DNA of 61,733 nt from Pseudomonadota bacterium (GTDB lineage: Bacteria; Pseudomonadota; Gammaproteobacteria; Steroidobacterales; Steroidobacteraceae), in NCBI GenBank assembly GCA_021790795.1, contig JAJYFU010000003.1, positions 1 to 61,733 on the forward strand, in the 5' to 3' direction. The translations under genes and the position numbers were made by a program. Position 1 is the stretch's first letter, and the number at the start of each line of letters is the position of its first letter. Positions 1 to 61,733 of the stretch are shown here, in pieces. The notes beneath the pieces are model-generated. The model had not been told where the DNA came from. It made no database searches and saw nothing but the letters and a program-made list of their open reading frames with translations.

Positions 1-236
1 CTTCTCGCGGCCCGCAACGTACTTCGATATTGCTAAGTCGTGAATCTCAAGACAGAGGCCGGTGATGCCAACGGTATTCGGATTGCTGATCCGGATCAGA
101 CGATCACGCCAACCACGCGGCAGTACCGGCGATGCCGCACCCGCCGCCTGGGGGCACGTAAGCGGGCAGGCTCCGGCCCGCCACCTTCCCTACTGCGGCC
201 GGCGCCCTATACTGGGGCCACCCCGGCGGTGGCCGG

Positions 237-540
237 GCGCTCGAAGAAGCGGGCCAGCCTTATGCCGTCCGTCTTGTCTCATTCAACGCGATGAAGGAAC
301 CGCCGCATCTGGCGCTGCATCCGTTCGGGCAGATTCCCACCTATGAAGAAGCCATCTCGCCCTGTTCGACTCGGGCGCCATGGTGTTCCACATCGCGGGC
401 GACCTGTTGATGGTTCCCGCGCTGCTACGGCTGACGCCCTCGGGCATGCCGGACGAATACCCGAACCTTGCCGCCGCAAGTGAAACACCACATGCCTGCA
501 CGGCTCGGCGGGCGGCGGACCTCCGCAACCGCACGATCCG
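237..540 (+). pseudogene. Glutathione S-transferase remnant, frameshifted and internally deleted
   Basis: From 237 one frame reads like the first helix and second strand of a GST: ALEEAGQPYAVRLVSF, followed by HLALHPFGQIPTYEE, the usual cis-Pro segment. Near 355 the frame shifts. It resumes as LFDSGAMVFHIA and then jumps to LLRLTPSGMPDEYPNLAA, which in intact members lies many residues further on. So there is at least one frameshift and one internal deletion of roughly 60 codons. The N-terminal strand with the catalytic Ser/Cys and the C-terminal helices are absent. The reading is by memory of family motifs; the 3' limit is approximate. Confidence 0.7.
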
Positions 541-589
541 CTGTCTTGCCCCCTGCGACTTTCTTATCACGACCCCGGGGGCCTGTGTG

Positions 590-1804
590 TCACTCCTCGA
601 GCCAGCCGTAAATCCGCTCGTATACCTGACCGGAGCACAGTAAGCCCAGATGGCTCGTGCCCGTGGCTGTCCACTGGTGCGATCGAGGAAAAGACAACCT
701 GCGCCACGAATCAGGATGGTGCCCGAGCGCGCTTGCAACGGGAACGAGCCCGTCGCCGATCAACTGATCTCGGTGACGTGCCGGTGCATTACCGATCATT
801 GCGGCGATTGTGTAACACTGTACGTGCCTCGGAAGCGGCAGGGAGCGGCACGAGTCGCCGCGGTCCGCAGAGCTGCCGCGCCCCTTCCAGTTCTCCTCGA
901 GCACGCATCCGTGACGCAGATCCATGATACCCGCGCTGCGCATCCTCCCCAGAACCGTGAACGGTGCGGTGCAGGGTGTCTTTTCCAAGAGCAGCTCGAA
1001 CCAATGGCCGGCACGCTCGAGCGGAACGCCGTGATGCGGTGTGCCGAGAAAAACCAGTTTGCGCAGTTTTCGGAGCCACGCGTGACCCGCCGCCGACGCA
1101 TGATGGCAGGCACTGCGCGCCACAAGACCGCCCATGCTGTGCGCAAGAATGGACACTTCGCTCAGTGGAACCGGCCAGGCGGCAACCATTTCTTCGAGCA
1201 TCCGCGCGAACGCTCGTCCGTTGGTCGCGATATGCAGACCCGTGTTGTAGTGTAGATATGCCACTGTGCCGGAGCGATCGCGGGCGAGTTCGGCGCCGTG
1301 GTTATGCCCTTCGCGCGTCCAGCCTCGATCGCTGCGGCAAAGCCCGTGCACCAGTATGAGCACTTTGGAGCTCGGCATTCGAATCCCAGCTGCGAGCCCG
1401 TCGCGCGTAAGCTCCAGCGGCTTCCCCTCGCGGCGCAGATGCATCGTCACTGCCAGCGGATTACCGGTCTCCGCAAGATAATCGCCCAGAACGCCGTTCA
1501 GCGCCGAAATCACGGCTTCGCGCGCGGGGGAAGACTCGATATGGCCCCGCGCGGGCGCGACGGAGTCCAGCGCAAGCTCGATGCCTCCGCCGACTGCACG
1601 CGTGATGCCGCGAATGCTCCTGTAGACCATCGCGGTAGCACCACTCAACGCGCCGCCTGCGATTGCGCCCGCAAGCCGCGCCGGTTTCTTCGCGATATTT
1701 ATATGAATCGCCTCCACCAGCCCCGTACCGCCGGCGATCGCATCGACTACCATGCGGGATACGCCGCGAAGATCGGTAATCTCGTTACGAATCACCTTGG
1801 TCAT
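590..1804 (-). CDS. Alpha/beta-hydrolase, lipase/PGAP1-like
   Basis: A 404-residue hydrolase. The oxyanion strand LILVHGL lies near residue 152, the nucleophile elbow AHSMGG with Ser about 223, a likely acid in GDGLVP near 353 and a late His in TSHLGLL near 388. The fold and elbow resemble triacylglycerol lipases and PGAP1-type esterases; the substrate is not predictable. About 140 residues precede the hydrolase core and include Gly/Ala-rich hydrophobic stretches (residues 45-85) that may sit at a membrane, but there is no clear signal peptide. The ATG at 1804 is preferred because GGGGAG stands just upstream; a GTG two codons earlier is possible. It stands alone, on the opposite strand to the GST remnant. 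Confidence 0.85.
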   Translation of the reverse strand: MTKVIRNEITDLRGVSRMVVDAIAGGTGLVEAIHINIAKKPARLAGAIAGGALSGATAMVYRSIRGITRAVGGGIELALDSVAPARGHIESSPAREAVISALNGVLGDYLAETGNPLAVTMHLRREGKPLELTRDGLAAGIRMPSSKVLILVHGLCRSDRGWTREGHNHGAELARDRSGTVAYLHYNTGLHIATNGRAFARMLEEMVAAWPVPLSEVSILAHSMGGLVARSACHHASAAGHAWLRKLRKLVFLGTPHHGVPLERAGHWFELLLEKTPCTAPFTVLGRMRSAGIMDLRHGCVLEENWKGRGSSADRGDSCRSLPLPRHVQCYTIAAMIGNAPARHRDQLIGDGLVPVASALGHHPDSWRRLSFPRSHQWTATGTSHLGLLCSGQVYERIYGWLEE

Positions 1805-1896
1805 CGACACTCCCCGAGTACCAGCCCTCTTTCACTAGACACCCAAAACCCTCGGCAAACTATCTGAGTTGAAGCTCAACGGCACGATAAGCGTGA

Positions 1897-2241
1897 TCAT
1901 TCGCCGAGCTCGACTGTCAGACCCAGCTCTGTCTCGATGATCCTACCGAGCGAGCTTGCCGACAGCGTGAACCCTGGCCGACGCCGGTAATCATCGAAGC
2001 TGAGCCAGAGTGCAATCACCTCATCGAGCTCGAGACCTGTAAGAGTGTGGCACACGGCCCTCGTGCCGTCGCTCACGATCCAGAAGCTGTGCCGGTCCGA
2101 GTGCCGCCAGCGCCGTGTAAAGTAGGGTTTTGATAGTTCAACGCAAATCTCGCCGGCATCCGGCACGTCTTCCAGCAGCCGCACGAGTGCGGCGGAGTCG
2201 GCCACAAGCGCTTGCGCGGAGGTAATTCTGGTTTCGCTCAT
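1897..2241 (-). CDS. Hypothetical protein, 114 aa
   Basis: I do not recognise this protein. It is acidic, with no signal peptide or membrane segment. The middle (WRHSDRHSFWIVSDGTRAVCHTLTGLELDE) alternates like a small alpha/beta fold and the C-terminus ends in a short helix-strand. Codon composition is typical of the neighbouring genes and no longer competing frame exists, so it is probably real. It lies 92 nt upstream of the lipase-like gene on the same strand, and could share its transcript. Confidence 0.55.
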   Translation of the reverse strand: MSETRITSAQALVADSAALVRLLEDVPDAGEICVELSKPYFTRRWRHSDRHSFWIVSDGTRAVCHTLTGLELDEVIALWLSFDDYRRRPGFTLSASSLGRIIETELGLTVELGE

Positions 2242-2648
2242 TCCGATGAGGTCCGTGGTGCGCTGACCGGCGCCCGCGTCAGTTCGCTCTCGACACCGGC
2301 GCCTTGCGCGGTAAATGGGGATGAATGTCGACTACGGGCGCCAAGTGCGCCCGGCCGAGCAATGTCAGGGAATCCGGGCGGCGCCGCGGAGATCTTAGCT
2401 CGGTCGATCGTAGGATGGCCGATACGCAGAGAAATCGTGAAGTCAGACGCGATCATCGGAGTGCCCATTGGAGCAGGGTAAGCCAGAGCGCAGCAGACGA
2501 GTGCCGGATTCCGGGACTCCGACCGAAGCCGCGGCGACTCCGACCTTGATGTCCGGTCAACTGGACTGTCGCTCCGCTGAGCCAAGGGCGACAGTCAGTT
2601 TGCCCCTCCCACCTATAGCGGTCGGGAGCGGCGCTGATCGCCAAGGAG
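2242..2648. other. 407 nt without a confident gene
   Basis: Open frames exist on both strands, but their translations are Arg/Ser/Ala-rich shadow-like text without a recognisable domain. No tRNA, strong hairpin with T-run or repeat was seen. Confidence 0.4.
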
Positions 2649-2939
2649 TCAATAACGACGCGAGCCGCCGTGGCGGCTGCCACTACCACCGGTCCGTTCG
2701 CGGTCCTGTGCGTCGTTCACCTTGCGAGAGCGGCCATCGAAGTCGGCGCCGTTGAGCGCCTGCGTCGCCCGAGACGCATCATCGTTCAACATCTCCACGG
2801 AACCGAAGCCGAGCGGGCGGCCGGTCTCGCGGTCCGTAATCAAAGTGACCTTCTCGACAGTACCGTGCTCGGAAAACAGGGCGCGTACGGTCTTGTCGGT
2901 TTCCGTGAACGGCAGATTTCCAACGAATAATTTCGTCAC
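2649..2939 (-). CDS. Small RRM-type RNA-binding protein with altered RNP1
   Basis: A single RNA recognition motif of the short bacterial Rbp type, 96 residues. RNP2 is LFVGNLPF at residues 4-11; the family phrase ITDRETGRP follows; RNP1 reads LGFGSVEM. The usual RNP1 has Arg/Lys before the Gly and an aromatic where Ser stands here, so two RNA-contact residues are changed. The tail is Gly/Ser/Arg-rich (GGSGSRHGGSRRY), as in other bacterial RRM proteins. Start: the GTG at 2939 places RNP2 at the usual distance from the N-terminus. A five-codon ORF (ATG at 2953) ends in a TGA that overlaps this GTG, so translational coupling is possible. Such proteins often bind RNA in cold or stress responses. 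Confidence 0.8.
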   Translation of the reverse strand: MTKLFVGNLPFTETDKTVRALFSEHGTVEKVTLITDRETGRPLGFGSVEMLNDDASRATQALNGADFDGRSRKVNDAQDRERTGGSGSRHGGSRRY

Positions 2940-3531
2940 CGCGGAATACTCATGAAAGGGCGCGGAATGAGGCGGGAGGTGCATCCTGCCTCCCGGTTCG
3001 CGGAGCTCTGCGAGGCGGCAGACATTGACCGGACGACGCGCCGGGAGACGGCGCACGGCGCCAAGGCAGACTAGCCGAAACGACGCAAACCGTGTCATAG
3101 AGTACAGGATTCCGTCGCAAACCGCCGAACTTTCGTCGCTCCTGCCGCGAATGAAAATCCGCCATCACTTGCGCTCGCTCTGCCGGGCGCGCATGCTGGT
3201 CCGGCGCGTTGAGCGCGAGATGCCGGCGCGACGAAGCGGAGCCAACATGACCAGTATTGCGGCGACGCTTGGCATTCGCGAGCGCCTGCGGCAGCGCGTC
3301 CTGCCTCATCATGAAGCGTGGCGGCGCCAGGACGAGTACGCTGGCGGGTGTTTGTGCGACGGCTGCGGCGAGCGTAGCACTTCCGCGCGGGCATCGTACG
3401 AGGTCGACTTCTCGCCAGACGTCACGCCCCAGTCCGTAAAATTGCATCGCGCACGCGTCAAGATCTGGCAGTACGAGGGCGAGAGCCCGCCTATCTCCTA
3501 ACGTATCCGAACGCAGGAACCGAAAAGAGTG
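2940..3531. other. 592 nt without a confident gene
   Basis: A 158-codon plus-strand frame (3025-3501) and a minus-strand frame (3095-3394) are open, but neither translation shows a domain or a plausible start context. The segment holds the upstream regions of the RRM gene (right to left) and of the gene at 3532 (left to right). Confidence 0.4.
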
Positions 3532-3945
3532 ATGAACCTTACCCTGATCGATGCCTTCCGCCGGTTCGGCGCCGAACCGGCGAGTCGATTGAGCAGCCTC
3601 TCCGCCATGGCGGCAGACGGCGCTATGGTACTCAATTGCCTGCCGGCGCACTTCGGCCACCCCGCCCGCGGGATATTGCGCTACGAGACCAGCCTTTCCG
3701 CCGTGGAGGCCAACTCCAAGGTCGTCACTGCACTCAGTGAGCACCTGACGCGCGCGCGTGATGCGAGTCTTCCGGTCAGGATGATCGTCACATTCCCGGA
3801 CGGCGAGAAAACCGGCAAGGGCGGGAGCTATCATGTCCGCCCTGATCTGACCGGAAGGATCGTGGAATTCGATGGAGATCGCTTCGTGATCGACTTTACC
3901 CGACCGCAAGCGGCGCGCACGCCGCTCCCAGGCCGGCGCAAGTAG
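3532..3945 (+). CDS. Hypothetical protein, 137 aa
   Basis: An unrecognised soluble protein. The first 60 residues look helical with a conserved-looking core (LIDAFRRFGA, LNCLPAHFGHPARG); the second half is beta-rich (SLPVRMIVTFPDG, GRIVEFDGDRFVIDF), suggesting a small two-part fold. No signal peptide. GTG at 3529 and ATG at 3532 are adjacent; ATG is chosen. The stop lies 6 nt from the stop of the convergent gene at 3952. The long frame on the other strand over the same bases has shadow-type composition. Probably real; function unknown. Confidence 0.6.
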   Translation: MNLTLIDAFRRFGAEPASRLSSLSAMAADGAMVLNCLPAHFGHPARGILRYETSLSAVEANSKVVTALSEHLTRARDASLPVRMIVTFPDGEKTGKGGSYHVRPDLTGRIVEFDGDRFVIDFTRPQAARTPLPGRRK

Positions 3946-3951
3946 CGACGC

Positions 3952-4356
3952 TCAGTGGGGCGGTGAGCACACCGCCGTGAGCGTAAAGCATAGGCGCAAC
4001 TGACACAGCGGCTTGGACCTGAATTCGCTCACCCGCGAGCCGGCGCATTCGAGCACGCCTTCGATCCGATGTGACGGATCCTCCACTACCGCATGCACGG
4101 CCGCGGCGAGCTCGAACCGGCCGTCGCAGTCGGCATACGGACAGGGGAAGGAAAAGTACGCGCGGGCCGGAGGGTGCAGAACGCGCGATTGAGGCACCGG
4201 CGTAGCCGCGCCGCCGCCCTCGAAACTCAGCTCAAAGCGCAGCTGCTCAACCGCCGGGAACATGGTGTGCAGCTTAGGCGCAGCCTCTCGGTCGCGGTGC
4301 AGCTGGGAGTAGCGCGCCTGACGCGTAGCGGTGCCGCGGGTCCTGCCGAGCCTCAT
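3952..4356 (-). CDS. Hypothetical protein with a Cys-containing core, 134 aa
   Basis: I know similar text only as a conserved hypothetical protein of proteobacteria. After a basic N-terminus comes FPAVEQLRFELSF, then FSFPCPYADCDGRFEL near residues 75-90, an ECAG segment and a C-terminal pair CQLRLCF. The Cys spacing could bind a metal, but no named zinc-finger pattern is complete. An internal ATG at 4263 (MFPAVEQ) is an alternative start; the longer form is kept because the preceding residues also look coding. It converges with the gene ending at 3945. Confidence 0.6.
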   Translation of the reverse strand: MRLGRTRGTATRQARYSQLHRDREAAPKLHTMFPAVEQLRFELSFEGGGAATPVPQSRVLHPPARAYFSFPCPYADCDGRFELAAAVHAVVEDPSHRIEGVLECAGSRVSEFRSKPLCQLRLCFTLTAVCSPPH

Positions 4357-4940
4357 ATTCCGCCAGCCAATGCCGAACCGCTCGGATCAACCGGCGGATC
4401 GTGCATCGGCGTCACGATCTGTCCAGAACCATTGGGGCGAGCCGTCCGGCACTGCTGCTTCTCGAACCGATGCGCCCTCCTGCTGAGTCCCTTCTCCTTC
4501 GTGACTTGGCGGTAGTTCTGTCTCGGCACCGGGTTTCCTCTGTGAGGGCGGATCGGCAGGAGGCATTTCGGCGCGGTCAGACCGCCGACCGTCGATTGGA
4601 TGACTGCCCCGACAACTGCGCGCCGGTCAGTGGTGATCTGCAGAACTTTGCGGGTACTCAACTCGCGCGAGGGCTCGCGACCCGCTCCACGTTCGATCGA
4701 TCAATACCGATTATGAGCAAGCCGATGCGCTCCTTTGCCTGATACAGCAGAGCCCGGTCCCTGGCGTCCCCGTCCACTGACATGGACGTCGAGCTCCTCA
4801 CCCAGCTTGTAGACCGCTCGCGCCCCGGCCATGTCGATTGCATCGCATCGCTGCTCATGGTTCACCTGTCGGTACCCGAGAGCTGGTATGGCTGTTTCGG
4901 GCCGTAGCACCACTTCCCTGAGCCGTCACGTTCGCCGCCA
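4357..4940. other. 584 nt, possible decayed coding sequence
   Basis: Two overlapping minus-strand frames (4701-4913 and 4658-4858) give text of protein-like character that changes frame midway (AVYKLGEELDVHVSGRG, then [20 protein letters not shown]). This looks like one broken gene, which I cannot name. The rest shows nothing recognisable. Confidence 0.35.
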
Positions 4941-5054
4941 TCACACTCGAAATGGCTTGTTCGCCTTCTTTTCCCGCTTCGCCGCTCGCTTCTCCAACAA
5001 TGTCTTGGCCGGCTTCTTCTTGTTGTCCTTCTTTCTGTCCATTCCCTTGCTCAT
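4941..5054 (-). CDS. Lysine-rich small protein, 37 aa
   Basis: A very basic 37-residue protein: it begins MSKGMDRKK, continues KKKPAKTLLEKRAAKREKK and ends PFRV. Small proteins of this look are common as unnamed hypotheticals in proteobacteria, and binding to nucleic acid or ribosomes is only a guess. Evidence for reality: a strong GGAGGAG sits 6 nt before the ATG, and the ATG overlaps the stop of the upstream gene by 4 nt (ATGA), so it is placed for coupled translation. The composition is Lys-rich in a GC-rich genome, which chance frames would not give. It was found by direct reading, being shorter than normal ORF cut-offs. Confidence 0.7.
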   Translation of the reverse strand: MSKGMDRKKDNKKKPAKTLLEKRAAKREKKANKPFRV

Positions 5055-5593
5055 GTGCCACTCCTCCAGTCCGAGGTAAAGAGGCGCAGCGAGTTCAATT
5101 TCGCCGGTCCCGAACCGTGTTTGTCAGGAACGATGGTCAGGCGAAGGTGGCTGATCGGGGGCAGATTCAAGCGCTGCACTTCGCGCTGAAAACTCGCGCC
5201 CGCAGGGCTGAAGGTGTACTCCTGGACGAGCGTCTGGCGGTAGGTCCGGCCCCCGTCCGAGGATACCTCGACGCTCACTTCCTGCGTCCTCGCACACGCG
5301 CAGTCCTCCACCTCGTAGATCATCCAAGAGACACTCTGCGGTTGGTCGAACTCCACGATGATACGTTCCATGGTATTTGACTTGGCGCCAGCCCAGAACG
5401 TGCTGTCGCGCCCGTAATGCCCATCGATCACGTTGTCAATCGGGTGGTCAGGATCTTCCGACGTGTAGGCAAGGACCGCGTGGTTCGCAATATCAATCTC
5501 GCCGGCGAAAGCGGCGGGATTCTCGCTCTCCTTCGACAGCAGCCGCTTTCGCACACCCGATGAGCTCGAGGGAGAATCAGTGTTTGACTGCAT
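5051..5593 (-). CDS. Discoidin (F5/8 type C)-like domain protein
   Basis: A 180-residue protein. Residues 40-170 match the galactose-binding-like beta-sandwich in pattern: a DNVIDGHYGRDSTFW segment (the Asp-Gly ... Ser-Thr-Phe-Trp signature), IIVEFDQPQSVSWMIYEVED for the strand carrying bound ligand contacts, VEVSSDGGRTYR, and a closing LRLTIVPDKHG. No signal peptide is visible, so it may be cytoplasmic or exported another way. A GGAGG lies 9 nt before the ATG at 5593. Its last codons carry the Shine-Dalgarno of the downstream 37-residue gene, so the two form a pair. The ligand is unknown. Confidence 0.7.
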   Translation of the reverse strand: MQSNTDSPSSSSGVRKRLLSKESENPAAFAGEIDIANHAVLAYTSEDPDHPIDNVIDGHYGRDSTFWAGAKSNTMERIIVEFDQPQSVSWMIYEVEDCACARTQEVSVEVSSDGGRTYRQTLVQEYTFSPAGASFQREVQRLNLPPISHLRLTIVPDKHGSGPAKLNSLRLFTSDWRSGT

Positions 5594-5894
5594 CTAAGCT
5601 CGCCTCCGAAACGTCTGCACGGCTCATGCTTGGGCCGCGCTCGAAGCTTCGATTGTCGCTGTAGCACATAACCCGGGGAGTATCCTACTGATCGGTAGTG
5701 TGGCGGTCGCTCCCCTTCCGGCGTGCGCAGGAAGCGCGTCCAGACTTCTGATGGTGAAGTGTAGCACTTTGCAGCGGAGGGCGCCTCGCCATGAATCCCT
5801 GCTCCGCGAAACGTCGCGGCAAGCCTTTCGCCGATAGCGCCAGCCCGCTAGCCATCAGGCGGCATCTACGGCGTTGCGTTCGCTGCCGGATTCC
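5594..5894. other. 301 nt intergenic, nothing recognised
   Basis: Upstream region of the discoidin-like gene. No ORF, hairpin or repeat stands out. Confidence 0.4.
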
Positions 5895-6260
5895 TCAGGA
5901 GCCCGCGCTGCCCTCGTGATTGCCCGCGGAATCGTTCAGTTGCGAGGGCCGGGCAGGTTCCGAACGTCGCCGCTGCTCCTCACGTACCTGCTCGAGCGTC
6001 AGGTGCGTGGCCTTGGCAACGACATCGAGCACAGCGTGCGCCGAGTCACGCGGCAGCGTCAGGCGATGCAATCTTTCCCACGCACGGATTCGCATAGCGG
6101 GAGTATTGAGTTCAGACGACTGCTCGATCCGTTCCCGCTGCGCGCGCTCCGCCTCCTCATTCTGCTCACGCATAATGCGCGTGGGGTAGCCCGTTGCCGT
6201 ATCGGCATGATCAGTCGCCGGCGATAGATGCGAGCTGAGATTCGAAGGGTTCGAAGGCAT
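5895..6260 (-). CDS. Hypothetical helical protein, about 121 aa
   Basis: An unnamed protein whose core, IRAWERLHRLTLPRDSAHAVLDVV followed by THLTLEQVREEQRRR, is a pattern I associate with small Xanthomonas-type hypotheticals: two amphipathic helices around a Leu-Pro-Arg turn. The N-terminal third is Ser/Asn/Asp-rich and likely disordered; a charged helix (MREQNEEAERAQRERIEQ) precedes the core. The start is uncertain: ATG at 6260 is taken, preceded by an AGG at modest spacing; in-frame ATGs at 6299 and 6344 are possible. No export signal. Confidence 0.6.
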   Translation of the reverse strand: MPSNPSNLSSHLSPATDHADTATGYPTRIMREQNEEAERAQRERIEQSSELNTPAMRIRAWERLHRLTLPRDSAHAVLDVVAKATHLTLEQVREEQRRRSEPARPSQLNDSAGNHEGSAGS

Positions 6261-6587
6261 ATGATTTACCTGAGGTGAATACCCCGTCCGAACAGACATA
6301 GACAAAGTCTCGCGCCCGTTTGCGGCCGCCTTTTGCGCTGGCACATTTTACTGGCGGAAAGCCACCCGGGGTGGCGCTGCGCGAGGCCGGACGAGCCGAG
6401 GGGCCCTGAGTTGCGGCCACTCTACACCGACGGCGAGTGCTTCGCGTGCCTTTCGGAATATTATCGGTGTCGAGGCGTCTGCCGACATCCGAGGGTCCGG
6501 CGGCTTTCGTAAAAATGGCGCACACTTGCCGAGCGTCGCCCTGGAGCGGCGCTTCGCGGGCACATTATGCGTAAGCGGAGGCATATC
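6261..6587. other. 327 nt intergenic, nothing recognised
   Basis: Divergent upstream regions of the genes at 5895-6260 and 6588. No convincing promoter, repeat or ORF was identified. Confidence 0.35.
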
Positions 6588-6695
6588 ATGAGCAACCATG
6601 CGGTTGAAGCGGGATGGCAGCGATTCCTGGACAGGCTGAAACAGCTGTGGGGAAAACTCGGTCAGGGCGGCAAACCCTCGGCGGCCACAGAATGA
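6588..6695 (+). CDS. 35-aa small protein, possibly CsbD-like
   Basis: The ATG follows GCGGAGG at good spacing. The 35-residue product contains WQRFLDRLKQLWGKLGQGG, reminiscent of the WxxxKGxxKxxWGKL helix that opens CsbD stress proteins, but the usual 60-70-residue length and second helix are missing. It may be a true microprotein or a truncated CsbD gene. It stands alone between intergenic stretches. Confidence 0.4.
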   Translation: MSNHAVEAGWQRFLDRLKQLWGKLGQGGKPSAATE

Positions 6696-7170
6696 GCGGG
6701 ATATTGCGATAAGCGCGGCCCACGCCGCACGGGGCGACAAACAACAGTATGATCATGGCGCCGGAAAGGCCATAATCAATTTATACAGCACGGAGTACAA
6801 CCCCGAAATTCACCGGAAAGCACGAGCTCTCGCTACCGGCACTTTTGACACCAAACTCAAGAAAACGCCAACAGCGTGACGCAGTCGCGCATTCGGCCGC
6901 ACTGTGTCACGAGCCGCCCACGTCCACGGCGCAGCCGCCGGCAATTCTTACATAATAGACACAGTCTTTCCTCCCTCTGCGCCCAGTACGCTGTTTTGTC
7001 GCGAAATTCTTGCGTTGGCATAATTGTTGCTTATGCACGTTCGCGCAACTGCTTCGAAGACTAATGTGACAGGGCGGGATTTCAGGTCGCGTCGTAGGTG
7101 GCATGGATCGCCGTCTACCAGAACAACCGAGTTGAAAACAGACCACATGATTCTGACAGCGGAGAAACCA
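6696..7170. other. 475 nt upstream region of the PEP-CTERM-like gene
   Basis: Holds the sigma-54 promoter at 7016-7031. Further upstream, CTGTGTC (6902-6908) and GACACAG (6958-6964) are a perfect 7-bp inverted pair 49 nt apart, which might be activator half-sites or chance. No ORF is convincing. Confidence 0.45.
7016..7031 (+). promoter_or_regulatory. Sigma-54 (-24/-12) promoter
   Basis: TGGCATAATTGTTGCT, preceded by T, fits the RpoN consensus TGGCAC-N5-TTGCW with GG and GC exactly ten bases apart. Predicted start near 7042, leaving a leader of about 129 nt before the ATG at 7171. Confidence 0.65.
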
Positions 7171-7929
7171 ATGAAAAGAACATCTGTGGCAATCTCGATG
7201 GCATTCGTGTCAGCGGCGGCCCTTCTGGCCGGTACGTCACCCGGGATGGCCGGAACGATTACCGGAAGCCAGTGGAACACCTCGGCCGTCATCTATGGGG
7301 GCGACACCTCCAGCGTAAACGGTAGTAACCCTGGCAAAAATGGCGATTCCTACATCGCCGCCTATTCCAGCTCCTATGGCGGGTCGGCCGAGCTGGCGGT
7401 GATTAACGATGCGCCAGGTGTGACCGATGCGTACGCGGGGACCCAAGGAAACTTCGGACTATTGTCGAATGTCAGCATGTCTTTCGACACTGCAAATTAC
7501 AGCGGGGTCAGCGGTGGCGAACCCTATGCGGTGCTCACCATATTCGATGGGAGTGGCGACTACTTTGACCTCGTCAGCGCAGACAGTTCGAGATCCGCGG
7601 GCGACGGTATAAACGCATCGACCAACGTTGGCGTCTGGGACTTTCAGACCAATAATTGGTTCAACGGCATCACTTCCTACAGCACCCCGGTGCCATTGGG
7701 AAGCCTTTTCGCTACAAATGATGGCAACGGCGTTACGTTCGGGCAGACGCAAGCCATCGTTGCGTGGGCCGACATGGGGCAGTGGGGCGCGACTGGCGCG
7801 AGCGGTACCGCCTACGTCAACGAAATGCAGGTTTCCGCGTCAGAGCCACCGACTTTCCCACTCTTCGGCGTCGGCTTTGCCCTCCTGGTGGCGGGGGTCG
7901 TGAGATCAAGGAGGCGCGGGACCGCCTAA
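7171..7929 (+). CDS. Secreted PEP-CTERM-like surface protein
   Basis: A 250-residue exported protein. A Sec signal peptide (MKRTSVAISMAFVSAAALLAG, likely cleaved after an Ala-Gly-type site near residue 27) is followed by a Ser/Gly/Asn/Thr-rich beta-type domain. The C-terminus is a short EPP motif, a single hydrophobic helix (FPLFGVGFALLVAGVV) and a basic end (RSRRR), the tripartite layout of exosortase-sorted PEP-CTERM proteins, although the canonical V-P-E-P is altered. The start is fixed by GGAGAAACC before the ATG at 7171 and by the upstream sigma-54 promoter. PEP-CTERM genes in other bacteria are known to be under PrsK/PrsR and RpoN; no prs genes or exosortase lie in this window. Confidence 0.75.
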   Translation: MKRTSVAISMAFVSAAALLAGTSPGMAGTITGSQWNTSAVIYGGDTSSVNGSNPGKNGDSYIAAYSSSYGGSAELAVINDAPGVTDAYAGTQGNFGLLSNVSMSFDTANYSGVSGGEPYAVLTIFDGSGDYFDLVSADSSRSAGDGINASTNVGVWDFQTNNWFNGITSYSTPVPLGSLFATNDGNGVTFGQTQAIVAWADMGQWGATGASGTAYVNEMQVSASEPPTFPLFGVGFALLVAGVVRSRRRGTA

Positions 7930-7951
7930 TGACACACATAGCGCGTTAACT

Positions 7952-8182
7952 TCAACTCTGACAGGAGGGGAGTGATGTGCCCTCACCGATGGCGCCAACG
8001 ATCAAGTCGGCCCACTCGGGGTTATTCTTAGGAAATACATCGGCCTCCGCCGAGACAAGTAGGGCTGTCGGTGCGTCGGGAAATTTGCCCGGCACCGACT
8101 GGCTCGTGGTGACATTGACGCCCTGGTCGTCTGCGATTGCACCCGCGGCACGAATAATGTGCTCAAACTCGGAAGGCTTCAT
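7952..8182 (-). pseudogene. DUF6036-type nucleotidyltransferase, truncated
   Basis: The 76 codons match the N-terminus of DUF6036 proteins as I remember them: EFEHIIRAAGAIADD, FPDAPTALLVSAEADVFPKN and ADLIVGAIGE. Intact members continue for another 100 or so residues (a phrase like SPFHETFGYYA follows IGE), whereas this one ends at once in unrelated residues. The nucleotidyltransferase Gly-Ser motif (VIGSQ) is replaced by VTTSQ. It therefore looks inactive. Such proteins accompany toxin-antitoxin or defence loci. Confidence 0.6.
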
Positions 8183-8233
8183 AGATTCGCCTGCGCTCCT
8201 CGGTCGTTAACGTTCCGGCGAACGGGGAAGACT

Positions 8234-8262
8234 GTCTAGTCTAGTCTAGTCTAGTCTAGTCT
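8234..8262. repeat. Tandem pentamer GTCTA, 5.8 copies
   Basis: Five perfect copies of GTCTA plus GTCT. Each junction creates CTAG, a tetramer usually rare in proteobacterial genomes. It lies between two gene remnants. Confidence 0.95.
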
Positions 8263-8324
8263 CGCCCCGTCCTCGCTCGGTTCGGTGATCAGCGCGGCAA
8301 TCTCGCGGTACGACAGAGCCAGGA

Positions 8325-8483
8325 TGCGCCAACCGGCCGTTCGACGACCAGCACGAGCCCCGTGTGCGGCTCGAAGCCGAAGCGGTTCTGGGATTGATCG
8401 CGTTGACCACAGATGGCGAACCGAGATGGGTCGGGCGCAATGTGCTGGAGTTTGAGTCGAGCCGCAATCCGGGCATCGATTGA
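8325..8483 (+). pseudogene. PIN-domain protein remnant
   Basis: The frame reads CANRPFDDQHEPRVRLEAEAVL, then GRNVLEFESSRNPG and a stop. This resembles the N-terminal half of PIN-domain proteins that begin with a DxCCxNRPFDDQ strand-helix and continue with a long EAEA helix. The first strand with the initial catalytic Asp is missing; the frame is closed by TGA at 8286, and everything after NPG is lost. With the DUF6036 remnant beside it, this suggests a decayed defence or toxin-antitoxin locus. The family match is from memory. Confidence 0.5.
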
Positions 8484-9190
8484 CGGCACAGGGTGGTTGC
8501 ACTCCTGAGCAGCGCCAAGATCACGGTTACGGCGGAGGACCGGGAACGGTAGCGGGGTAAAAAGTTTCAGAGCATGGAATTTTCCGCTGGCGACGCCTTG
8601 CACAGAGCATGTGCGCAGGGTTAGGGCGCCGAGCCCCGATTGACCACCGACGACCGTCTACGAAACTGCGCGGCGCGGCAATACGCCAAACTGGCGGTGC
8701 GGGGGAGACCTGCCCGGCAAATGAGCTCGACCCGAGCGGCCTCGGCGACCGAGTCCACACCACAGCTGTGACCGCGCAAGCAGCGCCGCAATTCCGGGAG
8801 CTGGGTGGCTGGCGGTCGGCGACCGATCGGGGTACCAAGCGCACGTCGAAATTCGGTGGAGCGCAAGAAGGGCCAGCCCCTGGCGGCCACTCCCAACGAA
8901 TACCTGGCCCGCAGGAAACCGCCCGACTCATCAGGCTGCATCCTGGCCCAACCGCCGAAGATCGGGCGAACCACCTCGCGCCCCCGATCGGGGACCGCTT
9001 TCAGCTCCTCGCCGAACTGATCGTCCATCGCTCTGCACTACTTCCGCAGATCAGGCATGGTCGCCGTCCGCGGCCGCCAATGCCGTAAGGCGACGAGCCG
9101 CGCCAATTCGCGCTCGGTGTCCGCGAGCCGCTGCGCCGCGCCGTTACTTCATGTTCCTGTGCATCGGCTTTCGCACCGACGGAACCCAAT
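8484..9190. other. 707 nt of unresolved, probably degenerate sequence
   Basis: Several frames are open on both strands. A minus-strand stretch (QRLADTERELARLVALRHW, ending MPDLRK and a stop near 9040) and a plus-strand stretch near 8640-8750 have coding-like text, but neither has a start, a domain or a full length. I regard this as remnants between the PIN fragment and the regulatory region of the export operon. Confidence 0.4.
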
Positions 9191-9204
9191 TCCCAAGTGT
9201 GGGA
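9191..9204. promoter_or_regulatory. Palindromic activator site 1
   Basis: TCCCAAGTGTGGGA: perfect 5-bp arms TCCCA/TGGGA around 4 bases. Its centre is 30 bp from the identical-architecture site at 9221 and about 138 bp upstream of the predicted sigma-54 start. Inferred to bind the NtrC-type regulator encoded at 16427. Confidence 0.55.
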
Positions 9205-9220
9205 CGCAGGCGGAACTGAA

Positions 9221-9234
9221 TCCCGCATATGGGA
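9221..9234. promoter_or_regulatory. Palindromic activator site 2
   Basis: TCCCGCATATGGGA, sharing TCCC-N6-GGGA with site 1; the inner bases extend to ATCCC/GGGAT. It lies three helical turns downstream of site 1, on the same DNA face, about 108 bp before the predicted transcription start. Confidence 0.55.
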
Positions 9235-9309
9235 TCCGCCGATCCGCGGCAGCATTCGTCAGGTTTCCAAAAGCCCTTTAATCTCAGATCACTACATGAC
9301 TGCCCGTTT

Positions 9310-9325
9310 TGGCACGGAATCTGCT
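9310..9325 (+). promoter_or_regulatory. Sigma-54 (-24/-12) promoter of the export operon
   Basis: TGGCACGGAATCTGCT matches TGGCACG-N4-TTGCW with one difference, with GG-N10-GC spacing. Predicted start near 9336, 25 nt before the ATG at 9361. The two upstream palindromes sit at typical enhancer distance. Confidence 0.7.
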
Positions 9326-9360
9326 CAGCGCTGGTATGCGATCAAATCGTGATCCCCGCC

Positions 9361-10629
9361 ATGCCGGACATAGCGATTAATCCGACCGTCATCCGCAGAA
9401 AGCGCATGAAGCGCCGCGCCGTGGGAGGCGCTGTCGCGGCCGCTCTCATCGCTCTGGTCATCTGGGCGGCGGGCCGCACGGGCGCCGGACCCAGCGTGCG
9501 GCGTTCGGACGTTTGGATTGCCACGGTAAAACACGGTCCGCTTCCCATTGAGGTCAGCGCAGCCGGCGTGTTCACCCCGATCGAGCAGCGCTGGATCACA
9601 GCGGCCACACCAGGGGTGGTGGAGGACGTTCGGGTGCAACCTGGCGATGAAGTCAAACCCAGTACGGTGCTCGCGGTGCTCGCCAACCCGACCGTTGCAT
9701 CCGCGCTCGCGCAAGCCAGAGCCAACGTCGCCAGTGCCGAAGCCAATAAGGCCTCTCTGCACGCACAGCTAATCAGCCAGTTGCTGACGCTGCAGGGCGA
9801 CCTCGCCACCACGCAGGCGCAGGCCGAGATCGCAGCGGTGAAGGAGCGGGCAGATCGCTCGCTGCTCGATGCGCATATCCTTTCGATGCTCGAATACACC
9901 TCCACCCGCCTGCGAGCGCACGAATACGCCCAGCTCGTCCGCTTCGCCAAGGAACGAATCGCCGCCTTCCGCCAAAGCATGGCGGCCCAGGATCGCGCCG
10001 CCGTTGCGCGGTTGGCGGCATTGCGCGCGGTGCTCGGGAATGATCGGCAGCGACTCGCCGCGCTCTCTGTCACCGCAGGGCTGGACGGAGTGGTCGAGGA
10101 TGTCGCCGTGCACGCCGGCCAGACACTCGCCGTCGGTGGCGGGATCGCACGCGTGGCCAGCTTGAAGTCGCTCAAGGCTACCTTGCAAGTGCCGGCCAGC
10201 GAGGCCGAAGAAGTGACCGTCGGTCAGTCGGTCTCCCTGACATTGGCCACCGAGACCACCCAGGACCTGACGGGACGGGTTTCCCGAGTCTCCCCGTCGG
10301 TGAGCAACGGCAGCGTGGAGGTCGACGTCATGCCCAAGGAGACACTGCCGAACGATGTCCGCCCCAACTTGGCGGTCACCGGCGAGATTCACGTTGCCGA
10401 CATCCACGAGGCGATATACGTCCAGCGTCCCGCTTACGCCACTCCCGACAGTACCATGACGCTGTTCCGACTCATCGATGGCGGGCAGGCGGCCGTTCCC
10501 GTCCGGGTGCGATTCGGGGCTGCCTCGGACCAATACATTCAGATTGCCAGCGGGCTCAAAGCCGGAGCCCAAGTTATCGTGTCCGAGTCCAGTGGCTTCG
10601 CCGGCGATCGGCGACTGACTTTGAGATGA
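9361..10629 (+). CDS. Periplasmic adaptor (HlyD/MacA family) of an ABC exporter
   Basis: A 422-residue membrane-fusion protein. An N-terminal anchor (AVAAALIALVIWAAG, residues about 22-36) is followed by a biotinyl-lipoyl half (TPGVVEDVRVQPGDEV), a helical hairpin of about 130 residues rich in Ala/Gln/Lys, the second lipoyl half (GLDGVVEDVAVHAGQTLAVGG), and beta-barrel and membrane-proximal parts. It would link the inner-membrane ABC permeases to an outer-membrane channel, which is not encoded here. ATG 9361 is chosen because longer upstream starts would precede the predicted transcript start; GTG 9349 is possible. First gene of a six-gene unit. Confidence 0.85.
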   Translation: MPDIAINPTVIRRKRMKRRAVGGAVAAALIALVIWAAGRTGAGPSVRRSDVWIATVKHGPLPIEVSAAGVFTPIEQRWITAATPGVVEDVRVQPGDEVKPSTVLAVLANPTVASALAQARANVASAEANKASLHAQLISQLLTLQGDLATTQAQAEIAAVKERADRSLLDAHILSMLEYTSTRLRAHEYAQLVRFAKERIAAFRQSMAAQDRAAVARLAALRAVLGNDRQRLAALSVTAGLDGVVEDVAVHAGQTLAVGGGIARVASLKSLKATLQVPASEAEEVTVGQSVSLTLATETTQDLTGRVSRVSPSVSNGSVEVDVMPKETLPNDVRPNLAVTGEIHVADIHEAIYVQRPAYATPDSTMTLFRLIDGGQAAVPVRVRFGAASDQYIQIASGLKAGAQVIVSESSGFAGDRRLTLR

Positions 10630-10651
10630 CCCACCCAGGAGATCATGCCTT

Positions 10652-11371
10652 ATGAGCGCCACCGCTGTGATCAACGTCGCTGACCTCACCAAAGTCTATG
10701 TGACCGACGAAGTGGAGACGCATGCGCTGACCGGCGTCACTCTGCGGGTGGACGCCGGCGAGTACGTGGCAATCATGGGTCCCTCGGGCTGCGGGAAGAC
10801 GACGCTCATGTCCATCCTGGGCCTCCTCGATGCCCCGAGCGCCGGAACGTACGATTTGGCCGGCACGCCCGTCGCGAAGCTCGATGCGCGACACCGAGCG
10901 CATTTCCGCAATCGCAATATCGGATTTGTGTTCCAGTCCTTCAACCTCATCGGCGACCTCAACGTCTACGAGAACGTGGAGCTGCCCCTGGTTTATCGCG
11001 GAGGCTTGGCGCGCACGGAACGGCGCCGCAAGGTCGCCGAGGCCCTGGAGAGCGTCGGGATGTCGCACCGCATGCGTCACTATCCGGCGCAGCTTTCCGG
11101 AGGCCAGCAGCAGCGTGTCGCCATCGCGCGTGCGCTTGTCGGGGACCCGGCGATCCTGCTGGCCGACGAGCCGACCGGGAATCTCGACTCCGCCAATGGC
11201 GAGAAGGTCATGGACCTGCTGGCCGAACTCAACGCCCGGGGAGCCACCCTCGTGATGGTGACCCACGATGCACGCTATGCCGCTCACGCCAAGCGCCTGG
11301 TGCGCCTGTTCGACGGGCAGATCGTCGCGGAGCAGGAGAGTCGCAGGCGCGAGACAACTGCCCTGAGATAG
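10652..11371 (+). CDS. ABC exporter ATP-binding protein (MacB/LolD type)
   Basis: A 239-residue ATPase of the MacB/LolD branch. Walker A GPSGCGKTT lies near residue 44, the Q-loop in FVFQSFNLI, signature LSGGQQQRVAIARAL near 150, Walker B ILLADEPTGNLDS near 167, and the H-loop in VTHDARYA. It should power the two FtsX-like permeases that follow. The gene starts 22 nt after the adaptor and ends 27 nt before the first permease, consistent with one transcript from the sigma-54 promoter. Confidence 0.92.
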   Translation: MSATAVINVADLTKVYVTDEVETHALTGVTLRVDAGEYVAIMGPSGCGKTTLMSILGLLDAPSAGTYDLAGTPVAKLDARHRAHFRNRNIGFVFQSFNLIGDLNVYENVELPLVYRGGLARTERRRKVAEALESVGMSHRMRHYPAQLSGGQQQRVAIARALVGDPAILLADEPTGNLDSANGEKVMDLLAELNARGATLVMVTHDARYAAHAKRLVRLFDGQIVAEQESRRRETTALR

Positions 11372-11398
11372 CTGGGGCACTCCGGACACCAAAAACGC

Positions 11399-13867
11399 AT
11401 GAGCAACAGCTGGCAAACGCTGGTCGATCTTCCGCTGTCCGGCATTCAACACGCGGTGCGGCGACTACGGCTCGAATGGCGATTCACCCTGGCCTTTGTG
11501 ATCACGCTTGCGCTGGGAATCGCCGCCAACGCCACCGTTTTCTCGGCGTTGGACGCTTATGTGTTGCATCCCTTGCCGTACCCGCACAGTGGCCGTTTGC
11601 TCGACGTCTATTTCACGCTCCACAAAGGCGGCGCCGCCGATGGATTTACGTCGGTGCCCGCCTACGAGCAGTTCCGGCGGCTCCCGGCGATTACCGATGC
11701 AGGCTTGTTCCGGGGGTACGGCACTCTCGCCACAGTGATCACCGGAAGCACATCCGCTGAAACTCTGAGAGTGGCGCACGTGACCGCTTCCGCGTTCCAG
11801 ACCCTCGACGTTCGTCCACTTCTGGGACGCTGGTTTACCAACGGCGCGGATCGCCCCCAGGGACCACGCGAGGCCGTCCTGAGCTACGGACTCTGGAATA
11901 GTGACTTTGGCGGAACTCGCCACGTGCTTGGGCGGTCGCTGCGCGTCAACGGCAAGCTGTTCACGATCATCGGCGTCATGCCACGGGACTTTGCGTTTCC
12001 CGCGCGGGATACCGCGCTGTGGCTCCCCTTTGTCGTCCCGCGCGCGGACTTCAATCCGGATCGCCTGACCAACTGGAACGCGGTGATGATTGCCCGGCCC
12101 AGACCGGGAGTCTCGCGCGCCACGCTGCAAACGCAGCTCAATCTCGCCGTCAGTCGCCTCGAGGAGAAAGTCGACGCCACTTTGCGTGTGCTGCTGCTAG
12201 GCAACGGCGGTGTCTTTGCAGGAGCCATGACGTGGCAGAGGTTCGTGGCCGGCAGCGCCGTCAGGCATCTCGTGATCATGCAGCTCGGGGCCGGGATCCT
12301 GCTCCTGCTTGCCGTCGCGAGCCTGGTCAATCTCGCCATCGTCCGCGCGCTCCGCCGCCGCCAGGCGCTCGCCATACATGTCGTGCTTGGGGCTTGGCGC
12401 ACGCAACTGTTGCTGACGGCGCTCTTCGAGGCGTTGCCCATTGCCGCGCTTGCCACCCTCCTCGCCTGGCCGCTCGGACGCCTTGGCAGCCAGGCTCTTA
12501 CCTGGTTCGGCGTTGCGTCCGAGAGGACCGCATTCCACTTGGTGCAAGGCACCTCGCTGTGGTTGATCGCGTTCGCCGTCGCCCTCCTGCTCAGCATTCT
12601 GGTCCTGGCCACGCCCCAGACGCTCATGCGCTTCGGCCAGCCCGGCCAGTTTCTCCAGGGCGGAATTCGGGAAACCGACGGGGGCCGCACCACGCGTTAC
12701 CTGCGCCAGGGACTCAGCGTGACGCAGATCGCCCTCGCAGTCCTGCTGCTCGCGTCAGCCTCGCTGCTTGGCCTGTCCGTGCGCCAGATGCTGCGCCCAC
12801 AGCGCGGCTTGCGCAGTGATCACCTTGCGGTCGCGAGTTTGCTCCTGCACGGAGCGGCGTATCGGCGGCCCGAAGGCTACTCCGCTGTGGAAGACGAGCT
12901 CGGAAGCGCCACGGAGAAGATTCCCGGCGTGACCGCTGTTGGAATCGGCGAAGGAGCGCCGTTCGCCTCGACCTCGGGAACCGCGTTCAGGCGTCCGAGC
13001 AAGCATCGCTGGCACATGGCGTCCATCACACTCGCCGGTCCAGGTTTCCTGCGGACTCTCGGAGTTCGTCTTCTAAGGGGGCGACTCATCAGGGACGCAG
13101 ACATTTCCTCCAACGCGCCCGTCGTTGTTGTCGACCGTCGTTATGCGCACGCGGTGTTTGGCACTTCCAACGTCATCGGCCGTATCATTGACTCCAATGG
13201 CGTTCACTGGCGGATCATTGGCGTCGTGGAGACCATCCCCGATCAGTTCGCCGCATTCTATGCCTCCACCCAGGGCACCGTATTTCTCCCGGAGGCTCCT
13301 GTGGCATTGGACATCTGGGCTGGGGACACTGAAACGACGATCCTGATCCGCTCGAGGCGCCCGGCCTTTCAGCTCAGGCATGAATTCCTCGTGGTGATGC
13401 ACCGGCTGTTGCCGGACCAGTCGCTCTTCGAGTTTTCGTCCATGAACCGGCTCATTGCCGCGTCCGCGAAGGGCGCCTCGGCGGTTGCGAGCCTCGTCAT
13501 CGCCTCAGGTCTGCTCGCGTTCGTGCTCGCTGTTGTCGGCACCTACGGCGTCGTCGCTTACGTGGCTGGCATTCGCCGCCAGGAGTTTGCGATTCGCCAG
13601 GCTCTCGGCGCGACGGCCCAGCAAATTCAGGGGATCATCATGAATCAGGGCTTCCGCCTTTGGGGACTCGGCGTAGCCTTGGGTGTCTGCACGACTATCG
13701 TCCTCGCGCCCTTCCTGCAAGCCCAGCTTTACCAAGTCAGCGTTCACAACGCCGGCGCCTATCTCGCGCCCCCGATTGCTCTGGGATGCGTCGTGGCTGT
13801 GGCGTCCTGGCTCGCGGTCCGCCAGCAGTGGAAGGTTGGCCTGAACGAGCTCCTGCAGCCGGATTAG
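11399..13867 (+). CDS. FtsX/MacB-type ABC permease 1, duplicated form
   Basis: An 822-residue permease built as two MacB-like halves. A first membrane helix near residue 30 (FTLAFVITLALGIAANATVFSAL) leads into a large periplasmic MacB-PCD domain. Three FtsX helices follow (around 300-410), then another helix near 440, a second periplasmic domain and a final three-helix FtsX block with the conserved RRQEFAIRQALGAT loop near 730. This duplicated layout is the so-called ADOP type, about twice the length of MacB permeases without the ATPase. It likely pairs with the next gene product as a heterodimer. Substrate unknown. Confidence 0.88.
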   Translation: MSNSWQTLVDLPLSGIQHAVRRLRLEWRFTLAFVITLALGIAANATVFSALDAYVLHPLPYPHSGRLLDVYFTLHKGGAADGFTSVPAYEQFRRLPAITDAGLFRGYGTLATVITGSTSAETLRVAHVTASAFQTLDVRPLLGRWFTNGADRPQGPREAVLSYGLWNSDFGGTRHVLGRSLRVNGKLFTIIGVMPRDFAFPARDTALWLPFVVPRADFNPDRLTNWNAVMIARPRPGVSRATLQTQLNLAVSRLEEKVDATLRVLLLGNGGVFAGAMTWQRFVAGSAVRHLVIMQLGAGILLLLAVASLVNLAIVRALRRRQALAIHVVLGAWRTQLLLTALFEALPIAALATLLAWPLGRLGSQALTWFGVASERTAFHLVQGTSLWLIAFAVALLLSILVLATPQTLMRFGQPGQFLQGGIRETDGGRTTRYLRQGLSVTQIALAVLLLASASLLGLSVRQMLRPQRGLRSDHLAVASLLLHGAAYRRPEGYSAVEDELGSATEKIPGVTAVGIGEGAPFASTSGTAFRRPSKHRWHMASITLAGPGFLRTLGVRLLRGRLIRDADISSNAPVVVVDRRYAHAVFGTSNVIGRIIDSNGVHWRIIGVVETIPDQFAAFYASTQGTVFLPEAPVALDIWAGDTETTILIRSRRPAFQLRHEFLVVMHRLLPDQSLFEFSSMNRLIAASAKGASAVASLVIASGLLAFVLAVVGTYGVVAYVAGIRRQEFAIRQALGATAQQIQGIIMNQGFRLWGLGVALGVCTTIVLAPFLQAQLYQVSVHNAGAYLAPPIALGCVVAVASWLAVRQQWKVGLNELLQPD

Positions 13868-13923
13868 CCTGGTCCGCAAGGTTCCCATCGCTTCATGCAT
13901 ACTCGTTTCACAAGGCGGTAGAC

Positions 13924-16404
13924 ATGCACCGCGTCTTTCACAAGCCCGCCGCGTGGCTCCGCTCATTCCGCAAGCCGGGCTTCGCCCTGGCCGTGATCCT
14001 GGTCCTTGCGCTCGGCATCGGCGCGAATACCGCCACGCTGAATCTCCTGTACGGCTACCTTCTGGCTCCGCTGCCGTATCCGCACGCCGGTCGTCTCGTG
14101 AACGTCTACTTCACGAGCAAGACCATCCCCGGCAATCTCCAGATGTCGTATCCCACCTACTTCAAGCTGCGCGCCCAAACGGCCGGCATGCGCGATGCCG
14201 GCATGTACAAGCTCAAGAACCTCAACCTCGAATCCGGCGCCAGCGTGGGGCACGTCCGGGGCGCGGCGATCTCCGCTTCCCTGTTCACCGCGCTGGGTGT
14301 GGCACCGATGCTGGGGCGCGTGTTCGGGAGACGAGCGAACCAGCCGGGAGCGGCGCCCGAAGTCGTATTGAGCACGCGGCTCTGGTCGCGGCTGTTCAAC
14401 CGCAATCCCAATGCGCCTGGACGGACCATTCGTCTCAATGGAGTGGTCTACACGGTGGTCGGCGTCATGCCGAGCAGTTTCCAGTTCCCGGACGCGCAGA
14501 CGGCACTCTGGGTGCCCAAGGACATCGCACCCTTCGATCATCTGTCGGTCAACATGACCGCCTGGCACGACATCATGATCGCGCGCCTCGCTCCCGGCGT
14601 GACCCCGGGTCAATTGGCGATCCAGTCCCAGGCGGCATTGGACCGGGAGATCGCGCAATTTCCCGTCCCTTCCGCCATTTCGCTGATCAGGTCCTGGGGT
14701 CTTAAGATATCGGTCAAGCCCTTGCGCGCCGCTCTCCTGGGAAACCTCGACGAGCGGTTGGTCCTTGCGCAGCTCGCGACCGGACTGCTCCTGCTGCTGG
14801 TCTGGCTCAATCTGGCGAACCTGTTCATCGCCCGCGCGCTTGCGCGGCGCGGCGAGCTCATCGTGCGGCGAGTGATCGGCGCCGACACGCAGATCTTGTT
14901 CCGTCAGCTGTTCGCGGAGAGCCTGACGCTGTCTCTGGCAGGAAGCGTTGCCGGGCTCCTCTTAGGCGAATTGCTGCTTCGAGTGCTGCTGCACACGGGG
15001 TTCGCAAGCACGACCCTCACGTTCCCGATGCGCGACTGGGCCATCGCCGCCGCTACCGCCTTGGCGCTCGCTGTGCTGTCTGCGCTCGTGTTCTCGCTCG
15101 CCGGTCTGCACTTCATCCGCCGCCAGGATCTCTCGCAAGCCCTTCGGGATGCCGACGCGCGCAGCACCGGCGGTCGCGCAGAGCACCGCCTGCGCGGGGC
15201 GCTGGTCGCGATCCAGCTCGCTCTCGCGTTTACGTTGAGCGGCGTCGGCATGATGCTGGTTCACAGCCTGATCGAGCTCGACGCGGTGCGGCTCGGATTC
15301 CAGCCGGCGCACGTCATCACCTTCCAGATGCATGTCCCTCCGGGTAGCGGACCTCTCTCGGCATGGACGGCTGACCTGCGCGTACAGCTGGCGAGATTAC
15401 GTGCTGCCCTGGCGCGACTCCCGGGCGTGGAAACGGCGACGATCGCGAGCGATGTTCCCTTCGATGGCCAGAGCATGGGCAATGGCGCCTATCCGAATCC
15501 GTATGACGGGAAGCACAGGCCGACTCTCTTTACCATCGTCACCGATCCCGGTTATTTCCGGACCCTGGATGTCCATCTGCTCTCAGGACGTCTGTTCACG
15601 GCGCAGGATGCGGCCTCGAAAGCGGGCGATGCGGTGATTGACGCACGATCCGCGCGCGAGTTGTTCGGGACGACAAACGTCGTGGGGCGCAGGTTCAACT
15701 TCGACGCACCGAACGACTCTCAACCGAACTTGCTGTTTCGGATCATCGGCGTCGTCGCAGACGCCCGACAGGCGCACCTTGGCTCGGGCCAGCCTGTCGG
15801 GGTCGTCTACATAGACCGCGAGCAGGTTCTACAAGTGACGCACGCGATGTGGTCATGGGCCACCTCCACGTGGTATGTGGCGGTTCGCACGCCGCTCAGT
15901 ACGGCCGCGATTCTCCCGGCATTGAGCAAATCCGTGCGTGCGGTACTGCCGGGCGTGCCGATCTACGGAGTACGCACCATGAATCAGCGGCTCTCGAGGC
16001 GGCTCGCGCCCCGGCGAGCCGTGGCGGTGCTGGTGCTGCTGTTTGCGCTGGGGGCGTTGTCGGTCGCGGCGGTCGGCTTGTACTCGGTGCAGAGCTACCT
16101 GGTCGGCCAGAGGCGGCCTGAGTTCGGCATCCGGGCCGCCCTCGGCGCGGATCCGGCCCGACTGCGCGGACTGGTGCTGCGTGAAGGCGGGTGGCTCCTG
16201 CTGCTCGGGTCTGTCCTCGGTGTTTGCGGGGTCGCAGTGCTCGGGCGGGTGTTCTCGGCGTCCTTCTACGGTGTGCCGGCCGCCGATCCGCTGTCACTGC
16301 TGCTGGTCATGACGGCCCTCGGTCTCATCACGCTGCTCGCGGGCTGGCTTCCGGCCCTGCGCGCCAGCCGGGTTCCGCCCATGGAAGCGCTACGGGATAG
16401 GTGA
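13924..16404 (+). CDS. FtsX/MacB-type ABC permease 2, duplicated form
   Basis: An 826-residue paralogue of the preceding permease with the same two-half plan: opening helix FALAVILVLALGIGANTATLN, periplasmic domain, FtsX block with RRGELIVRRVIGADTQIL, second periplasmic domain, and last FtsX block with RRPEFGIRAALGADPARL. The frame is open back to 13660 within the previous gene, but the ATG at 13924 puts the first helix at the same distance from the N-terminus as in permease 1. The two differ widely in sequence, so they are old duplicates rather than a recent copy. Confidence 0.88.
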   Translation: MHRVFHKPAAWLRSFRKPGFALAVILVLALGIGANTATLNLLYGYLLAPLPYPHAGRLVNVYFTSKTIPGNLQMSYPTYFKLRAQTAGMRDAGMYKLKNLNLESGASVGHVRGAAISASLFTALGVAPMLGRVFGRRANQPGAAPEVVLSTRLWSRLFNRNPNAPGRTIRLNGVVYTVVGVMPSSFQFPDAQTALWVPKDIAPFDHLSVNMTAWHDIMIARLAPGVTPGQLAIQSQAALDREIAQFPVPSAISLIRSWGLKISVKPLRAALLGNLDERLVLAQLATGLLLLLVWLNLANLFIARALARRGELIVRRVIGADTQILFRQLFAESLTLSLAGSVAGLLLGELLLRVLLHTGFASTTLTFPMRDWAIAAATALALAVLSALVFSLAGLHFIRRQDLSQALRDADARSTGGRAEHRLRGALVAIQLALAFTLSGVGMMLVHSLIELDAVRLGFQPAHVITFQMHVPPGSGPLSAWTADLRVQLARLRAALARLPGVETATIASDVPFDGQSMGNGAYPNPYDGKHRPTLFTIVTDPGYFRTLDVHLLSGRLFTAQDAASKAGDAVIDARSARELFGTTNVVGRRFNFDAPNDSQPNLLFRIIGVVADARQAHLGSGQPVGVVYIDREQVLQVTHAMWSWATSTWYVAVRTPLSTAAILPALSKSVRAVLPGVPIYGVRTMNQRLSRRLAPRRAVAVLVLLFALGALSVAAVGLYSVQSYLVGQRRPEFGIRAALGADPARLRGLVLREGGWLLLLGSVLGVCGVAVLGRVFSASFYGVPAADPLSLLLVMTALGLITLLAGWLPALRASRVPPMEALRDR

Positions 16405-16426
16405 CCACACAAGGCATAATCACGCC

Positions 16427-17773
16427 ATGGCGAAGCCGATGATCCTGGTCGCGGACGATGACGCCGACGTGCGCCAAGCCCTCTCGCTGCTGCTTCGCGA
16501 TGCTGGCTGCGAGGTCGCAACGGCGGCGAGCCCGGCGGAAGCGCTCGCCTCGCTGCGCCAGAGGCGTCCCGAGCTGGTGCTGCTCGACCTGAACTACCGG
16601 CGCGACACCACGTCAGGCGACGAGGGTCTGGCGCTGCTTAAACAGATTCGCGCGCAGGACGGCGAGCTGCCCGTCGTGGTCCTCACGGGCTGGGGCACGG
16701 TCCAGCTTGCGGTCCAAGCCATGCAGTTGGGCGCACAGGACTTCCTGGAAAAACCCTGGGAGAACGCCCGGGTGCGATCCCTCGTGAACATTCACCTGGC
16801 GCTGGCGGATACCCGCAACCGGATGCGCAGATTCGAGGAAGCCGCACAGTCCGGCGAAACACAAGACGACGAGCCGGTCTTCCACGCCCGCGGCATGCGC
16901 GAAGCCCTGGACGTCGCCCGGCGCGTCGCGGCCTCCGACGTGCCGGTGCTGCTCACGGGCGAAAGCGGCACCGGCAAGACCCTAATGGCACGCTGGATTC
17001 ACCGGCACTCGCCGCGTCGGGAAGGCACATTCGTCAGCGTCAATCTCGGCGGACTGGCGGAGACGCTGTTCGAAAGCGAACTGTTCGGTCACGTCAAAGG
17101 CGCATTCACCGATGCCCGTAGCGACCGGATCGGACGAATCGAGCGCGCCCGCGGCGGTACGCTCTTTCTCGACGAGATCGCCAATATCACCCCGTCTCAG
17201 CAGGCGCGGCTGCTGCATGTCCTGGAGGAAGGGATGTTCGAGCGTGTCGGCGAGACCCAAACGCGATCGACCGATGCGCGCATCGTGGCCGCAACCAATG
17301 CCGACATCACGCAACTGATCCGCGAGGGACGTTTCCGCGAGGATTTGCTCTTTCGGCTGAATGCCGTCGAGATCGCTCTGCCGCCGCTGCGGGCGAGGCG
17401 GGACGATATCGCGCTGCTCGCGCGCCATTTCCTTGCGCGTTTCGCACCCCCTGATACCGCGCCGTTAGCCCTCAGCGCTGGCGCGGACCGCGCACTGGAA
17501 GGCTATGACTGGCCCGGCAACGTGCGCGAACTCGCGCATGTCATGCAGCGGGCGGCATTGCTGGCCACCGGAGAACGGATCGAGGCCGCAGATCTGCGCC
17601 TCCTGAGCGCAGAGAGCGCCGAGCGTCTCGATACCCTAACACTGGAGCAAGCGGAGCGCTACGTGATCCGGCGGGCACTCGAAAGTTGCCGCGGGGACGT
17701 CGAAGCGGCGGCCGCGAAACTCGGCGTAAGCCGCAGCGCGTTGTACCGGCGCCTCGAGAAGCTGCGCGAATGA
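16427..17773 (+). CDS. Sigma-54-dependent response regulator (NtrC family) with GAFTDA loop
   Basis: A 448-residue activator. Receiver domain residues 5-120 with acidic pocket DDD (10-12) and phospho-acceptor Asp about 54 in LVLLDLNYR. AAA+ domain with Walker A GESGTGKT near 178-185 and Walker B GGTLFLDEIAN near 245. A C-terminal Fis-type helix-turn-helix (LGVSRSALYRRLEKLRE) ends the protein. The sigma-54 contact loop reads GAFTDA rather than GAFTGA (about 225-230). It is followed by its kinase with an ATGA overlap. The -24/-12 promoter and paired palindromes at 9191-9325 argue that it works with sigma-54 and controls its own operon. Confidence 0.92.
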   Translation: MAKPMILVADDDADVRQALSLLLRDAGCEVATAASPAEALASLRQRRPELVLLDLNYRRDTTSGDEGLALLKQIRAQDGELPVVVLTGWGTVQLAVQAMQLGAQDFLEKPWENARVRSLVNIHLALADTRNRMRRFEEAAQSGETQDDEPVFHARGMREALDVARRVAASDVPVLLTGESGTGKTLMARWIHRHSPRREGTFVSVNLGGLAETLFESELFGHVKGAFTDARSDRIGRIERARGGTLFLDEIANITPSQQARLLHVLEEGMFERVGETQTRSTDARIVAATNADITQLIREGRFREDLLFRLNAVEIALPPLRARRDDIALLARHFLARFAPPDTAPLALSAGADRALEGYDWPGNVRELAHVMQRAALLATGERIEAADLRLLSAESAERLDTLTLEQAERYVIRRALESCRGDVEAAAAKLGVSRSALYRRLEKLRE

Positions 17774-19068
17774 GGCTCGGCGGCCCCGGACGCTGGAGCG
17801 GCGCGGGTCTGGCTGCGGTGGCGGTGCTGCCGATGCTGGCACAGGCGGCACTGCTCGCCGCCGGTGTCCAGATGCCAACGGCCGCGCGTTGGCTGGGGTT
17901 CACATTGGCGGCCCTCTGGCTGGGAGCGGGACTCGCGCTGGCCGCCCGAGCCCGCGCGCGCCGGCTGCGGCTGCTGGCGAGCTTGTTGCACGGCCTTCGC
18001 GAAGGGGACTACGGCTCGAGAGTACGCGCCGGCACCGGTCCGATCGGGGAGTTGGGACAGGCATTCAACGCCCTGGCGGCGCATCTGGGTGGCGAGCAAC
18101 GGCATGGACTGGAAACCGATGCGCTGCTGTCGCAATTGCTCGCGAGTCTGGAGCTGGCTGTGCTGATCGTGGACGAGTACGGTCGACTGGTCGAGGTCAA
18201 CCCCGCCGCCGAAGCGCTTTTGGGAGAGACGGCGTCGGCGCTCGTCGGGCGCTCTGCGACGCAAATCGGCTTATCCGACTGGCTGCGCCGCGGGACACCA
18301 TTCATCGATAGCCGTGATCTCCCGGCTGGTGAGGGCCCATGGGAAGTGCGCCGAGTCATGTTCCGTCGCCACGGACGCCCTCACCGCCTGCTGGTCGCCA
18401 CCGACGTGAGCCGTGCGCTGCGGGAAGAGGAGCGCAGCGCCTGGCGGCGCCTGATCCGGGTGCTGGGACACGAAATCAATAATTCGCTCGGCTCCATCCA
18501 GTCCACCGCCAGCCTGCTGGGCGAACGCGCCCCGCAGAGCGATCCGACACTCAAAGAAGGTCTGGAATTGATTGAGCGGCGCAGCCGAACGCTCGGCGGC
18601 TTCATCCGCCGCTACGCGGAGCTCGCCCGCCTCCCGCCGCCCACTCCCGAAGTCGTCGAGCTGGCCGGACTGATCCGGCACATCGCCTATTTGGAAGAAC
18701 GAGTCGCCGTCGCCGTCGAATCCGACACAGCCGCGACCGTGTATGTGGACAGGACGCAATTCGAGCAAGCGCTGATCAACTTGGTGCGTAACGCCGCGGA
18801 TGCGGCCCTCGAGACCGGCGGCGGCGTGCGCATCCGCTGGCATGAGGACGGCCGATACCTGCTGATCGAGGTGGAAGACGATGGACCGGGCGTCGTGCAC
18901 ACCGAAAACCTGTTCGTTCCCTTTTTCACGACCAAGGCCGGCGGCAGCGGAATCGGTCTGGTGCTGGCGCGGCAGATCATCGAGGCACACGGCGGCAGCT
19001 TGCGTCTCACAAACCGTCAGACCTCACCCGGCGCACGTGCCGTCATACGATTGGTGATGCGGGAATAA
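17770..19068 (+). CDS. Membrane sensor histidine kinase (NtrY-like)
   Basis: A 432-residue kinase. Two N-terminal membrane helices (about residues 12-30 and 38-58) are separated by only a few residues, so there is almost no periplasmic sensor. A HAMP-like segment (70-115), a PAS-like domain (LLASLELAVLIVDEYGRLVEVNPAAEALLG) and HisKA with LGHEINNSLGS follow, His about 234. HATPase boxes: N-box VRNAADAA, G1 VEDDGPGV, G2 GGSGIGLVLARQI. Start ATG at 17770 overlaps the regulator stop by 4 nt. The signal is probably read in the membrane or cytoplasm, perhaps from the transporter itself. Confidence 0.9.
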   Translation: MRLGGPGRWSGAGLAAVAVLPMLAQAALLAAGVQMPTAARWLGFTLAALWLGAGLALAARARARRLRLLASLLHGLREGDYGSRVRAGTGPIGELGQAFNALAAHLGGEQRHGLETDALLSQLLASLELAVLIVDEYGRLVEVNPAAEALLGETASALVGRSATQIGLSDWLRRGTPFIDSRDLPAGEGPWEVRRVMFRRHGRPHRLLVATDVSRALREEERSAWRRLIRVLGHEINNSLGSIQSTASLLGERAPQSDPTLKEGLELIERRSRTLGGFIRRYAELARLPPPTPEVVELAGLIRHIAYLEERVAVAVESDTAATVYVDRTQFEQALINLVRNAADAALETGGGVRIRWHEDGRYLLIEVEDDGPGVVHTENLFVPFFTTKAGGSGIGLVLARQIIEAHGGSLRLTNRQTSPGARAVIRLVMRE

Positions 19069-19160
19069 CCCTGGATAAACGCCGCGCGCGACAAAACGTT
19101 CGTCCGATCAAAAAATTCTTTCCGGTCTGTCGCTTTTGAGTACCCGCTGCATTGCCCTCC

Positions 19161-19832
19161 TTATGGAAGCAACCAAATGGCGCCGATGGACATCAGATCG
19201 GGATTCGCGCCGGCTGCGTTGAACCGCTCATACTCCCCCCGAAACGCCCAATTTCCGAGCGTCCGCTGCAGGCCGATACCTGTCGCGAATCCGGTGGTTG
19301 TACTGTTGCGCGCGATGCTGAGGTAACGGCAAGGGGCGAATGCGCAATTGTCGACCCCGAAGTACTCGTAGTCAGCGGAGCGGTTGGTCGTGATCCGGGA
19401 CAAGCCCGCTTTCAGATAGACGGTCACCACGGGCACCGGAAGATAGAGGACTGCGAAGGCTCCCTCGCCCTTCTGCGACGCCTGACCGTTCTTGACGAGC
19501 ACGCCCGCCTGCGGTGACGGCCATGACCGCTGCCCGAAGTCCATGTAGGTGACTTCGGCGCCCAGGAACGAGACCGGCCGCACGCCCAGCATGATCTGAT
19601 ATGCGGAATGAGCGAAATCCGATCCGCCCAGCTGTACGGTGCCACCGACGCCAGTCGGCGCACTGATCGGGGCGGCCCTGACGTGCGCCTGGCCGTAAGC
19701 TGCGCCTATGTAGAGGCCGAGTGGACCCGCGGCACGCGCGCTTGCAGGGACGCAGAATGAGGCGACGGAGGATACGCCTACAGCGAAGATGACATGACGG
19801 ATCCGTTCATAGGCCCGGGACCGGTTGATCAT
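19161..19832 (-). CDS. Outer-membrane beta-barrel protein (porin/OmpW-like size)
   Basis: A 223-residue exported protein with a signal peptide (HVIFAVGVSSVASFCVPASARA, cleavage near residue 35) and an alternating beta-strand body: LGLYIGAAYGQAHV, YQIMLGVRPVSFLGAEVTYMDFG, VTVYLKAGLSRI, FATGIGLQRTLGNWAFRGEYERF, ending SIGAIWLLP. This is the pattern of an eight-stranded barrel of the OmpA/porin superfamily, without the usual terminal Phe. Two Cys residues (DNCAFAPCRY) might form a loop disulphide. GGGAGAG precedes the ATG at 19832. It converges with the sensor kinase gene, 92 nt apart. Confidence 0.75.
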   Translation of the reverse strand: MINRSRAYERIRHVIFAVGVSSVASFCVPASARAAGPLGLYIGAAYGQAHVRAAPISAPTGVGGTVQLGGSDFAHSAYQIMLGVRPVSFLGAEVTYMDFGQRSWPSPQAGVLVKNGQASQKGEGAFAVLYLPVPVVTVYLKAGLSRITTNRSADYEYFGVDNCAFAPCRYLSIARNSTTTGFATGIGLQRTLGNWAFRGEYERFNAAGANPDLMSIGAIWLLP

Positions 19833-20048
19833 TTTTCTCTCCCGCGATTGACCCTGACTTCTTTGATGGTCAGCGCATACCGTAAGCAGCGCAGCCCTGT
19901 CACGTATTAGGTAACGAGCCGGACCGAGCGGTCAAGACCTCGGCACCTCGAGGCTCTCCTCGCCCGTCTTCCGAGCAGCCTCAAGCGCAATCCCGCCAGC
20001 GAAAGATACGACTCTCCCGCGGACGGCGAGGCCGAACACCCCGGCAGC

Positions 20049-21122
20049 TCAGCTCAAAGTCGGGTAGTCCGTGTACCCGGCGGCTCCGGCCGAATAGAAT
20101 GTCGTCATATCGGGCGCATTTAACGTCGCGTCTCGGCGCATGCGCTCGACCAGATCGGGATTTGCCAGCATCGCGCGCCCGAAGGCGATCAGATCGGCGT
20201 CACCCGCTTGCAGGGCAGCCTCGGCCGTGCGGGCATCGAAGCCCCCGGCGAGGATGAATGGACCGTCAAACGCCGCGCGCAGCGCACGCTTGAACTCCGC
20301 CGGCACGGCAGGCGCACCCATCGCCGAGTGGTCGAGCACATGCACGTAGAGCAGGCTCATCTTCGAAAGCTCACGCACGAGTCCGAGATACTGCGCTTCG
20401 ACGCCGTCGAAGCCGCCCGTGCCGTTGAACACCCCATAGGGCGACAGCCGCACACCGACACGATCCGGGCCGATCAGGTCAGACGCGGCACGGATCACTT
20501 CCAAGGCAAAGCGATTGCGCGCCGTCGCGCTGCCACCCCAGTCATCGCCGCGGGTGTTGACATTCGCATTGAGAAATTGCTCGATTAGATAACCGTTCGC
20601 CGCATGCATCTCGACACCGTCGAATCCCGCCTCGACGGCCAACCGAGCAGATTCAGCGTATTCGCCGATCGCGCGTGCAATGTCCGATGCGTCCATCGCC
20701 CTGGGCGTGGAGTACGGCCGCACCCCGCAGCTATCCGTATGCACCTCTCCGGGCAGAGCGGCGCCGGTCGCTCCAAGGACTTCCGCGCCGTCGGGCAGGT
20801 TGGCCTGCTGCGTGACTCGACCCGTGTGCATCAGTTGCAGCACGATGCACCCGCCACGCGCGTGCACCGCCTCGGTAACCCGCCGCCAGCCGGCGGCCTG
20901 AGCCGCATTGAACATGCCTGGAATACGCGCATACCCGAGCCCATTCGGCGACGGAGAGGTTCCCTCGGTGATGATCAGTCCGGCTCCGGCGCGCTGCGCA
21001 TAGTACTGCGCCATCAACGCGTTCGGGGCATTCCCGTCGACCGCGCGATTACGGGTCATCGGCGCCATGACGACACGATTACGCAAGCGCAGCGCTCTAA
21101 GGGAAACAGGCTCAAACAGCAT
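20049..21122 (-). CDS. Old yellow enzyme family ene-reductase
   Basis: A 357-residue FMN-dependent alkene reductase of the NemA/OYE class. The TIM barrel starts LFEPVSLRALRLRNRVVMAPMTRNRA; the Gln-Leu-x-His motif LQLMHTGR supplies FMN/substrate contacts; FDGVEMHAANGYLIEQFLN, NRFALEVI and GVRLSPYG follow, with the phosphate-binding FILAGGFDA and FGRAMLANPDL near the end. The catalytic pair is HAAN (His-x-x-Asn), as in enzymes reducing maleimides, enones or nitro-compounds with NAD(P)H. AAAGGA precedes the ATG. A promoter with a palindrome in its spacer lies 92 nt upstream, but no regulator gene is adjacent. Confidence 0.93.
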   Translation of the reverse strand: MLFEPVSLRALRLRNRVVMAPMTRNRAVDGNAPNALMAQYYAQRAGAGLIITEGTSPSPNGLGYARIPGMFNAAQAAGWRRVTEAVHARGGCIVLQLMHTGRVTQQANLPDGAEVLGATGAALPGEVHTDSCGVRPYSTPRAMDASDIARAIGEYAESARLAVEAGFDGVEMHAANGYLIEQFLNANVNTRGDDWGGSATARNRFALEVIRAASDLIGPDRVGVRLSPYGVFNGTGGFDGVEAQYLGLVRELSKMSLLYVHVLDHSAMGAPAVPAEFKRALRAAFDGPFILAGGFDARTAEAALQAGDADLIAFGRAMLANPDLVERMRRDATLNAPDMTTFYSAGAAGYTDYPTLS

Positions 21123-21802
21123 CGCACATCCTTTCCAGCGGATTATCGGTCACGACACGGATCCGCGTCACGCACTCGGCGTGCCCGGTGTGTCTCACTG
21201 GCGCGGAGAACCGACTATAGTGGACCACTCGCTTCACTTCAACCGACACTTTTTGACGATGTCGCGTCCGCCCGATTTCGACCAACATGCCGTGGGCGAA
21301 GTCGCGCCGGATGACTTCCACGGTCGCGGTCGCCTGCTCGCCAATGATCGCAACGAGCTGCACGCCGGCAGTGACCCGGTGATCCCGGTCCTACGGACCG
21401 GCATGAACCGGCAGACTGAGCCGCTGCGGTCGGTATCACGAACACCTGTGCGCACTGCGTGCAGACCGCACGCGGCGGCGCAGAGGTAACGGCGGCCATC
21501 GGCGGACAGCGGACCCTGCCCCCCTTCGGCTCCCGTGCGCGGCTGCTGGAGCGTCCTCTACCGAGCCCTGGCCGAGACCGAGGTTGTGATTGCGGCCGCG
21601 GAAAACGTCAGGACGGACTCGACAGCGACGACCCCGAAACGGAGCAACCCCCGTACTGCCGCGCGAAGGCGTCCTCGCCGGCAGGTTTTATGCGTCCTCG
21701 GCGACTTGGGTGTACACAGAATTGCCCCCCGAAGCCGCTGGAGAGTCGACCCGGCCAAAGACGGCGGGCTCGCCGGGTCGTGGCTCAAACCCGCAGCATC
21801 AC
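21123..21802. other. 680 nt without a confident gene
   Basis: Apart from the promoter at 21214-21242, both strands carry open frames with no recognisable domain. A regulator for the ene-reductase would be expected here, but none can be read. Confidence 0.4.
21214..21242 (-). promoter_or_regulatory. Sigma-70-type promoter with operator palindrome
   Basis: On the minus strand, TTGAAG (-35) and TATAGT (-10) are 17 bp apart. A perfect palindrome AGTGG-N-CCACT (21219-21229) covers the spacer and -10 edge, a repressor-like position. It points to the ene-reductase gene, with a leader of about 85 nt. Confidence 0.55.
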
Positions 21803-22213
21803 TCAGCCGGCGGCCAGGCGAAAAATAAACGTGATCCACACCATCGCGCAGATCAGCAGCGCCAACATCACGGCCGCACTCCCATAGTCCTTGGCGCGCT
21901 TGGACAGACCGTGGTGTTCGAAGGATATCCGATCGATCGCCGCCTCGATGCTGGAATTCAGGAGCTCGACGATCAGGACGAGAACCACGGACCCGATCAA
22001 CATCAGACGTTCGGCGGCGCTGAACGGCAGCAGCAGCGCCAGCGGTATCAGGCACGCCGTCAGCGTCAGCTCCTGGCGGAATGCGCTCTCTTCGCGTATC
22101 GCGAACAACAGTCCGCTCCAGGAATTCCTGCAGGCCTGCCAGGCTCGGGTGAGTCCGCGGTTACCTTTGTGCGGGTTGCGTTCGCTCGAGTATTCGGCGT
22201 CCGGCTCGCTCAT
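21803..22213 (-). CDS. dgkA: Diacylglycerol kinase
   Basis: A 136-residue integral membrane kinase that phosphorylates diacylglycerol to phosphatidic acid. It has the prokaryotic DgkA plan: an amphipathic N-terminus with NSWSGLLFAIREESAFRQEL, three membrane helices (about 50-68, 68-90, 113-132) and the signature VELLNSSIEAAIDRIS followed by KRAKDYGSAAVM. Start: the ATG at 22213 overlaps the stop of the glycosyltransferase (TGATG), so they are translationally coupled. This places diacylglycerol recycling in the same unit as a diacylglycerol-generating phosphoesterase and a lipid glycosyltransferase. Confidence 0.95.
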   Translation of the reverse strand: MSEPDAEYSSERNPHKGNRGLTRAWQACRNSWSGLLFAIREESAFRQELTLTACLIPLALLLPFSAAERLMLIGSVVLVLIVELLNSSIEAAIDRISFEHHGLSKRAKDYGSAAVMLALLICAMVWITFIFRLAAG

Positions 22214-23259
22214 CAAGCCCGGCTCGCATTGGCCAGTGCAGACGGCTGACCGGTACCGCGAGGACGCGGGTGAAGATGGGCCAGGAACTGCTCGGTGGCA
22301 GCCCGCCACGAGAACTTCCGAGCATGGTCCACGGCGTCCTCCCGACGCAGTTTGACAGCTTCGAGGCAGGCTGTGCGCAGATCGTCGTGCATGACGCCAG
22401 CGGCCTTCGCGTTCCCGATCACATCCAACGGACCGGTCACCGGATAGGCCGCCACGGGAAGGCCGCAGGCCATGGCCTCGAGCAGCACGAGCCCGAACGT
22501 ATCGGTCTTGCTGGGGAACACGAAGACGTCGGCGGACGCGTACACCTTCGCCAGCTCGTGCTGATCGAGCACTCCGAGGTAGTTCACGTGCGGATACCGC
22601 GCGCGGATGCCCTCGAGCGCCGGCCCCTCGCCCACGACCCACTTCGAGCCGGGCAGTTCCAGGTCCAGGAAGGCTTCGATGTTCTTCTCGACGGCCACCC
22701 GGCCGACATACAGGAAAATCGGCGGCTGGCTCGCGAGTCGCCCGCCGTCTTGGGGTTTGAAGACCTCCAGATCGACGCCTCGCGACCAAAGCACGACATT
22801 CGTGAAACCATGAGATTCCAGGTCCTGCTTGACCACCTGCGTCGGCGCCATCACGCAGGCGGCCGGTCCGTGAAACCACCGCAGGAACGCATACGTCCGA
22901 GTCAGCGGCACCCCGACGCGCGCCCGAACGTATTCCGGAAACCGCGTGTGATAGGCGGTGGTAAACGGCAGACCCCGTGTCAAGGCGAAACGCCGCGCCG
23001 CCATGCCGAGCGGACCCTCAGTCGCAATATGCACAGCATCCGGGTCAAAATCGGTAAGTCGCCGCGCGACCCTGCGACCGGGAAGCAGCGACAGGCGAAT
23101 ATCGGGATAGGTCGGACACGGCAGCGTCGCGAATTCCCGCGGCGTGAGAAATTCGACCGCATGCCCCATGTCCTGGAGCTCGCGCGCCGTGGCCCGAAGT
23201 GTCCGCACCACACCATTGACCTGCGGCATCCAGGCATCGGTGACGATCATGATCTTCAT
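22213..23259 (-). CDS. agt: GT4 glycosyltransferase, Agt-type (diacylglycerol glycosyltransferase candidate)
   Basis: A 348-residue GT-B glycosyltransferase. The N-terminus MIVTDAWMPQVNGVVRTL, then CPTYPDIRLSL, VHIATEGPLGMAARRF, PFTTAYHTRFPEYVRARVGVP and WSRGVDLEVF, resembles the alphaproteobacterial Agt lipid glycosyltransferases as well as enzymes annotated as GDP-mannose-dependent mannosyltransferases. The donor-site segment SKTDTFGLVLLEAMACGLPV with its EX7E pattern is intact. GAGGAAAG precedes the ATG. Because it lies between a PlcP-type phosphoesterase and dgkA, I infer that it glycosylates diacylglycerol at the inner membrane. The sugar donor is not predictable. Confidence 0.8.
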   Translation of the reverse strand: MKIMIVTDAWMPQVNGVVRTLRATARELQDMGHAVEFLTPREFATLPCPTYPDIRLSLLPGRRVARRLTDFDPDAVHIATEGPLGMAARRFALTRGLPFTTAYHTRFPEYVRARVGVPLTRTYAFLRWFHGPAACVMAPTQVVKQDLESHGFTNVVLWSRGVDLEVFKPQDGGRLASQPPIFLYVGRVAVEKNIEAFLDLELPGSKWVVGEGPALEGIRARYPHVNYLGVLDQHELAKVYASADVFVFPSKTDTFGLVLLEAMACGLPVAAYPVTGPLDVIGNAKAAGVMHDDLRTACLEAVKLRREDAVDHARKFSWRAATEQFLAHLHPRPRGTGQPSALANASRA

Positions 23260-23365
23260 GGCTTTCCTCGATGGTCACTGTCGGTCGGGCCGGTGGAGCC
23301 GAGCCCGTAGATTTCATCCCACGGTACGTCCGCCCGCGATGATCGCGTTTCAGCCTGCGCCGGGA

Positions 23366-24226
23366 TCAGGCCGGCAACGAGTCCGCCGCGGGCAACTCCT
23401 CCAGGATGCCGCCCAGGTTCATCGGGCTCGAGAGACGGTTGCGCCAATGGATCAGGTGGAGCTTGCCGTCGAAATCCTCGGCGAGCGCGGTCAAACTCTC
23501 GACCCAGTCGCCGTCGTTGCAGTACAGAACGCCGTTGATCTCGCGCATTTCCGCCTTGTGAATATGCCCGCACACGACACCGTCGCAGCCGCGGCGGCGA
23601 GCCTCCTCGGTCATCATGTGCTCGAAGTCGGAGATGAAATTGACCGCGTTCTTCACCTTGTGCTTCAAGTATTGCGACATGGACCAGTACGGCAGCCCGC
23701 GTCGCTGACGGACCGCGTTAAACCAGCGGTTGAGCTTCAGGAGGATCGTGTACATCCAGTCGCCGAGGTGCGCCAACCAACGCGCGTGCTGCAGGACGCT
23801 GTCGAACAGATCGCCGTGCACCACCCACAACCGCTTGCCGTCCGCGGTCGTGTGAATCACCTCGTCGCTGATGGCTATCTCTCCCAGGTGCAACCCGGCG
23901 AACTGACGCACCAGCTCGTCATGATTGCCCGGAACGTAGACGACTTTGGTGCCCTTGCGCGCACTGCGCAGAATCTTCTGCACCACGTCGTTATGCGCCT
24001 GCGGCCAGTACCAGCTCTTCTTCAGCTGCCAGCCGTCCAGGATGTCGCCCACCAGATAGAGCGTGCGGGCCTCATGCGTGCGCAGGAAATCCAGGAGATA
24101 GTAGGCTTGGCACCCCGCCGTGCCCAAGTGGATATCGGAGATCCAGATCGTTCGAAAGTGATAGTGCTCGTCTGCTGCGGACACCGCGCTGCCGCTCACT
24201 CGTTGCGACAGTGACGAGTAGATCAC
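23366..24226 (-). CDS. plcP: PlcP-type metallophosphoesterase (often annotated UDP-2,3-diacylglucosamine diphosphatase)
   Basis: A calcineurin-like metallophosphoesterase of 286 residues or fewer. Metal motifs: ISDIHLG, LVGDILDGW, VPGNHDE, VVHGDLFD and CGHIHKAE. The phrases LKKSWYWPQAHNDVVQKILR and LYCNDGDWVES are those of the PlcP family, shown in Sinorhizobium and marine bacteria to cleave phospholipids to diacylglycerol in phosphate starvation. Pipelines commonly name it LpxH-like. Its pairing with an Agt-type transferase supports the PlcP reading. The start is uncertain: GTG at 24226 is the longest, but a Pho-box-like site at 24233-24250 would put the transcript start near 24202, favouring GTG 24199 or 24184. 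Confidence 0.8.
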   Translation of the reverse strand: MIYSSLSQRVSGSAVSAADEHYHFRTIWISDIHLGTAGCQAYYLLDFLRTHEARTLYLVGDILDGWQLKKSWYWPQAHNDVVQKILRSARKGTKVVYVPGNHDELVRQFAGLHLGEIAISDEVIHTTADGKRLWVVHGDLFDSVLQHARWLAHLGDWMYTILLKLNRWFNAVRQRRGLPYWSMSQYLKHKVKNAVNFISDFEHMMTEEARRRGCDGVVCGHIHKAEMREINGVLYCNDGDWVESLTALAEDFDGKLHLIHWRNRLSSPMNLGGILEELPAADSLPA

Positions 24227-24958
24227 CGTTATGTTGCCGATTTATGACACAACCGGATATTCCCTCGGTTGAAATTGAGGTCCGGCGTGTTGCCGCGCCG
24301 CGTCGCCGGCATTCCCTCCGGATCGCACCCCGGCGCCCAGACCGCGCCGGATGGACTGAGATCCGCCAGATGCCCCCGTCGCGATCGAGACGGTCCGCCG
24401 CAGGGGAGGTCCGGACGCCAACGGCGAGCCACCGCCGACGTCGCGTCGTCGGCACACGTGCGGCGCGATCGGACGGTCGATGCCCCGATGCCCGGAAAGT
24501 CGGCGCGCTGCTCGCCGGACCGGGGATCTCTCCGCCGTCACAGAATTCGGCGCCCCAGAAGTCCCGCGCGAGGAACGCGTTTTCGGCGTGCTCAGATGCA
24601 CGTCCATTCGACGCCCCACAGGGCCGCGACGACCCCATCCTTAAGGGGCGCCAGACGGTACACAGCAGGCCCACGCGAGCCGTGCCCCCACGGCCGGATA
24701 GGACACCCAGACGCCCGCCAGAGCCGCGCAGGACAGCCAGAGCCGGCCGGACGACACACCGACCGCCGATCCTCGCCGCCGCAACCCCCGCCGATGCGGT
24801 ACACTGACCGCACAAATCAAGTCTGAGCGGTGATGGGACCGCGTCGGGCAGGAGCCCGGTGGCGCCCGGGTACGGCACAGGACTCTTGTTTTGGACGATT
24901 CATCCGCTGCGCCCGGGAACGCGCGGCCCGGGGTCATGATCAATCCGCCTGCGCCTCC
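24227..24958. other. 732 nt divergent intergenic region
   Basis: Separates plcP (leftward) from the halogenase (rightward). It contains the Pho-box-like site close to plcP. A plus-strand frame to 24807 is open, but is Arg/Pro/Ser-rich shadow text. TACACT near 24797 could be a -10 for the halogenase, without a matching -35. Confidence 0.4.
24233..24250 (-). promoter_or_regulatory. Pho-box-like site upstream of plcP
   Basis: The minus strand reads GTGTCATAAATCGGCAAC, matching the 18-base PhoB box CTGTCATAWAWCTGTCAY at 14 positions; the first half is nearly perfect and the second half poor. A TCTACT element follows ten bases later, where a PhoB-dependent -10 would be expected. Confidence 0.4.
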
Positions 24959-26566
24959 ATGCCGATAGCCAACGTCCTCGATTACTCCTTCAGTCTCGGC
25001 GCCGGAACGGGCAACTCCGCGACACCATCGCCTGTGCGACGCATCGTCGTCGTCGGCGGCGGAACCGCCGGATGGATGACCGCGTTGATTCTTGCGCGGA
25101 CTCTGATCCCCAAAGGCGTGGACATCACCCTGCTCGAATCCCCCACCGTTGCGACGATCGGGGTCGGCGAAGGATCCACACCGCTGCTGCGGGGCTTCTT
25201 CGACATGCTGGGCATCGAGGAAGCGGAATGGATGCCCGCATGCCATGCGACCTACAAATGCGGCATCAGCTTCGCCGGTTGGTCGACCAAGCCCGGATTC
25301 GAGCGCTATTTTCATCCGTTTCCCTCCATGGTCGACATCATGACCATGACCCAGTTCGTCCACAACGTGGAGGCGCGGGTCAGGGGAGTGAACCTATACG
25401 CACATCCAGATCGGTTCTTCCTCGCGGCCCGGCTCGTGGCCGAGCGGCGTGCGCCCAAGTCGCGCGAGGCGTTCCCATTCGATGTACTGCACGCGTACCA
25501 TTTCGATGCGACGCTGCTTGGCCGATTCCTCCACGAGAAAGCGCTCCAGCGGGGCATTCATTACAAGAGCTGTCACGTAACACACGCGACGGTGGGCGCA
25601 GACGGCTCTATCGCGTCGGTGAGCACCCGTGAGGGTGAGACGATCACGGCGGATCTGTATGTGGATTGCACGGGGTTTTCCGGCCTGCTGCTCGAGAAGG
25701 CCTTGGGCGTTCCCTTCATCAGCTACGCGGACAATCTGTTCAACGACGCCGCGGTGGCCATCCCGTCCCAGATCGGGGAGAGCATCCCCAGCCAGACGGC
25801 TTCGACCGCATTGAAACACGGTTGGGTCTGGAAGATCCCGCTCACCAATCGCTTCGGCAACGGCTACGTCTACAGCACGCAATTCTGCACGCCGGATGCG
25901 GCGGAGACCGAGCTGCGGCAGCACCTCGGATTGCTCGACTCGGATGCCGAAGCGCGACATCTGAAGATGAGGGTCGGACGGGTCGCTCGGCCGTGGCACG
26001 CGAATTGTCTTGCGGTCGGGCTGGCCCAGGGATTCGTCGAACCGCTGGAAGCCACATCGCTCATGGTGGTCCAGTACATGGCACAGACGTTCACCGAGCT
26101 GCTCGAGCGCGGCGAGCTGACCGATGACGCCCGCGAGAGCTTCAATGCGCGCGTAAACCGGAACTTCGAAGGCATCCGGGACTATATCGTCACCCACTAC
26201 AAGACCAACTCCCGGACCGACACCGATTACTGGCGGGCCAACGCCGCCAATACGACGCTGTCGGACAATCTCAGAAAGATCTATTCGACGTGGCGGGCGG
26301 GCAAGAGCATCGTCCCGGGGATTCGCACCCAGGAAATCGGCCAGGGCTACCCGGTCATGTCCTGGTTCGCGATCCTCTCCGGCATGGGGATCTTTCCGGA
26401 CGCACACCGCCTGCGCCCTCCCAATGCGCAGGAAGCACGGTACAGCATGTCGGAGATCGACGATCTGCTGAGCCGCTGCGTCGGGAATTACCTCGATCAC
26501 CGTGAAGCACTGGCTCAACCCCCGCCGTCGAGGAAACCGCTCACCTTGCAGCTGTATTTCTGGTAG
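24959..26566 (+). CDS. Flavin-dependent tryptophan halogenase family protein
   Basis: A 535-residue FADH2-dependent halogenase of the PrnA/RebH fold. FAD site GGGTAGW at 33-39, GVGEGSTP near 68-75, catalytic-Lys candidate K100 in TYKCGISF, the diagnostic WxWxIP motif as WVWKIP (289-294), and FVEPLEATS with the Glu that corresponds to the second catalytic residue (about 364). All hallmarks are present, so it should form hypochlorous acid or hypobromous acid in an enclosed site. The substrate may be indole-like or another electron-rich compound. No flavin reductase gene is adjacent. ATG 24959 gives the FAD motif a normal offset; the frame is open to 24830. Confidence 0.9.
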   Translation: MPIANVLDYSFSLGAGTGNSATPSPVRRIVVVGGGTAGWMTALILARTLIPKGVDITLLESPTVATIGVGEGSTPLLRGFFDMLGIEEAEWMPACHATYKCGISFAGWSTKPGFERYFHPFPSMVDIMTMTQFVHNVEARVRGVNLYAHPDRFFLAARLVAERRAPKSREAFPFDVLHAYHFDATLLGRFLHEKALQRGIHYKSCHVTHATVGADGSIASVSTREGETITADLYVDCTGFSGLLLEKALGVPFISYADNLFNDAAVAIPSQIGESIPSQTASTALKHGWVWKIPLTNRFGNGYVYSTQFCTPDAAETELRQHLGLLDSDAEARHLKMRVGRVARPWHANCLAVGLAQGFVEPLEATSLMVVQYMAQTFTELLERGELTDDARESFNARVNRNFEGIRDYIVTHYKTNSRTDTDYWRANAANTTLSDNLRKIYSTWRAGKSIVPGIRTQEIGQGYPVMSWFAILSGMGIFPDAHRLRPPNAQEARYSMSEIDDLLSRCVGNYLDHREALAQPPPSRKPLTLQLYFW

Positions 26567-26686
26567 CTCGGCGCGGGCGTGCGCGATCCTGGCGAGTCCG
26601 CGTGCCGCGAAGCGAGCTCGGGCCCGCGGGAGCGTCTCCACCGTGGTGGTACGCTATCGACTTCGTGCAGGCGCGGACCGTCACCG

Positions 26687-27427
26687 ATGCGCAAATTCAC
26701 TGTGATTGAGGCAATCGCCGGCCTGCTGGGCGCGGCCCTGATGTGCAGCTGCAGCGCCCTGCCCCGATCCACCGCGGCCCCGGTCCCCGCGGAACGATCC
26801 TCTGCGGGGCGAACCGCCGTGATCGGGGTGCTCTTCGCCGGGTGGCATACGGGGCTGATCCTGCCGGTGCAGGAACTCGGTCCACTGCGATCGGTGCTGC
26901 CGGTGGATGCCCATGAGCGATACGTAAGTTTCGGCTGGGGGAACCGGCGCTTCTACATGACCTCCAGTCCGTCAGCCCTCGACGCGCTCGAGGCACTGTT
27001 CAGCTCCCCGAGCGCCCTGCTCGTTGCGGGCGCCCCCTCGGTCGAGGGGCTGTTGCCGGCCGATGCAACCTACCGCTGGCTCTGCGCCGATCAACGGGAG
27101 GTCCTCAAGCTCGACGCCTACTTGCTCGATGCCCTGCGCCGGCGGGCCGGCAAGCCGATCGAGCTGGGCGCCGGGCCGTGGCCCCACAGCGAGTTCTACG
27201 CCTCGGGCGAACGCTACGACGCCTTCGACACCTGCAACACATGGACCGCCGAGGCGCTGCACCAAGCGGGGCTGGCCGTGCACGTTGGCGCCGTCATATT
27301 CTCCGCTCAACTCCGCAGCCGCCTGAATGGCCTGCGCGTGTGCCGGCGGCGATCGGCCATACGCGGTCCCGCTGCGCAGGCACGTCCACGCATCTCCATC
27401 GCGGTAGCGGCTCGAGCGCCGGCGTGA
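26687..27427 (+). CDS. DUF2459 (TIGR02117) protein, exported
   Basis: A 246-residue protein of the DUF2459 family. The N-terminus has a hydrophobic stretch and a Cys pair (ALMCSCSAL) resembling a lipoprotein signal without a canonical lipobox. The conserved features are GWHTGLIL near residue 55, YVSFGWGNRRFYM, and FDTCNTWTAEALHQAGL near 180. The invariant Cys-Asn-Thr-Trp and upstream His suggest a cysteine-hydrolase-like site, but activity is not established. ATG 26687 is chosen because the signal segment then begins at once. It lies 120 nt after the halogenase and 45 nt before the sulfotransferase, in the same direction. Confidence 0.8.
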   Translation: MRKFTVIEAIAGLLGAALMCSCSALPRSTAAPVPAERSSAGRTAVIGVLFAGWHTGLILPVQELGPLRSVLPVDAHERYVSFGWGNRRFYMTSSPSALDALEALFSSPSALLVAGAPSVEGLLPADATYRWLCADQREVLKLDAYLLDALRRRAGKPIELGAGPWPHSEFYASGERYDAFDTCNTWTAEALHQAGLAVHVGAVIFSAQLRSRLNGLRVCRRRSAIRGPAAQARPRISIAVAARAPA

Positions 27428-27472
27428 GATTGGAGCGCCGCCAGCCTTCCCACCCCGAGCCCACCATTGCCG

Positions 27473-28972
27473 ATGAATGCCCCATCCCTGACCCTCGATG
27501 CCGAAGCCCTGCGCTTGATGCGCGCCGGACGCCTTGGCGAGGCACTTCAGGTTGCCCAGCGGGCCGTGGCGACTCAAGAACTCTGCGCGCCCGCGCACGG
27601 CGTGTTGGCGGCAATACTGCTGAAGCTCGGCCGTCCCGCCGAAGCGGATGCCGTAGTCGAGAGGGCGGCGCGCTACGCCGCCGGGACCGCCGAAGCCTAC
27701 GATTCCCTGGCTCTCGCCTCGGTTGCCCTGGGTCGACACGACCGCGCCAATGCCCTGTACCGGCGGGCCGTGGAGTGCAGCCCGAACGTCTCCCGGCACT
27801 GGTACAACCTCGCATCGAGCGAACGGGGTTTCGGCCGGTTTGCGGAGGCCGAAGCGGCCTGCGATCGCGCCATCGCGCTCGACGCCCGTGAGTACCGCGG
27901 CTACCTGCTGCGCTCCGAGCTGCGAGTGCAGACCCCCACCGCCAATCACGTCGCGCAGCTGCGGCGCGAGGTCTCGCGGTCCGATCTGGACGACAACGCC
28001 CGGATCCTGCTCGGCTACGCGCTCGGCAAGGAGCTCGATGATCTCGAGCAGTACGACGACGCATTCGAATCGTTCGCCCTGGGCGCGAGCGCCCGCCGGC
28101 GCCAACTCGCCTACGATGTCCGGATCGACGAGCACAAGCTCCGGCGCATCATCGAGGCCTTTCCACCCGCACCGGACCGGACGGCCAGCGGCCGGATCGA
28201 TTCGAGCCGCTTCGTTTTCATCTTCGGCCTGCCGCGCTCGGGCACGACACTTCTCGAGCGCATCCTGACGGGCCTGCCCGCAGTGCGCTCCAACGGCGAG
28301 ACCGATCACTTCGCCCGAACCCTGCTCACTGCCCCGCCGGGCCCGCCGACCGACGCGGTTCGCGGCGGCAGGGATGTGTTTGCACGGGCAGCCGCGGCCG
28401 ACTGGGATACGGTCGCCGCCGGATACGCCCGTCTCGCCGGCGCCGGCGGCAAGCCCGAGGCCGTCATCGAGAAACAACCGATGAATTACCTCTACCTCGG
28501 GGCGATTCGCCGCGCCTTGCCGCAGGCGCGGCTCGTGCTCGTCAGCCGCTCGCCGCTCGATATCTGCTTTGCCATGTATCGCACCCTGTTCGGCGAGGCG
28601 TATCAGTTCAGCTACGACTTCTCCGATCTGGCGCGCTACTACGCTGCCTACGCGCGACTGGTAGACCACTGGCGCGACGCCTTCGGCGCGTCGCTCCATG
28701 AGGTCCGCTACGATGATCTGGTCAGCGATCCGATCCGCGTGGGTGCGGCGGCGGCGGCGGCCTGCGGCCTCGAATGGCGCGACGCCGCCGTCGAGGTGGA
28801 GCGCAACGCCGCGGTTTGCCTCACCCAGAGTGCGGCGCAGGTTCGCAGACCGATCTACGGATCCTCGAGTGGCCGCTGGCGTCACTATCGTGCGCACTTG
28901 GAGCCCTTGATCCAGACCCTGCGCGACCAAGGTGTCGGCCTGGCGGAGCTCGACCGACCGGTTTCCTGTTGA
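27473..28972 (+). CDS. TPR-sulfotransferase fusion
   Basis: A 499-residue two-part protein. Residues 1 to about 160 are tetratricopeptide helices (LDAEALRLMRAGRLGEALQ, AYDSLALASVALGRHDRANALYRRAVE). Residues 240-495 form a sulfotransferase: the 5'-PSB loop FGLPRSGTTLLERIL starts near 250, and the 3'-PB region LVLVSRSPLDICFAMYR follows, with VRYDDLVSDP near the end. It would move sulfate from PAPS to a protein, sugar or small molecule, with TPRs holding a partner. A TTG two codons earlier is possible; the ATG is used. Similar TPR-sulfotransferases often occur near tryptophan-halogenase-like genes in other proteobacteria (recalled, not searched). Confidence 0.87.
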   Translation: MNAPSLTLDAEALRLMRAGRLGEALQVAQRAVATQELCAPAHGVLAAILLKLGRPAEADAVVERAARYAAGTAEAYDSLALASVALGRHDRANALYRRAVECSPNVSRHWYNLASSERGFGRFAEAEAACDRAIALDAREYRGYLLRSELRVQTPTANHVAQLRREVSRSDLDDNARILLGYALGKELDDLEQYDDAFESFALGASARRRQLAYDVRIDEHKLRRIIEAFPPAPDRTASGRIDSSRFVFIFGLPRSGTTLLERILTGLPAVRSNGETDHFARTLLTAPPGPPTDAVRGGRDVFARAAAADWDTVAAGYARLAGAGGKPEAVIEKQPMNYLYLGAIRRALPQARLVLVSRSPLDICFAMYRTLFGEAYQFSYDFSDLARYYAAYARLVDHWRDAFGASLHEVRYDDLVSDPIRVGAAAAAACGLEWRDAAVEVERNAAVCLTQSAAQVRRPIYGSSSGRWRHYRAHLEPLIQTLRDQGVGLAELDRPVSC

Positions 28973-29133
28973 GCCGCGACACGCCGGTTCTCGGCCAGGG
29001 TCGGTTCCGGGTCGCCGAGTACAAGCTGCTCACCTCGCCACACCGCGGAATCGCCGCGGCGCGGGCGCAATTCGCCGACGGCGAGCCCTGGCGGATCGGT
29101 CGGCGATACGTGCGACGCGTCGGTCTTAAGGCG

Positions 29134-29583
29134 CTACTTCAGCCGGCGGCCGCCGCCATCGAATACGGCGACGTCCGTCGGGATCCCGGCCCGCACACTG
29201 GCGCCCACGGTGCAGAATTCCTCGAACTGTCCGAGGATTCGCTCGAGGTGCTGCAGGCTGTCGGCATTGGCGCGCAGACGAATTTCCACCTCGATGTGCA
29301 CGATGCGCAGCCGGCCGGCCGGATTGCGGCCGATGCGCCCCCGCGCCGTGGTCGTGATCCCACCGGCATCGTTTTTGAATTTGGTGAGCGCGAAATGCAG
29401 GCTCGAGCTCATACAGCTCCCCACCGCGGCGAGGAGCAGCAATGCCGGCGTCGGCCCCTGGCCTCGCCCCAAGGGCGGCCCTTCGTCCGACTGCACGTGC
29501 GTCATGTCAGGTGCGAACGTGATGTCGAATTGATAGTCCCGGACCTGCTCGAGCGTGACGCTCGCGGATTGTTCTTCACTCAC
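29134..29583 (-). CDS. OsmC/Ohr family protein
   Basis: A 149-residue OsmC-fold protein. The two reactive cysteines of the family are in place: one in AAVGSCMSSSLHFAL near residue 57 and one in FEEFCTVGASVRAG near 123. Typical flanking elements are present (GPTPALLLLAAVGSC; a long central helix; IHIEVEIRL-like strand). OsmC/Ohr proteins reduce organic hydroperoxides, though some members have other thiol chemistry. It is a single gene, convergent with the sulfotransferase, 161 nt between stops. Confidence 0.88.
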   Translation of the reverse strand: MSEEQSASVTLEQVRDYQFDITFAPDMTHVQSDEGPPLGRGQGPTPALLLLAAVGSCMSSSLHFALTKFKNDAGGITTTARGRIGRNPAGRLRIVHIEVEIRLRANADSLQHLERILGQFEEFCTVGASVRAGIPTDVAVFDGGGRRLK

Positions 29584-29843
29584 AACGCGCTCCGTCTGCG
29601 ACGCACGGCCTGCGGCCGGCGCTCAACGGTGGATGATCATATCACCTGCCCGGCGCGGCCCGGGTGCCGCGGAGGCCGAACTGGTAGCGCTACCTTGTCT
29701 TTGCTGGTATGGTCCCGATGTCGGGGCGCGAACCGGCGCCCAGCCGCCGGCGCGGCGGTGCTCGCGCCTTTGCCGAAGGAGCAGTTCGTGCGAGCGCGTA
29801 CGCCGGTTGTCGTCATTCCGACGGTAACCGGCATGAGGTGGAT

Positions 29844-31448
29844 ATGACTCGTGTGCGACGCACGATGCTGCTGGCAGCGCTGCTGCCGCTGGTCTTCACC
29901 GTCTGCCCTGCCGCGCAGCCGGTGCCGCGAGTCCGAGTTGCGCAAGGAATGCTCTCGGGTCTGCGCCGAGGATCCGTCAACGTGTTCCTGGGCGTGCCCT
30001 ACGCCGCGCCTCCGGTCGGTATCAACCGCTGGCGCGCGCCGCAGCCGGCCCAGAAGTGGCACGGCGTGCGACGCGCCACGCACTTTGCTCCGAGCTGCAC
30101 CCAGACGCTCACACCGCACGGATTTGGCCCGTGGTCCCACGAATACGACGTGCACGGGCGGACCGGCGAGAACTGTCTTTATCTGAACATCTGGGCGCCG
30201 GCGCACGTATCACGGCCCGTGCCGGTCATGGTCTGGATTCCGGGAGGCGCATTCATCTCCGGCTCCGGCTCAGTGCCGATTTACGACGGGCGGCATCTGG
30301 CCGCACAGGGCATCATCGTCGTCACGATCAACTACCGGCTCGGATTGTTCGGATTCTTCACCGATCCGGCGCTCGTGGCCGAGGCGAAGCGCCTGCACGA
30401 GCCGCCGGGCAACTGGGGCCTGCAGGACATGATCGGGGCACTGCGTTGGGTGCGCCGCAACATCGCGGCGTTCGGCGGCAATCCCCACGCTGTCACTGTC
30501 GCCGGTCAGTCCGCCGGCGCGATCGCCGTCCAAGAGCTCATCACCTCCCCGCTCGCTGCGGGCCTTTTCGCGCGGGCCATCGCCGAAAGCGGTCTGCCCA
30601 ACTCGCGCCTGCCCGGATCACCGCGGCACATGGCGTCCCTGGCCGCCGCCGAGCGTACAGGCGAGGCGTTCGCGCGCTCCAAGGGCGTCAAGACGCTGGC
30701 CGGGCTGCGCGCGCTGCCGCCGAAGGCGCTCGGCGTATCCGCCAGCCCCATGACCAGTCCGCTGATCATGCCGATCATCGACGGGACAGTGCTGCCCGCC
30801 GCGCCCGAGCGATTGCTCGCCACCGGGCACTTCGCCCGCACGCCGATCCTGCTGGGTATGAACGCCGATGAGAACACCGGGTTTCGCGCCAACCCGACGA
30901 CGCTGAGCCGCGCGGCCTGGCACGCCTATCTGCGCAAGAGATTCGGCGCGCTTGCGCCGCGCTTCGCACGCCTTTTCCCAGCCCACAGCGGACGCGCCCG
31001 GGCACGTGCGCAGCGCGCGGTGCGCCGCGATCTCGGACTTGCCGCACTTTATCACTGGGGACGGCTGCGGCTGGCGCACGCTGCGCACACGCCGGTCTAC
31101 GCGTATCTCTGGAGGCACGTGGAGCCCGGCCCGCAAGCCAAGCGCTGGCGAGTCTTCCATTCCTCGGAAATACCCTACGTCTTCCAGACGCTGGATGCGG
31201 CACCGCAACGGCATTTCACCCGGCTCGACCGGAGGATTTCCCGGCGCATGTCGCGCTACTGGGTCAACTTCGTCAAGACCGGCAACCCCAACGGGCCGGG
31301 ATTATCCCACTGGCCAAGGCTCACCCGGCGCGCACAGCGCATCATGCGGCTCGGCGCGCACTCCGCGCCCCGGCCCATCCTGCCGCCGCGCCTGTTGCGG
31401 GCCATGCGGGCCTTCATCGCCGCGGGCGGCACGCCTCAGCTGTACTGA
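29844..31448 (+). CDS. Secreted type-B carboxylesterase
   Basis: A 534-residue esterase. Signal peptide RTMLLAALLPLVFTVCPAAQ is followed by the carboxylesterase-B opening VAQGMLSGLRRGSVNVFLGVPYAAPPVG. Triad: Ser about 222 in VAGQSAGA, Glu about 343 in NADENTG, His about 439 in FHSSEIPYVF. The oxyanion Gly-Gly is in WIPGGAFISGSG, and ENCLYLNIW carries the usual first disulphide Cys. The family hydrolyses carboxylic esters, often of aromatic or xenobiotic compounds; being exported it would act in the periplasm. ATG 29844 follows GAGGTGG; the longer upstream frame lacks a start that would give a usable signal peptide. Confidence 0.9.
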   Translation: MTRVRRTMLLAALLPLVFTVCPAAQPVPRVRVAQGMLSGLRRGSVNVFLGVPYAAPPVGINRWRAPQPAQKWHGVRRATHFAPSCTQTLTPHGFGPWSHEYDVHGRTGENCLYLNIWAPAHVSRPVPVMVWIPGGAFISGSGSVPIYDGRHLAAQGIIVVTINYRLGLFGFFTDPALVAEAKRLHEPPGNWGLQDMIGALRWVRRNIAAFGGNPHAVTVAGQSAGAIAVQELITSPLAAGLFARAIAESGLPNSRLPGSPRHMASLAAAERTGEAFARSKGVKTLAGLRALPPKALGVSASPMTSPLIMPIIDGTVLPAAPERLLATGHFARTPILLGMNADENTGFRANPTTLSRAAWHAYLRKRFGALAPRFARLFPAHSGRARARAQRAVRRDLGLAALYHWGRLRLAHAAHTPVYAYLWRHVEPGPQAKRWRVFHSSEIPYVFQTLDAAPQRHFTRLDRRISRRMSRYWVNFVKTGNPNGPGLSHWPRLTRRAQRIMRLGAHSAPRPILPPRLLRAMRAFIAAGGTPQLY

Positions 31449-31487
31449 GGGTGGGCGCGCGGCGGCGAAGGCCCCCACTGAGCCGCG

Positions 31488-32096
31488 TTACTTGATCAGA
31501 CCTTCAGCGCGCATCGCGGCCTGAACGGCCGGCCGGCCGGCCACGCGCTCCTGGAAGGCACGCAAGTTCGGGAACTCCGCGAGGCTGAAGTTGACCATCC
31601 GTGCCCAATTCGTCACGGTGAACAGGTACGCATCGGCAACCGTGAAGGGTTCGCCGAAGAGATACTTGCCGGCCTCGAGCTGCTTCTCGACCAGACCATA
31701 GCGGCGGCGCAGGTACGTTTCGCGCTCCGCGCGGGTCTCGGCGGGGGTCGCCGGATTGAACAGCGGCGAGTAGGTCTTGTGCAGCTCCGAATTGATGTAG
31801 CCGAGCATCTCCTGCAGGCGATAGCGCGGCAGAGTTCCGGCCGGCGGCGCCAAGCCCGTTTGCGGCTTCAGGTCGGCCAGATACTGTACGATCGCGGGCC
31901 CTTCGGTGAACAGCTCCCCGTTGTCGAGCTGCAGGGCCGGCACGTAGCCCTTGGGGTTGATGGCGAGATAGTCGCCCTCGGTCGTCATCGTTTTGGTCTT
32001 CAGATCGACCTTCTGCAGCTCGAGCGCGATACCGGCCTCGCGCGCCACGATGTGTGGCGAGAGCGAGCAGGCACCGCTTGCATAGAACAGTTTCAT
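31488..32096 (-). CDS. Glutathione S-transferase, beta-like
   Basis: A 202-residue GST close to bacterial GstA: MKLFYASGACSLSPHIVAREAG at the N-terminus carries the beta-class Cys10 in ACSLSPHI; NPKGYVPALQLDNGE supplies the cis-Pro, and LFTEGPAIVQYLADL the Glu/Gly glutathione contact. The C-terminal helical domain is complete (YLFGEPFTVADAYLFTVTNWA). It is divergent from an HxlR-family regulator gene, with a palindrome between them, so repression by that regulator is likely. Confidence 0.93.
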   Translation of the reverse strand: MKLFYASGACSLSPHIVAREAGIALELQKVDLKTKTMTTEGDYLAINPKGYVPALQLDNGELFTEGPAIVQYLADLKPQTGLAPPAGTLPRYRLQEMLGYINSELHKTYSPLFNPATPAETRAERETYLRRRYGLVEKQLEAGKYLFGEPFTVADAYLFTVTNWARMVNFSLAEFPNLRAFQERVAGRPAVQAAMRAEGLIK

Positions 32097-32165
32097 CGCA
32101 ATCTCCTAGGAAGGTGAGGCCCCGGTCGGGCGCCCCCAGTTACCGCACTTACAATTTTATAGTAC

Positions 32166-32180
32166 ATTACGTATGGTAAT
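32166..32180. promoter_or_regulatory. Operator palindrome between GST and HxlR genes
   Basis: ATTAC-GTATG-GTAAT, a perfect 5-bp inverted repeat in an AT-rich island of the 122-nt divergent space. It overlaps a candidate -10 (TATGGT) of the regulator gene. A typical site for an HxlR dimer. Confidence 0.5.
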
Positions 32181-32218
32181 TTAGAGGGTGTACTGCCCTT
32201 TCGGTAGAGAACACGCAT

Positions 32219-32608
32219 GTGACCCGCCAGCCCCCCGCTCACGATCCTCGGTTGCTGCCGGAAGGCTGCCCGATGAGCGCCTGCATGGCATTGCTCGGGG
32301 GCGCGTGGACACCCAACGTCATCTGGCAGCTGAGCGGCGGAGCGCGTCGCTTCGGCGAGCTGCTCAAGGACATTCCCGGTGTCTCCCCGAAGATGCTCAG
32401 CGCCCGGCTGCGCGAGCTCGAAGCCAAGCGCGTCGTGATCCGCACTGTGGCGCCCGCCTCGCCGCCCTCGGTCCAATATGCCCTGTCTCCCCTGGGCGAG
32501 GAACTGGTCCCTGTGATCGACACCATCGTCCAGGTGGGGACGCGCCTGCTGCACGCGGCCGGCCGGCGCCCCGAGCGCAAGCGGCGCACGTGCCGCCCCG
32601 GCGCATGA
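32219..32608 (+). CDS. HxlR-family transcriptional regulator
   Basis: A 129-residue winged-helix protein of the HxlR/MarR-like group: MALLGGAWTPNVIWQLSGGARRFGELLKDIPGVSPKMLSARLRELE is the DNA-binding core, followed by the wing and a dimerisation helix (VPVIDTIVQVGTRLL). Two Cys near the N-terminus (EGCPMSAC) sit where redox or quinone-sensing members such as YodB and HypR carry theirs, so an electrophile signal fits the adjacent GST. The start is GTG 32219; no ATG gives a full N-terminus. The C-terminus is Arg-rich. Confidence 0.88.
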   Translation: MTRQPPAHDPRLLPEGCPMSACMALLGGAWTPNVIWQLSGGARRFGELLKDIPGVSPKMLSARLRELEAKRVVIRTVAPASPPSVQYALSPLGEELVPVIDTIVQVGTRLLHAAGRRPERKRRTCRPGA

Positions 32609-32731
32609 CCCTCGGCATCGGCACCTTCCGGGAGCCGCGCATGTGTGCCAATCTACCGCGCATGCTTGCCATGCCGTTCATCGGCGCCGCTCCCGCGGGC
32701 CTCAGCAACCGCCGCGGCGGACCGTAGCCTC

Positions 32732-33403
32732 GTGACCCGCGCGCGCTGGCAAAGATTGCTTTTCGTGATCGCGCTCGGCGCCGCAGCGGTGTGGGTCGTC
32801 ATGCATCGCGGCGAACTCGACGCTCAGGCGCTCACCCGGGCGATAGACAGGGCGGGTCCCTGGGCGCCGCTCGCCTTCACGGCGCTGTATGCGATGGCCA
32901 CCGTGGCTTTTGCCCCCGGATCCTTGCTCACGCTCGCCGGCGGAGCACTGTTCGGACCCGTGGCCGGCACGTTCTACAGCCTGACCGGTGCGACCATTGG
33001 GGCGACCGGAGCCTTCGTGGCAGCCCGCTACCTGGCCGCTGACTGGGTGCGCGCACGAATCGGCACGCGCGCCGAGCAGATCGTCGCCGGCGTCGAGCGC
33101 GAGGACTGGAGGTTCGTCGCGTTCGTGCGCCTGGTGCCGCTCATACCGTTCAACCTGCTCAACTACGCCCTCGGGCTGACACGCATCCGGCTCTCGCGCT
33201 ACGTCATCGTCTCGTACATCGCGATGCTGCCGGCCACTTTCGCCTACACCTATCTGGGCTATGCCGGGCGCGAGGCGGCGGCCGGCAACGCCGGCCTGAT
33301 CAAGACGGGCTTGCTGGCCCTGGCTTTACTGACATGCGTGGCCCTACTGCCGCCACTGATCCGCCGGCTGCGCGCCGCGAGCGGCGCTCGCCCCGCACCC
33401 TGA
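32732..33403 (+). CDS. TVP38/TMEM64 (DedA-like) membrane protein
   Basis: A 223-residue inner-membrane protein of the SNARE-associated/VTT family. Helices lie near residues 8-24, 45-65 (PLAFTALYAMATVAFAPGSLLTLAGGALFG), 75-95, 150-175 and 190-205. The family core is GALFGPVAGTFYSLTGATIGATGAFVAARYL and FVAFVRLVPLIPFNLLNYALG, with the Arg/Pro re-entrant loop. Members are implicated in lipid scrambling or carrier recycling. GTG 32732 is chosen since the first helix begins shortly after; an open frame extends to 32645 without a good start. Confidence 0.88.
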   Translation: MTRARWQRLLFVIALGAAAVWVVMHRGELDAQALTRAIDRAGPWAPLAFTALYAMATVAFAPGSLLTLAGGALFGPVAGTFYSLTGATIGATGAFVAARYLAADWVRARIGTRAEQIVAGVEREDWRFVAFVRLVPLIPFNLLNYALGLTRIRLSRYVIVSYIAMLPATFAYTYLGYAGREAAAGNAGLIKTGLLALALLTCVALLPPLIRRLRAASGARPAP

Positions 33404-33439
33404 GCACTTGCCTCCTCCGTGCGCGGGCGACCGCGCAGC

Positions 33440-34090
33440 TCAGGGGGACACGAACAGGCGATCGGCCACGAAGGGGTTGGTGCGCCGCTCGGCGCCGAAG
33501 GTCGACACCGGGCCGTGACCCGGCACGAAACGCACGTCATCGCCGAGCGGAAACAGCTTCTCGCGAATGGATCTGATCAATGCCGCGTGGTCGCCCCGCG
33601 GGAAGTCGGTACGGCCGATCGAGCCGGCGAACAGGACATCGCCGACCCACGCGCATCGTGACGCAGGATGAAAGAAAACGACGTGGCCCGGCGTGTGCCC
33701 GGGGCAGTGCAATACCTCGAACAGCTCTTCCCCGACACTGACCGTATCGCCGTCCTCGAGCCAGCGATCCGGCTCGAACGGCTCGGCCGGAGGCAGGCCG
33801 AACTGCGCCGCCGCCACGGGGAGCGCCTCGATCCAGAAGCGGTCGGCGCGCTGCGGTCCCTCGACCGGCAGGCGGCGCTCGCGGGCAAGCTCCGCCGTTG
33901 CCGCGCAATGGTCGACATGCGCATGCGTCAACAGGATCTTTGTCAGCGTCAGACCGCGCTGGTCGGCCTGCTCGAGCAGCCGCGGCAGCTCCCCACCCGG
34001 ATCGACATAGGCGGCGCGCCCCTTCTCGTCCCAGATCAGTGAGCAGTTCTGCTGGAATGGGGTGACCGGAATGATCAGCGAATGCAGCAT
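33440..34090 (-). CDS. MBL-fold hydrolase, YcbL/glyoxalase II-like
   Basis: A 216-residue metallo-beta-lactamase-fold protein. Zinc ligands: THAHVDHC near residue 57, GHTPGHVVFF near 130, a bridging Asp in WVGDVLFAGSIGRTDFP near 151, and a late His in FVPGHGP near 193. Length and motifs match YcbL-type hydroxyacylglutathione hydrolase homologues that lack the C-terminal glutathione-binding domain of classical GloB. The ATG at 34090 overlaps the stop of the GT9 gene (TGATG); a GTG one codon earlier is possible. Confidence 0.9.
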   Translation of the reverse strand: MLHSLIIPVTPFQQNCSLIWDEKGRAAYVDPGGELPRLLEQADQRGLTLTKILLTHAHVDHCAATAELARERRLPVEGPQRADRFWIEALPVAAAQFGLPPAEPFEPDRWLEDGDTVSVGEELFEVLHCPGHTPGHVVFFHPASRCAWVGDVLFAGSIGRTDFPRGDHAALIRSIREKLFPLGDDVRFVPGHGPVSTFGAERRTNPFVADRLFVSP

Positions 34091-35112
34091 CACGCGCCCC
34101 GGTCGAGCAGTTGCGCGATGCGCGCTGCGGTCGCCTCAGGCTCCGCGTCGCTCGCCGCCAGAGCGCAGCTGCGCCCGCGGCGTGGAGCATACAGCTGCGG
34201 CAGCGTCACCTTGAACAGACCAACCGTGACGGTGTCGGTCGCCGCCCCGAGGTGCATGAGGCCCGAGTCCGCGCACACGAAGCAATCCGCCGCATCGATC
34301 ACCGCGGCCACTTGGCGCGCGCGCCGCGAAGAAAATCCAGGAAGCTCCGGCAGCGACGCATGGCCCGAGGGCGGGCGAATCTCGATGAAGCGGGATTGCG
34401 GCGCGAGCTCGCGCAGCCGCCCAATCATGGCCCGCCACCAGGTGAGCCCGAAGCGCTTGGCGCCGGTGGCATGCGTCGCCACCGCGATCACCGTGCCCCG
34501 CGCCTCATCACCGGCCAGGCGGTGGATTTCCTGCCGGCCGAGTTGCCGCTCAGCCGGCGACAGGCGCATGGCGAGGGCCGCCTCATCGGCACGTGAGGCC
34601 TCAGGGTCGAGGTCAAACAGCGCACGGCGAACCAGGTACACCGGATACGCGCCCATGTGCCGCGGCGCGTCCTTGAACGGAATGCTGACATCGAGGCCCC
34701 GCTTGCGACGCGGATGCATGAAGCCGATCTTCAACCGCCCCGGAATCCACCGCGTGAGAAAGCGCGCCGTCCAGGAGTTCTGGCACGGGTCGATCACGAT
34801 ATCGTATCCGACGCGACACACGCGCAGCAGAGTGCCCGCATAGCGCAACGGGTGGCGCACGCCGCGAAACGGCAGTTCGTGCACGCGATACACGCCCGGG
34901 AACCCTTCGAATACCTCGTGAGCCGCGGGGCAGGCCGAAAGCACGTCGATGCGGGCGTTCGGCAGATTGGTCTGCAGCTCTTCGATCAGCGGGGTCAAGA
35001 GAACGGTATTACCGAGGCGCGTATTCGGTCGGCAGACCAGTATGGACGGACCCGTACCGGACTCCCGCCGGCGACTCGCCGCGGTGCTCGAATGTGTCGG
35101 TTGCAGGGACAT
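34090..35112 (-). CDS. Glycosyltransferase family 9 (heptosyltransferase-like)
   Basis: A 340-residue GT9 protein. The N-terminal domain opens ILVCRPNTRLGNTVLLTPLIEEL, the heptosyltransferase start with its Gly-Asp/Asn segment; the C-terminal nucleotide-sugar part contains THATGAKRFGLTWWRAMIGRL and ADCFVCADSGLMHLGAA, where the Asp-Ser/Thr-Gly-x-x-His motif binds the donor. It probably adds heptose or another sugar to lipopolysaccharide core on the cytoplasmic face. Start ATG 35112 is preferred to GTG 35118. Coupled to the downstream MBL gene by a TGATG overlap, though no functional link is known. Confidence 0.88.
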   Translation of the reverse strand: MSLQPTHSSTAASRRRESGTGPSILVCRPNTRLGNTVLLTPLIEELQTNLPNARIDVLSACPAAHEVFEGFPGVYRVHELPFRGVRHPLRYAGTLLRVCRVGYDIVIDPCQNSWTARFLTRWIPGRLKIGFMHPRRKRGLDVSIPFKDAPRHMGAYPVYLVRRALFDLDPEASRADEAALAMRLSPAERQLGRQEIHRLAGDEARGTVIAVATHATGAKRFGLTWWRAMIGRLRELAPQSRFIEIRPPSGHASLPELPGFSSRRARQVAAVIDAADCFVCADSGLMHLGAATDTVTVGLFKVTLPQLYAPRRGRSCALAASDAEPEATAARIAQLLDRGA

Positions 35113-35161
35113 CGGCACATTCTCGCCGATGTCCCGAACGCCGAACAGTCGGCCCGCTCGC

Positions 35162-36475
35162 TTAGTTTCCGGCGCCCCCTCCCTGGACGCTGTAGCCGCG
35201 CGCGTGCAGGCAGGCGATCATTGCCCGCTGGTAGCCGGCGCGCATGTGCGCCGAGGCGTTGGAATCCTGCGCCGACCGCATCGGGTTGAAGCCACTTTGC
35301 GCCACGGCCCACTTGTGGCATGCGTACTGATCGTTCGCAGTCTGCTGCCGCGACTGCCCTTTTTTCGGCGTCACCCGCAGACCGAGCACGCCGCTTCCGC
35401 CGCCCGCGGTATACGTCTGGGTCGATGCCTGCGGCCCCGTGCCGCTACTCGAGACCGGCGGGGGATCGGTCACCACGTAGCCCTGGTAATACGGGCTCCA
35501 TGTGTAGTACACCCGATTGACGTAGTAGTACGGTACGCCGCTGAAGCTCAGCATGACGGCCCCAGTCGGAATGCTCCCCAGATACCAAGGATAGTTCCAG
35601 TTGTAATTGACCGGCGGCCAGTACATGCCACCCCAGTCGCCGCCCACCCAGAGCGCCCCATTCCAACCGAAGCCGGGACCGCCCCAGCCCCAGCCCGGAG
35701 CTTCCCATCCGTCTCGCCAGCCGTCGCCCTGCCAGCCGCCACCCTGCCAGCCGCCACCCTGCCAGCCGCCACCCTGCCAGCCGCCACCCTGCCAGCCGCC
35801 ACCCTGCCAGCCCCCGTGCCAGTTCCGCCGCGGGTCGCCATGCCACCCGCCCATGCGGGCGGCCGGGAAGTGACCGTCGCGAAACTGGCCACCGCGAAAC
35901 GGCCGGCCGTGAAACTGACCGCCGTGAAACTGACCGCCGTGAAACTGACCGCCGTGAAACTGACCGCCGTGAAACTGACCGCCGTGAAACGGCCTGCCGC
36001 CAAAGTGACCGCCCCCGAAGTGCGGCCCCGCGAAATGCCCGCCGCCGTGAAAGTGACCGCCCCCGAAGTGCGGCGCGGCGAAGTGGCCGCCGCCGTGAAA
36101 GTGACCGCCCCCGAAGTGCGGCGCGGCGAAGTGGCCGCCGCCGTGAAAGTGGCCACCCCCGAAGTGCGGCGCGGCGAAGTGGCCGCCGCCGTGAAAGTGG
36201 CCACCCCCGAAGTGCGGCGCGGCGAAGTGGCCGCCGCCTTGAAAGTGGCCACCCCCAAAGTGCGGCGCGGCGAAATGCCCGCCACCACCCCGGCGCACGG
36301 CAGCATGCGACGGAACCGCGGCGACGGTCATTGCCACCGCCAGGGCAAGGAGAGAACACGAGATCGCGACCGCGCGCCGCAGCGCGCCTCGCTCGCGTCG
36401 ATGCAACAATACGTCGTCGGGGTCGCCCGCGACCAGGGGAACACAACGCAATTCAGCCGGGTTGGTTCTAGACAT
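35162..36475 (-). CDS. Exported His/Gly/Trp-rich repeat protein
   Basis: A 437-residue protein with a signal peptide (AVAISCSLLALAVAMTVAAVPSHA, residues 35-58). Residues 64-159 are six copies of a 16-residue unit (GGGHFAAPHFGGGHFH), 165-189 five copies of GGQFH, and 225-249 five copies of GGGWQ. The rest is a Tyr/Trp/Pro-rich beta segment (VPYYYVNRVYYTWSP) like DUF6515 proteins, and a C-terminal helical domain with two Cys (DQYACHKWAVAQSGF, MIACLHARGY) seen at the end of several glycine-zipper envelope proteins. More than 30 His residues suggest binding of Zn, Ni or Cu in the periplasm or cell wall. GGGGGAG precedes the ATG at 36475; the longer upstream frame lacks this site. Confidence 0.85.
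   Translation of the reverse strand: MSRTNPAELRCVPLVAGDPDDVLLHRRERGALRRAVAISCSLLALAVAMTVAAVPSHAAVRRGGGGHFAAPHFGGGHFQGGGHFAAPHFGGGHFHGGGHFAAPHFGGGHFHGGGHFAAPHFGGGHFHGGGHFAAPHFGGGHFHGGGHFAGPHFGGGHFGGRPFHGGQFHGGQFHGGQFHGGQFHGGQFHGRPFRGGQFRDGHFPAARMGGWHGDPRRNWHGGWQGGGWQGGGWQGGGWQGGGWQGGGWQGDGWRDGWEAPGWGWGGPGFGWNGALWVGGDWGGMYWPPVNYNWNYPWYLGSIPTGAVMLSFSGVPYYYVNRVYYTWSPYYQGYVVTDPPPVSSSGTGPQASTQTYTAGGGSGVLGLRVTPKKGQSRQQTANDQYACHKWAVAQSGFNPMRSAQDSNASAHMRAGYQRAMIACLHARGYSVQGGGAGN
35729..35818 (-). repeat. 15-bp tandem repeat coding GGGWQ
   Basis: Six near-identical 15-bp units inside the His/Gly-rich gene, five of them coding GGGWQ and the first HGGWQ. Confidence 0.9.
35909..35983 (-). repeat. 15-bp tandem repeat coding GGQFH
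   Basis: Five copies of a 15-bp unit in the same gene. Confidence 0.92.
35999..36286 (-). repeat. 48-bp tandem repeat coding a 16-residue His-rich unit
   Basis: Six copies of 48 bp with few substitutions, in frame with the gene. Units 2-5 are identical at protein level; the first ends in Gln and the last has AGPHF and ends in Gly, so the edges have diverged, as expected for unequal-crossover arrays. Confidence 0.93.
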
Positions 36476-36655
36476 AAGCTTCTCCCCCACGGCACCGCAT
36501 CCCACGCATATCCGCAGGCCTAATTGCGCCGCGGTACATTTGAATTGGACCACCCCGGCACCATTCTGTTCAATTGCTGACGAGTACCTGACGCCTGAGC
36601 TTCTCGAGGGGTGACGGCGGTCATGCGCCTGCGCTCGAGGTGACTCCGCCTGCGT

Positions 36656-37186
36656 TCACTGGGCATCACTTTCCGTCTGGCCATCGCTCCCGGCGCGAGG
36701 CTCTACGACACTCCCGGCAGACTCTGGCGTCTCGGTCGCAGCGGGCGGGTTTTCCGCCGCATCCGCACGGGCGCCTTCCGGCGCCGACTGCGCCGTGACC
36801 ACTCGAATGGACGGCGGCTCGGCGTGCCGCCGCTGAAGCGTCAGGGTGTTTTCGAGCTGCAGCGCGATACCCTCGGGCACGATCTGGATCGCCTTGGTCG
36901 AGCTGCGCGGCATCGGCACCCGCATCGCGAGGCAGTAGTTGACGATCGCCGCGGCGATGATTGGCAGCAGATACGTGCGTTGCGCGACCTCCGTCTTCCC
37001 TGGCACCCGGATGGACATAACGACGCCGCGCGCACTTTCGTCGGCACCGTCAATCGTTGAGACCTCGGCCAGCTGCGCACCGGCCGGCCAGCGACCGTGT
37101 TTGACGTCGAGCTCGATCAACGCATCGACCACCGTGTCGAGTGGCAACAGAAGACGTCTGGACTCGTGGATCAACGTGTTCGCCAT
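36656..37186 (-). CDS. Hypothetical protein with disordered acidic tail, 176 aa
   Basis: I do not recognise this protein. Residues 1-115 look folded (LIHESRRLLLPLDTVVDALIELDVKHGRWP, RTYLLPIIAAAIVNYCLAMRVPMPRSSTKAIQIVPEGIALQLEN). The last 55 residues are Ala/Glu/Pro/Ser-rich and probably disordered. The LLPIIAAAIVNYCLAM segment is hydrophobic but short for a membrane helix and may be buried. GGGAAC lies before the ATG at 37186. It stands alone between the repeat protein and the homogentisate genes. Confidence 0.6.
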   Translation of the reverse strand: MANTLIHESRRLLLPLDTVVDALIELDVKHGRWPAGAQLAEVSTIDGADESARGVVMSIRVPGKTEVAQRTYLLPIIAAAIVNYCLAMRVPMPRSSTKAIQIVPEGIALQLENTLTLQRRHAEPPSIRVVTAQSAPEGARADAAENPPAATETPESAGSVVEPRAGSDGQTESDAQ

Positions 37187-37343
37187 GATGTTCCCGCTGC
37201 CGACTGTTGCTCTCTGCGGCGACCCGTGATGGGGCCAGGCACCACTGAACCAGCGCAGTATATTGATTTTCACGGTTTCGGGAGCACTGTCCCTGAGAAA
37301 GCTCCGTCCATCACCCCGCGCTCGCGTGACGCGCGGTGCCCCA

Positions 37344-38657
37344 TCAGGCCGACGGCAGCACCAGCCCCGCGGCCTCTCCGAAGCCGATTCGCACGAAGCC
37401 CGGCCGCTGGCATCCGCCGCGCAAGATGACCCGGTCGCCATCGGCGAGAAATGCCCGCTGCTCTGCGCTCGGCAGCGCCAGCGGTCGGGTACCTGCGGCG
37501 GTGAGCTCCAGCAGAGATCCGGCCTGCTCGGGCAGCGGTCCGGATTGCGTGCCCGTGCCCAGCAGGTCCCCTGGAGCCAGATTGCAGCCATTGATCGTGT
37601 GGTGAGCGACCATCTGCGCAATCGACCAGTAGCTGTCACGGAAATTCGAGCGCGACAGCCGCTGCGGCGCAAGATTCCGCGCGCGCATCGCGGCGGTCTC
37701 GAGCGCCGCTTCGAGCTCGATCTCGACCGCGCCCGCGGCGCGCAGCGCGGGGCAGTCGAGATACGCCAGTGGCGGCGGGTCCTGCGCCGAGCGCCGCCAG
37801 GGCGCACGAAACGGCGCCAGCGCCTCGAGCGTCACCACCCAGGGGGATACGGTGGTGACGAAATTCTTGGCGAGAAATGGGCCTAGCGGCTGGTATTCCC
37901 ATGCCTGCAGGTCACGGGCCGACCAGTCGTTGAGCAGGCATAGGCCGAAGACATGCTCTTCGGCGTGCTCGATCGGAATGGGCTCACCGAGCCGGTTGCC
38001 GCGACCGATGTACACCCCGAGCTCGAGCTCGTAGTCGAGCCGCTCGGTCGGCCCCAGGTGCGGACATTCGGCACCGCGCGGCATCAGCTGACCGCGCGGC
38101 CGGCGCACGCCGGCACCGCTCACGACGATGGAGGACGCCCGACCGTGATAGGCGATGGGCACCCATTTGTAGTTCGGCAGCAGCGGCTGGTCGGGGCGAA
38201 ACAGCCGGCCGACGGCGGTGGCATGATGGATCGAGGTATAGAAATCCGTGTAATCGCCGATGCGCGCCGGCACGGCAAACTGTGCGGCCGACTGGGGGAC
38301 GAGCGCGGCGGCGAGCTGCCCGGCCTCGCCCGAGCCGGCGCGCAGCACCTGGGAGAGCCAGCGCCGCAGGGCCAGCCACGCCGGCGCTCCGAGCGCCATC
38401 AACGCATTCAGGGCCGGCTGCGCGCACGCGGCAATGGCCTGCGCGACCGTATCCTCGGACGCCGCGGCCGCCCCGAGCGCGGTCAGATCGAGGATGGCGT
38501 CGCCAATCCCGACGCCGCAGCGCAGCGGCTCGGCGCTGCCGGAACGACGAAACACCGTGAACGGCAGGTTCTGGATGGGAAAGTCGCAACCCGCCCGGTT
38601 CGCCGTACTCACCCAGCTGGTCAGCCGCGGATCATGCGTTTCGTCGAGCTCGCGCAT
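37344..38657 (-). CDS. fahA: Fumarylacetoacetase
   Basis: A 437-residue enzyme that splits fumarylacetoacetate to fumarate and acetoacetate, the last step of tyrosine/homogentisate degradation. The N-terminal SH3-like part (NLPFTVFRR, CGVGIGDAILDL) and the catalytic domain are both present: FYTSIHHATAVGRLFRP with the general-base His, PNYKWVPIAYHGRASSIV, ELELGVYIGRGNRLGEPIPIEHAEEHVFGLCLLNDWSARD with metal-binding Glu/Asp, and GDLLGTGTQSG. It begins 11 nt after the stop of hmgA, so the two are one operon. Start ATG 38657 follows GGCGGA; 19 more codons are open upstream. No maleylacetoacetate isomerase or hppD gene lies in this window. Confidence 0.93.
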   Translation of the reverse strand: MRELDETHDPRLTSWVSTANRAGCDFPIQNLPFTVFRRSGSAEPLRCGVGIGDAILDLTALGAAAASEDTVAQAIAACAQPALNALMALGAPAWLALRRWLSQVLRAGSGEAGQLAAALVPQSAAQFAVPARIGDYTDFYTSIHHATAVGRLFRPDQPLLPNYKWVPIAYHGRASSIVVSGAGVRRPRGQLMPRGAECPHLGPTERLDYELELGVYIGRGNRLGEPIPIEHAEEHVFGLCLLNDWSARDLQAWEYQPLGPFLAKNFVTTVSPWVVTLEALAPFRAPWRRSAQDPPPLAYLDCPALRAAGAVEIELEAALETAAMRARNLAPQRLSRSNFRDSYWSIAQMVAHHTINGCNLAPGDLLGTGTQSGPLPEQAGSLLELTAAGTRPLALPSAEQRAFLADGDRVILRGGCQRPGFVRIGFGEAAGLVLPSA

Positions 38658-38668
38658 CGATCCGCCCT

Positions 38669-40021
38669 TCAGATCGCCTCGTCCGGCGCAAATCGCCTCG
38701 TAAGACCGAGCCAACAGCGCGCATAGTCCCGCTGGCGCTGCGGCATCTCCAGCGCCCGCGGTGTTGGACGAATCAGAGTGCGCGTCTCGAACATGAACGC
38801 CAGAGTGGCGTCGATGCGCTGCGGGATGCTCGTATCAACCGCGCTCGCGCGCTCGAAGGTCTCGGCATCCGGACCGTGCCCGCTCATGCAATTGTGCAGC
38901 GAGGCCCCGCCCGGCTCGAAGCCGTGCGCCTTGGCATCGTAGACCCCGTGGATGAGCCCCATGAATTCGCAGGCGACGTTGCGGTGAAACCACGGCGGGC
39001 GGAATGTGTCCTCAGCCACCTGCCAGCGGGGAGGAAAGATCACGAAATCGATCGCATCCACCCCGGGCGTATCGCTAACCGAGTGCAGCACGAGAAGGAT
39101 CGAGGGATCGGGATGGTCGTAGCTCAGCGAGCCGATGGTGTTGAATCGGCGCAGATCGTACTTGTAGGGGGCATGATTGCCGTGCCAGGCGACCACGTCG
39201 AGCGGCGAATGATCGATCGAAGCGCTCCACAGCGTGCCGCCGAACTTGGCCACCAGCTCCATGGGCGCATCGCGGTCCTCATACCAGGCGACGGGCGTCT
39301 GGAAGTCGCGCGGGTTGGCGAGCCCATTGGCGCCGATTGGCCCGAGATCGGGCAGTTTCATCGGCGCGCCGAAGTTTTCGCAGACATAGCCGCGCGCCTC
39401 GCCGTCCCGCAGCTCGACCCGAAAACGCAGGCCTCGCGGCAGCACCACGATTTCCTGCGGTCCGGCCTCGATCAGTCCCAGCTCACTCGCCACGCGCAGC
39501 CGCCCCAGCTGCGGCACGATGAGGAGTTCGCCATCGGCATCGTAGAAGAAGCGCTCGCGCATCGAGCGATTGGCCAGGTACCAGTGGATCGCGCAGCCGC
39601 TGTGCGCATCGCTCGAGCCCGTGCCACCGATGGTGAGGAGCCCATCGATGAAATCCGTCGGCGCCCCCGGCACGGGCGGAGCGCTCCAGCGCAGAGGGTC
39701 CGGCGGCGCGCTGAGCTCGCTGAAGCGGCCGAGCAGCCCCTGATGCGCGAGCGGCCGAAATGGCCCGTGAAGCGCCGCCGGACGAATACGATAGAGCCAG
39801 CTGCGCCGGTTCGCGTGGCGAGGCGCGGTGAATGCCGTGCCGGAGAGCTGTTCGGCGTACAAGCCGTAGGGACAGTGCTGCGGCGAGTTGCGTCCCAGCG
39901 GCAATGCCCCGCGCAACGCTTCCGTGGCGAACTGATTGCCGAAGCCGCTCAAATACTCGAGCGGACGGCGTGGTTCGACCGCCGCCGACGGTGCGGTCGT
40001 GGAAGCGGGTGCGGAGCACAT
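38669..40021 (-). CDS. hmgA: Homogentisate 1,2-dioxygenase
   Basis: A 450-residue Fe(II) dioxygenase that opens homogentisate to maleylacetoacetate. Family text includes [43 protein letters not shown] at the start, and the iron-site region near the C-terminus: [31 protein letters not shown] (His, His, Glu) and [17 protein letters not shown] stands 6 nt before the ATG at 40021; 30 upstream codons are open but precede this site. It is divergent from a MarR-type regulator, with a palindromic site between. Confidence 0.95.
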
Positions 40022-40044
40022 GGCGGACTCCCGGTATGCTTTAC

Positions 40045-40060
40045 TTGTATGATGACACAA
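40045..40060. promoter_or_regulatory. Candidate MarR-family operator between hmgA and its regulator
   Basis: TTGTATGATGACACAA, an inverted repeat with TTGT/ACAA arms in the 74-nt divergent space. It lies 24 nt upstream of the hmgA ATG and would overlap promoter elements in both directions. Confidence 0.4.
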
Positions 40061-40095
40061 ATAGTTGCGCTCGCAACCGACTCGGAGATACGCCG

Positions 40096-40557
40096 GTGAC
40101 CGCTCGTTCAACGCCAGAGCAAACGCTCGAGCTCGCCGCCTTCGTGCCCTTCCGCCTCAACCGTCTGGCCGACGGGGTCAGCCAGCACCTGGCGGGGGTC
40201 TATCGAAAGCGGTTTGGGCTGGACATTCCGCAGTGGCGGGTCATGGCCACCGTGGGCTCCAAGCACGACTGCACCGCTCAATACATCGCCGCCAGCACCC
40301 GCATGCACAAGACCCGGGTCAGCCGCGCAATCGCCGAGCTCGAGGTGCGGCAGCTCATCGAGCGGGCCTCGAGCAGCGACGATCGGCGGCAGCGTCAAGT
40401 CCGCCTGAGCCGGACCGGCCGGCGCATGTACAGCGAGCTCGTACCGCTTGCCCTGGAGCGGGAAGCCGCGCTCCTGTCCTGCCTGGGTCCGGAGCAATTG
40501 GCGGGCTTCATGGTCGGCGTCGAGACGCTCGAGCGCTTCCTGCAGCTGGAGGATTGA
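40096..40557 (+). CDS. MarR-family regulator, likely of homogentisate genes
   Basis: A 153-residue winged-helix protein. The helix-turn-helix reads [23 protein letters not shown], with the wing [22 protein letters not shown]- and C-terminal helices form the usual dimer. It is divergent from hmgA-fahA, so control of that operon is likely, with homogentisate or a relative as ligand. Start GTG 40096 is chosen; the open frame upstream runs through the operator and into hmgA. The next gene begins 5 nt after its stop. Confidence 0.85.
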
Positions 40558-40562
40558 GGAGC

Positions 40563-41057
40563 ATGGGAAACATGGGCCGGCTATTGCGCGCAACGGTATT
40601 GCCGACATTGATGCTCGTGAGCGGCCTCGCGCACGCCGCCACGGTTCCGGTTGCACGCTCCACGCAGTTGCGGCTCGAAGCCGCGATTCACGGCGGCAGC
40701 GCGGTGCTGTATGTCGTGCAACGAGACGACCACGCGCCCATCGACGGCGCGGGAAGGGTCACCGCCGATCTCAATGGACACGCTCTGACCCTGCGGGCCG
40801 ACGGGACGGGCTATGCTTTCTCGCTCGCCGGCCTGCCGGCCGGCCGTCAGAGCCTGCAGGTCGTGGTCGCTCACGACGGCATTCGCGAGCTGCTGAGCGG
40901 AACGATCACGCTACCGAAGCCCTCCCCGGCGGCCGGAGCGTTCGCCCTGCTCGAGCGCCACGGCTACGGGGCCTGGTGGATCCTCAACATCGTGGTGCTC
41001 CTGCTCGCGGCGCGGCTGATCATGCGCCGCAAGACGCCCCCGCCCGACTCCCGTTAG
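40563..41057 (+). CDS. Unknown exported protein with C-terminal membrane helix
   Basis: A 164-residue protein of unknown function. It has a signal peptide (LLRATVLPTLMLVSGLAHAA, cleavage near residue 26), a beta-rich periplasmic domain of about 95 residues (RLEAAIHGGSAVLYVVQRD, GRVTADLNGHALTLRADGTGYAFSLAGLPAGRQSLQVVVAH) that resembles an FixH- or Ig-like fold, and a C-terminal helix AWWILNIVVLLLAARLI followed by a basic RRK tail. So it is anchored in the inner membrane with a periplasmic domain. GAGGAG is close to the ATG. It follows the MarR gene by 5 nt and may be cotranscribed. Confidence 0.65.
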   Translation: MGNMGRLLRATVLPTLMLVSGLAHAATVPVARSTQLRLEAAIHGGSAVLYVVQRDDHAPIDGAGRVTADLNGHALTLRADGTGYAFSLAGLPAGRQSLQVVVAHDGIRELLSGTITLPKPSPAAGAFALLERHGYGAWWILNIVVLLLAARLIMRRKTPPPDSR

Positions 41058-41100
41058 CCCGAGCGGGCCGCTCCCGCATCACCGGCGTGGCGGCGACCGA

Positions 41101-42546
41101 TCAGTGAATGACATGCGCACACAGGTCGAGCAGCGGCGCCGGAAATACGCCGAGTACGAGCACCGCCGCCGCGTTGACGCCGAGCGCGAAGCGCACTCCG
41201 ACGGACCGCTCCGTCGGCGGCAGTGTTTCCGGCGCATCATCGAAGTACATCAGCTTCACGACGCGCAGATAGTAGAACGCGCCGACCACCGACATGACCA
41301 CGGCGATGATCACCAGCCACAGATGGCTCGATTCCCACAGCGCCTGGATGATGCGCAGCTTGGCCCAGAATCCCACGAACGGCGGCACACCGGCGGTGGA
41401 GAACATCAGCATGGCCATCGCCAGCGCGAGCAATGGATCGCGCCGATACAAGCCCTTGTAATCGGATAGCTTATCCGCCTCGAAACCCTTGCGGCTGGCG
41501 AGCACGACCACTCCGAAGGAGCCGAGCGACACCAGCACGTACACCAGCGTGTAGTACAGCGCTGCGGCATAACCGCTCGCCGTGCCGGCCACGAATCCGA
41601 GAATGATGAAGCCGACGTGCGAGATCGTCGAATACGCCAACATGCGCTTGATGTTGGTCTGCGCGATGGCCACGACGTTCCCGACCACCAGGGTCAGCAC
41701 GGCGATCGGCATCAGCATGCGCGTCCAGTCGACGGTCGCCCCCGCAAGGCCGTGCGCGAGCAGCCGCAGCGCCAGCGCGAAGTAGGCGATTTTCGGCGCC
41801 GTGCCGATGAACAGCGTGACGCTGGTCGGTGCGCCCTCGTACACGTCGGGCAGCCACATGTGGAAAGGGACCGCGCCGAGCTTGAAGGCCACCGCCACGA
41901 CGATGAACGTGACTGCAAGCACCACCCCCAGGCTGTCCGGCGCGGTGACCGCCCCGGCGATGCGGCCCAGATTGAGCGTCCCGGTCAGCCCGTACACGAT
42001 CGACATGCCGTACAGCAGCATGCCCGAGGCGATCGCCCCGAGCACGAAGTACTTCATGGCCGCCTCCGCCGCCACGCCCGACTCGCGATCAAAGGCCACC
42101 ATCGCATACACCGACAGCGCCAGCAGCTCCACGCCCAGATACACCGTGAGCAGGCTGTTGGCCGAGATGAGCACGAAGATGCCGAGCAGCGCCGTCAGGG
42201 CGAGCACGTAATACTCCCCCTTGAGAATCTCGCGGTTGCGCAGATAGGCGCGCGAATACAGCAGCGCGACGGCGACGGACAGGAACCCGGCGAGCTTCAG
42301 CACGAACGCCAGAGGATCGGCGACATAAGAGCCGTCGAACAACACCACGCGGTGCGTCACGTCGGCGAACGCCACCGTGAGACCCGCGCCGACCGCAAGC
42401 ACCAGAAGCGTGAGCGTTCCGGTGGCGCCCTGGCGCTTCACCCCGATGAACGCCTCGAACAGCAGCACCAGGCAGATCGCCGCGGCCAGATAGATCTCCG
42501 GAACCGCGGGCCCCAGGGAATGCAGAGTCATCATGGATTCGGACAT
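41101..42546 (-). CDS. nuoN: NADH:quinone oxidoreductase subunit N
   Basis: Last gene of the nuo operon. A 481-residue antiporter-like membrane subunit with about 14 helices. The family core ANSLLTVYLGVELLALSVYAMVAF carries the membrane Glu; the discontinuous helices with conserved Lys are in KLGAVPFHMWLPDVYEGAP and QTNIKRMLAYSTISHVGFIILG. It forms one proton channel of the membrane arm. The ATG at 42546 is 6 nt after the nuoM stop; the internal Met-Met four codons on could also start. Confidence 0.96.
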   Translation of the reverse strand: MSESMMTLHSLGPAVPEIYLAAAICLVLLFEAFIGVKRQGATGTLTLLVLAVGAGLTVAFADVTHRVVLFDGSYVADPLAFVLKLAGFLSVAVALLYSRAYLRNREILKGEYYVLALTALLGIFVLISANSLLTVYLGVELLALSVYAMVAFDRESGVAAEAAMKYFVLGAIASGMLLYGMSIVYGLTGTLNLGRIAGAVTAPDSLGVVLAVTFIVVAVAFKLGAVPFHMWLPDVYEGAPTSVTLFIGTAPKIAYFALALRLLAHGLAGATVDWTRMLMPIAVLTLVVGNVVAIAQTNIKRMLAYSTISHVGFIILGFVAGTASGYAAALYYTLVYVLVSLGSFGVVVLASRKGFEADKLSDYKGLYRRDPLLALAMAMLMFSTAGVPPFVGFWAKLRIIQALWESSHLWLVIIAVVMSVVGAFYYLRVVKLMYFDDAPETLPPTERSVGVRFALGVNAAAVLVLGVFPAPLLDLCAHVIH

Positions 42547-42552
42547 CGTGCT

Positions 42553-44067
42553 CTACGCCGGAATCTTGGTGGCAACGGCCTGGTGGACCAGGTGCTGGAT
42601 CGACGGTCCCATCACTTTCAGCAGCGGCGCGGGCCAGATACCCACCAGCAGCACCACCACGGCGAGCGCCCCCAGAATGAGGAACTCCCGGCCGTTGAGA
42701 TCGGTGAGCTTGGCGACCCGGTCGTTGCCCACCGGCCCGAAGACCACCCGCTTGACGAGCCACAGGGTATAGGCGGCGGCCAGAATGAGCGTCAGCGCCG
42801 CAAGCGCCGAATACCAGAAGTTCGCCTTGAAGCTCGCGAGGATGACCAGGAACTCGCCGACGAAGCCCGACGTGCCCGGCAGACCCGTATTGGCCAGCGC
42901 GAACAGCACCATGAATCCGGCGAATACCGGCATGGTGTTGACGACGCCGCCGTAATCGGCGATCTGTCGAGAGTGCATGCGGTCGTAGAGCACGCCCACG
43001 CACAGGAACAGGGCGCCGGAGATCAGGCCGTGTGAAACCATCTGCACCATCGCCCCATCCATGCCCATGGCCGCCCCGTGGGTCGAACCCGTGTTGCTCA
43101 AGATCGCATACACGAGAAAAATTCCGAGCGTCACGAACCCCATGTGCGCGATCGAGGAGTAGGCGATGAGCTTCTTCATGTCCTGCTGGACCAGCGCGAC
43201 GAAGCCGATGTAGATCACCGCGATCAGCGACAGCACGACGATCAGGAAGTACAGATGCCGGCACGCATCCGGGGCGATCGGCAGCGCGAAGCGCAGAAAG
43301 CCGTAGCCGCCCATCTTCAGCATGATGGCCGCCAGGATCACCGAGCCGCCGGTCGGCGCCTCGACGTGCGCGTCCGGCAACCAGGTGTGCACCGGCCACA
43401 TCGGCACCTTCACCGCGAACGCAATCAGGAAGGCCGCGAAGATCCAGCGCTGCTCGGTGAGGGTCAGGGGCAGCGCCTGGAAGGCGGCGATGGAGTAGCT
43501 GCCGCACTTCACGTACATGTAGATCAGCGCCGCCAGCATGAACACCGAGCCGAGGAAGGTATACAGGAAGAACTTGATGGTCGCGTACACGCGGCGCGGA
43601 CCGCCCCAGATGCCGATGATCAGGAACATCGGAATCAGCATCGCCTCCCAGAAGAAGTAGAACAGCAGCGCGTCCGTGGCCGCGAACACCCCGATCATCA
43701 ATCCTTCCATGATCAGAAACGACGCGTAGTACTGGGCCGGGCGCGCGTTGATCACGTTCCACGCGGCGATCACCACCGGAATGGTCATCAACGCGGTGAG
43801 CACGATGAGCGGCATCGAAATGCCGTCGACGCCGAGCGCATAGTAGGCATGGAAGCGCGGAATCCACGCCGCCTTCTCCACGAACTGGTACGCCGCCGTA
43901 TGTGTGTTGAAGTCCCGCCACAGCGGCACGCACAGCGCAAGCGTCGCGAGCGTTGCAATCAGCGAGATCCAGCGGCCGGCGACGATATTGCGCTCCCCGA
44001 GTAGCAGCACCACGATTCCGGCGGCGATGGGCAGCCAGATCAGCAGGGACAGCAAGTAGTCGTGCAT
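42553..44067 (-). CDS. nuoM: NADH:quinone oxidoreductase subunit M
   Basis: A 504-residue antiporter-like subunit with about 14 helices. Marks: the DGISMPLIVLTALMTIPVV segment, FFWEAMLIPMFLIIGIWGG with the conserved Glu, KVPMWPVHTWLPDAHVEAPTGGSVILA with the channel Lys and the Trp-Leu-Pro-Asp-Ala-His motif, and QQDMKKLIAYSSIAHMGFV. It is the second proton-pumping module. It starts 33 nt after the nuoL stop, the widest gap in the operon after the nuoA side. Confidence 0.97.
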   Translation of the reverse strand: MHDYLLSLLIWLPIAAGIVVLLLGERNIVAGRWISLIATLATLALCVPLWRDFNTHTAAYQFVEKAAWIPRFHAYYALGVDGISMPLIVLTALMTIPVVIAAWNVINARPAQYYASFLIMEGLMIGVFAATDALLFYFFWEAMLIPMFLIIGIWGGPRRVYATIKFFLYTFLGSVFMLAALIYMYVKCGSYSIAAFQALPLTLTEQRWIFAAFLIAFAVKVPMWPVHTWLPDAHVEAPTGGSVILAAIMLKMGGYGFLRFALPIAPDACRHLYFLIVVLSLIAVIYIGFVALVQQDMKKLIAYSSIAHMGFVTLGIFLVYAILSNTGSTHGAAMGMDGAMVQMVSHGLISGALFLCVGVLYDRMHSRQIADYGGVVNTMPVFAGFMVLFALANTGLPGTSGFVGEFLVILASFKANFWYSALAALTLILAAAYTLWLVKRVVFGPVGNDRVAKLTDLNGREFLILGALAVVVLLVGIWPAPLLKVMGPSIQHLVHQAVATKIPA

Positions 44068-44100
44068 TCTTGTGCTTTCTCCGAAATGCTCTGCGTGCGC

Positions 44101-46101
44101 CTAAGCGTGCAGCAGGAACCAGCCGAGCAGCGCCGCCAAGCCGATCACGATCCAGAACGCGTAGGAGTAGAGATAGCCGCTCTGCACGCGCCGCACTACG
44201 CCGCCAACCCCGCCAACCGTTTTGGCCGTGCCGTTGACCAGAGCGCCATCGATCAGGCCCTGATCCCCGACCTTCCACAGCCCGAAGCCGACGCCTCGGG
44301 CAAGCCGCGCCAGCACCTGCTCGTTGAACCAGTCGAAGTAGTACTTCTGGTCGAGGATTCTCTTCAGCCACGCGAACTTCACCGCCGCCGCGTCGGCCCA
44401 CTGCGGCCGCTTCAGCACAAACAGCCAGGCGGTGACCAGGCCCGCCACGACCAGCGCAAACGGCACACTGAGAAATCCGCGCAACCCCAGCTCGAACGGC
44501 CCGTGATAATCGTGCGCCATCCGCGCGAGCACGTTGTGCTGAGGCAGCACCATGATGGCGCTGCCGAAATAGTTGCCGTAGAGCACCTTCCCGACCGTCA
44601 AGTAGCCGAGGATCAATGACGGGATCGCCAGCGCGATCAGCGGCAGCGTCACCACCAGCGGATTCTCGCGCGGCTCATGCACGCCATGTCCGCCGTGCGC
44701 ATCATGTCCCCCGTGACCGTCATGCTCCGCGCGCACATGGCGGAACCGCTCCTCGCCGTGGAACGTCATGAACAACAGCCGGAAGGTGTACAGCGAGGTG
44801 ACGTAGGCGCCGAGCAACAGGCACCAGTAGGCGTAGGTCGAGCCCCAGCGATGCGAGAGCCCCACCGCCTCGATGATCGCATCCTTCGAGTAGTAGCCGG
44901 AAAAGAACGGGAACGCCACCAGCGCCAGACCGCCGACCCAACAGGTGGCGGCCGTGATCGGCATGTACTTGCCGAGCCCGCCCATCTTGCGCATGTCCTG
45001 CTCGTGGTGCATCGCAATGATGACCGAGCCGGCCGCGAGGAACAGCAGCGCCTTGAAGCCCGCATGCGTCATCAGGTGGAAGATTCCGGCGGCGTAGGCC
45101 GAAGCTCCCAGCGCCGCGACCATGTAGCCGAGCTGCGAGAGCGTCGAGTAGGCGATGACCCGCTTGATGTCGTTGTTGATCACCCCGAGGATGCCCATGA
45201 ACAGCGCATTCGTCGCCCCGATGACCAGCACGAACGACAGCGCGGTGCTCGAGTATTCGAACAGCGGCGACATGCGCGCGACCATGAAGACGCCCGCGGT
45301 CACCATGGTGGCCGCATGGATCAGCGCCGAAATCGGCGTCGGACCTTCCATCGAGTCCGGCAGCCACACGTGCAGCGGCACCTGCGCGGACTTGCCCATC
45401 GCGCCGATGAACAGGCAGATGCAGATCAACGTCAATGCATTGACACCGCCGAAGACCGGCAGAGTCTGCTGCGCCAGGTGCGGCGCGGCGGCGAACGCCG
45501 CCTGATACGAAAGCGAGTGCGTGTACGAGAACAGCGCCGCGATGCCGATGATGAACCCGAGGTCACCCACGCGGTTGACCAGGAAGGCCTTGAGGTTGGC
45601 GAAGATCGCGCTCGGGCGCGTGTACCAGAATCCGATCAGCAGGTAGGACACCACGCCGACCGCCTCCCAGCCGAAAAACAATTGCATGAAGTTGTTCGCC
45701 ATCACCAGCATCAGCATCCCGAAGGTGAACAGCGAGATGTAGCTGAAGAAGCGTGTATAGCCCGGATCGTCGCGCATGTACCCGATCGTGTACACGTGCA
45801 CGCACAGCGACACGAAGGTGACCACCGACATCATCAGCGTGGTGAGCCGGTCGATCAGGAAGCCCACCTGCATGTGCACGCCGTCGCTGACCAGCCAGGT
45901 ATACACCGGCCCGTCGAAGCCCGGCACGTGTCCCCAGTAGATCAGCCACTGCATGTACAGCGACAGGCCGCAGGAAAGGGCCACGCCGGCTATGGTGATG
46001 GTATGCGTGGCGGCGCGGCCGATGTAACGGCCGACGAGGCCGGCAATCACGGCCGCGACGAGCGGCGCGAGCGGAATGGCGATCAGCAGCTGCGGATTCA
46101 T
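44101..46101 (-). CDS. nuoL: NADH:quinone oxidoreductase subunit L
   Basis: A 666-residue distal membrane subunit. The antiporter core includes FFGWEAVGVVSYLLIGFWYTRP, MGKSAQVPLHVWLPDSMEGPTPISALIHAATMVTAGVFM and NNDIKRVIAYSTLSQLGYM. The long C-terminal extension forms the amphipathic lateral helix that braces subunits M and N; it ends in a further membrane helix (FWIVIGLAALLGWFLLHA). A His/Gly-rich cytoplasmic loop (HDGHGGHDAHGGHGVHEP, about residues 460-480) is unusual in its His content. It lies 6 nt downstream of nuoK. Confidence 0.97.
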   Translation of the reverse strand: MNPQLLIAIPLAPLVAAVIAGLVGRYIGRAATHTITIAGVALSCGLSLYMQWLIYWGHVPGFDGPVYTWLVSDGVHMQVGFLIDRLTTLMMSVVTFVSLCVHVYTIGYMRDDPGYTRFFSYISLFTFGMLMLVMANNFMQLFFGWEAVGVVSYLLIGFWYTRPSAIFANLKAFLVNRVGDLGFIIGIAALFSYTHSLSYQAAFAAAPHLAQQTLPVFGGVNALTLICICLFIGAMGKSAQVPLHVWLPDSMEGPTPISALIHAATMVTAGVFMVARMSPLFEYSSTALSFVLVIGATNALFMGILGVINNDIKRVIAYSTLSQLGYMVAALGASAYAAGIFHLMTHAGFKALLFLAAGSVIIAMHHEQDMRKMGGLGKYMPITAATCWVGGLALVAFPFFSGYYSKDAIIEAVGLSHRWGSTYAYWCLLLGAYVTSLYTFRLLFMTFHGEERFRHVRAEHDGHGGHDAHGGHGVHEPRENPLVVTLPLIALAIPSLILGYLTVGKVLYGNYFGSAIMVLPQHNVLARMAHDYHGPFELGLRGFLSVPFALVVAGLVTAWLFVLKRPQWADAAAVKFAWLKRILDQKYYFDWFNEQVLARLARGVGFGLWKVGDQGLIDGALVNGTAKTVGGVGGVVRRVQSGYLYSYAFWIVIGLAALLGWFLLHA

Positions 46102-46107
46102 GCGGCC

Positions 46108-46413
46108 TCAGCCCTTGAGAGTGTTCAGATCTTCGACGTTGATGCTGCGCCGTTCGCGGAACAGCACCACCAGGATGGCGAGACCGATGGCCGATTCCGC
46201 CGCCGCCACGGTGAGCACGAAGAACACAAACACCTGGCCGGTCAGATCGCCGAGCATGCGCGAGAAGGCGATGAAATTGAAATTCGCCGCCAGCAGCAGC
46301 AGCTCGACGCACATCAGCAGCAGGATCACGTTCTTGCGGTTGAGGAAGATTCCCGCCACCGCCAGGGCGAACAGGATCGCCGAAAGCGTCAGTATGTCGC
46401 CGAGCGTGATCAT
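46108..46413 (-). CDS. nuoK: NADH:quinone oxidoreductase subunit K
   Basis: A 101-residue three-helix subunit, the standard length. [22 protein letters not shown] carries the conserved membrane Glu, with the second Glu in [19 protein letters not shown]. Its ATG at 46413 overlaps the nuoJ stop by 4 nt (ATGA). Confidence 0.97.
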
Positions 46414-47015
46414 GAGCGCTTCTCCGCGGGCATCTTGACGATGCGCAGCCGATCCTCGGCGCGCACCGCGACCTGCCGCGACGCGTCCTGCGACTTCAGT
46501 CCCGGCCGATGGCGCAGCGTGAGCGCGATCGCGGCGACGAGCGCCACGACCAGCAGCACCGCGGCCAGCTCGAACGGATAGGCATAGCGGGTGTACAGCA
46601 CCTTGCCGAGCTCCAGGGTGTTGCTGTAATTGGCGGGCTCGGCGGCGAAACCGCGGCTGACGTCGATCGCGCCGAGCCCGTGCCGCCACACCACAGCGGT
46701 GATCTCCACGATCACGGCCAGGGCCGTCAGCCAGCCGAGCCACGCGAAGCGGGTGAACCCGCGCCTGAGCTCCGCGAGGTTGATATCGAGCATCATCACC
46801 ACGAACAGGAACAGCACCATGACGGCGCCGACGTAGACCAGCACCAGAACGATGGCCAGGAACTCCGCCTCGATCAGCAGCCAGATGGCCGCGGAATTGA
46901 TGAACGAGAAGACCAGAAACAACGCCGAGTAAACCGGGTTGCGGGCGGTGATCACCCCGAGGGCGCCCGCCACCAGGAAGGTGGCGAAGATGTAAAACAG
47001 TATGAGTGCGAGCAC
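46410..47015 (-). CDS. nuoJ: NADH:quinone oxidoreductase subunit J
   Basis: A 201-residue membrane subunit with five helices. The conserved third helix reads [26 protein letters not shown], including the pi-bulge region linked to coupling. The start is GTG at 47015 with GAGGATGGGA upstream; it is 10 nt after nuoI. The C-terminus after the last helix is long and basic. Confidence 0.95.
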
Positions 47016-47025
47016 GGTCCCATCC

Positions 47026-47505
47026 TCACCGGTAGGGGGCGTCGGCCGCCTTGTCGGCCGCGATCAGGGTCTCGTAGCGATCGCCGACCGCCAACAGCTT
47101 GTCCTTGCTCATGATGTTCTCGCCGCGGCTTTCCATGTGATATTCGTGAATGCGCGTCAGCACGATGGCATCGACCGGGCAGGCCTCTTCGCAGAACCCG
47201 CAGTAGATGCACTTGAACAGGTCGATGTCGTAGCGGGCCGTGCGGCGGGTGCCGTCCTCGGCGACATCCGAATCGATCGTGATGCAAGTTGCCGGACAGA
47301 CCGTCTCGCACAGCTTGCAGGCTATGCACCGCTCTTCGCCGTTCGCATAGCGGCGCAAGGCATGCAGGCCACGGAAGCGCGGTGATTGGGGAGTTTTCTC
47401 TTCCGGATAGTTCAGCGTGTACTTGCGCGAAACGAAGGTGCGCGCGGTGACCGTCATCCCCTTCAGGAGCTCCGGCATCAGGAAAGTCTTCAGCGGATTG
47501 GCCAT
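47026..47505 (-). CDS. nuoI: NADH:quinone oxidoreductase subunit I
   Basis: A 159-residue peripheral-arm ferredoxin-like subunit. Two 4Fe-4S motifs carry clusters N6a and N6b: [12 protein letters not shown] near 60-71 and [12 protein letters not shown] near 99-110. These relay electrons from NuoG to NuoB. The N-terminal amphipathic stretch contacts the membrane. ATG 47505 is chosen; the frame is open upstream within nuoH, but the family starts at this MANPLKTF-like position. Confidence 0.96.
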
Positions 47506-47516
47506 TGCCGTCTCCT

Positions 47517-48596
47517 TCAATGGAACCAGGGCCGGGCCCACGGTCCGATGTGGACCGCCGCCATCACCATCTCCACGCCGATCCAGACCAACGTCACCGG
47601 AATCAGCGCCTTCCAGCCGAGCCGCATGATCTGATCGTAGCGATAACGCGGGAATGTCGCGCGGAACCACAGGAACAGGAACAGGAATACGAATACCTTC
47701 AAACCCAGCCAGAAGAAGCTCGGGTCGCCGAGGAAGGTGTGGCCGATGAGCGGGTAGCCGGCGACCGGCGAGAGCCAGCCGCCGAAGAACAGCACCGCCG
47801 TGAGCGCCGAGATCAGGATCATGTTGGCGTACTCGGCGAGGAAGAACAGCGCGAACGCGATGCCCGAATACTCGACGTGGAACCCGGCCACGATCTCCGA
47901 TTCACCTTCCGCGACGTCGAACGGCGCCCGGTTGGTCTCGGCGACGCCCGCGATGAAGTACACCACCAGCATCGGGAACAGCCACAGCCAGTTCCAGGCG
48001 AACACGCCCCCCTCCTGGTGGCGTACGATCGCCCCGAGACTCATGCTGCCGGAGGCCATCAACACGCCGACCAGCGCGAAGCCCATCGCTATCTCGTAGG
48101 CGACCATCTGCGCCGCCGAGCGCATCGCCCCGAGGAAGGCATATTTGGAGTTGGCCGCCCAGCCGGCCAGAATGATGCCGTAGACGCCCATCGAGGACAG
48201 CGCCAGCAGGTACAGCAGGCCCGCGTTGGCTTTGGAGACCACCAGGGCCGGGGACAGCGGGATCACCGCCCATGCGGCCAGCGCCGGAACGAGCGCAAGC
48301 ACCGGCGCGAGGCGGAACAGGAACTTGTTCGAGCCGCTCGGCACGACCACTTCCTTGCTCAGCAGCTTGAACACGTCGGCGAACGGCTGGCCGAGGCCGG
48401 GCAGCATCCCGAGGATGCGCACTCGATTCGGGCCGCGCCGCAGTTGCATCCAGCCGATGACCTTGCGCTCCCAGAGCGTGAGGAAGGCCACGCACAGAAT
48501 CACGCCGATCGTGATGATCACGATCCAGATCAGTGTGCGCAGGAGGTCCGGCAGCTGGCCCCACAGTGCCAGCAGATGGTTGATTTGCGTGTGCAT
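47517..48596 (-). CDS. nuoH: NADH:quinone oxidoreductase subunit H
   Basis: A 359-residue subunit with eight helices that builds the quinone chamber with NuoB and NuoD. Characteristic segments are [20 protein letters not shown] near residue 42-61, [40 protein letters not shown] (acidic loop) and [22 protein letters not shown]. It starts 2 nt after the nuoG stop. Confidence 0.97.
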
Positions 48597-48598
48597 CG

Positions 48599-50767
48599 TC
48601 AGTACGTCACCGCGGGTGTGCGCCCCTCGCGCGTGTTCTGCAGCGAGACGGCGCGGCGCACGAGCGCATCGATCCGGTACATCGGCACGTCCACAACCCG
48701 CGCCGCCGCGGCATCGGTGGCCACTTTATGGCGTCCCACGTAACGGGGCGCCGCATATGCGGTGTCCGCAGCGCACAGGCCGGCCAGCTCGTCGCGCACC
48801 TGCTCGCTCGAGAGGTACTCGAAGCCTGAAAGATCGAGCAGATTGCCGAGCACGCGCAGGATCTTCCACGCCGGCCGCGCCTCCCCCACCGGGCTCGCCG
48901 CTCCACTCTGGCTCTGCCAGAGGCCTTCGAGGTTCACATAGGTGCCCGAGGTCTCGGCGAACGTACCTGCCGGCAACAGGACGTGCGCCACGGAACGCAG
49001 GGCGTCGGAAACAAATGGCGTTATGGCTACCACGCACTGCGCCTGCGCGAGCGTGCGCTCGGCGCCGCTGTCCGGCGCATCGAGCCACGGCTCGCTGCCT
49101 AGCAACACATAGGCCCGCAGGGGCCGCGCCAGCATCTGTGCTGCGCTCAGGCCCGGTTTGGCCGCGGCACCACCACCGGCGTCACGATGGGGCACGGCAC
49201 CGGCTAGATACGCCCCGGCGCCATTGGCGCCTTCGGCAAGCATCCCGAGCGAGGCGCCGGTGATCTCGGCGAGCACCGCCGCGAGCGCACGCAGATCCGC
49301 GAAGCGCGGATGGCGCAGCGCGAGCGCGCCCAGCCACAGCGCGCGCCGCTCGCCGTGCGCCAGCGCCGCCGCGAGTGCCCGATGCGCGTCGCCGACCCGC
49401 ACGCCGGCGAGCGCCGGCGCCACGTGCTCCGGAGCGGGCTTGCCGGCGGCCTGCAGTGCCGCGGCCAGCACCGCGGCAAGATCGCCGGCCAGATTGGCGG
49501 GCGCGGATTCGAGCGCGGCGGCGATAGGAAAGTGGTACCGGAATGCGGCCGGATTGAGCAGCCCGACCGCGGCCCCGCGCCGCGCGGCCTTGCGCACGCG
49601 GTGCGCCAGGATCGGCACCTCGCGCCGCAGATTCGCGCCGACCACCAGCAATCCCTCCAGGGCGTCGATTTCGGCGATCCGCATCCCGAGGCCCGGAAAG
49701 AGCGGATCGGCCTGCTGATCGCGAAAGTCGCGCTGCCGCTGACGGCAGTCGATGTTGCCGGCGCCGAGCCCGCGCGCAAGACGTCCCGCCAGATACAGCT
49801 CCTCGAGCGTGCTCGATGCGCTGGCGAGCACGCCGCAGGAGTCCGAATGCGCGCGCAGGCCCTCGGCCGCCTTCGCCAGCGCGCTCTCCCAGTCGGTCTC
49901 GACCCACTGCTCGCCCTGGCGGATCATGGGGCGGCTCAGCCGCTCGGGGCTGTACACGCCCTCGTAGCTGAAGCGGTCCCGATCGGCGATCCATATCTCG
50001 TTGATCGCCTCGTTCTGCCGCGGCACCACGCGCATCAGCTTGCCGCGCAGCACGTGGCCGTAGAGGTTGCTGCCGACGCCGTCGTGCGGCGAGATCAGCG
50101 GCACGGCGGTCATCTCCCACGCCCGGGCGCTGAAGCGGTACGGCTTCGACACCAGCGCCCCGACCGGGCACAGATCGATGACGTTTCCGGACAGCTCGTG
50201 ATCGACGGTGTGCTCGATGTAGGTGCGCACCTTCATCCGCTCGCCCCGGCCGATCATGCCGAGCTCCTGCACACCGGCGATCTCCTCGGTGAAGCGGATA
50301 CAGCGCGTGCAATGGATGCAGCGCGTCATGTCGGTGGCGATCAGGGGCCCCAGGTTCTCGTCGCGCACCGAGCGCTTCCGCTCCGTGAAGCGCGAGAAAT
50401 CCCGGCCGAAGCCCATGGAGAGGTCCTGCAGCTCGCACTCCCCGCCCTGATCGCAGATCGGACAGTCGAGCGGGTGGTTGATGAGCAGAAACTCCATTAC
50501 CGCGCGCTGCGCGGCGATCGCTTTCGGCGAGCGGGTGAAGACCTTCATACCCGGCGCCACCGGCGTGGCGCAGGCCGGCAGCGGCTTCGGCGCCTTCTCC
50601 ACCTCCACCAGGCACATGCGGCAGTTGGCCGCCACGGCCAGCTTGTCGTGATAGCAGAAGCGCGGCACGTAATCGCCGTTGGCGTCGGTGACGCGAATGA
50701 GCATCTCGCCCTTGCGGGCCTTGACGGGCTTGCCGTTGATCTCGATGTCGACGAATTCTTCAGCCAT
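48599..50767 (-). CDS. nuoG: NADH:quinone oxidoreductase subunit G
   Basis: A 722-residue iron-sulfur subunit. A 2Fe-2S domain ([15 protein letters not shown] ... CATP, cluster N1b) is followed by the His-Cys3 motif [14 protein letters not shown] (N5) and [10 protein letters not shown] with DLCPVGAL (N4). The molybdopterin-oxidoreductase-like remainder is Ala-rich and diverged, with no cofactor expected. The fourth-cluster Cys set found in some NuoG (N7) is not evident. It is slightly shorter than many homologues. Starts 1 nt after nuoF. Confidence 0.95.
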
Positions 50768-50768
50768 G

Positions 50769-52085
50769 TTATGCCGCCCGCTCTCCGAGTCGATCCTCGA
50801 CGATGCTGCGCCCGCCGTGATCGATCATGTACTCGAACTCGTGGCGAAAGTGCTTCAGGAAGCTCTGCACCGGCCATGCCGCCGCATCACCCAGGGCGCA
50901 GATGGTGTGTCCCTCGATGCGGTTGGCGACGTCGACGAGCAGGTTGAGCTCCTCGTGGCGGCCCTGGCCGGCCAGGATGCGCTTGATCAGACGATTCATC
51001 CAACCCGTGCCTTCGCGGCAGGGCGTGCACTGGCCGCAGGATTCGGCCATGTAGAAGCGCGAGATACGCTCGAGCACGCGCACCATGCAGGTGGTCTCGT
51101 CCATGACGATCACCGCCGCCGATCCAATCGCCGATCCGGCGGCGCGCACCGAATCGTAATCCATGTTCGTCTTGAGCATCACCTCACCCGGCACCACGGG
51201 CACCGACGAGCCGCCCGGGATCACCGCCTTGAGCTTGCGCCCGCCGCGCACACCGCCGGCGAGCTCGAGCAGGTCCGCGAACGGTACGCCGAGGGACAGC
51301 TCGAAATTTCCGGGACGCTCGACGTGCCCGGAAACGGAGAAGATCACCGTGCCCCCGGAGTTGGCCGGTCCGAGCTGCGCGAACCATTCCGGCCCCTTGC
51401 GCAGTATGGTCGGCACGGAGGCGAAGCTCTGGGTGTTATTGATCGTGGTCGGCTGGCCGTACAGGCCAAAGTTGGCCGGGAACGGCGGCTTGAAGCGCGG
51501 CTTGCCCGGCTTGCCTTCCAGAGACTCGAGCAGACCCGTCTCCTCGCCGCAGATGTAGGCGCCGGCGCCGACGAAGGTGTGCAGGTCGAAATCGACGCCG
51601 CTGCCCCTTATGTTCCGCCCGAGCAGACCCGCGGCGTATGCCTCCCGCAGCGCCGCGTCGAACCGCGGCACCGGCTCGCCGAGAAACTCGCCGCGGATGT
51701 AGTTGTAGGCCACGGTGGAGTTGGTGGCGTAGCCCGCGATCGCGAGCCCCTCGATCAGCGCATGCGGGTTGTAGCGCAGGATGTCGCGGTCATGACAGGT
51801 GCCCGGCTCGCTCTCGTCGGAATTGCAGACCAGATACTTCTGCGCCGGCGAGTTGCGCGGCATGAAGCTCCACTTGACTCCGGTCGGGAAGCCCGCGCCG
51901 CCGCGCCCGCGCAGGCCCGAAGCCTTGACCGCGTCGATGATCTGCTCGCGCGGGGGCTTCTCGGCGAGGATCTTCTCCCATATCTGGTAGCCGCCGATGG
52001 TGCGATAGGTCGCGAGCGTCCACGGGCGTTCGAGCTTCAGCGGCTCGAACACCACCAGGTTCATCTTGTCCGGGCTCACGGGCAT
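50769..52085 (-). CDS. nuoF: NADH:quinone oxidoreductase subunit F
   Basis: A 438-residue subunit that binds NADH, FMN and cluster N3. The Gly-rich nucleotide site is [16 protein letters not shown] near residue 55-70; FMN contacts are in [17 protein letters not shown] and [15 protein letters not shown]3 ligands are [14 protein letters not shown] near 350 and a last Cys in [11 protein letters not shown]. It lies 2 nt after nuoE. Confidence 0.97.
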
Positions 52086-52087
52086 GG

Positions 52088-52615
52088 TTATTTCAGCTCA
52101 TCGAGAATCTGCTCGAGCTTCTCGGGAGTGAGATGCTCGTGGAAGACGTGGTCGACCATCATCATCGGCGCGCCGGTGCATGCCGCCAGGCACTCGTGCT
52201 CCTCTTTCAGGAAGATCCGGCCGTCGGGCGTGCTCTCATCGAGCTTGATCCCGAGCTTGCGCTCGGCGTGCGCGACCAGCGCTTCGGCGCCGTTCAGCAT
52301 GCACGAGACGTTGGTGCAGATGCTGACGTGATGCCGGCCGCAGGGATGGGTCTCGAACATCGAGTAGAAGCTGGCCACCTCGTACACCTGGATGGCCGGC
52401 AGTTGCAGATACTCCGCCACCGCATCCATCAACGGCCGGGTCAGATGTCCGTGGTTCTGCTCCTGAGCCGCGCGCAGAGCCTCGATGCACGCCGACCGCT
52501 GCTTCCCGGGCGGGAACTTCGCCACCCATTGATCGATCCGGGCCCGAGTGTGCTCCGAGAGGAGTGCGCTGCCTGCGACGCCGCTTTCCGGCGTCCTGTC
52601 TTGTTCGTTGCTCAA
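52088..52615 (-). CDS. nuoE: NADH:quinone oxidoreductase subunit E
   Basis: A 175-residue thioredoxin-fold subunit holding 2Fe-2S cluster N1a: ligand Cys pairs in [11 protein letters not shown] and [11 protein letters not shown]-type segments (near 97-102 and 138-142). The helical N-terminus ([30 protein letters not shown]) is standard. The only start that gives a normal length is TTG at 52615, overlapping the nuoD stop as TTGA, with GGGGAAG 6 nt upstream inside nuoD. The first in-frame ATG is far inside the conserved domain. Confidence 0.92.
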
Positions 52616-53919
52616 CGGTCGACTTCCCCGAACACGATGTCCTGTGTGCCGATCACCGCGACCACGTCCGCCAGCATGTGGCCGCGCACCATCTCCTCGA
52701 GGGCGGCGAGATGGGCGAAGCCCGGCGCGCGGCACTTGAGGCGATATGGCTTGTTCGCGCCATCGGAAACCAGATAGATGCCGAATTCGCCCTTCGGCGC
52801 CTCCACCGCGGCATAGGTCTCCCCCAGAGGCACTTCGTAGCCCTCGGTGAAGAACTTGAAATGGTGGATGAGCGATTCCATGTCGCTCTTCATGTGCTCG
52901 CGGCTCGGCGGGCGCATCTTGCGGTCATCGATCATCACCGGGCCGGGATGCTTGCGCAGCCAATCGACACACTGACGGACGATACGCGTCGATTGGCGCA
53001 GTTCCTCGACGCGCACCAGGTAACGATCGTAGCAGTCGCCGTTGGTTCCGATCGGTATGTCGAAATCCATCCGGTCGTAGACTTCGTAGGGCTGCTTCTT
53101 GCGCAGATCCCACTCCACGCCGGAGCCGCGCAGCATCGGCCCGGAGAAGCCGAGCGCCATGGCCCGTTCCGGCGACACCACACCGATATTGACGGTGCGC
53201 TGCTTCCAAATGCGGTTGTCGGTGAGCAGTGTCTCGTAGTCGGCCACGGCGGCCGGGAAACGCTCGGCGAACGCATCGATGAAATCCAGCATCGAGCCCG
53301 AACGGGTCTCGTTCAACCGCTCGACCTCCTTGGCCGAGCGCCACTTGGACACCTGGTACTTCGGCATGCTCTCGGGCAGGTCGCGATAGACGCCACCCGG
53401 CCGGTAGTAGGTGGCGTGCATGCGGGTGCCGGAGACCGCCTCATACACGTCCATCAGCTCCTCGCGCTCCTTGAAGCACAGCAGGAACACCGTCATCGCA
53501 CCGATGTCGAGCGCGTGCGCGCCGAGCCACATCAGATGATTGAGGATGCGCGTGATCTCATCGAACATCACGCGGATGTACTGCGCTCGCTCCGGCGGCG
53601 TGATGCCGAGCAGCCGCTCGATGGCGAGCACATAGGCATGCTCGCTGCACATCATGGACACGTAATCCAGGCGGTCCATGTAGCCGATCGACTGGTTGAA
53701 GGGCTTCGACTCGGCGAGCTTCTCGGTTCCTCGGTGCAGCAGGCCGATGTGCGGATCAGCCTTCTGGATCGCCTCCCCGTCCAGTTCCAGCACCAGCCGC
53801 AGCACTCCGTGGGCGGATGGGTGCTGCGGTCCGAAGTTCATCGTGTAGTTGCGAATCTCCGCAAGATTGCCTGGTGCACTCGCACTCGCGGCCGCGGTTG
53901 TCGGAGAGTTTGCTTCCAT
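52612..53919 (-). CDS. nuoD: NADH:quinone oxidoreductase subunit D
   Basis: A 435-residue 49-kDa-type subunit related to hydrogenase large subunits. [22 protein letters not shown] near residue 28 is the quinone-site loop with the conserved His; [24 protein letters not shown] and [16 protein letters not shown] are further family blocks. Not fused to NuoC, unlike in E. coli. Its ATG overlaps the nuoC stop (TGATG). Confidence 0.97.
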
Positions 53920-54638
53920 CAGCGGGGCAACTCCGGAGCCGTCAACGCCGGCTCGTAGCGGTTGTCGTGGCGGATCACCTTCGGCGCCAGCACGCGCGGC
54001 ACGATGCTCACCGGCTCATACACCACGCGCTTCTTCTCGGGGTCATAGCGCGTCTCGACGTTGCCGATGAGCGGGAAGTCCTTGCGGAACGGATGGCCGA
54101 TGAACCCGTAATCGGTGAGGATGCGGCGCAGATCCGGGTGGCCGCGGAACAGGATGCCGAACAGGTCGAAGGCCTCGCGCTCGAACCAGTTGGCGCCCGG
54201 CCAGATCTCCACCAGGGAATCGACGATCGGCTCGCGCGTATCCGGACACACGACCCGCAGCCGCAGCCGCGCATTGTGCGTGATCGAGAGCAGCTGGTAG
54301 ACGACGGCGAAGCGGCCCGCCATGTCCGGATCCGGCGGCGCGTTCATCTCGCGAGCGCGGCTGAAACCGCTGCGGGTCGCCCCCGTGGTCAGCCAATCCT
54401 CGCGGCCGAATTGCAGGAAATCGACGCCGGCGACGTCCATCAGCATCTCGAAGCGCAGCTCCGGGGTGTCGCGCAGCGCACGGCACACCTCGAGCAGCCG
54501 GGCCGGTTCGACTCGGTAGGCAAGCTCGTGCGCCGGCGAGGGCAGACGGGTCACGCCCCTCACGAGCCCTTCGATGGTGTGTGCGAGCGCCTCGATGCCT
54601 GCTCCAGCCGCGGCCGGTTGGTCGGTGGTCTGTTCCAT
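53919..54638 (-). CDS. nuoC: NADH:quinone oxidoreductase subunit C
   Basis: A 239-residue 30-kDa-type subunit. The diagnostic segment is [44 protein letters not shown] near residues 145-190. About 35 N-terminal residues are extra relative to short homologues. It lies 9 nt after nuoB and overlaps nuoD by one base. Confidence 0.96.
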
Positions 54639-54647
54639 AGGTGCGCT

Positions 54648-55136
54648 CTACCTGGCGATCGTGCTGGTACGGGCAATCTTCTTCTGCAGCTGGATGATTC
54701 CGTAGACCAGCGCTTCGGCCGTCGGCGGACAGCCGGGCACATAGACATCCACGGGTACGATACGGTCGCAACCGCGCACGATCGCATACGAATAGTGGTA
54801 ATAGCCGCCGCCGTTGGCGCAGGACCCCATCGAGATGACCCATCGGGGCTCGGCCATCTGGTCATATACCTTGCGCAGCGCCGGGGCCATCTTGTTCACC
54901 AGCGTACCGGCGACGATCATGACATCCGACTGGCGCGGGCTCGGGCGGAACACGACGCCGAAACGATCGAGGTCGTAACGTGACGCCCCGGCGTGCATCA
55001 TCTCCACCGCGCAGCAGGCAAGACCGAATGTCATCGGCCACAACGAGCCCGTGCGCGCCCAATTCAGCAGGTTATCGACCTGGGTGGTGAGAAAGCCCCG
55101 CTGAGCGAACCCTTCTTGCTCTTCCGTCAATCCCAC
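54648..55136 (-). CDS. nuoB: NADH:quinone oxidoreductase subunit B
   Basis: A 162-residue subunit holding cluster N2 next to quinone. Ligands: the tandem Cys in [11 protein letters not shown], Cys in [12 protein letters not shown] and Cys in [11 protein letters not shown]. Start GTG 55136 is chosen, since AAGGGG stands 7 nt upstream; a TTG at 55130 overlapping the nuoA stop (TTGA) is the alternative. Both lie inside the end of nuoA. Confidence 0.94.
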
Positions 55137-55495
55137 TCGAGCGCCCCTTTTTTCCACTCGTAGATGAAGCCCACGGTGAGGATGCCGAGGAATATCACCA
55201 TGGCGATCAGCCCCGCGACGCCGATCTTCCCGAGCGCCACCGCCCAAGGGAACAGAAACACGACTTCGAGATCAAAGACGATGAACAGAATCGCCACGAG
55301 GTAGTAGCGCACGTCGAATTTCATGCGGCTGTCTTCGAATGCGTCGAAACCGCATTCGTACGCGGAAAGCTTGTCGCGGTCGGCGGGATTGCGGGAGAAG
55401 AAGCGGCCGACGAAGGTGCCGAGGGTCAGCATCACCAGCGCCACCGCGGTGGCGACGACGAGGAAAATCAAGATCGGCAGATAATTGTTCAGCAT
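55127..55495 (-). CDS. nuoA: NADH:quinone oxidoreductase subunit A
   Basis: First gene of the operon. A 122-residue subunit with three helices. [39 protein letters not shown] contains the loop Cys and the acidic pair in the second helix that close the quinone chamber. The operon promoter is not clear; a weak hairpin and tRNA-Leu lie directly upstream. Confidence 0.97.
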
Positions 55496-55516
55496 GCTTC
55501 CTTCGCCCGGCCAGCT

Positions 55517-55548
55517 AAAAGCAAACAGAAGACCCTCCCGGTGTCTTC
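55517..55548 (-). terminator. Weak terminator candidate between tRNA-Leu and nuoA
   Basis: On the minus strand, GAAGAC and GTCTTC form a 6-bp stem with a 9-nt loop, followed by TGTTTGCTTTT. The stem is short and the T-run interrupted, so read-through into nuoA would be easy. Confidence 0.35.
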
Positions 55549-55589
55549 CCCTTCGAGCGCGTGCATTGTAGCAGCGTGCGAAGGCAATT

Positions 55590-55674
55590 TGGTGCCGACG
55601 GTCGGATTCGAACCGACACGCCTCGCGGCGCTAGCCCCTCAAGCTAGTGTGTCTACCAATTCCACCACGTCGGC
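55590..55674 (-). tRNA. tRNA-Leu (GAG)
   Basis: 85 nt with encoded CCA. Acceptor arms GCCGACG/CGTCGGC pair fully; the anticodon stem CTAGC/GCTAG encloses loop TTGAGGG, giving anticodon GAG. The long variable arm is that of a class II tRNA, and the T-loop is GGTTCGAATCC. Located between secG and nuoA, its common place in Xanthomonas-type genomes. Confidence 0.97.
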
Positions 55675-55719
55675 AACGTCAATCAAAAGCCGCCGCTCCG
55701 CCCGCCGATGCGGTCAGTC

Positions 55720-56094
55720 TCATTTCGCGGGCGGCTGGCCCGAGCCGGATGGCTTGGCCGGCGCATGCGGACTCTTCGGCGCCGCAAGGACCGCCGGCGC
55801 TTTCGTCACCGGCGCCGTCCGCTGCTCGGCGGCCAGATTCAGAATCGTCTTGTGATGCTCCTGCGTGCGCGTGCTGAGATACGTCAGCGCGACGCTGTTG
55901 AGCATGAAGATCGCGGCGAAGACCGCCGTAGTACGCGACAGCGCCGTGGTGGCTCCGCGCGCCCCGAACACCGTTCCCGACGCGCCCGCGCCGAAACCGG
56001 CGCCGGCATCGGCGCCTTGACCATGCTGCAGCAGCACGAGGATGACGACGCACACCCCCGAAACCAGCTGAACGATGAGCAAAATGTCATGCAT
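55720..56094 (-). CDS. secG: Protein-export membrane protein SecG
   Basis: A 124-residue translocon subunit. Helix 1 is ILLIVQLVSGVCVVILVLLQHG, followed by the Gly-rich GADAGAGFGAGASGTVFGARG linker and helix 2 (TTAVFAAIFMLNSVALTYL). The C-terminus is a Pro/Ala/Lys-rich tail, as is common. It helps SecYE in preprotein export. It begins 12 nt after tpiA. Confidence 0.95.
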   Translation of the reverse strand: MHDILLIVQLVSGVCVVILVLLQHGQGADAGAGFGAGASGTVFGARGATTALSRTTAVFAAIFMLNSVALTYLSTRTQEHHKTILNLAAEQRTAPVTKAPAVLAAPKSPHAPAKPSGSGQPPAK

Positions 56095-56106
56095 AGTGAA
56101 AACCGC

Positions 56107-56865
56107 TCACCGCGACCCGCATGCCGCCAGGATCGCCAGAAACTCCTCCGCATTGAGCGACGCGCCGCCGATCAGGCCGCCGTCGACATCGGGCCGCGCG
56201 AACAGCTCGGCCGCATTGCTCGCCTTGACGCTGCCACCATAAAGGATGCGAGTCGCCTCGGCTATTTTAGCATCCCGCATGCCGATTCGCTCACGAATGA
56301 ATGCATGCACCGCCTGGGCCTGCTCGGGAGTCGCGCTGCGGCCCGTGCCGATCGCCCAGACCGGCTCGTACGCGATGACGGCCTCGCGCAACGCGGCCAC
56401 TCCGCACAGCTCGAGCACCACGTCGAGCTGGCGGCCGACGACCTCGTCGGTGCGGCCGGCTTCGCGCTGCGCCAGCTGCTCGCCGACGCACAGGATCGGC
56501 ACCAACGACTTGGCCTGGGCCGCGGCAAATTTGCGCGCCACCAGCTGGTCGCTCTCGTGATAGATCCAACGCCGCTCCGAGTGTCCGACGATGACGTAGC
56601 CGCAGCCGACGTCCTTCAACATCGCCGCGGAAACCTCACCGGTGAATGCGCCCTGCGCCTCGGCGCACACGTTCTGCGCGGCCAGCTGGATGGGCGTATC
56701 GCGGACCAGACGTCCCACTTCCTGCAGATAGACGAATGGCGGACACACGAGGCACTCGGCGGCCGCGCCGTCCGGCAGCCCGGCGAGCAATTCTTCAACG
56801 AGGCGCGCGTTGTCCGCGCGCGTCCCGTGCATCTTCCAATTTCCAGCTACGATGGAGCGGCGCAT
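56107..56865 (-). CDS. tpiA: Triosephosphate isomerase
   Basis: A 252-residue TIM barrel interconverting dihydroxyacetone phosphate and glyceraldehyde 3-phosphate. Active-site residues: Asn/Lys in GNWKMHG, His in VIVGHSERR, Glu in AYEPVWAIGTG, and the phosphate loop ILYGGSVKASNA. ATG 56865 is preferred over the TTG two codons earlier. Confidence 0.97.
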   Translation of the reverse strand: MRRSIVAGNWKMHGTRADNARLVEELLAGLPDGAAAECLVCPPFVYLQEVGRLVRDTPIQLAAQNVCAEAQGAFTGEVSAAMLKDVGCGYVIVGHSERRWIYHESDQLVARKFAAAQAKSLVPILCVGEQLAQREAGRTDEVVGRQLDVVLELCGVAALREAVIAYEPVWAIGTGRSATPEQAQAVHAFIRERIGMRDAKIAEATRILYGGSVKASNAAELFARPDVDGGLIGGASLNAEEFLAILAACGSR

Positions 56866-56947
56866 GCGCAATTCCCGACCTCGAACGGGGGCGGGATGAT
56901 AGCGGCGCGCCCCCGGCAGCGCAACGCACAGCGCCCCAGGTCCACCG

Positions 56948-58282
56948 CTAGCGGACCACGCCGCGCACCACTTCCGCCAGCTCGGCCGCCGCCGCCCGGG
57001 TCTGGCCCTCGTCGCGTCCCTCGACCATGACCCGGATGACCGCCTCGGTCCCCGAGGCGCGCAGCACCACCCGGCCCTGCCCCCCCAGGCGCTGCTCGAC
57101 CCGCTGAACCGCCTCGCATACCGCGGGCACCCCGGCCGGATCGAAACGTTTGGCGACCTGTACGTTGAGCAGCACTTGCGGGAATTTTCGCATCGGCGCG
57201 GTGAGCTCGGCCAGCGAGCGGCCGCTCTGGCGCATCACCGCGAGCACCTGCAGCGCGCTCACCAGGCCATCCCCGGTCGTCGTCTTGTCGAGGCAGAGAA
57301 TATGTCCTGAGGTCTCCCCGCCGAGCACGCCGCCGGTGTCACGCAGCATCGACAGCACGTATCGGTCACCCACCGGGGCGCGGCGGAATTCGACCCCCAG
57401 CTCGCGCAGGGCGACTTCGAGGCCGAGGTTGCTCATCACCGTGCCGACCACCGGCCCCTGGAGCTGCCCGGCCTCGTGGCGTGCGCGCGCAATGACATAC
57501 AGCAGCTGATCGCCATCGACGATTCGCCCCAGGTGATCGACCATGACCAGCCGGTCTCCGTCCCCGTCGAGCGCCAGGCCCACGTGCGCGCGCACACCGG
57601 GGACCGTCAGCTGCAGCAGCTCCGGGTGCAGCGAACCGCAGCCGTCGTTGATGTTACGGCCGTTCGGCGAGCAGCCGATCGGTACGATCTCGGCCCCGAG
57701 GTCGGCCAGCACGCGGGGCGCGACCTTGTAGGCCGCCCCATTGGCGCAGTCAATCACGATCTTGACGCCCGAGAGCTCGACGCCGTCGGGAAGCGTCGCG
57801 GCGCAGAAATCCTGGTAATGGACGCGGGAGCGGTCGACGCGCACGGCCTTACCGAGGTTGCGCGAGGAACGGGTCAGCACCGGTTGGGCAAGCTCGACTT
57901 CGATGCGCGCCTCGAGCTCATCGGAGAGCTTCCCGCCGCTGCCGTCGAAGAACTTGATGCCGTTGTCGTCGTACGGGTTGTGTGAGGCGCTGATCACGAC
58001 GCCGAAATCGCACTCGAAGCGGCGGGCCATATACGCAATGCCCGGCGTCGGCAGCGGTCCGATCAGCATCACGTTCACGCCCGCGGCGACGAATCCAGCC
58101 TCCAGTGCCGATTCGAACATGTAGCCGGAGAGGCGCGTGTCCTTGCCGATCAGTACGGTGCCGCCCTCCGGGGCGAGCACCCGGCCCGCGGCGCTCGCCA
58201 GGCGCAGCGCGAAATCCACCGTCATGGGATCCTCTCCCACGCGGCCCCTGACCCCATCAGTCCCGAAGTATTTCCTGCTCAC
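56948..58282 (-). CDS. glmM: Phosphoglucosamine mutase
   Basis: A 444-residue hexosamine-phosphate mutase that makes glucosamine 1-phosphate for peptidoglycan and lipopolysaccharide. The phosphoserine loop is ISASHNPYDDNG (Ser about 100), the metal loop DGDGDR in LALDGDGDRLVMVD, the sugar loop GGETSGH and the phosphate loop RASGTEAVIRVMVEG. The start is GTG 58282, with GGCGGAA upstream. A 295-nt gap separates it from folP. Confidence 0.97.
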   Translation of the reverse strand: MSRKYFGTDGVRGRVGEDPMTVDFALRLASAAGRVLAPEGGTVLIGKDTRLSGYMFESALEAGFVAAGVNVMLIGPLPTPGIAYMARRFECDFGVVISASHNPYDDNGIKFFDGSGGKLSDELEARIEVELAQPVLTRSSRNLGKAVRVDRSRVHYQDFCAATLPDGVELSGVKIVIDCANGAAYKVAPRVLADLGAEIVPIGCSPNGRNINDGCGSLHPELLQLTVPGVRAHVGLALDGDGDRLVMVDHLGRIVDGDQLLYVIARARHEAGQLQGPVVGTVMSNLGLEVALRELGVEFRRAPVGDRYVLSMLRDTGGVLGGETSGHILCLDKTTTGDGLVSALQVLAVMRQSGRSLAELTAPMRKFPQVLLNVQVAKRFDPAGVPAVCEAVQRVEQRLGGQGRVVLRASGTEAVIRVMVEGRDEGQTRAAAAELAEVVRGVVR

Positions 58283-58577
58283 GTGTTCCGCCTCGCCATC
58301 ACGGGCTCATCGCCAGCCGCATTATCGGCCATCGGCTTGCCGACCGGCCAGCTGAGAATCCTGGCCTCCGGGGCCGCCGATCATCGACGCGCACCGTTCG
58401 CTCCACGGCGACAGGGCAGTCCGCCCAGCAAGTGGACACGGTGGATTTGCGGCAATGACCCGAGGCGCAGCGGGCAGGACGCGAGTGCTGCGGCGATGCG
58501 CCGCCTCCCGTGGCGAGACGGCTCGATCCGCTCCTACGGGCGGACTCGGGCCCGGAAGCAATCGTTCAACGGGCTCC

Positions 58578-59405
58578 TCAACCGACCGCCGCCAACACCT
58601 TCAACGCATCGACCGTGGCGGCGACATCATGGACCCGGAGAATGTTCGCGCCGCGCTGCGCGGCGATGAGCGCGGCGGCGACACTGCCGTACACGCGCTC
58701 GCCGGGGGACTTGCCCGTGAGCGCACCGATCGAGGCCTTGCGCGAAAGCCCGGCGAGAATGGGCAGTCCGTCGACATCGATCTCCCTCAGGCGGCGCAGC
58801 AGCGCGAGATTGTGCTCGAGCGACTTGCCGAACCCGAAGCCCGGATCGAGCACGATGCGCGCATCGGCGATTCCCGCGGCCCGACAGGCATCGAGCCGCT
58901 CCGCGAGAAACGCGCGCACCTCGCCCACCACGTCGGCGTAGCAAGGGGCGCGCTGCATGGTGCGCGGCTCCCCTCGCATGTGCATCAGGCAGACCGCGCA
59001 GCCGGACTCCGCGGCCGCCTCGAGCGCTCCGGGGGCGCGCAGCGCGTACACGTCGTTGATGAGATCCGTCCCCGCGGCAGCCGCGGCGCGCATGACCTCG
59101 GGCTTGCTGGTATCGATGGAGAGGATCGCGCGGGTGCGCGGCCGCAGACGCTCGAGCAGGGGCAGGACGCGCTGCAGCTCCTCCTGAGCCGTCACCGGCG
59201 CGGCGCCCGGCCGGGTAGATTCGCCGCCGAGGTCGATGATCGCGGCCCCTTCCGCCTCGATCGCGAGCGCCCGCGCGAGCGCCTGCTCAGGATCGAGATA
59301 GCGGCCGCCGTCGGAGAACGAGTCCGGCGTGACGTTGATCACGCCCATCACGGTGGGGCTTGCCCAGTCGAGCGACCGCCCCCCACAGCGCAGGAGCGTG
59401 CTCAC
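58578..59405 (-). CDS. folP: Dihydropteroate synthase
   Basis: A 275-residue TIM-barrel enzyme that joins 4-aminobenzoate to the pterin in folate synthesis, target of sulfonamides. Pterin and pABA site segments: MGVINVTPDSFSDGG, DLGGESTRPGA, ILSIDTSKPEVM, LINDVYALR, DPGFGFGKSLEHNLALL, GLSRKASIG. The GTG at 59405 has GGGGGA at good spacing; an upstream GTG at 59435 is less likely. Located 51 nt after ftsH. Confidence 0.96.
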   Translation of the reverse strand: MSTLLRCGGRSLDWASPTVMGVINVTPDSFSDGGRYLDPEQALARALAIEAEGAAIIDLGGESTRPGAAPVTAQEELQRVLPLLERLRPRTRAILSIDTSKPEVMRAAAAAGTDLINDVYALRAPGALEAAAESGCAVCLMHMRGEPRTMQRAPCYADVVGEVRAFLAERLDACRAAGIADARIVLDPGFGFGKSLEHNLALLRRLREIDVDGLPILAGLSRKASIGALTGKSPGERVYGSVAAALIAAQRGANILRVHDVAATVDALKVLAAVG

Positions 59406-59456
59406 GCCGACATCCCCCGTGGCTCGGGCACACACAAAGCCCCGGCCGCGACGTGC

Positions 59457-61364
59457 TCAGCTCGCGGGCGAGCCGAGCGGGGCGCCAGGCAGGGGGCCGG
59501 GCGCCGGCGGCGGCGGGCGATGCGACATGGTGTCGTCCCAGCCGCTCGGCGGCTTCGGCACGCGGCCCGCCATGATGTCCTTCAGCTGATCTTCCTCGAT
59601 GGTCTCGTACTTGATCAGCGCCTCGGCCATGCTATGCAGCTTGTCGAGCGCCGCGGTGAGGATCTCGCGGGCGGTCTTGTAATTGCACTCGATGACCCTG
59701 CGCACCTCCTCGTCGATGGCGTGCGCGGTCACATCCGAGACCTGCTTGTGCTGCGTGACGCTGCGGCCGAGGAACACCTCTCCGGTCTCCTCCGAGTAGG
59801 TGAGCGGCCCGAGCTTGTCCGACAGCCCCCACTTGGTGACCATGTTGCGGGCCAGCTCCGTCGCCCGCTCGATGTCGTTCGAGGCGCCGGTAGTGACCGC
59901 CTCGGGGCCGAAGATCAGCTCTTCGGCGACGCGCCCGCCGAACAGCGTGGCGATGGTGCTCTCCAGGCGCCGCTTGGACATGCTGTAGCGGTCCTGCTCG
60001 GGCAGGAACTGGGTCAGGCCCAAGGCGCGCCCGCGCGGGATGATGGTCACCTTGTAGACCGGATCGTGCTCGGGCACGGTCATCCCGACGATCGCATGCC
60101 CGGCCTCGTGGTAGGCCGTCATGCGCTTCTCCTCCTCGGTCATCACCATCGAGCGCCGTTCCGCGCCCATCATGATCTTGTCCTTGGCGCGCTCGAACTC
60201 GTCCATGCCCACGATGCGCTTGTTGGCGCGCGCGGCGAACAACGCCGCCTCGTTCACCAGATTGGCGAGATCCGCGCCGGAGAACCCCGGTGTACCGCGC
60301 GCGATCAGCGCCGGCTTCACGTCGTCACTCAGCGGCACGCGCCGCATGTGCACCCGCAGAATCTGCTCGCGGCCGCGCACATCGGGCAGAGGCACCACGA
60401 CCTGCCGATCGAATCGGCCGGGCCGCAGCAGCGCCGGATCGAGCACGTCCGGTCGATTGGTCGCCGCGATGACGATGATGCCCTCGTTACCCTCGAAGCC
60501 GTCCATCTCGACCAGCAGCTGATTCAGCGTCTGCTCGCGCTCATCGTGACCACCGCCGAGGCCCGCGCCGCGGTGGCGGCCGACCGCGTCGATCTCGTCG
60601 ATGAAAATGATGCACGGCGCGTGCTTCTTCGCCTGCTCGAACATGTCACGCACACGCGAGGCGCCGACGCCGACGAACATCTCCACGAAATCCGAGCCGG
60701 AGATGGTGAAGAACGGCACCTTGGCCTCGCCGGCGATGGCGCGCGCCAGCAGCGTCTTGCCCGTACCCGGCGAGCCGACCATCAGCACGCCCTTGGGGAT
60801 CTTGCCGCCGAGCTTCTGGAACTTCCCGGGGTCCTTCAGGAAATCGACGATCTCGCCCACCTCCTGCTTGGCCTCATCGACTCCGGCGACATCGGCGAAG
60901 GTGACGCTCACTTGATCCTCGCCGAGCAATCGCGCCCGGCTCTTGCCGAAGGACATCGCTCCGCGTCCTCCCGATGCGCCCTGCATCTGCCGCAGCATGT
61001 AGGCGAACAGGACGACCAGCACCAGCACGGGCAGCAGCTGAATGAGGATCTGCTCGAGAATGCCCTCGCCCTTGGGCGGCTTGCCGGAGATGTCGACGTT
61101 GTGCTGCTCGAGCGCGCCGATCAACGCCGTGTAGTTCGTCTCCGGATTGAAGGCCTTGAACTTCTTGTGGTTGGTCAGTTGCCCATAGAGCATCGTCCCC
61201 TGGAACGTCACCGAGGAGACGTGATTGTCCTCGACGTCGTGCAGGAACGTGGAATAGGTCATGACCTGGGGCTGGTTCGTGTTCGGAATGTAGCGGCTGA
61301 AGACCGCCAGCAGAATCACGACGATAACCACCCAGAGGATGATGTTTTTGGTCAGATCGTTCAT
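59457..61364 (-). CDS. ftsH: ATP-dependent zinc metalloprotease FtsH
   Basis: A 635-residue membrane AAA+ protease. Two N-terminal helices (about 8-22 and 107-125) flank a periplasmic domain; AAA+ Walker A GSPGTGKT near 195, Walker [19 protein letters not shown] with [19 protein letters not shown], and zinc motif HEAGH near 417. The C-terminus has a Pro-rich tail ([13 protein letters not shown]) rather than a defined fold. It degrades membrane and regulatory proteins. Starts 12 nt after rlmE. Confidence 0.97.
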
Positions 61365-61376
61365 CGCATCAGCACG

Positions 61377-61733
61377 CTACACCAAGCGGTAGTCCTTAGC
61401 CAGCATATACATTTCGGCGCTGCGGGCACGAGACGCCGTCGGCTTGATCAGCTTGACCTTGCCGAACTGGCGGCGCGTGGTACGGACCAGCGCCTCGAAT
61501 CCAGCTCCCTGAAAGAGCTTGATCAGGGCGCCACCTCCGGGCTTCAAGACCCGCCCTGCCATATCCAGCGCAAGCTCGGCCAGGTCCATCGCCCGCGGCT
61601 GATCGACCGCATCGATCCCACTGAGGGCCGGAGCCATGTCCGAGAGCACCCAGTCTACCTGCCGCCCGGGCAGACGCTCGAGGAGACCGTCGAATACGGC
61701 CGGATCCCGAAAGTCGCCCTGCACGAATTCCAC
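61377..61733 (-). CDS. rlmE: 23S rRNA 2'-O-methyltransferase RlmE (partial)
   Basis: The C-terminal 118 codons of an RrmJ/FtsJ-type methyltransferase; the gene is cut by the window edge, so its start is outside. Visible are VDWVLSDMAPALSGIDAVDQ with the catalytic Asp, GGGALIKLFQGAGF with the catalytic Lys, and KPTASRARSAEMYMLAKDYR near the end. The family methylates U2552 of 23S rRNA. Its place before ftsH is conserved in many gammaproteobacteria. Confidence 0.95.
   Translation of the reverse strand: MEFVQGDFRDPAVFDGLLERLPGRQVDWVLSDMAPALSGIDAVDQPRAMDLAELALDMAGRVLKPGGGALIKLFQGAGFEALVRTTRRQFGKVKLIKPTASRARSAEMYMLAKDYRLV

Follow-up and report, generated by a model that had tools for sequence, protein, structure and literature searches.

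What controls an ABC exporter operon that carries its own two-component system? The question is raised by a stretch of 61,733 nucleotides from a Steroidobacteraceae contig (JAJYFU010000003.1; the window hereafter), in which two inverted repeats and a candidate sigma-54 promoter precede genes for an exporter, an NtrC-type response regulator and a histidine kinase (Table 1). An earlier note on this DNA had suggested that the regulator binds the repeats and so governs its own operon. We compared the locus with its relatives at several distances, and the comparison points the same way: with a probability of roughly 0.86, the palindromes serve the operon-encoded regulator as its operator (enhancer) pair, through which it would activate the exporter operon, and thereby its own gene, via sigma-54.

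Table 1. Positions of the predicted control elements and genes of the exporter operon in the window
Feature	Position	Strand	Remarks
Palindromic operator/enhancer site 1 (distal), TCCCAAGTGTGGGA	9191..9204	.	predicted; kept in orthologues
Palindromic operator/enhancer site 2, TCCCGCATATGGGA	9221..9234	.	predicted; 30 bp from site 1; kept in orthologues
Sigma-54 -24/-12 promoter, TGGCACGGAATCTGCT	9310..9325	+	predicted start ~9336; exact consensus; similar placing in orthologues
Periplasmic adaptor, RND_mfp/HlyD-type	9361..10629	+	ATG and next codons align among orthologues
ABC ATPase, MacB/LolD/DarD type	10652..11371	+	family match
Permease 1, MacB_PCD/FtsX, ADOP-like	11399..13867	+	TIGR03434 492.6 bits, below the cut-off of 622.3
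Permease 2, MacB_PCD/FtsX, ADOP family	13924..16404	+	TIGR03434 628.2 bits, above the cut-off of 622.3
NtrC-type response regulator	16427..17773	+	receiver, sigma-54 AAA+ with GAFTDA loop, Fis-type HTH ending SRSALYRRLEKLRE
Histidine kinase	17770..19068	+	start overlaps regulator stop (ATGA); two TM helices, PAS, HisKA, HATPase

The exporter operon and its variants

Domain matches confirmed the gene order proposed before: adaptor, ATPase, two ADOP-type permeases, NtrC-type response regulator and kinase. By the NCBIfam cut-off for TIGR03434, permease 2 belongs to the ADOP family and permease 1 falls under the threshold; the score of permease 2 was computed on a longer ORF (13660–16404), and its start at 13924 is our choice. 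In the window the gap between the adaptor and ATPase genes is just 22 bp and holds no TolC-like gene. The two relatives inspected on this point have a TolC-like outer membrane efflux gene (PF02321) at that place (L065: 2022–3539; L068: 6404–7876, complement), which fits a tripartite pump.

Further variation lies around the permeases. A third ADOP-like permease stands between permease 2 and the regulator in G223 (L063: 7046–9475), and in G030 the same interval is a 1.8-kb gap with no assigned gene (L033: 6987–8755). Permease 1 is missing in G012 (L061) and reduced to a fragment in L062. As for the limits of the unit, a beta-barrel gene (19161–19832) and a flavin oxidoreductase (20049–21122) downstream and two upstream ORFs (7024–7929 and 4952–5380) had no match at 14 orthologue loci, which have limited flanks and include several overlapping copies of one place; being unmatched there, all four probably lie outside the unit.

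Predicted control elements in the window

The -24/-12 promoter that the earlier note had placed ahead of the adaptor gene is borne out. The consensus TGGCACG-N4-YTGCW, with its GG and GC kept, has its sole exact match in the window at 9310–9325, leaving 35 nt to the adaptor ATG (9361); 0.05 such matches were expected, and 5 of 100 shuffles had one. Once two mismatches are allowed, promoters of this kind occur in the window at chance level (26 observed versus 25.6 expected), so the case for this one rests on its exactness, its position and its conservation. The rpoN gene was found in all five genomes in which it was sought. The promoter search also brought up, as repeated weak matches, tandem 15-bp units at 35719–35821 of the window, TGGCAGGGTGGCGGC-like on the minus strand.

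Both upstream sites are 14-bp palindromes of the form TCCC-N6-GGGA, and their coordinates bear out the geometry first described, with centres 30 bp apart, the distal one about 138 bp and the proximal one about 108 bp ahead of the predicted start. Taken as a pair at this spacing they match without mismatch at 9191–9234, and the one other match in the window at up to three mismatches has three. Throughout the window's own assembly (2.81 Mb, 95% complete) the pair with at most one mismatch has this single place; at two mismatches one further place appears, probably a chance match.

A lone TCCC-N6-GGGA is not rare, since the window contains 3 where 1.3 are expected, and this frequency is what an origin of the inverted repeats by chance, as another kind of repeat or as RNA structures could draw on. 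Such an origin is nevertheless extremely improbable: the pair stands upstream of the predicted start, it is conserved against a diverged background, and control matches numbered 0 in 58 and 0 in 396 genomes.

We also searched for IHF sites between enhancer and promoter in seven regions. In G012 one matches without mismatch; the best candidates in five relatives have 2 mismatches, and that in the window has 3.

Conservation in the closest orthologues

Eleven upstream regions represent the nearest relatives (regulators 72–84% identical where found): the window, G012, G030, G147, G029, G223, G360 (L062, the same DNA), L064, L065 and two of G008. Conservation among orthologues had been proposed in advance as a check of both elements, and both passed it. 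The pair is kept with at most one mismatch in its 16 defining bases in 11/11 upstream regions, 9 of them distinct; a single mismatch, leaving one site degenerate, occurs in G012, L062, L064 and L065. The -24/-12 element, scored with a slightly looser consensus (Y at position 6, R at position 8), has no mismatch in 9/11, one in G147 and two, a weak match, in L065.

The geometry is conserved as well. When spacings from 20 to 44 bp were searched freely, 30 bp was chosen in each of the 11 regions, and among 200 dinucleotide shuffles per upstream, made for nine of them, an equally good pair arose in none for eight upstreams and in one for L065. With the near-duplicates G223 and L065 dropped (n = 9), the 16 site columns carry a mean of 1.91 bits versus 0.73 in other columns. 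From the start of site 2 to the start of the -24 element the distance is 89 bp in 7/11 upstreams and 90, 91, 92 and 101 bp (the last in G012) in the rest, and the end of the -12 element lies 33–38 nt from the ATG.

Co-occurrence of the pair with the regulator gene

In a sample of the order, 5 of 396 genomes have the exact pair, all of them from the window's genus, and the control had no matches. A sample of the class (369 genomes) gave the window pair and one in another genome, G536; the latter (locus L140) was rejected as a chance match, none of the six operon proteins being matched there.

Within the genus, 7 of 58 genomes have the regulator (E ≤ 1e-140; 8 copies) and 9 have the pair with at most one mismatch (10 places; no control matches). 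All seven genomes with the regulator carry the pair, and their eight pair places precede an orthologous adaptor gene. The hypergeometric value for this co-occurrence, 1.2e-7, is indicative only, as the counts come from related genomes and not from independent events. Duplication goes together too: G008 has two regulators and two pairs, each pair upstream of an adaptor gene, on four different short contigs, so that which pair belongs to which regulator is not visible.

It might be supposed that another transcription factor binds the palindromes and controls the operon, the encoded regulator working elsewhere. What speaks for this is that the binding of the regulator to the sites is read from sequence comparison, that pairs and regulators of G008 stand on different contigs, and that two of the nine pair-bearing genomes, G029 and G355, carry the pair without an intact regulator gene. 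The last two cases, however, have simple explanations. The operon of G029 is cut by the contig end after permease 1, and that of G355 is a relic (L145, in the C176 region of G355, complement, about 1200–1545), in which a deletion has joined the start of the adaptor gene to what is left of the regulator gene, its 3' part; the pair survives there with 1 mismatch, as does a -24/-12-like sequence. A global factor is made unlikely by the pair having no other place, at up to one mismatch, in the 58 genus genomes. The sites moreover track the regulator through the rearrangement described below, and in more distant operons palindromes of another sequence stand at roughly this position. Control by another factor is thus improbable, and the encoded regulator remains the preferred ligand of the pair.

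A search with up to two mismatches in seven genomes gave one extra place each in five of them (G000, G012, G030, G147 and G223), those of G000, G012 and G223 being similar in sequence. In the control, G012 and G008 gave one match apiece (on each strand). We take the extra places as chance and set aside the wider regulon that they would imply.

A divergent layout in the sister group

Eight contigs of metagenome-assembled genomes (L068–L075) hold regulators 56–60% identical to that of the window. In 7/8 the adaptor gene, with more exporter genes where the contig shows them, is divergent from the regulator and kinase genes; the contig of L071 has no exporter gene. A transposase-like ORF (932–1924, complement; IS3-type by eye) adjoins the pair and the regulator in L071, at the place expected for the exporter.

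The sites persist in the intergenic region at a spacing of 31 bp. Exact pairs are found in L071 and L073; there is one mismatch, with one site degenerate, in L068 and L075, and two in L069, L070, L072 and L074. The free spacing search gave 31 bp in 5/7 and a tie at 36 bp for L069 and L070, and 0 to 2 of 200 shuffles each were as good. The site near the exporter lies 89–93 bp from the exporter -24 element in 5/7; for L069 and L070 the computed distance of 124 bp refers to the other site, which by subtraction gives 93 bp for the 31-bp pair. The exporter -24/-12 element itself has no mismatch in L068, one in L075 and two in 5/7.

What distinguishes this group is an extended -10 element (TGnTAnAnT) that faces the regulator gene between the two sites in 8/8 contigs and begins exactly 20 bp past the start of the regulator-distal site in every one, although L069 and L070 are nearly identical and the flanking pair of L068 is degenerate (3 mismatches). 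No such element, in either direction, is present in the 9 of the 11 closest orthologue upstreams searched for it. The placement suggests, from sequence, that the regulator of the sister group may also occlude its own promoter.

Should the regulator then be seen mainly as a repressor on the pair, with no sigma-54 activation and a -24/-12 element of no importance? The sister group gives this some footing, as its sites flank the extended -10 in a repressor-like manner and its exporter -24/-12 elements are weaker. Against it, the -24/-12 element of the closest orthologues is kept at a nearly fixed distance and the protein retains a sigma-54 AAA+ domain. The intergenic region of L068 also tells against it. 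Two pairs lie there in one divergent region (9284–9450): pair 1 has its near site 93 bp, an enhancer distance, from a consensus exporter -24/-12, and pair 2, the degenerate one, surrounds the extended -10 of the regulator promoter. This separation looks as if both roles were selected and suggests two functions, an exporter enhancer and an operator on the regulator's own promoter. Repression as the main role is therefore highly improbable, and activation through sigma-54 remains the preferred reading for the exporter. The sister branch can be regarded as a natural experiment, with two promoters apparently served by a single pair of enhancers.

Different palindromes in cousin operons

More distant regulators (44–47% identical), which we call cousins, differ in the recognition helix. 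All 20 regulators from the closest orthologues and the sister group end in SRSA[L/F]YRR; the 16 aligned cousins comprise 13 of SRQA type and 3 of TRASL type. Upstream regions were used where a -24/-12 element was found in the available sequence (8/13 and 2/3, respectively), and the promoters of L050 and L051 carry two mismatches. A TCCC-N6-GGGA within 200 bp occurs in 0/10 of these cousin upstreams. Operons with SRQALYRR have instead, in 7/8, GTCCG-N4-7-CGGAC starting 82–94 bp before the -24 element, L051 being the one of this type with no GTCCG/CGGAC palindrome; the TRASLYRR operons L038 and L039 have neither type of palindrome. No adaptor match was seen for L038, L039, L043 and L048. The exporter operons with GTCCG/CGGAC (L041, L043–L046, L048 and L050) also have TGTCCG half-sites nearby.

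The cousin branch suggests how operator and recognition helix changed together. As judged from these sequences, the two differ together over few independent changes, and we regard a recognition code as a lead rather than a result.

Regulator, kinase and the proposed circuit

The regulator matches PF00072, PF00158 and PF02954 (HTH_8), as an NtrC-type, receiver-bearing sigma-54 activator does. The phosphorylation-site residues D10, D54, T87 and K109 are kept in 36/36 aligned regulators, and the window protein has both Walker A and Walker B motifs. Its GAFTGA loop reads GAFTDA, like that of 19/20 regulators from the closest orthologues and the sister group (the window included); G223 has WAFTDA. 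The available text of PMC4641369 lists GAFTDA as a variant that keeps activity and does not list WAFTDA.

By hydropathy the two helices of the window kinase are only a few residues apart, leaving almost no periplasmic loop. By this method, which is crude and used mechanically picked start codons, 18 of 23 family kinases have two helices close together; in 2 the helices merge into one stretch, 2 have a single helix, and the window kinase's own paralogue (L036) has none. A two-TM kinase with no extracytoplasmic sensor domain is a mark of Bce-type modules, and the window kinase, by hydropathy, is of this kind. The output regulator of a Bce module is of OmpR/BceR type, and the operon is not classed as one because its own is NtrC-type. 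Since the kinase has no visible periplasmic sensor region, it is conceivable, as a guess, that its signal is cytoplasmic (through PAS) or comes from the permeases by analogy with Bce modules, as these are described in the available part of PMC6978683.

The circuit that we propose would run as follows. The kinase would phosphorylate the regulator, which would then, in a phosphorylation-dependent manner, occupy the two sites, which face the same side of the helix (30–31 bp, three turns), and form an AAA+ ring. The ring would loop to sigma-54 RNA polymerase waiting at 9310–9325 and open the promoter, so that the exporter proteins (adaptor, ATPase and two permeases) would be made along with more regulator and kinase. 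The ABC exporter would in this way be under local positive feedback. Because the sites of the sister group keep the enhancer distance and also flank the extended -10, the bound regulator would there activate the exporter and block its own sigma-70-type promoter.

A broader reading is that these operons make up a family of sigma-54 modules that are self-contained and coupled to their transporter: the kinase, lacking a periplasmic sensor, would be gated by the exporter's permeases, and the recognition helix would have been recoded between subfamilies, with enhancer geometry near-fixed and a dual-role pair in one branch. We consider it tentative and rather unlikely in this full form. If it were true, the correspondence of SRSA with TCCCG/CGGGA versus SRQA with GTCCG/CGGAC would amount to a naturally evolved code for the specificity of Fis-type HTHs, and in one branch a single pair would activate the exporter and repress the regulator.

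Comparison with known systems

The principle of sigma-54 enhancers is classical, as NtrC, ZraR and PspF illustrate, and it is the assignment of regulator to operator that looks new here. We found no published report of the operator, the regulator assignment or the sister-group layout among titles and the beginnings of abstracts, mostly of non-subscription literature. A 2025 survey (PMC12316311) predicted sigma-54 promoters for COG0577 FtsX-like ABC permeases and termed this 'first evidence'; the present operon is like that set, which includes Gammaproteobacteria, in having a sigma-54 promoter before FtsX-like ABC permease genes. The survey, in its available text, gives promoters and enrichment and does not name enhancer sites, a dedicated two-component system, a regulator assignment or an operon logic. 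The view of the earlier note that such a unit is little described is thus roughly right. ABC exporters of this class were only recently predicted to be under sigma-54 control; our analysis gives them an operator and, probably, a regulator of their own, and its support is comparative, regulator and sites being present, duplicated, decayed and rearranged together.

In layout the operon resembles NtrC/glnAp2 and ZraSR/zraP: a sigma-54 AAA+ response regulator with Fis-type HTH, upstream palindromes in helical phase, a -24/-12 promoter and a regulator encoded in or beside its target operon. It differs from them in an operator of the TCCCG-N4-CGGGA type, in its target, an ADOP/MacB-type ABC exporter, and in a kinase with no visible periplasmic sensor domain. 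The sister group recalls E. coli pspF-pspA, since enhancers of a divergent target overlap the regulator's sigma-70-type promoter there as well. The E. coli system shows negative autoregulation, and PspF has neither a receiver nor a kinase; here, in contrast, a two-component system would control an exporter.

BceS and BceB resemble the arrangement of transporter and two-TM kinase seen here. As in BceRS-BceAB, an ABC transporter stands beside a two-TM kinase with almost no periplasmic loop, whereas the NtrC-type sigma-54 activator as output, the PAS domain of the kinase and the presence of an adaptor set our operon apart; BceRS-BceAB is a flux-sensing module (PMC6978683, available part), and a contact of transporter and kinase in our operon is conjectural. 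With MacAB-TolC the exporter shares an adaptor, a MacB-like ATPase and MacB_PCD/FtsX permeases, to which the operons of L065 and L068 add a TolC-like gene. Unlike MacAB-TolC, it has ATPase and permease as separate proteins, with two permeases, and in the window no outer membrane factor is encoded between adaptor and ATPase.
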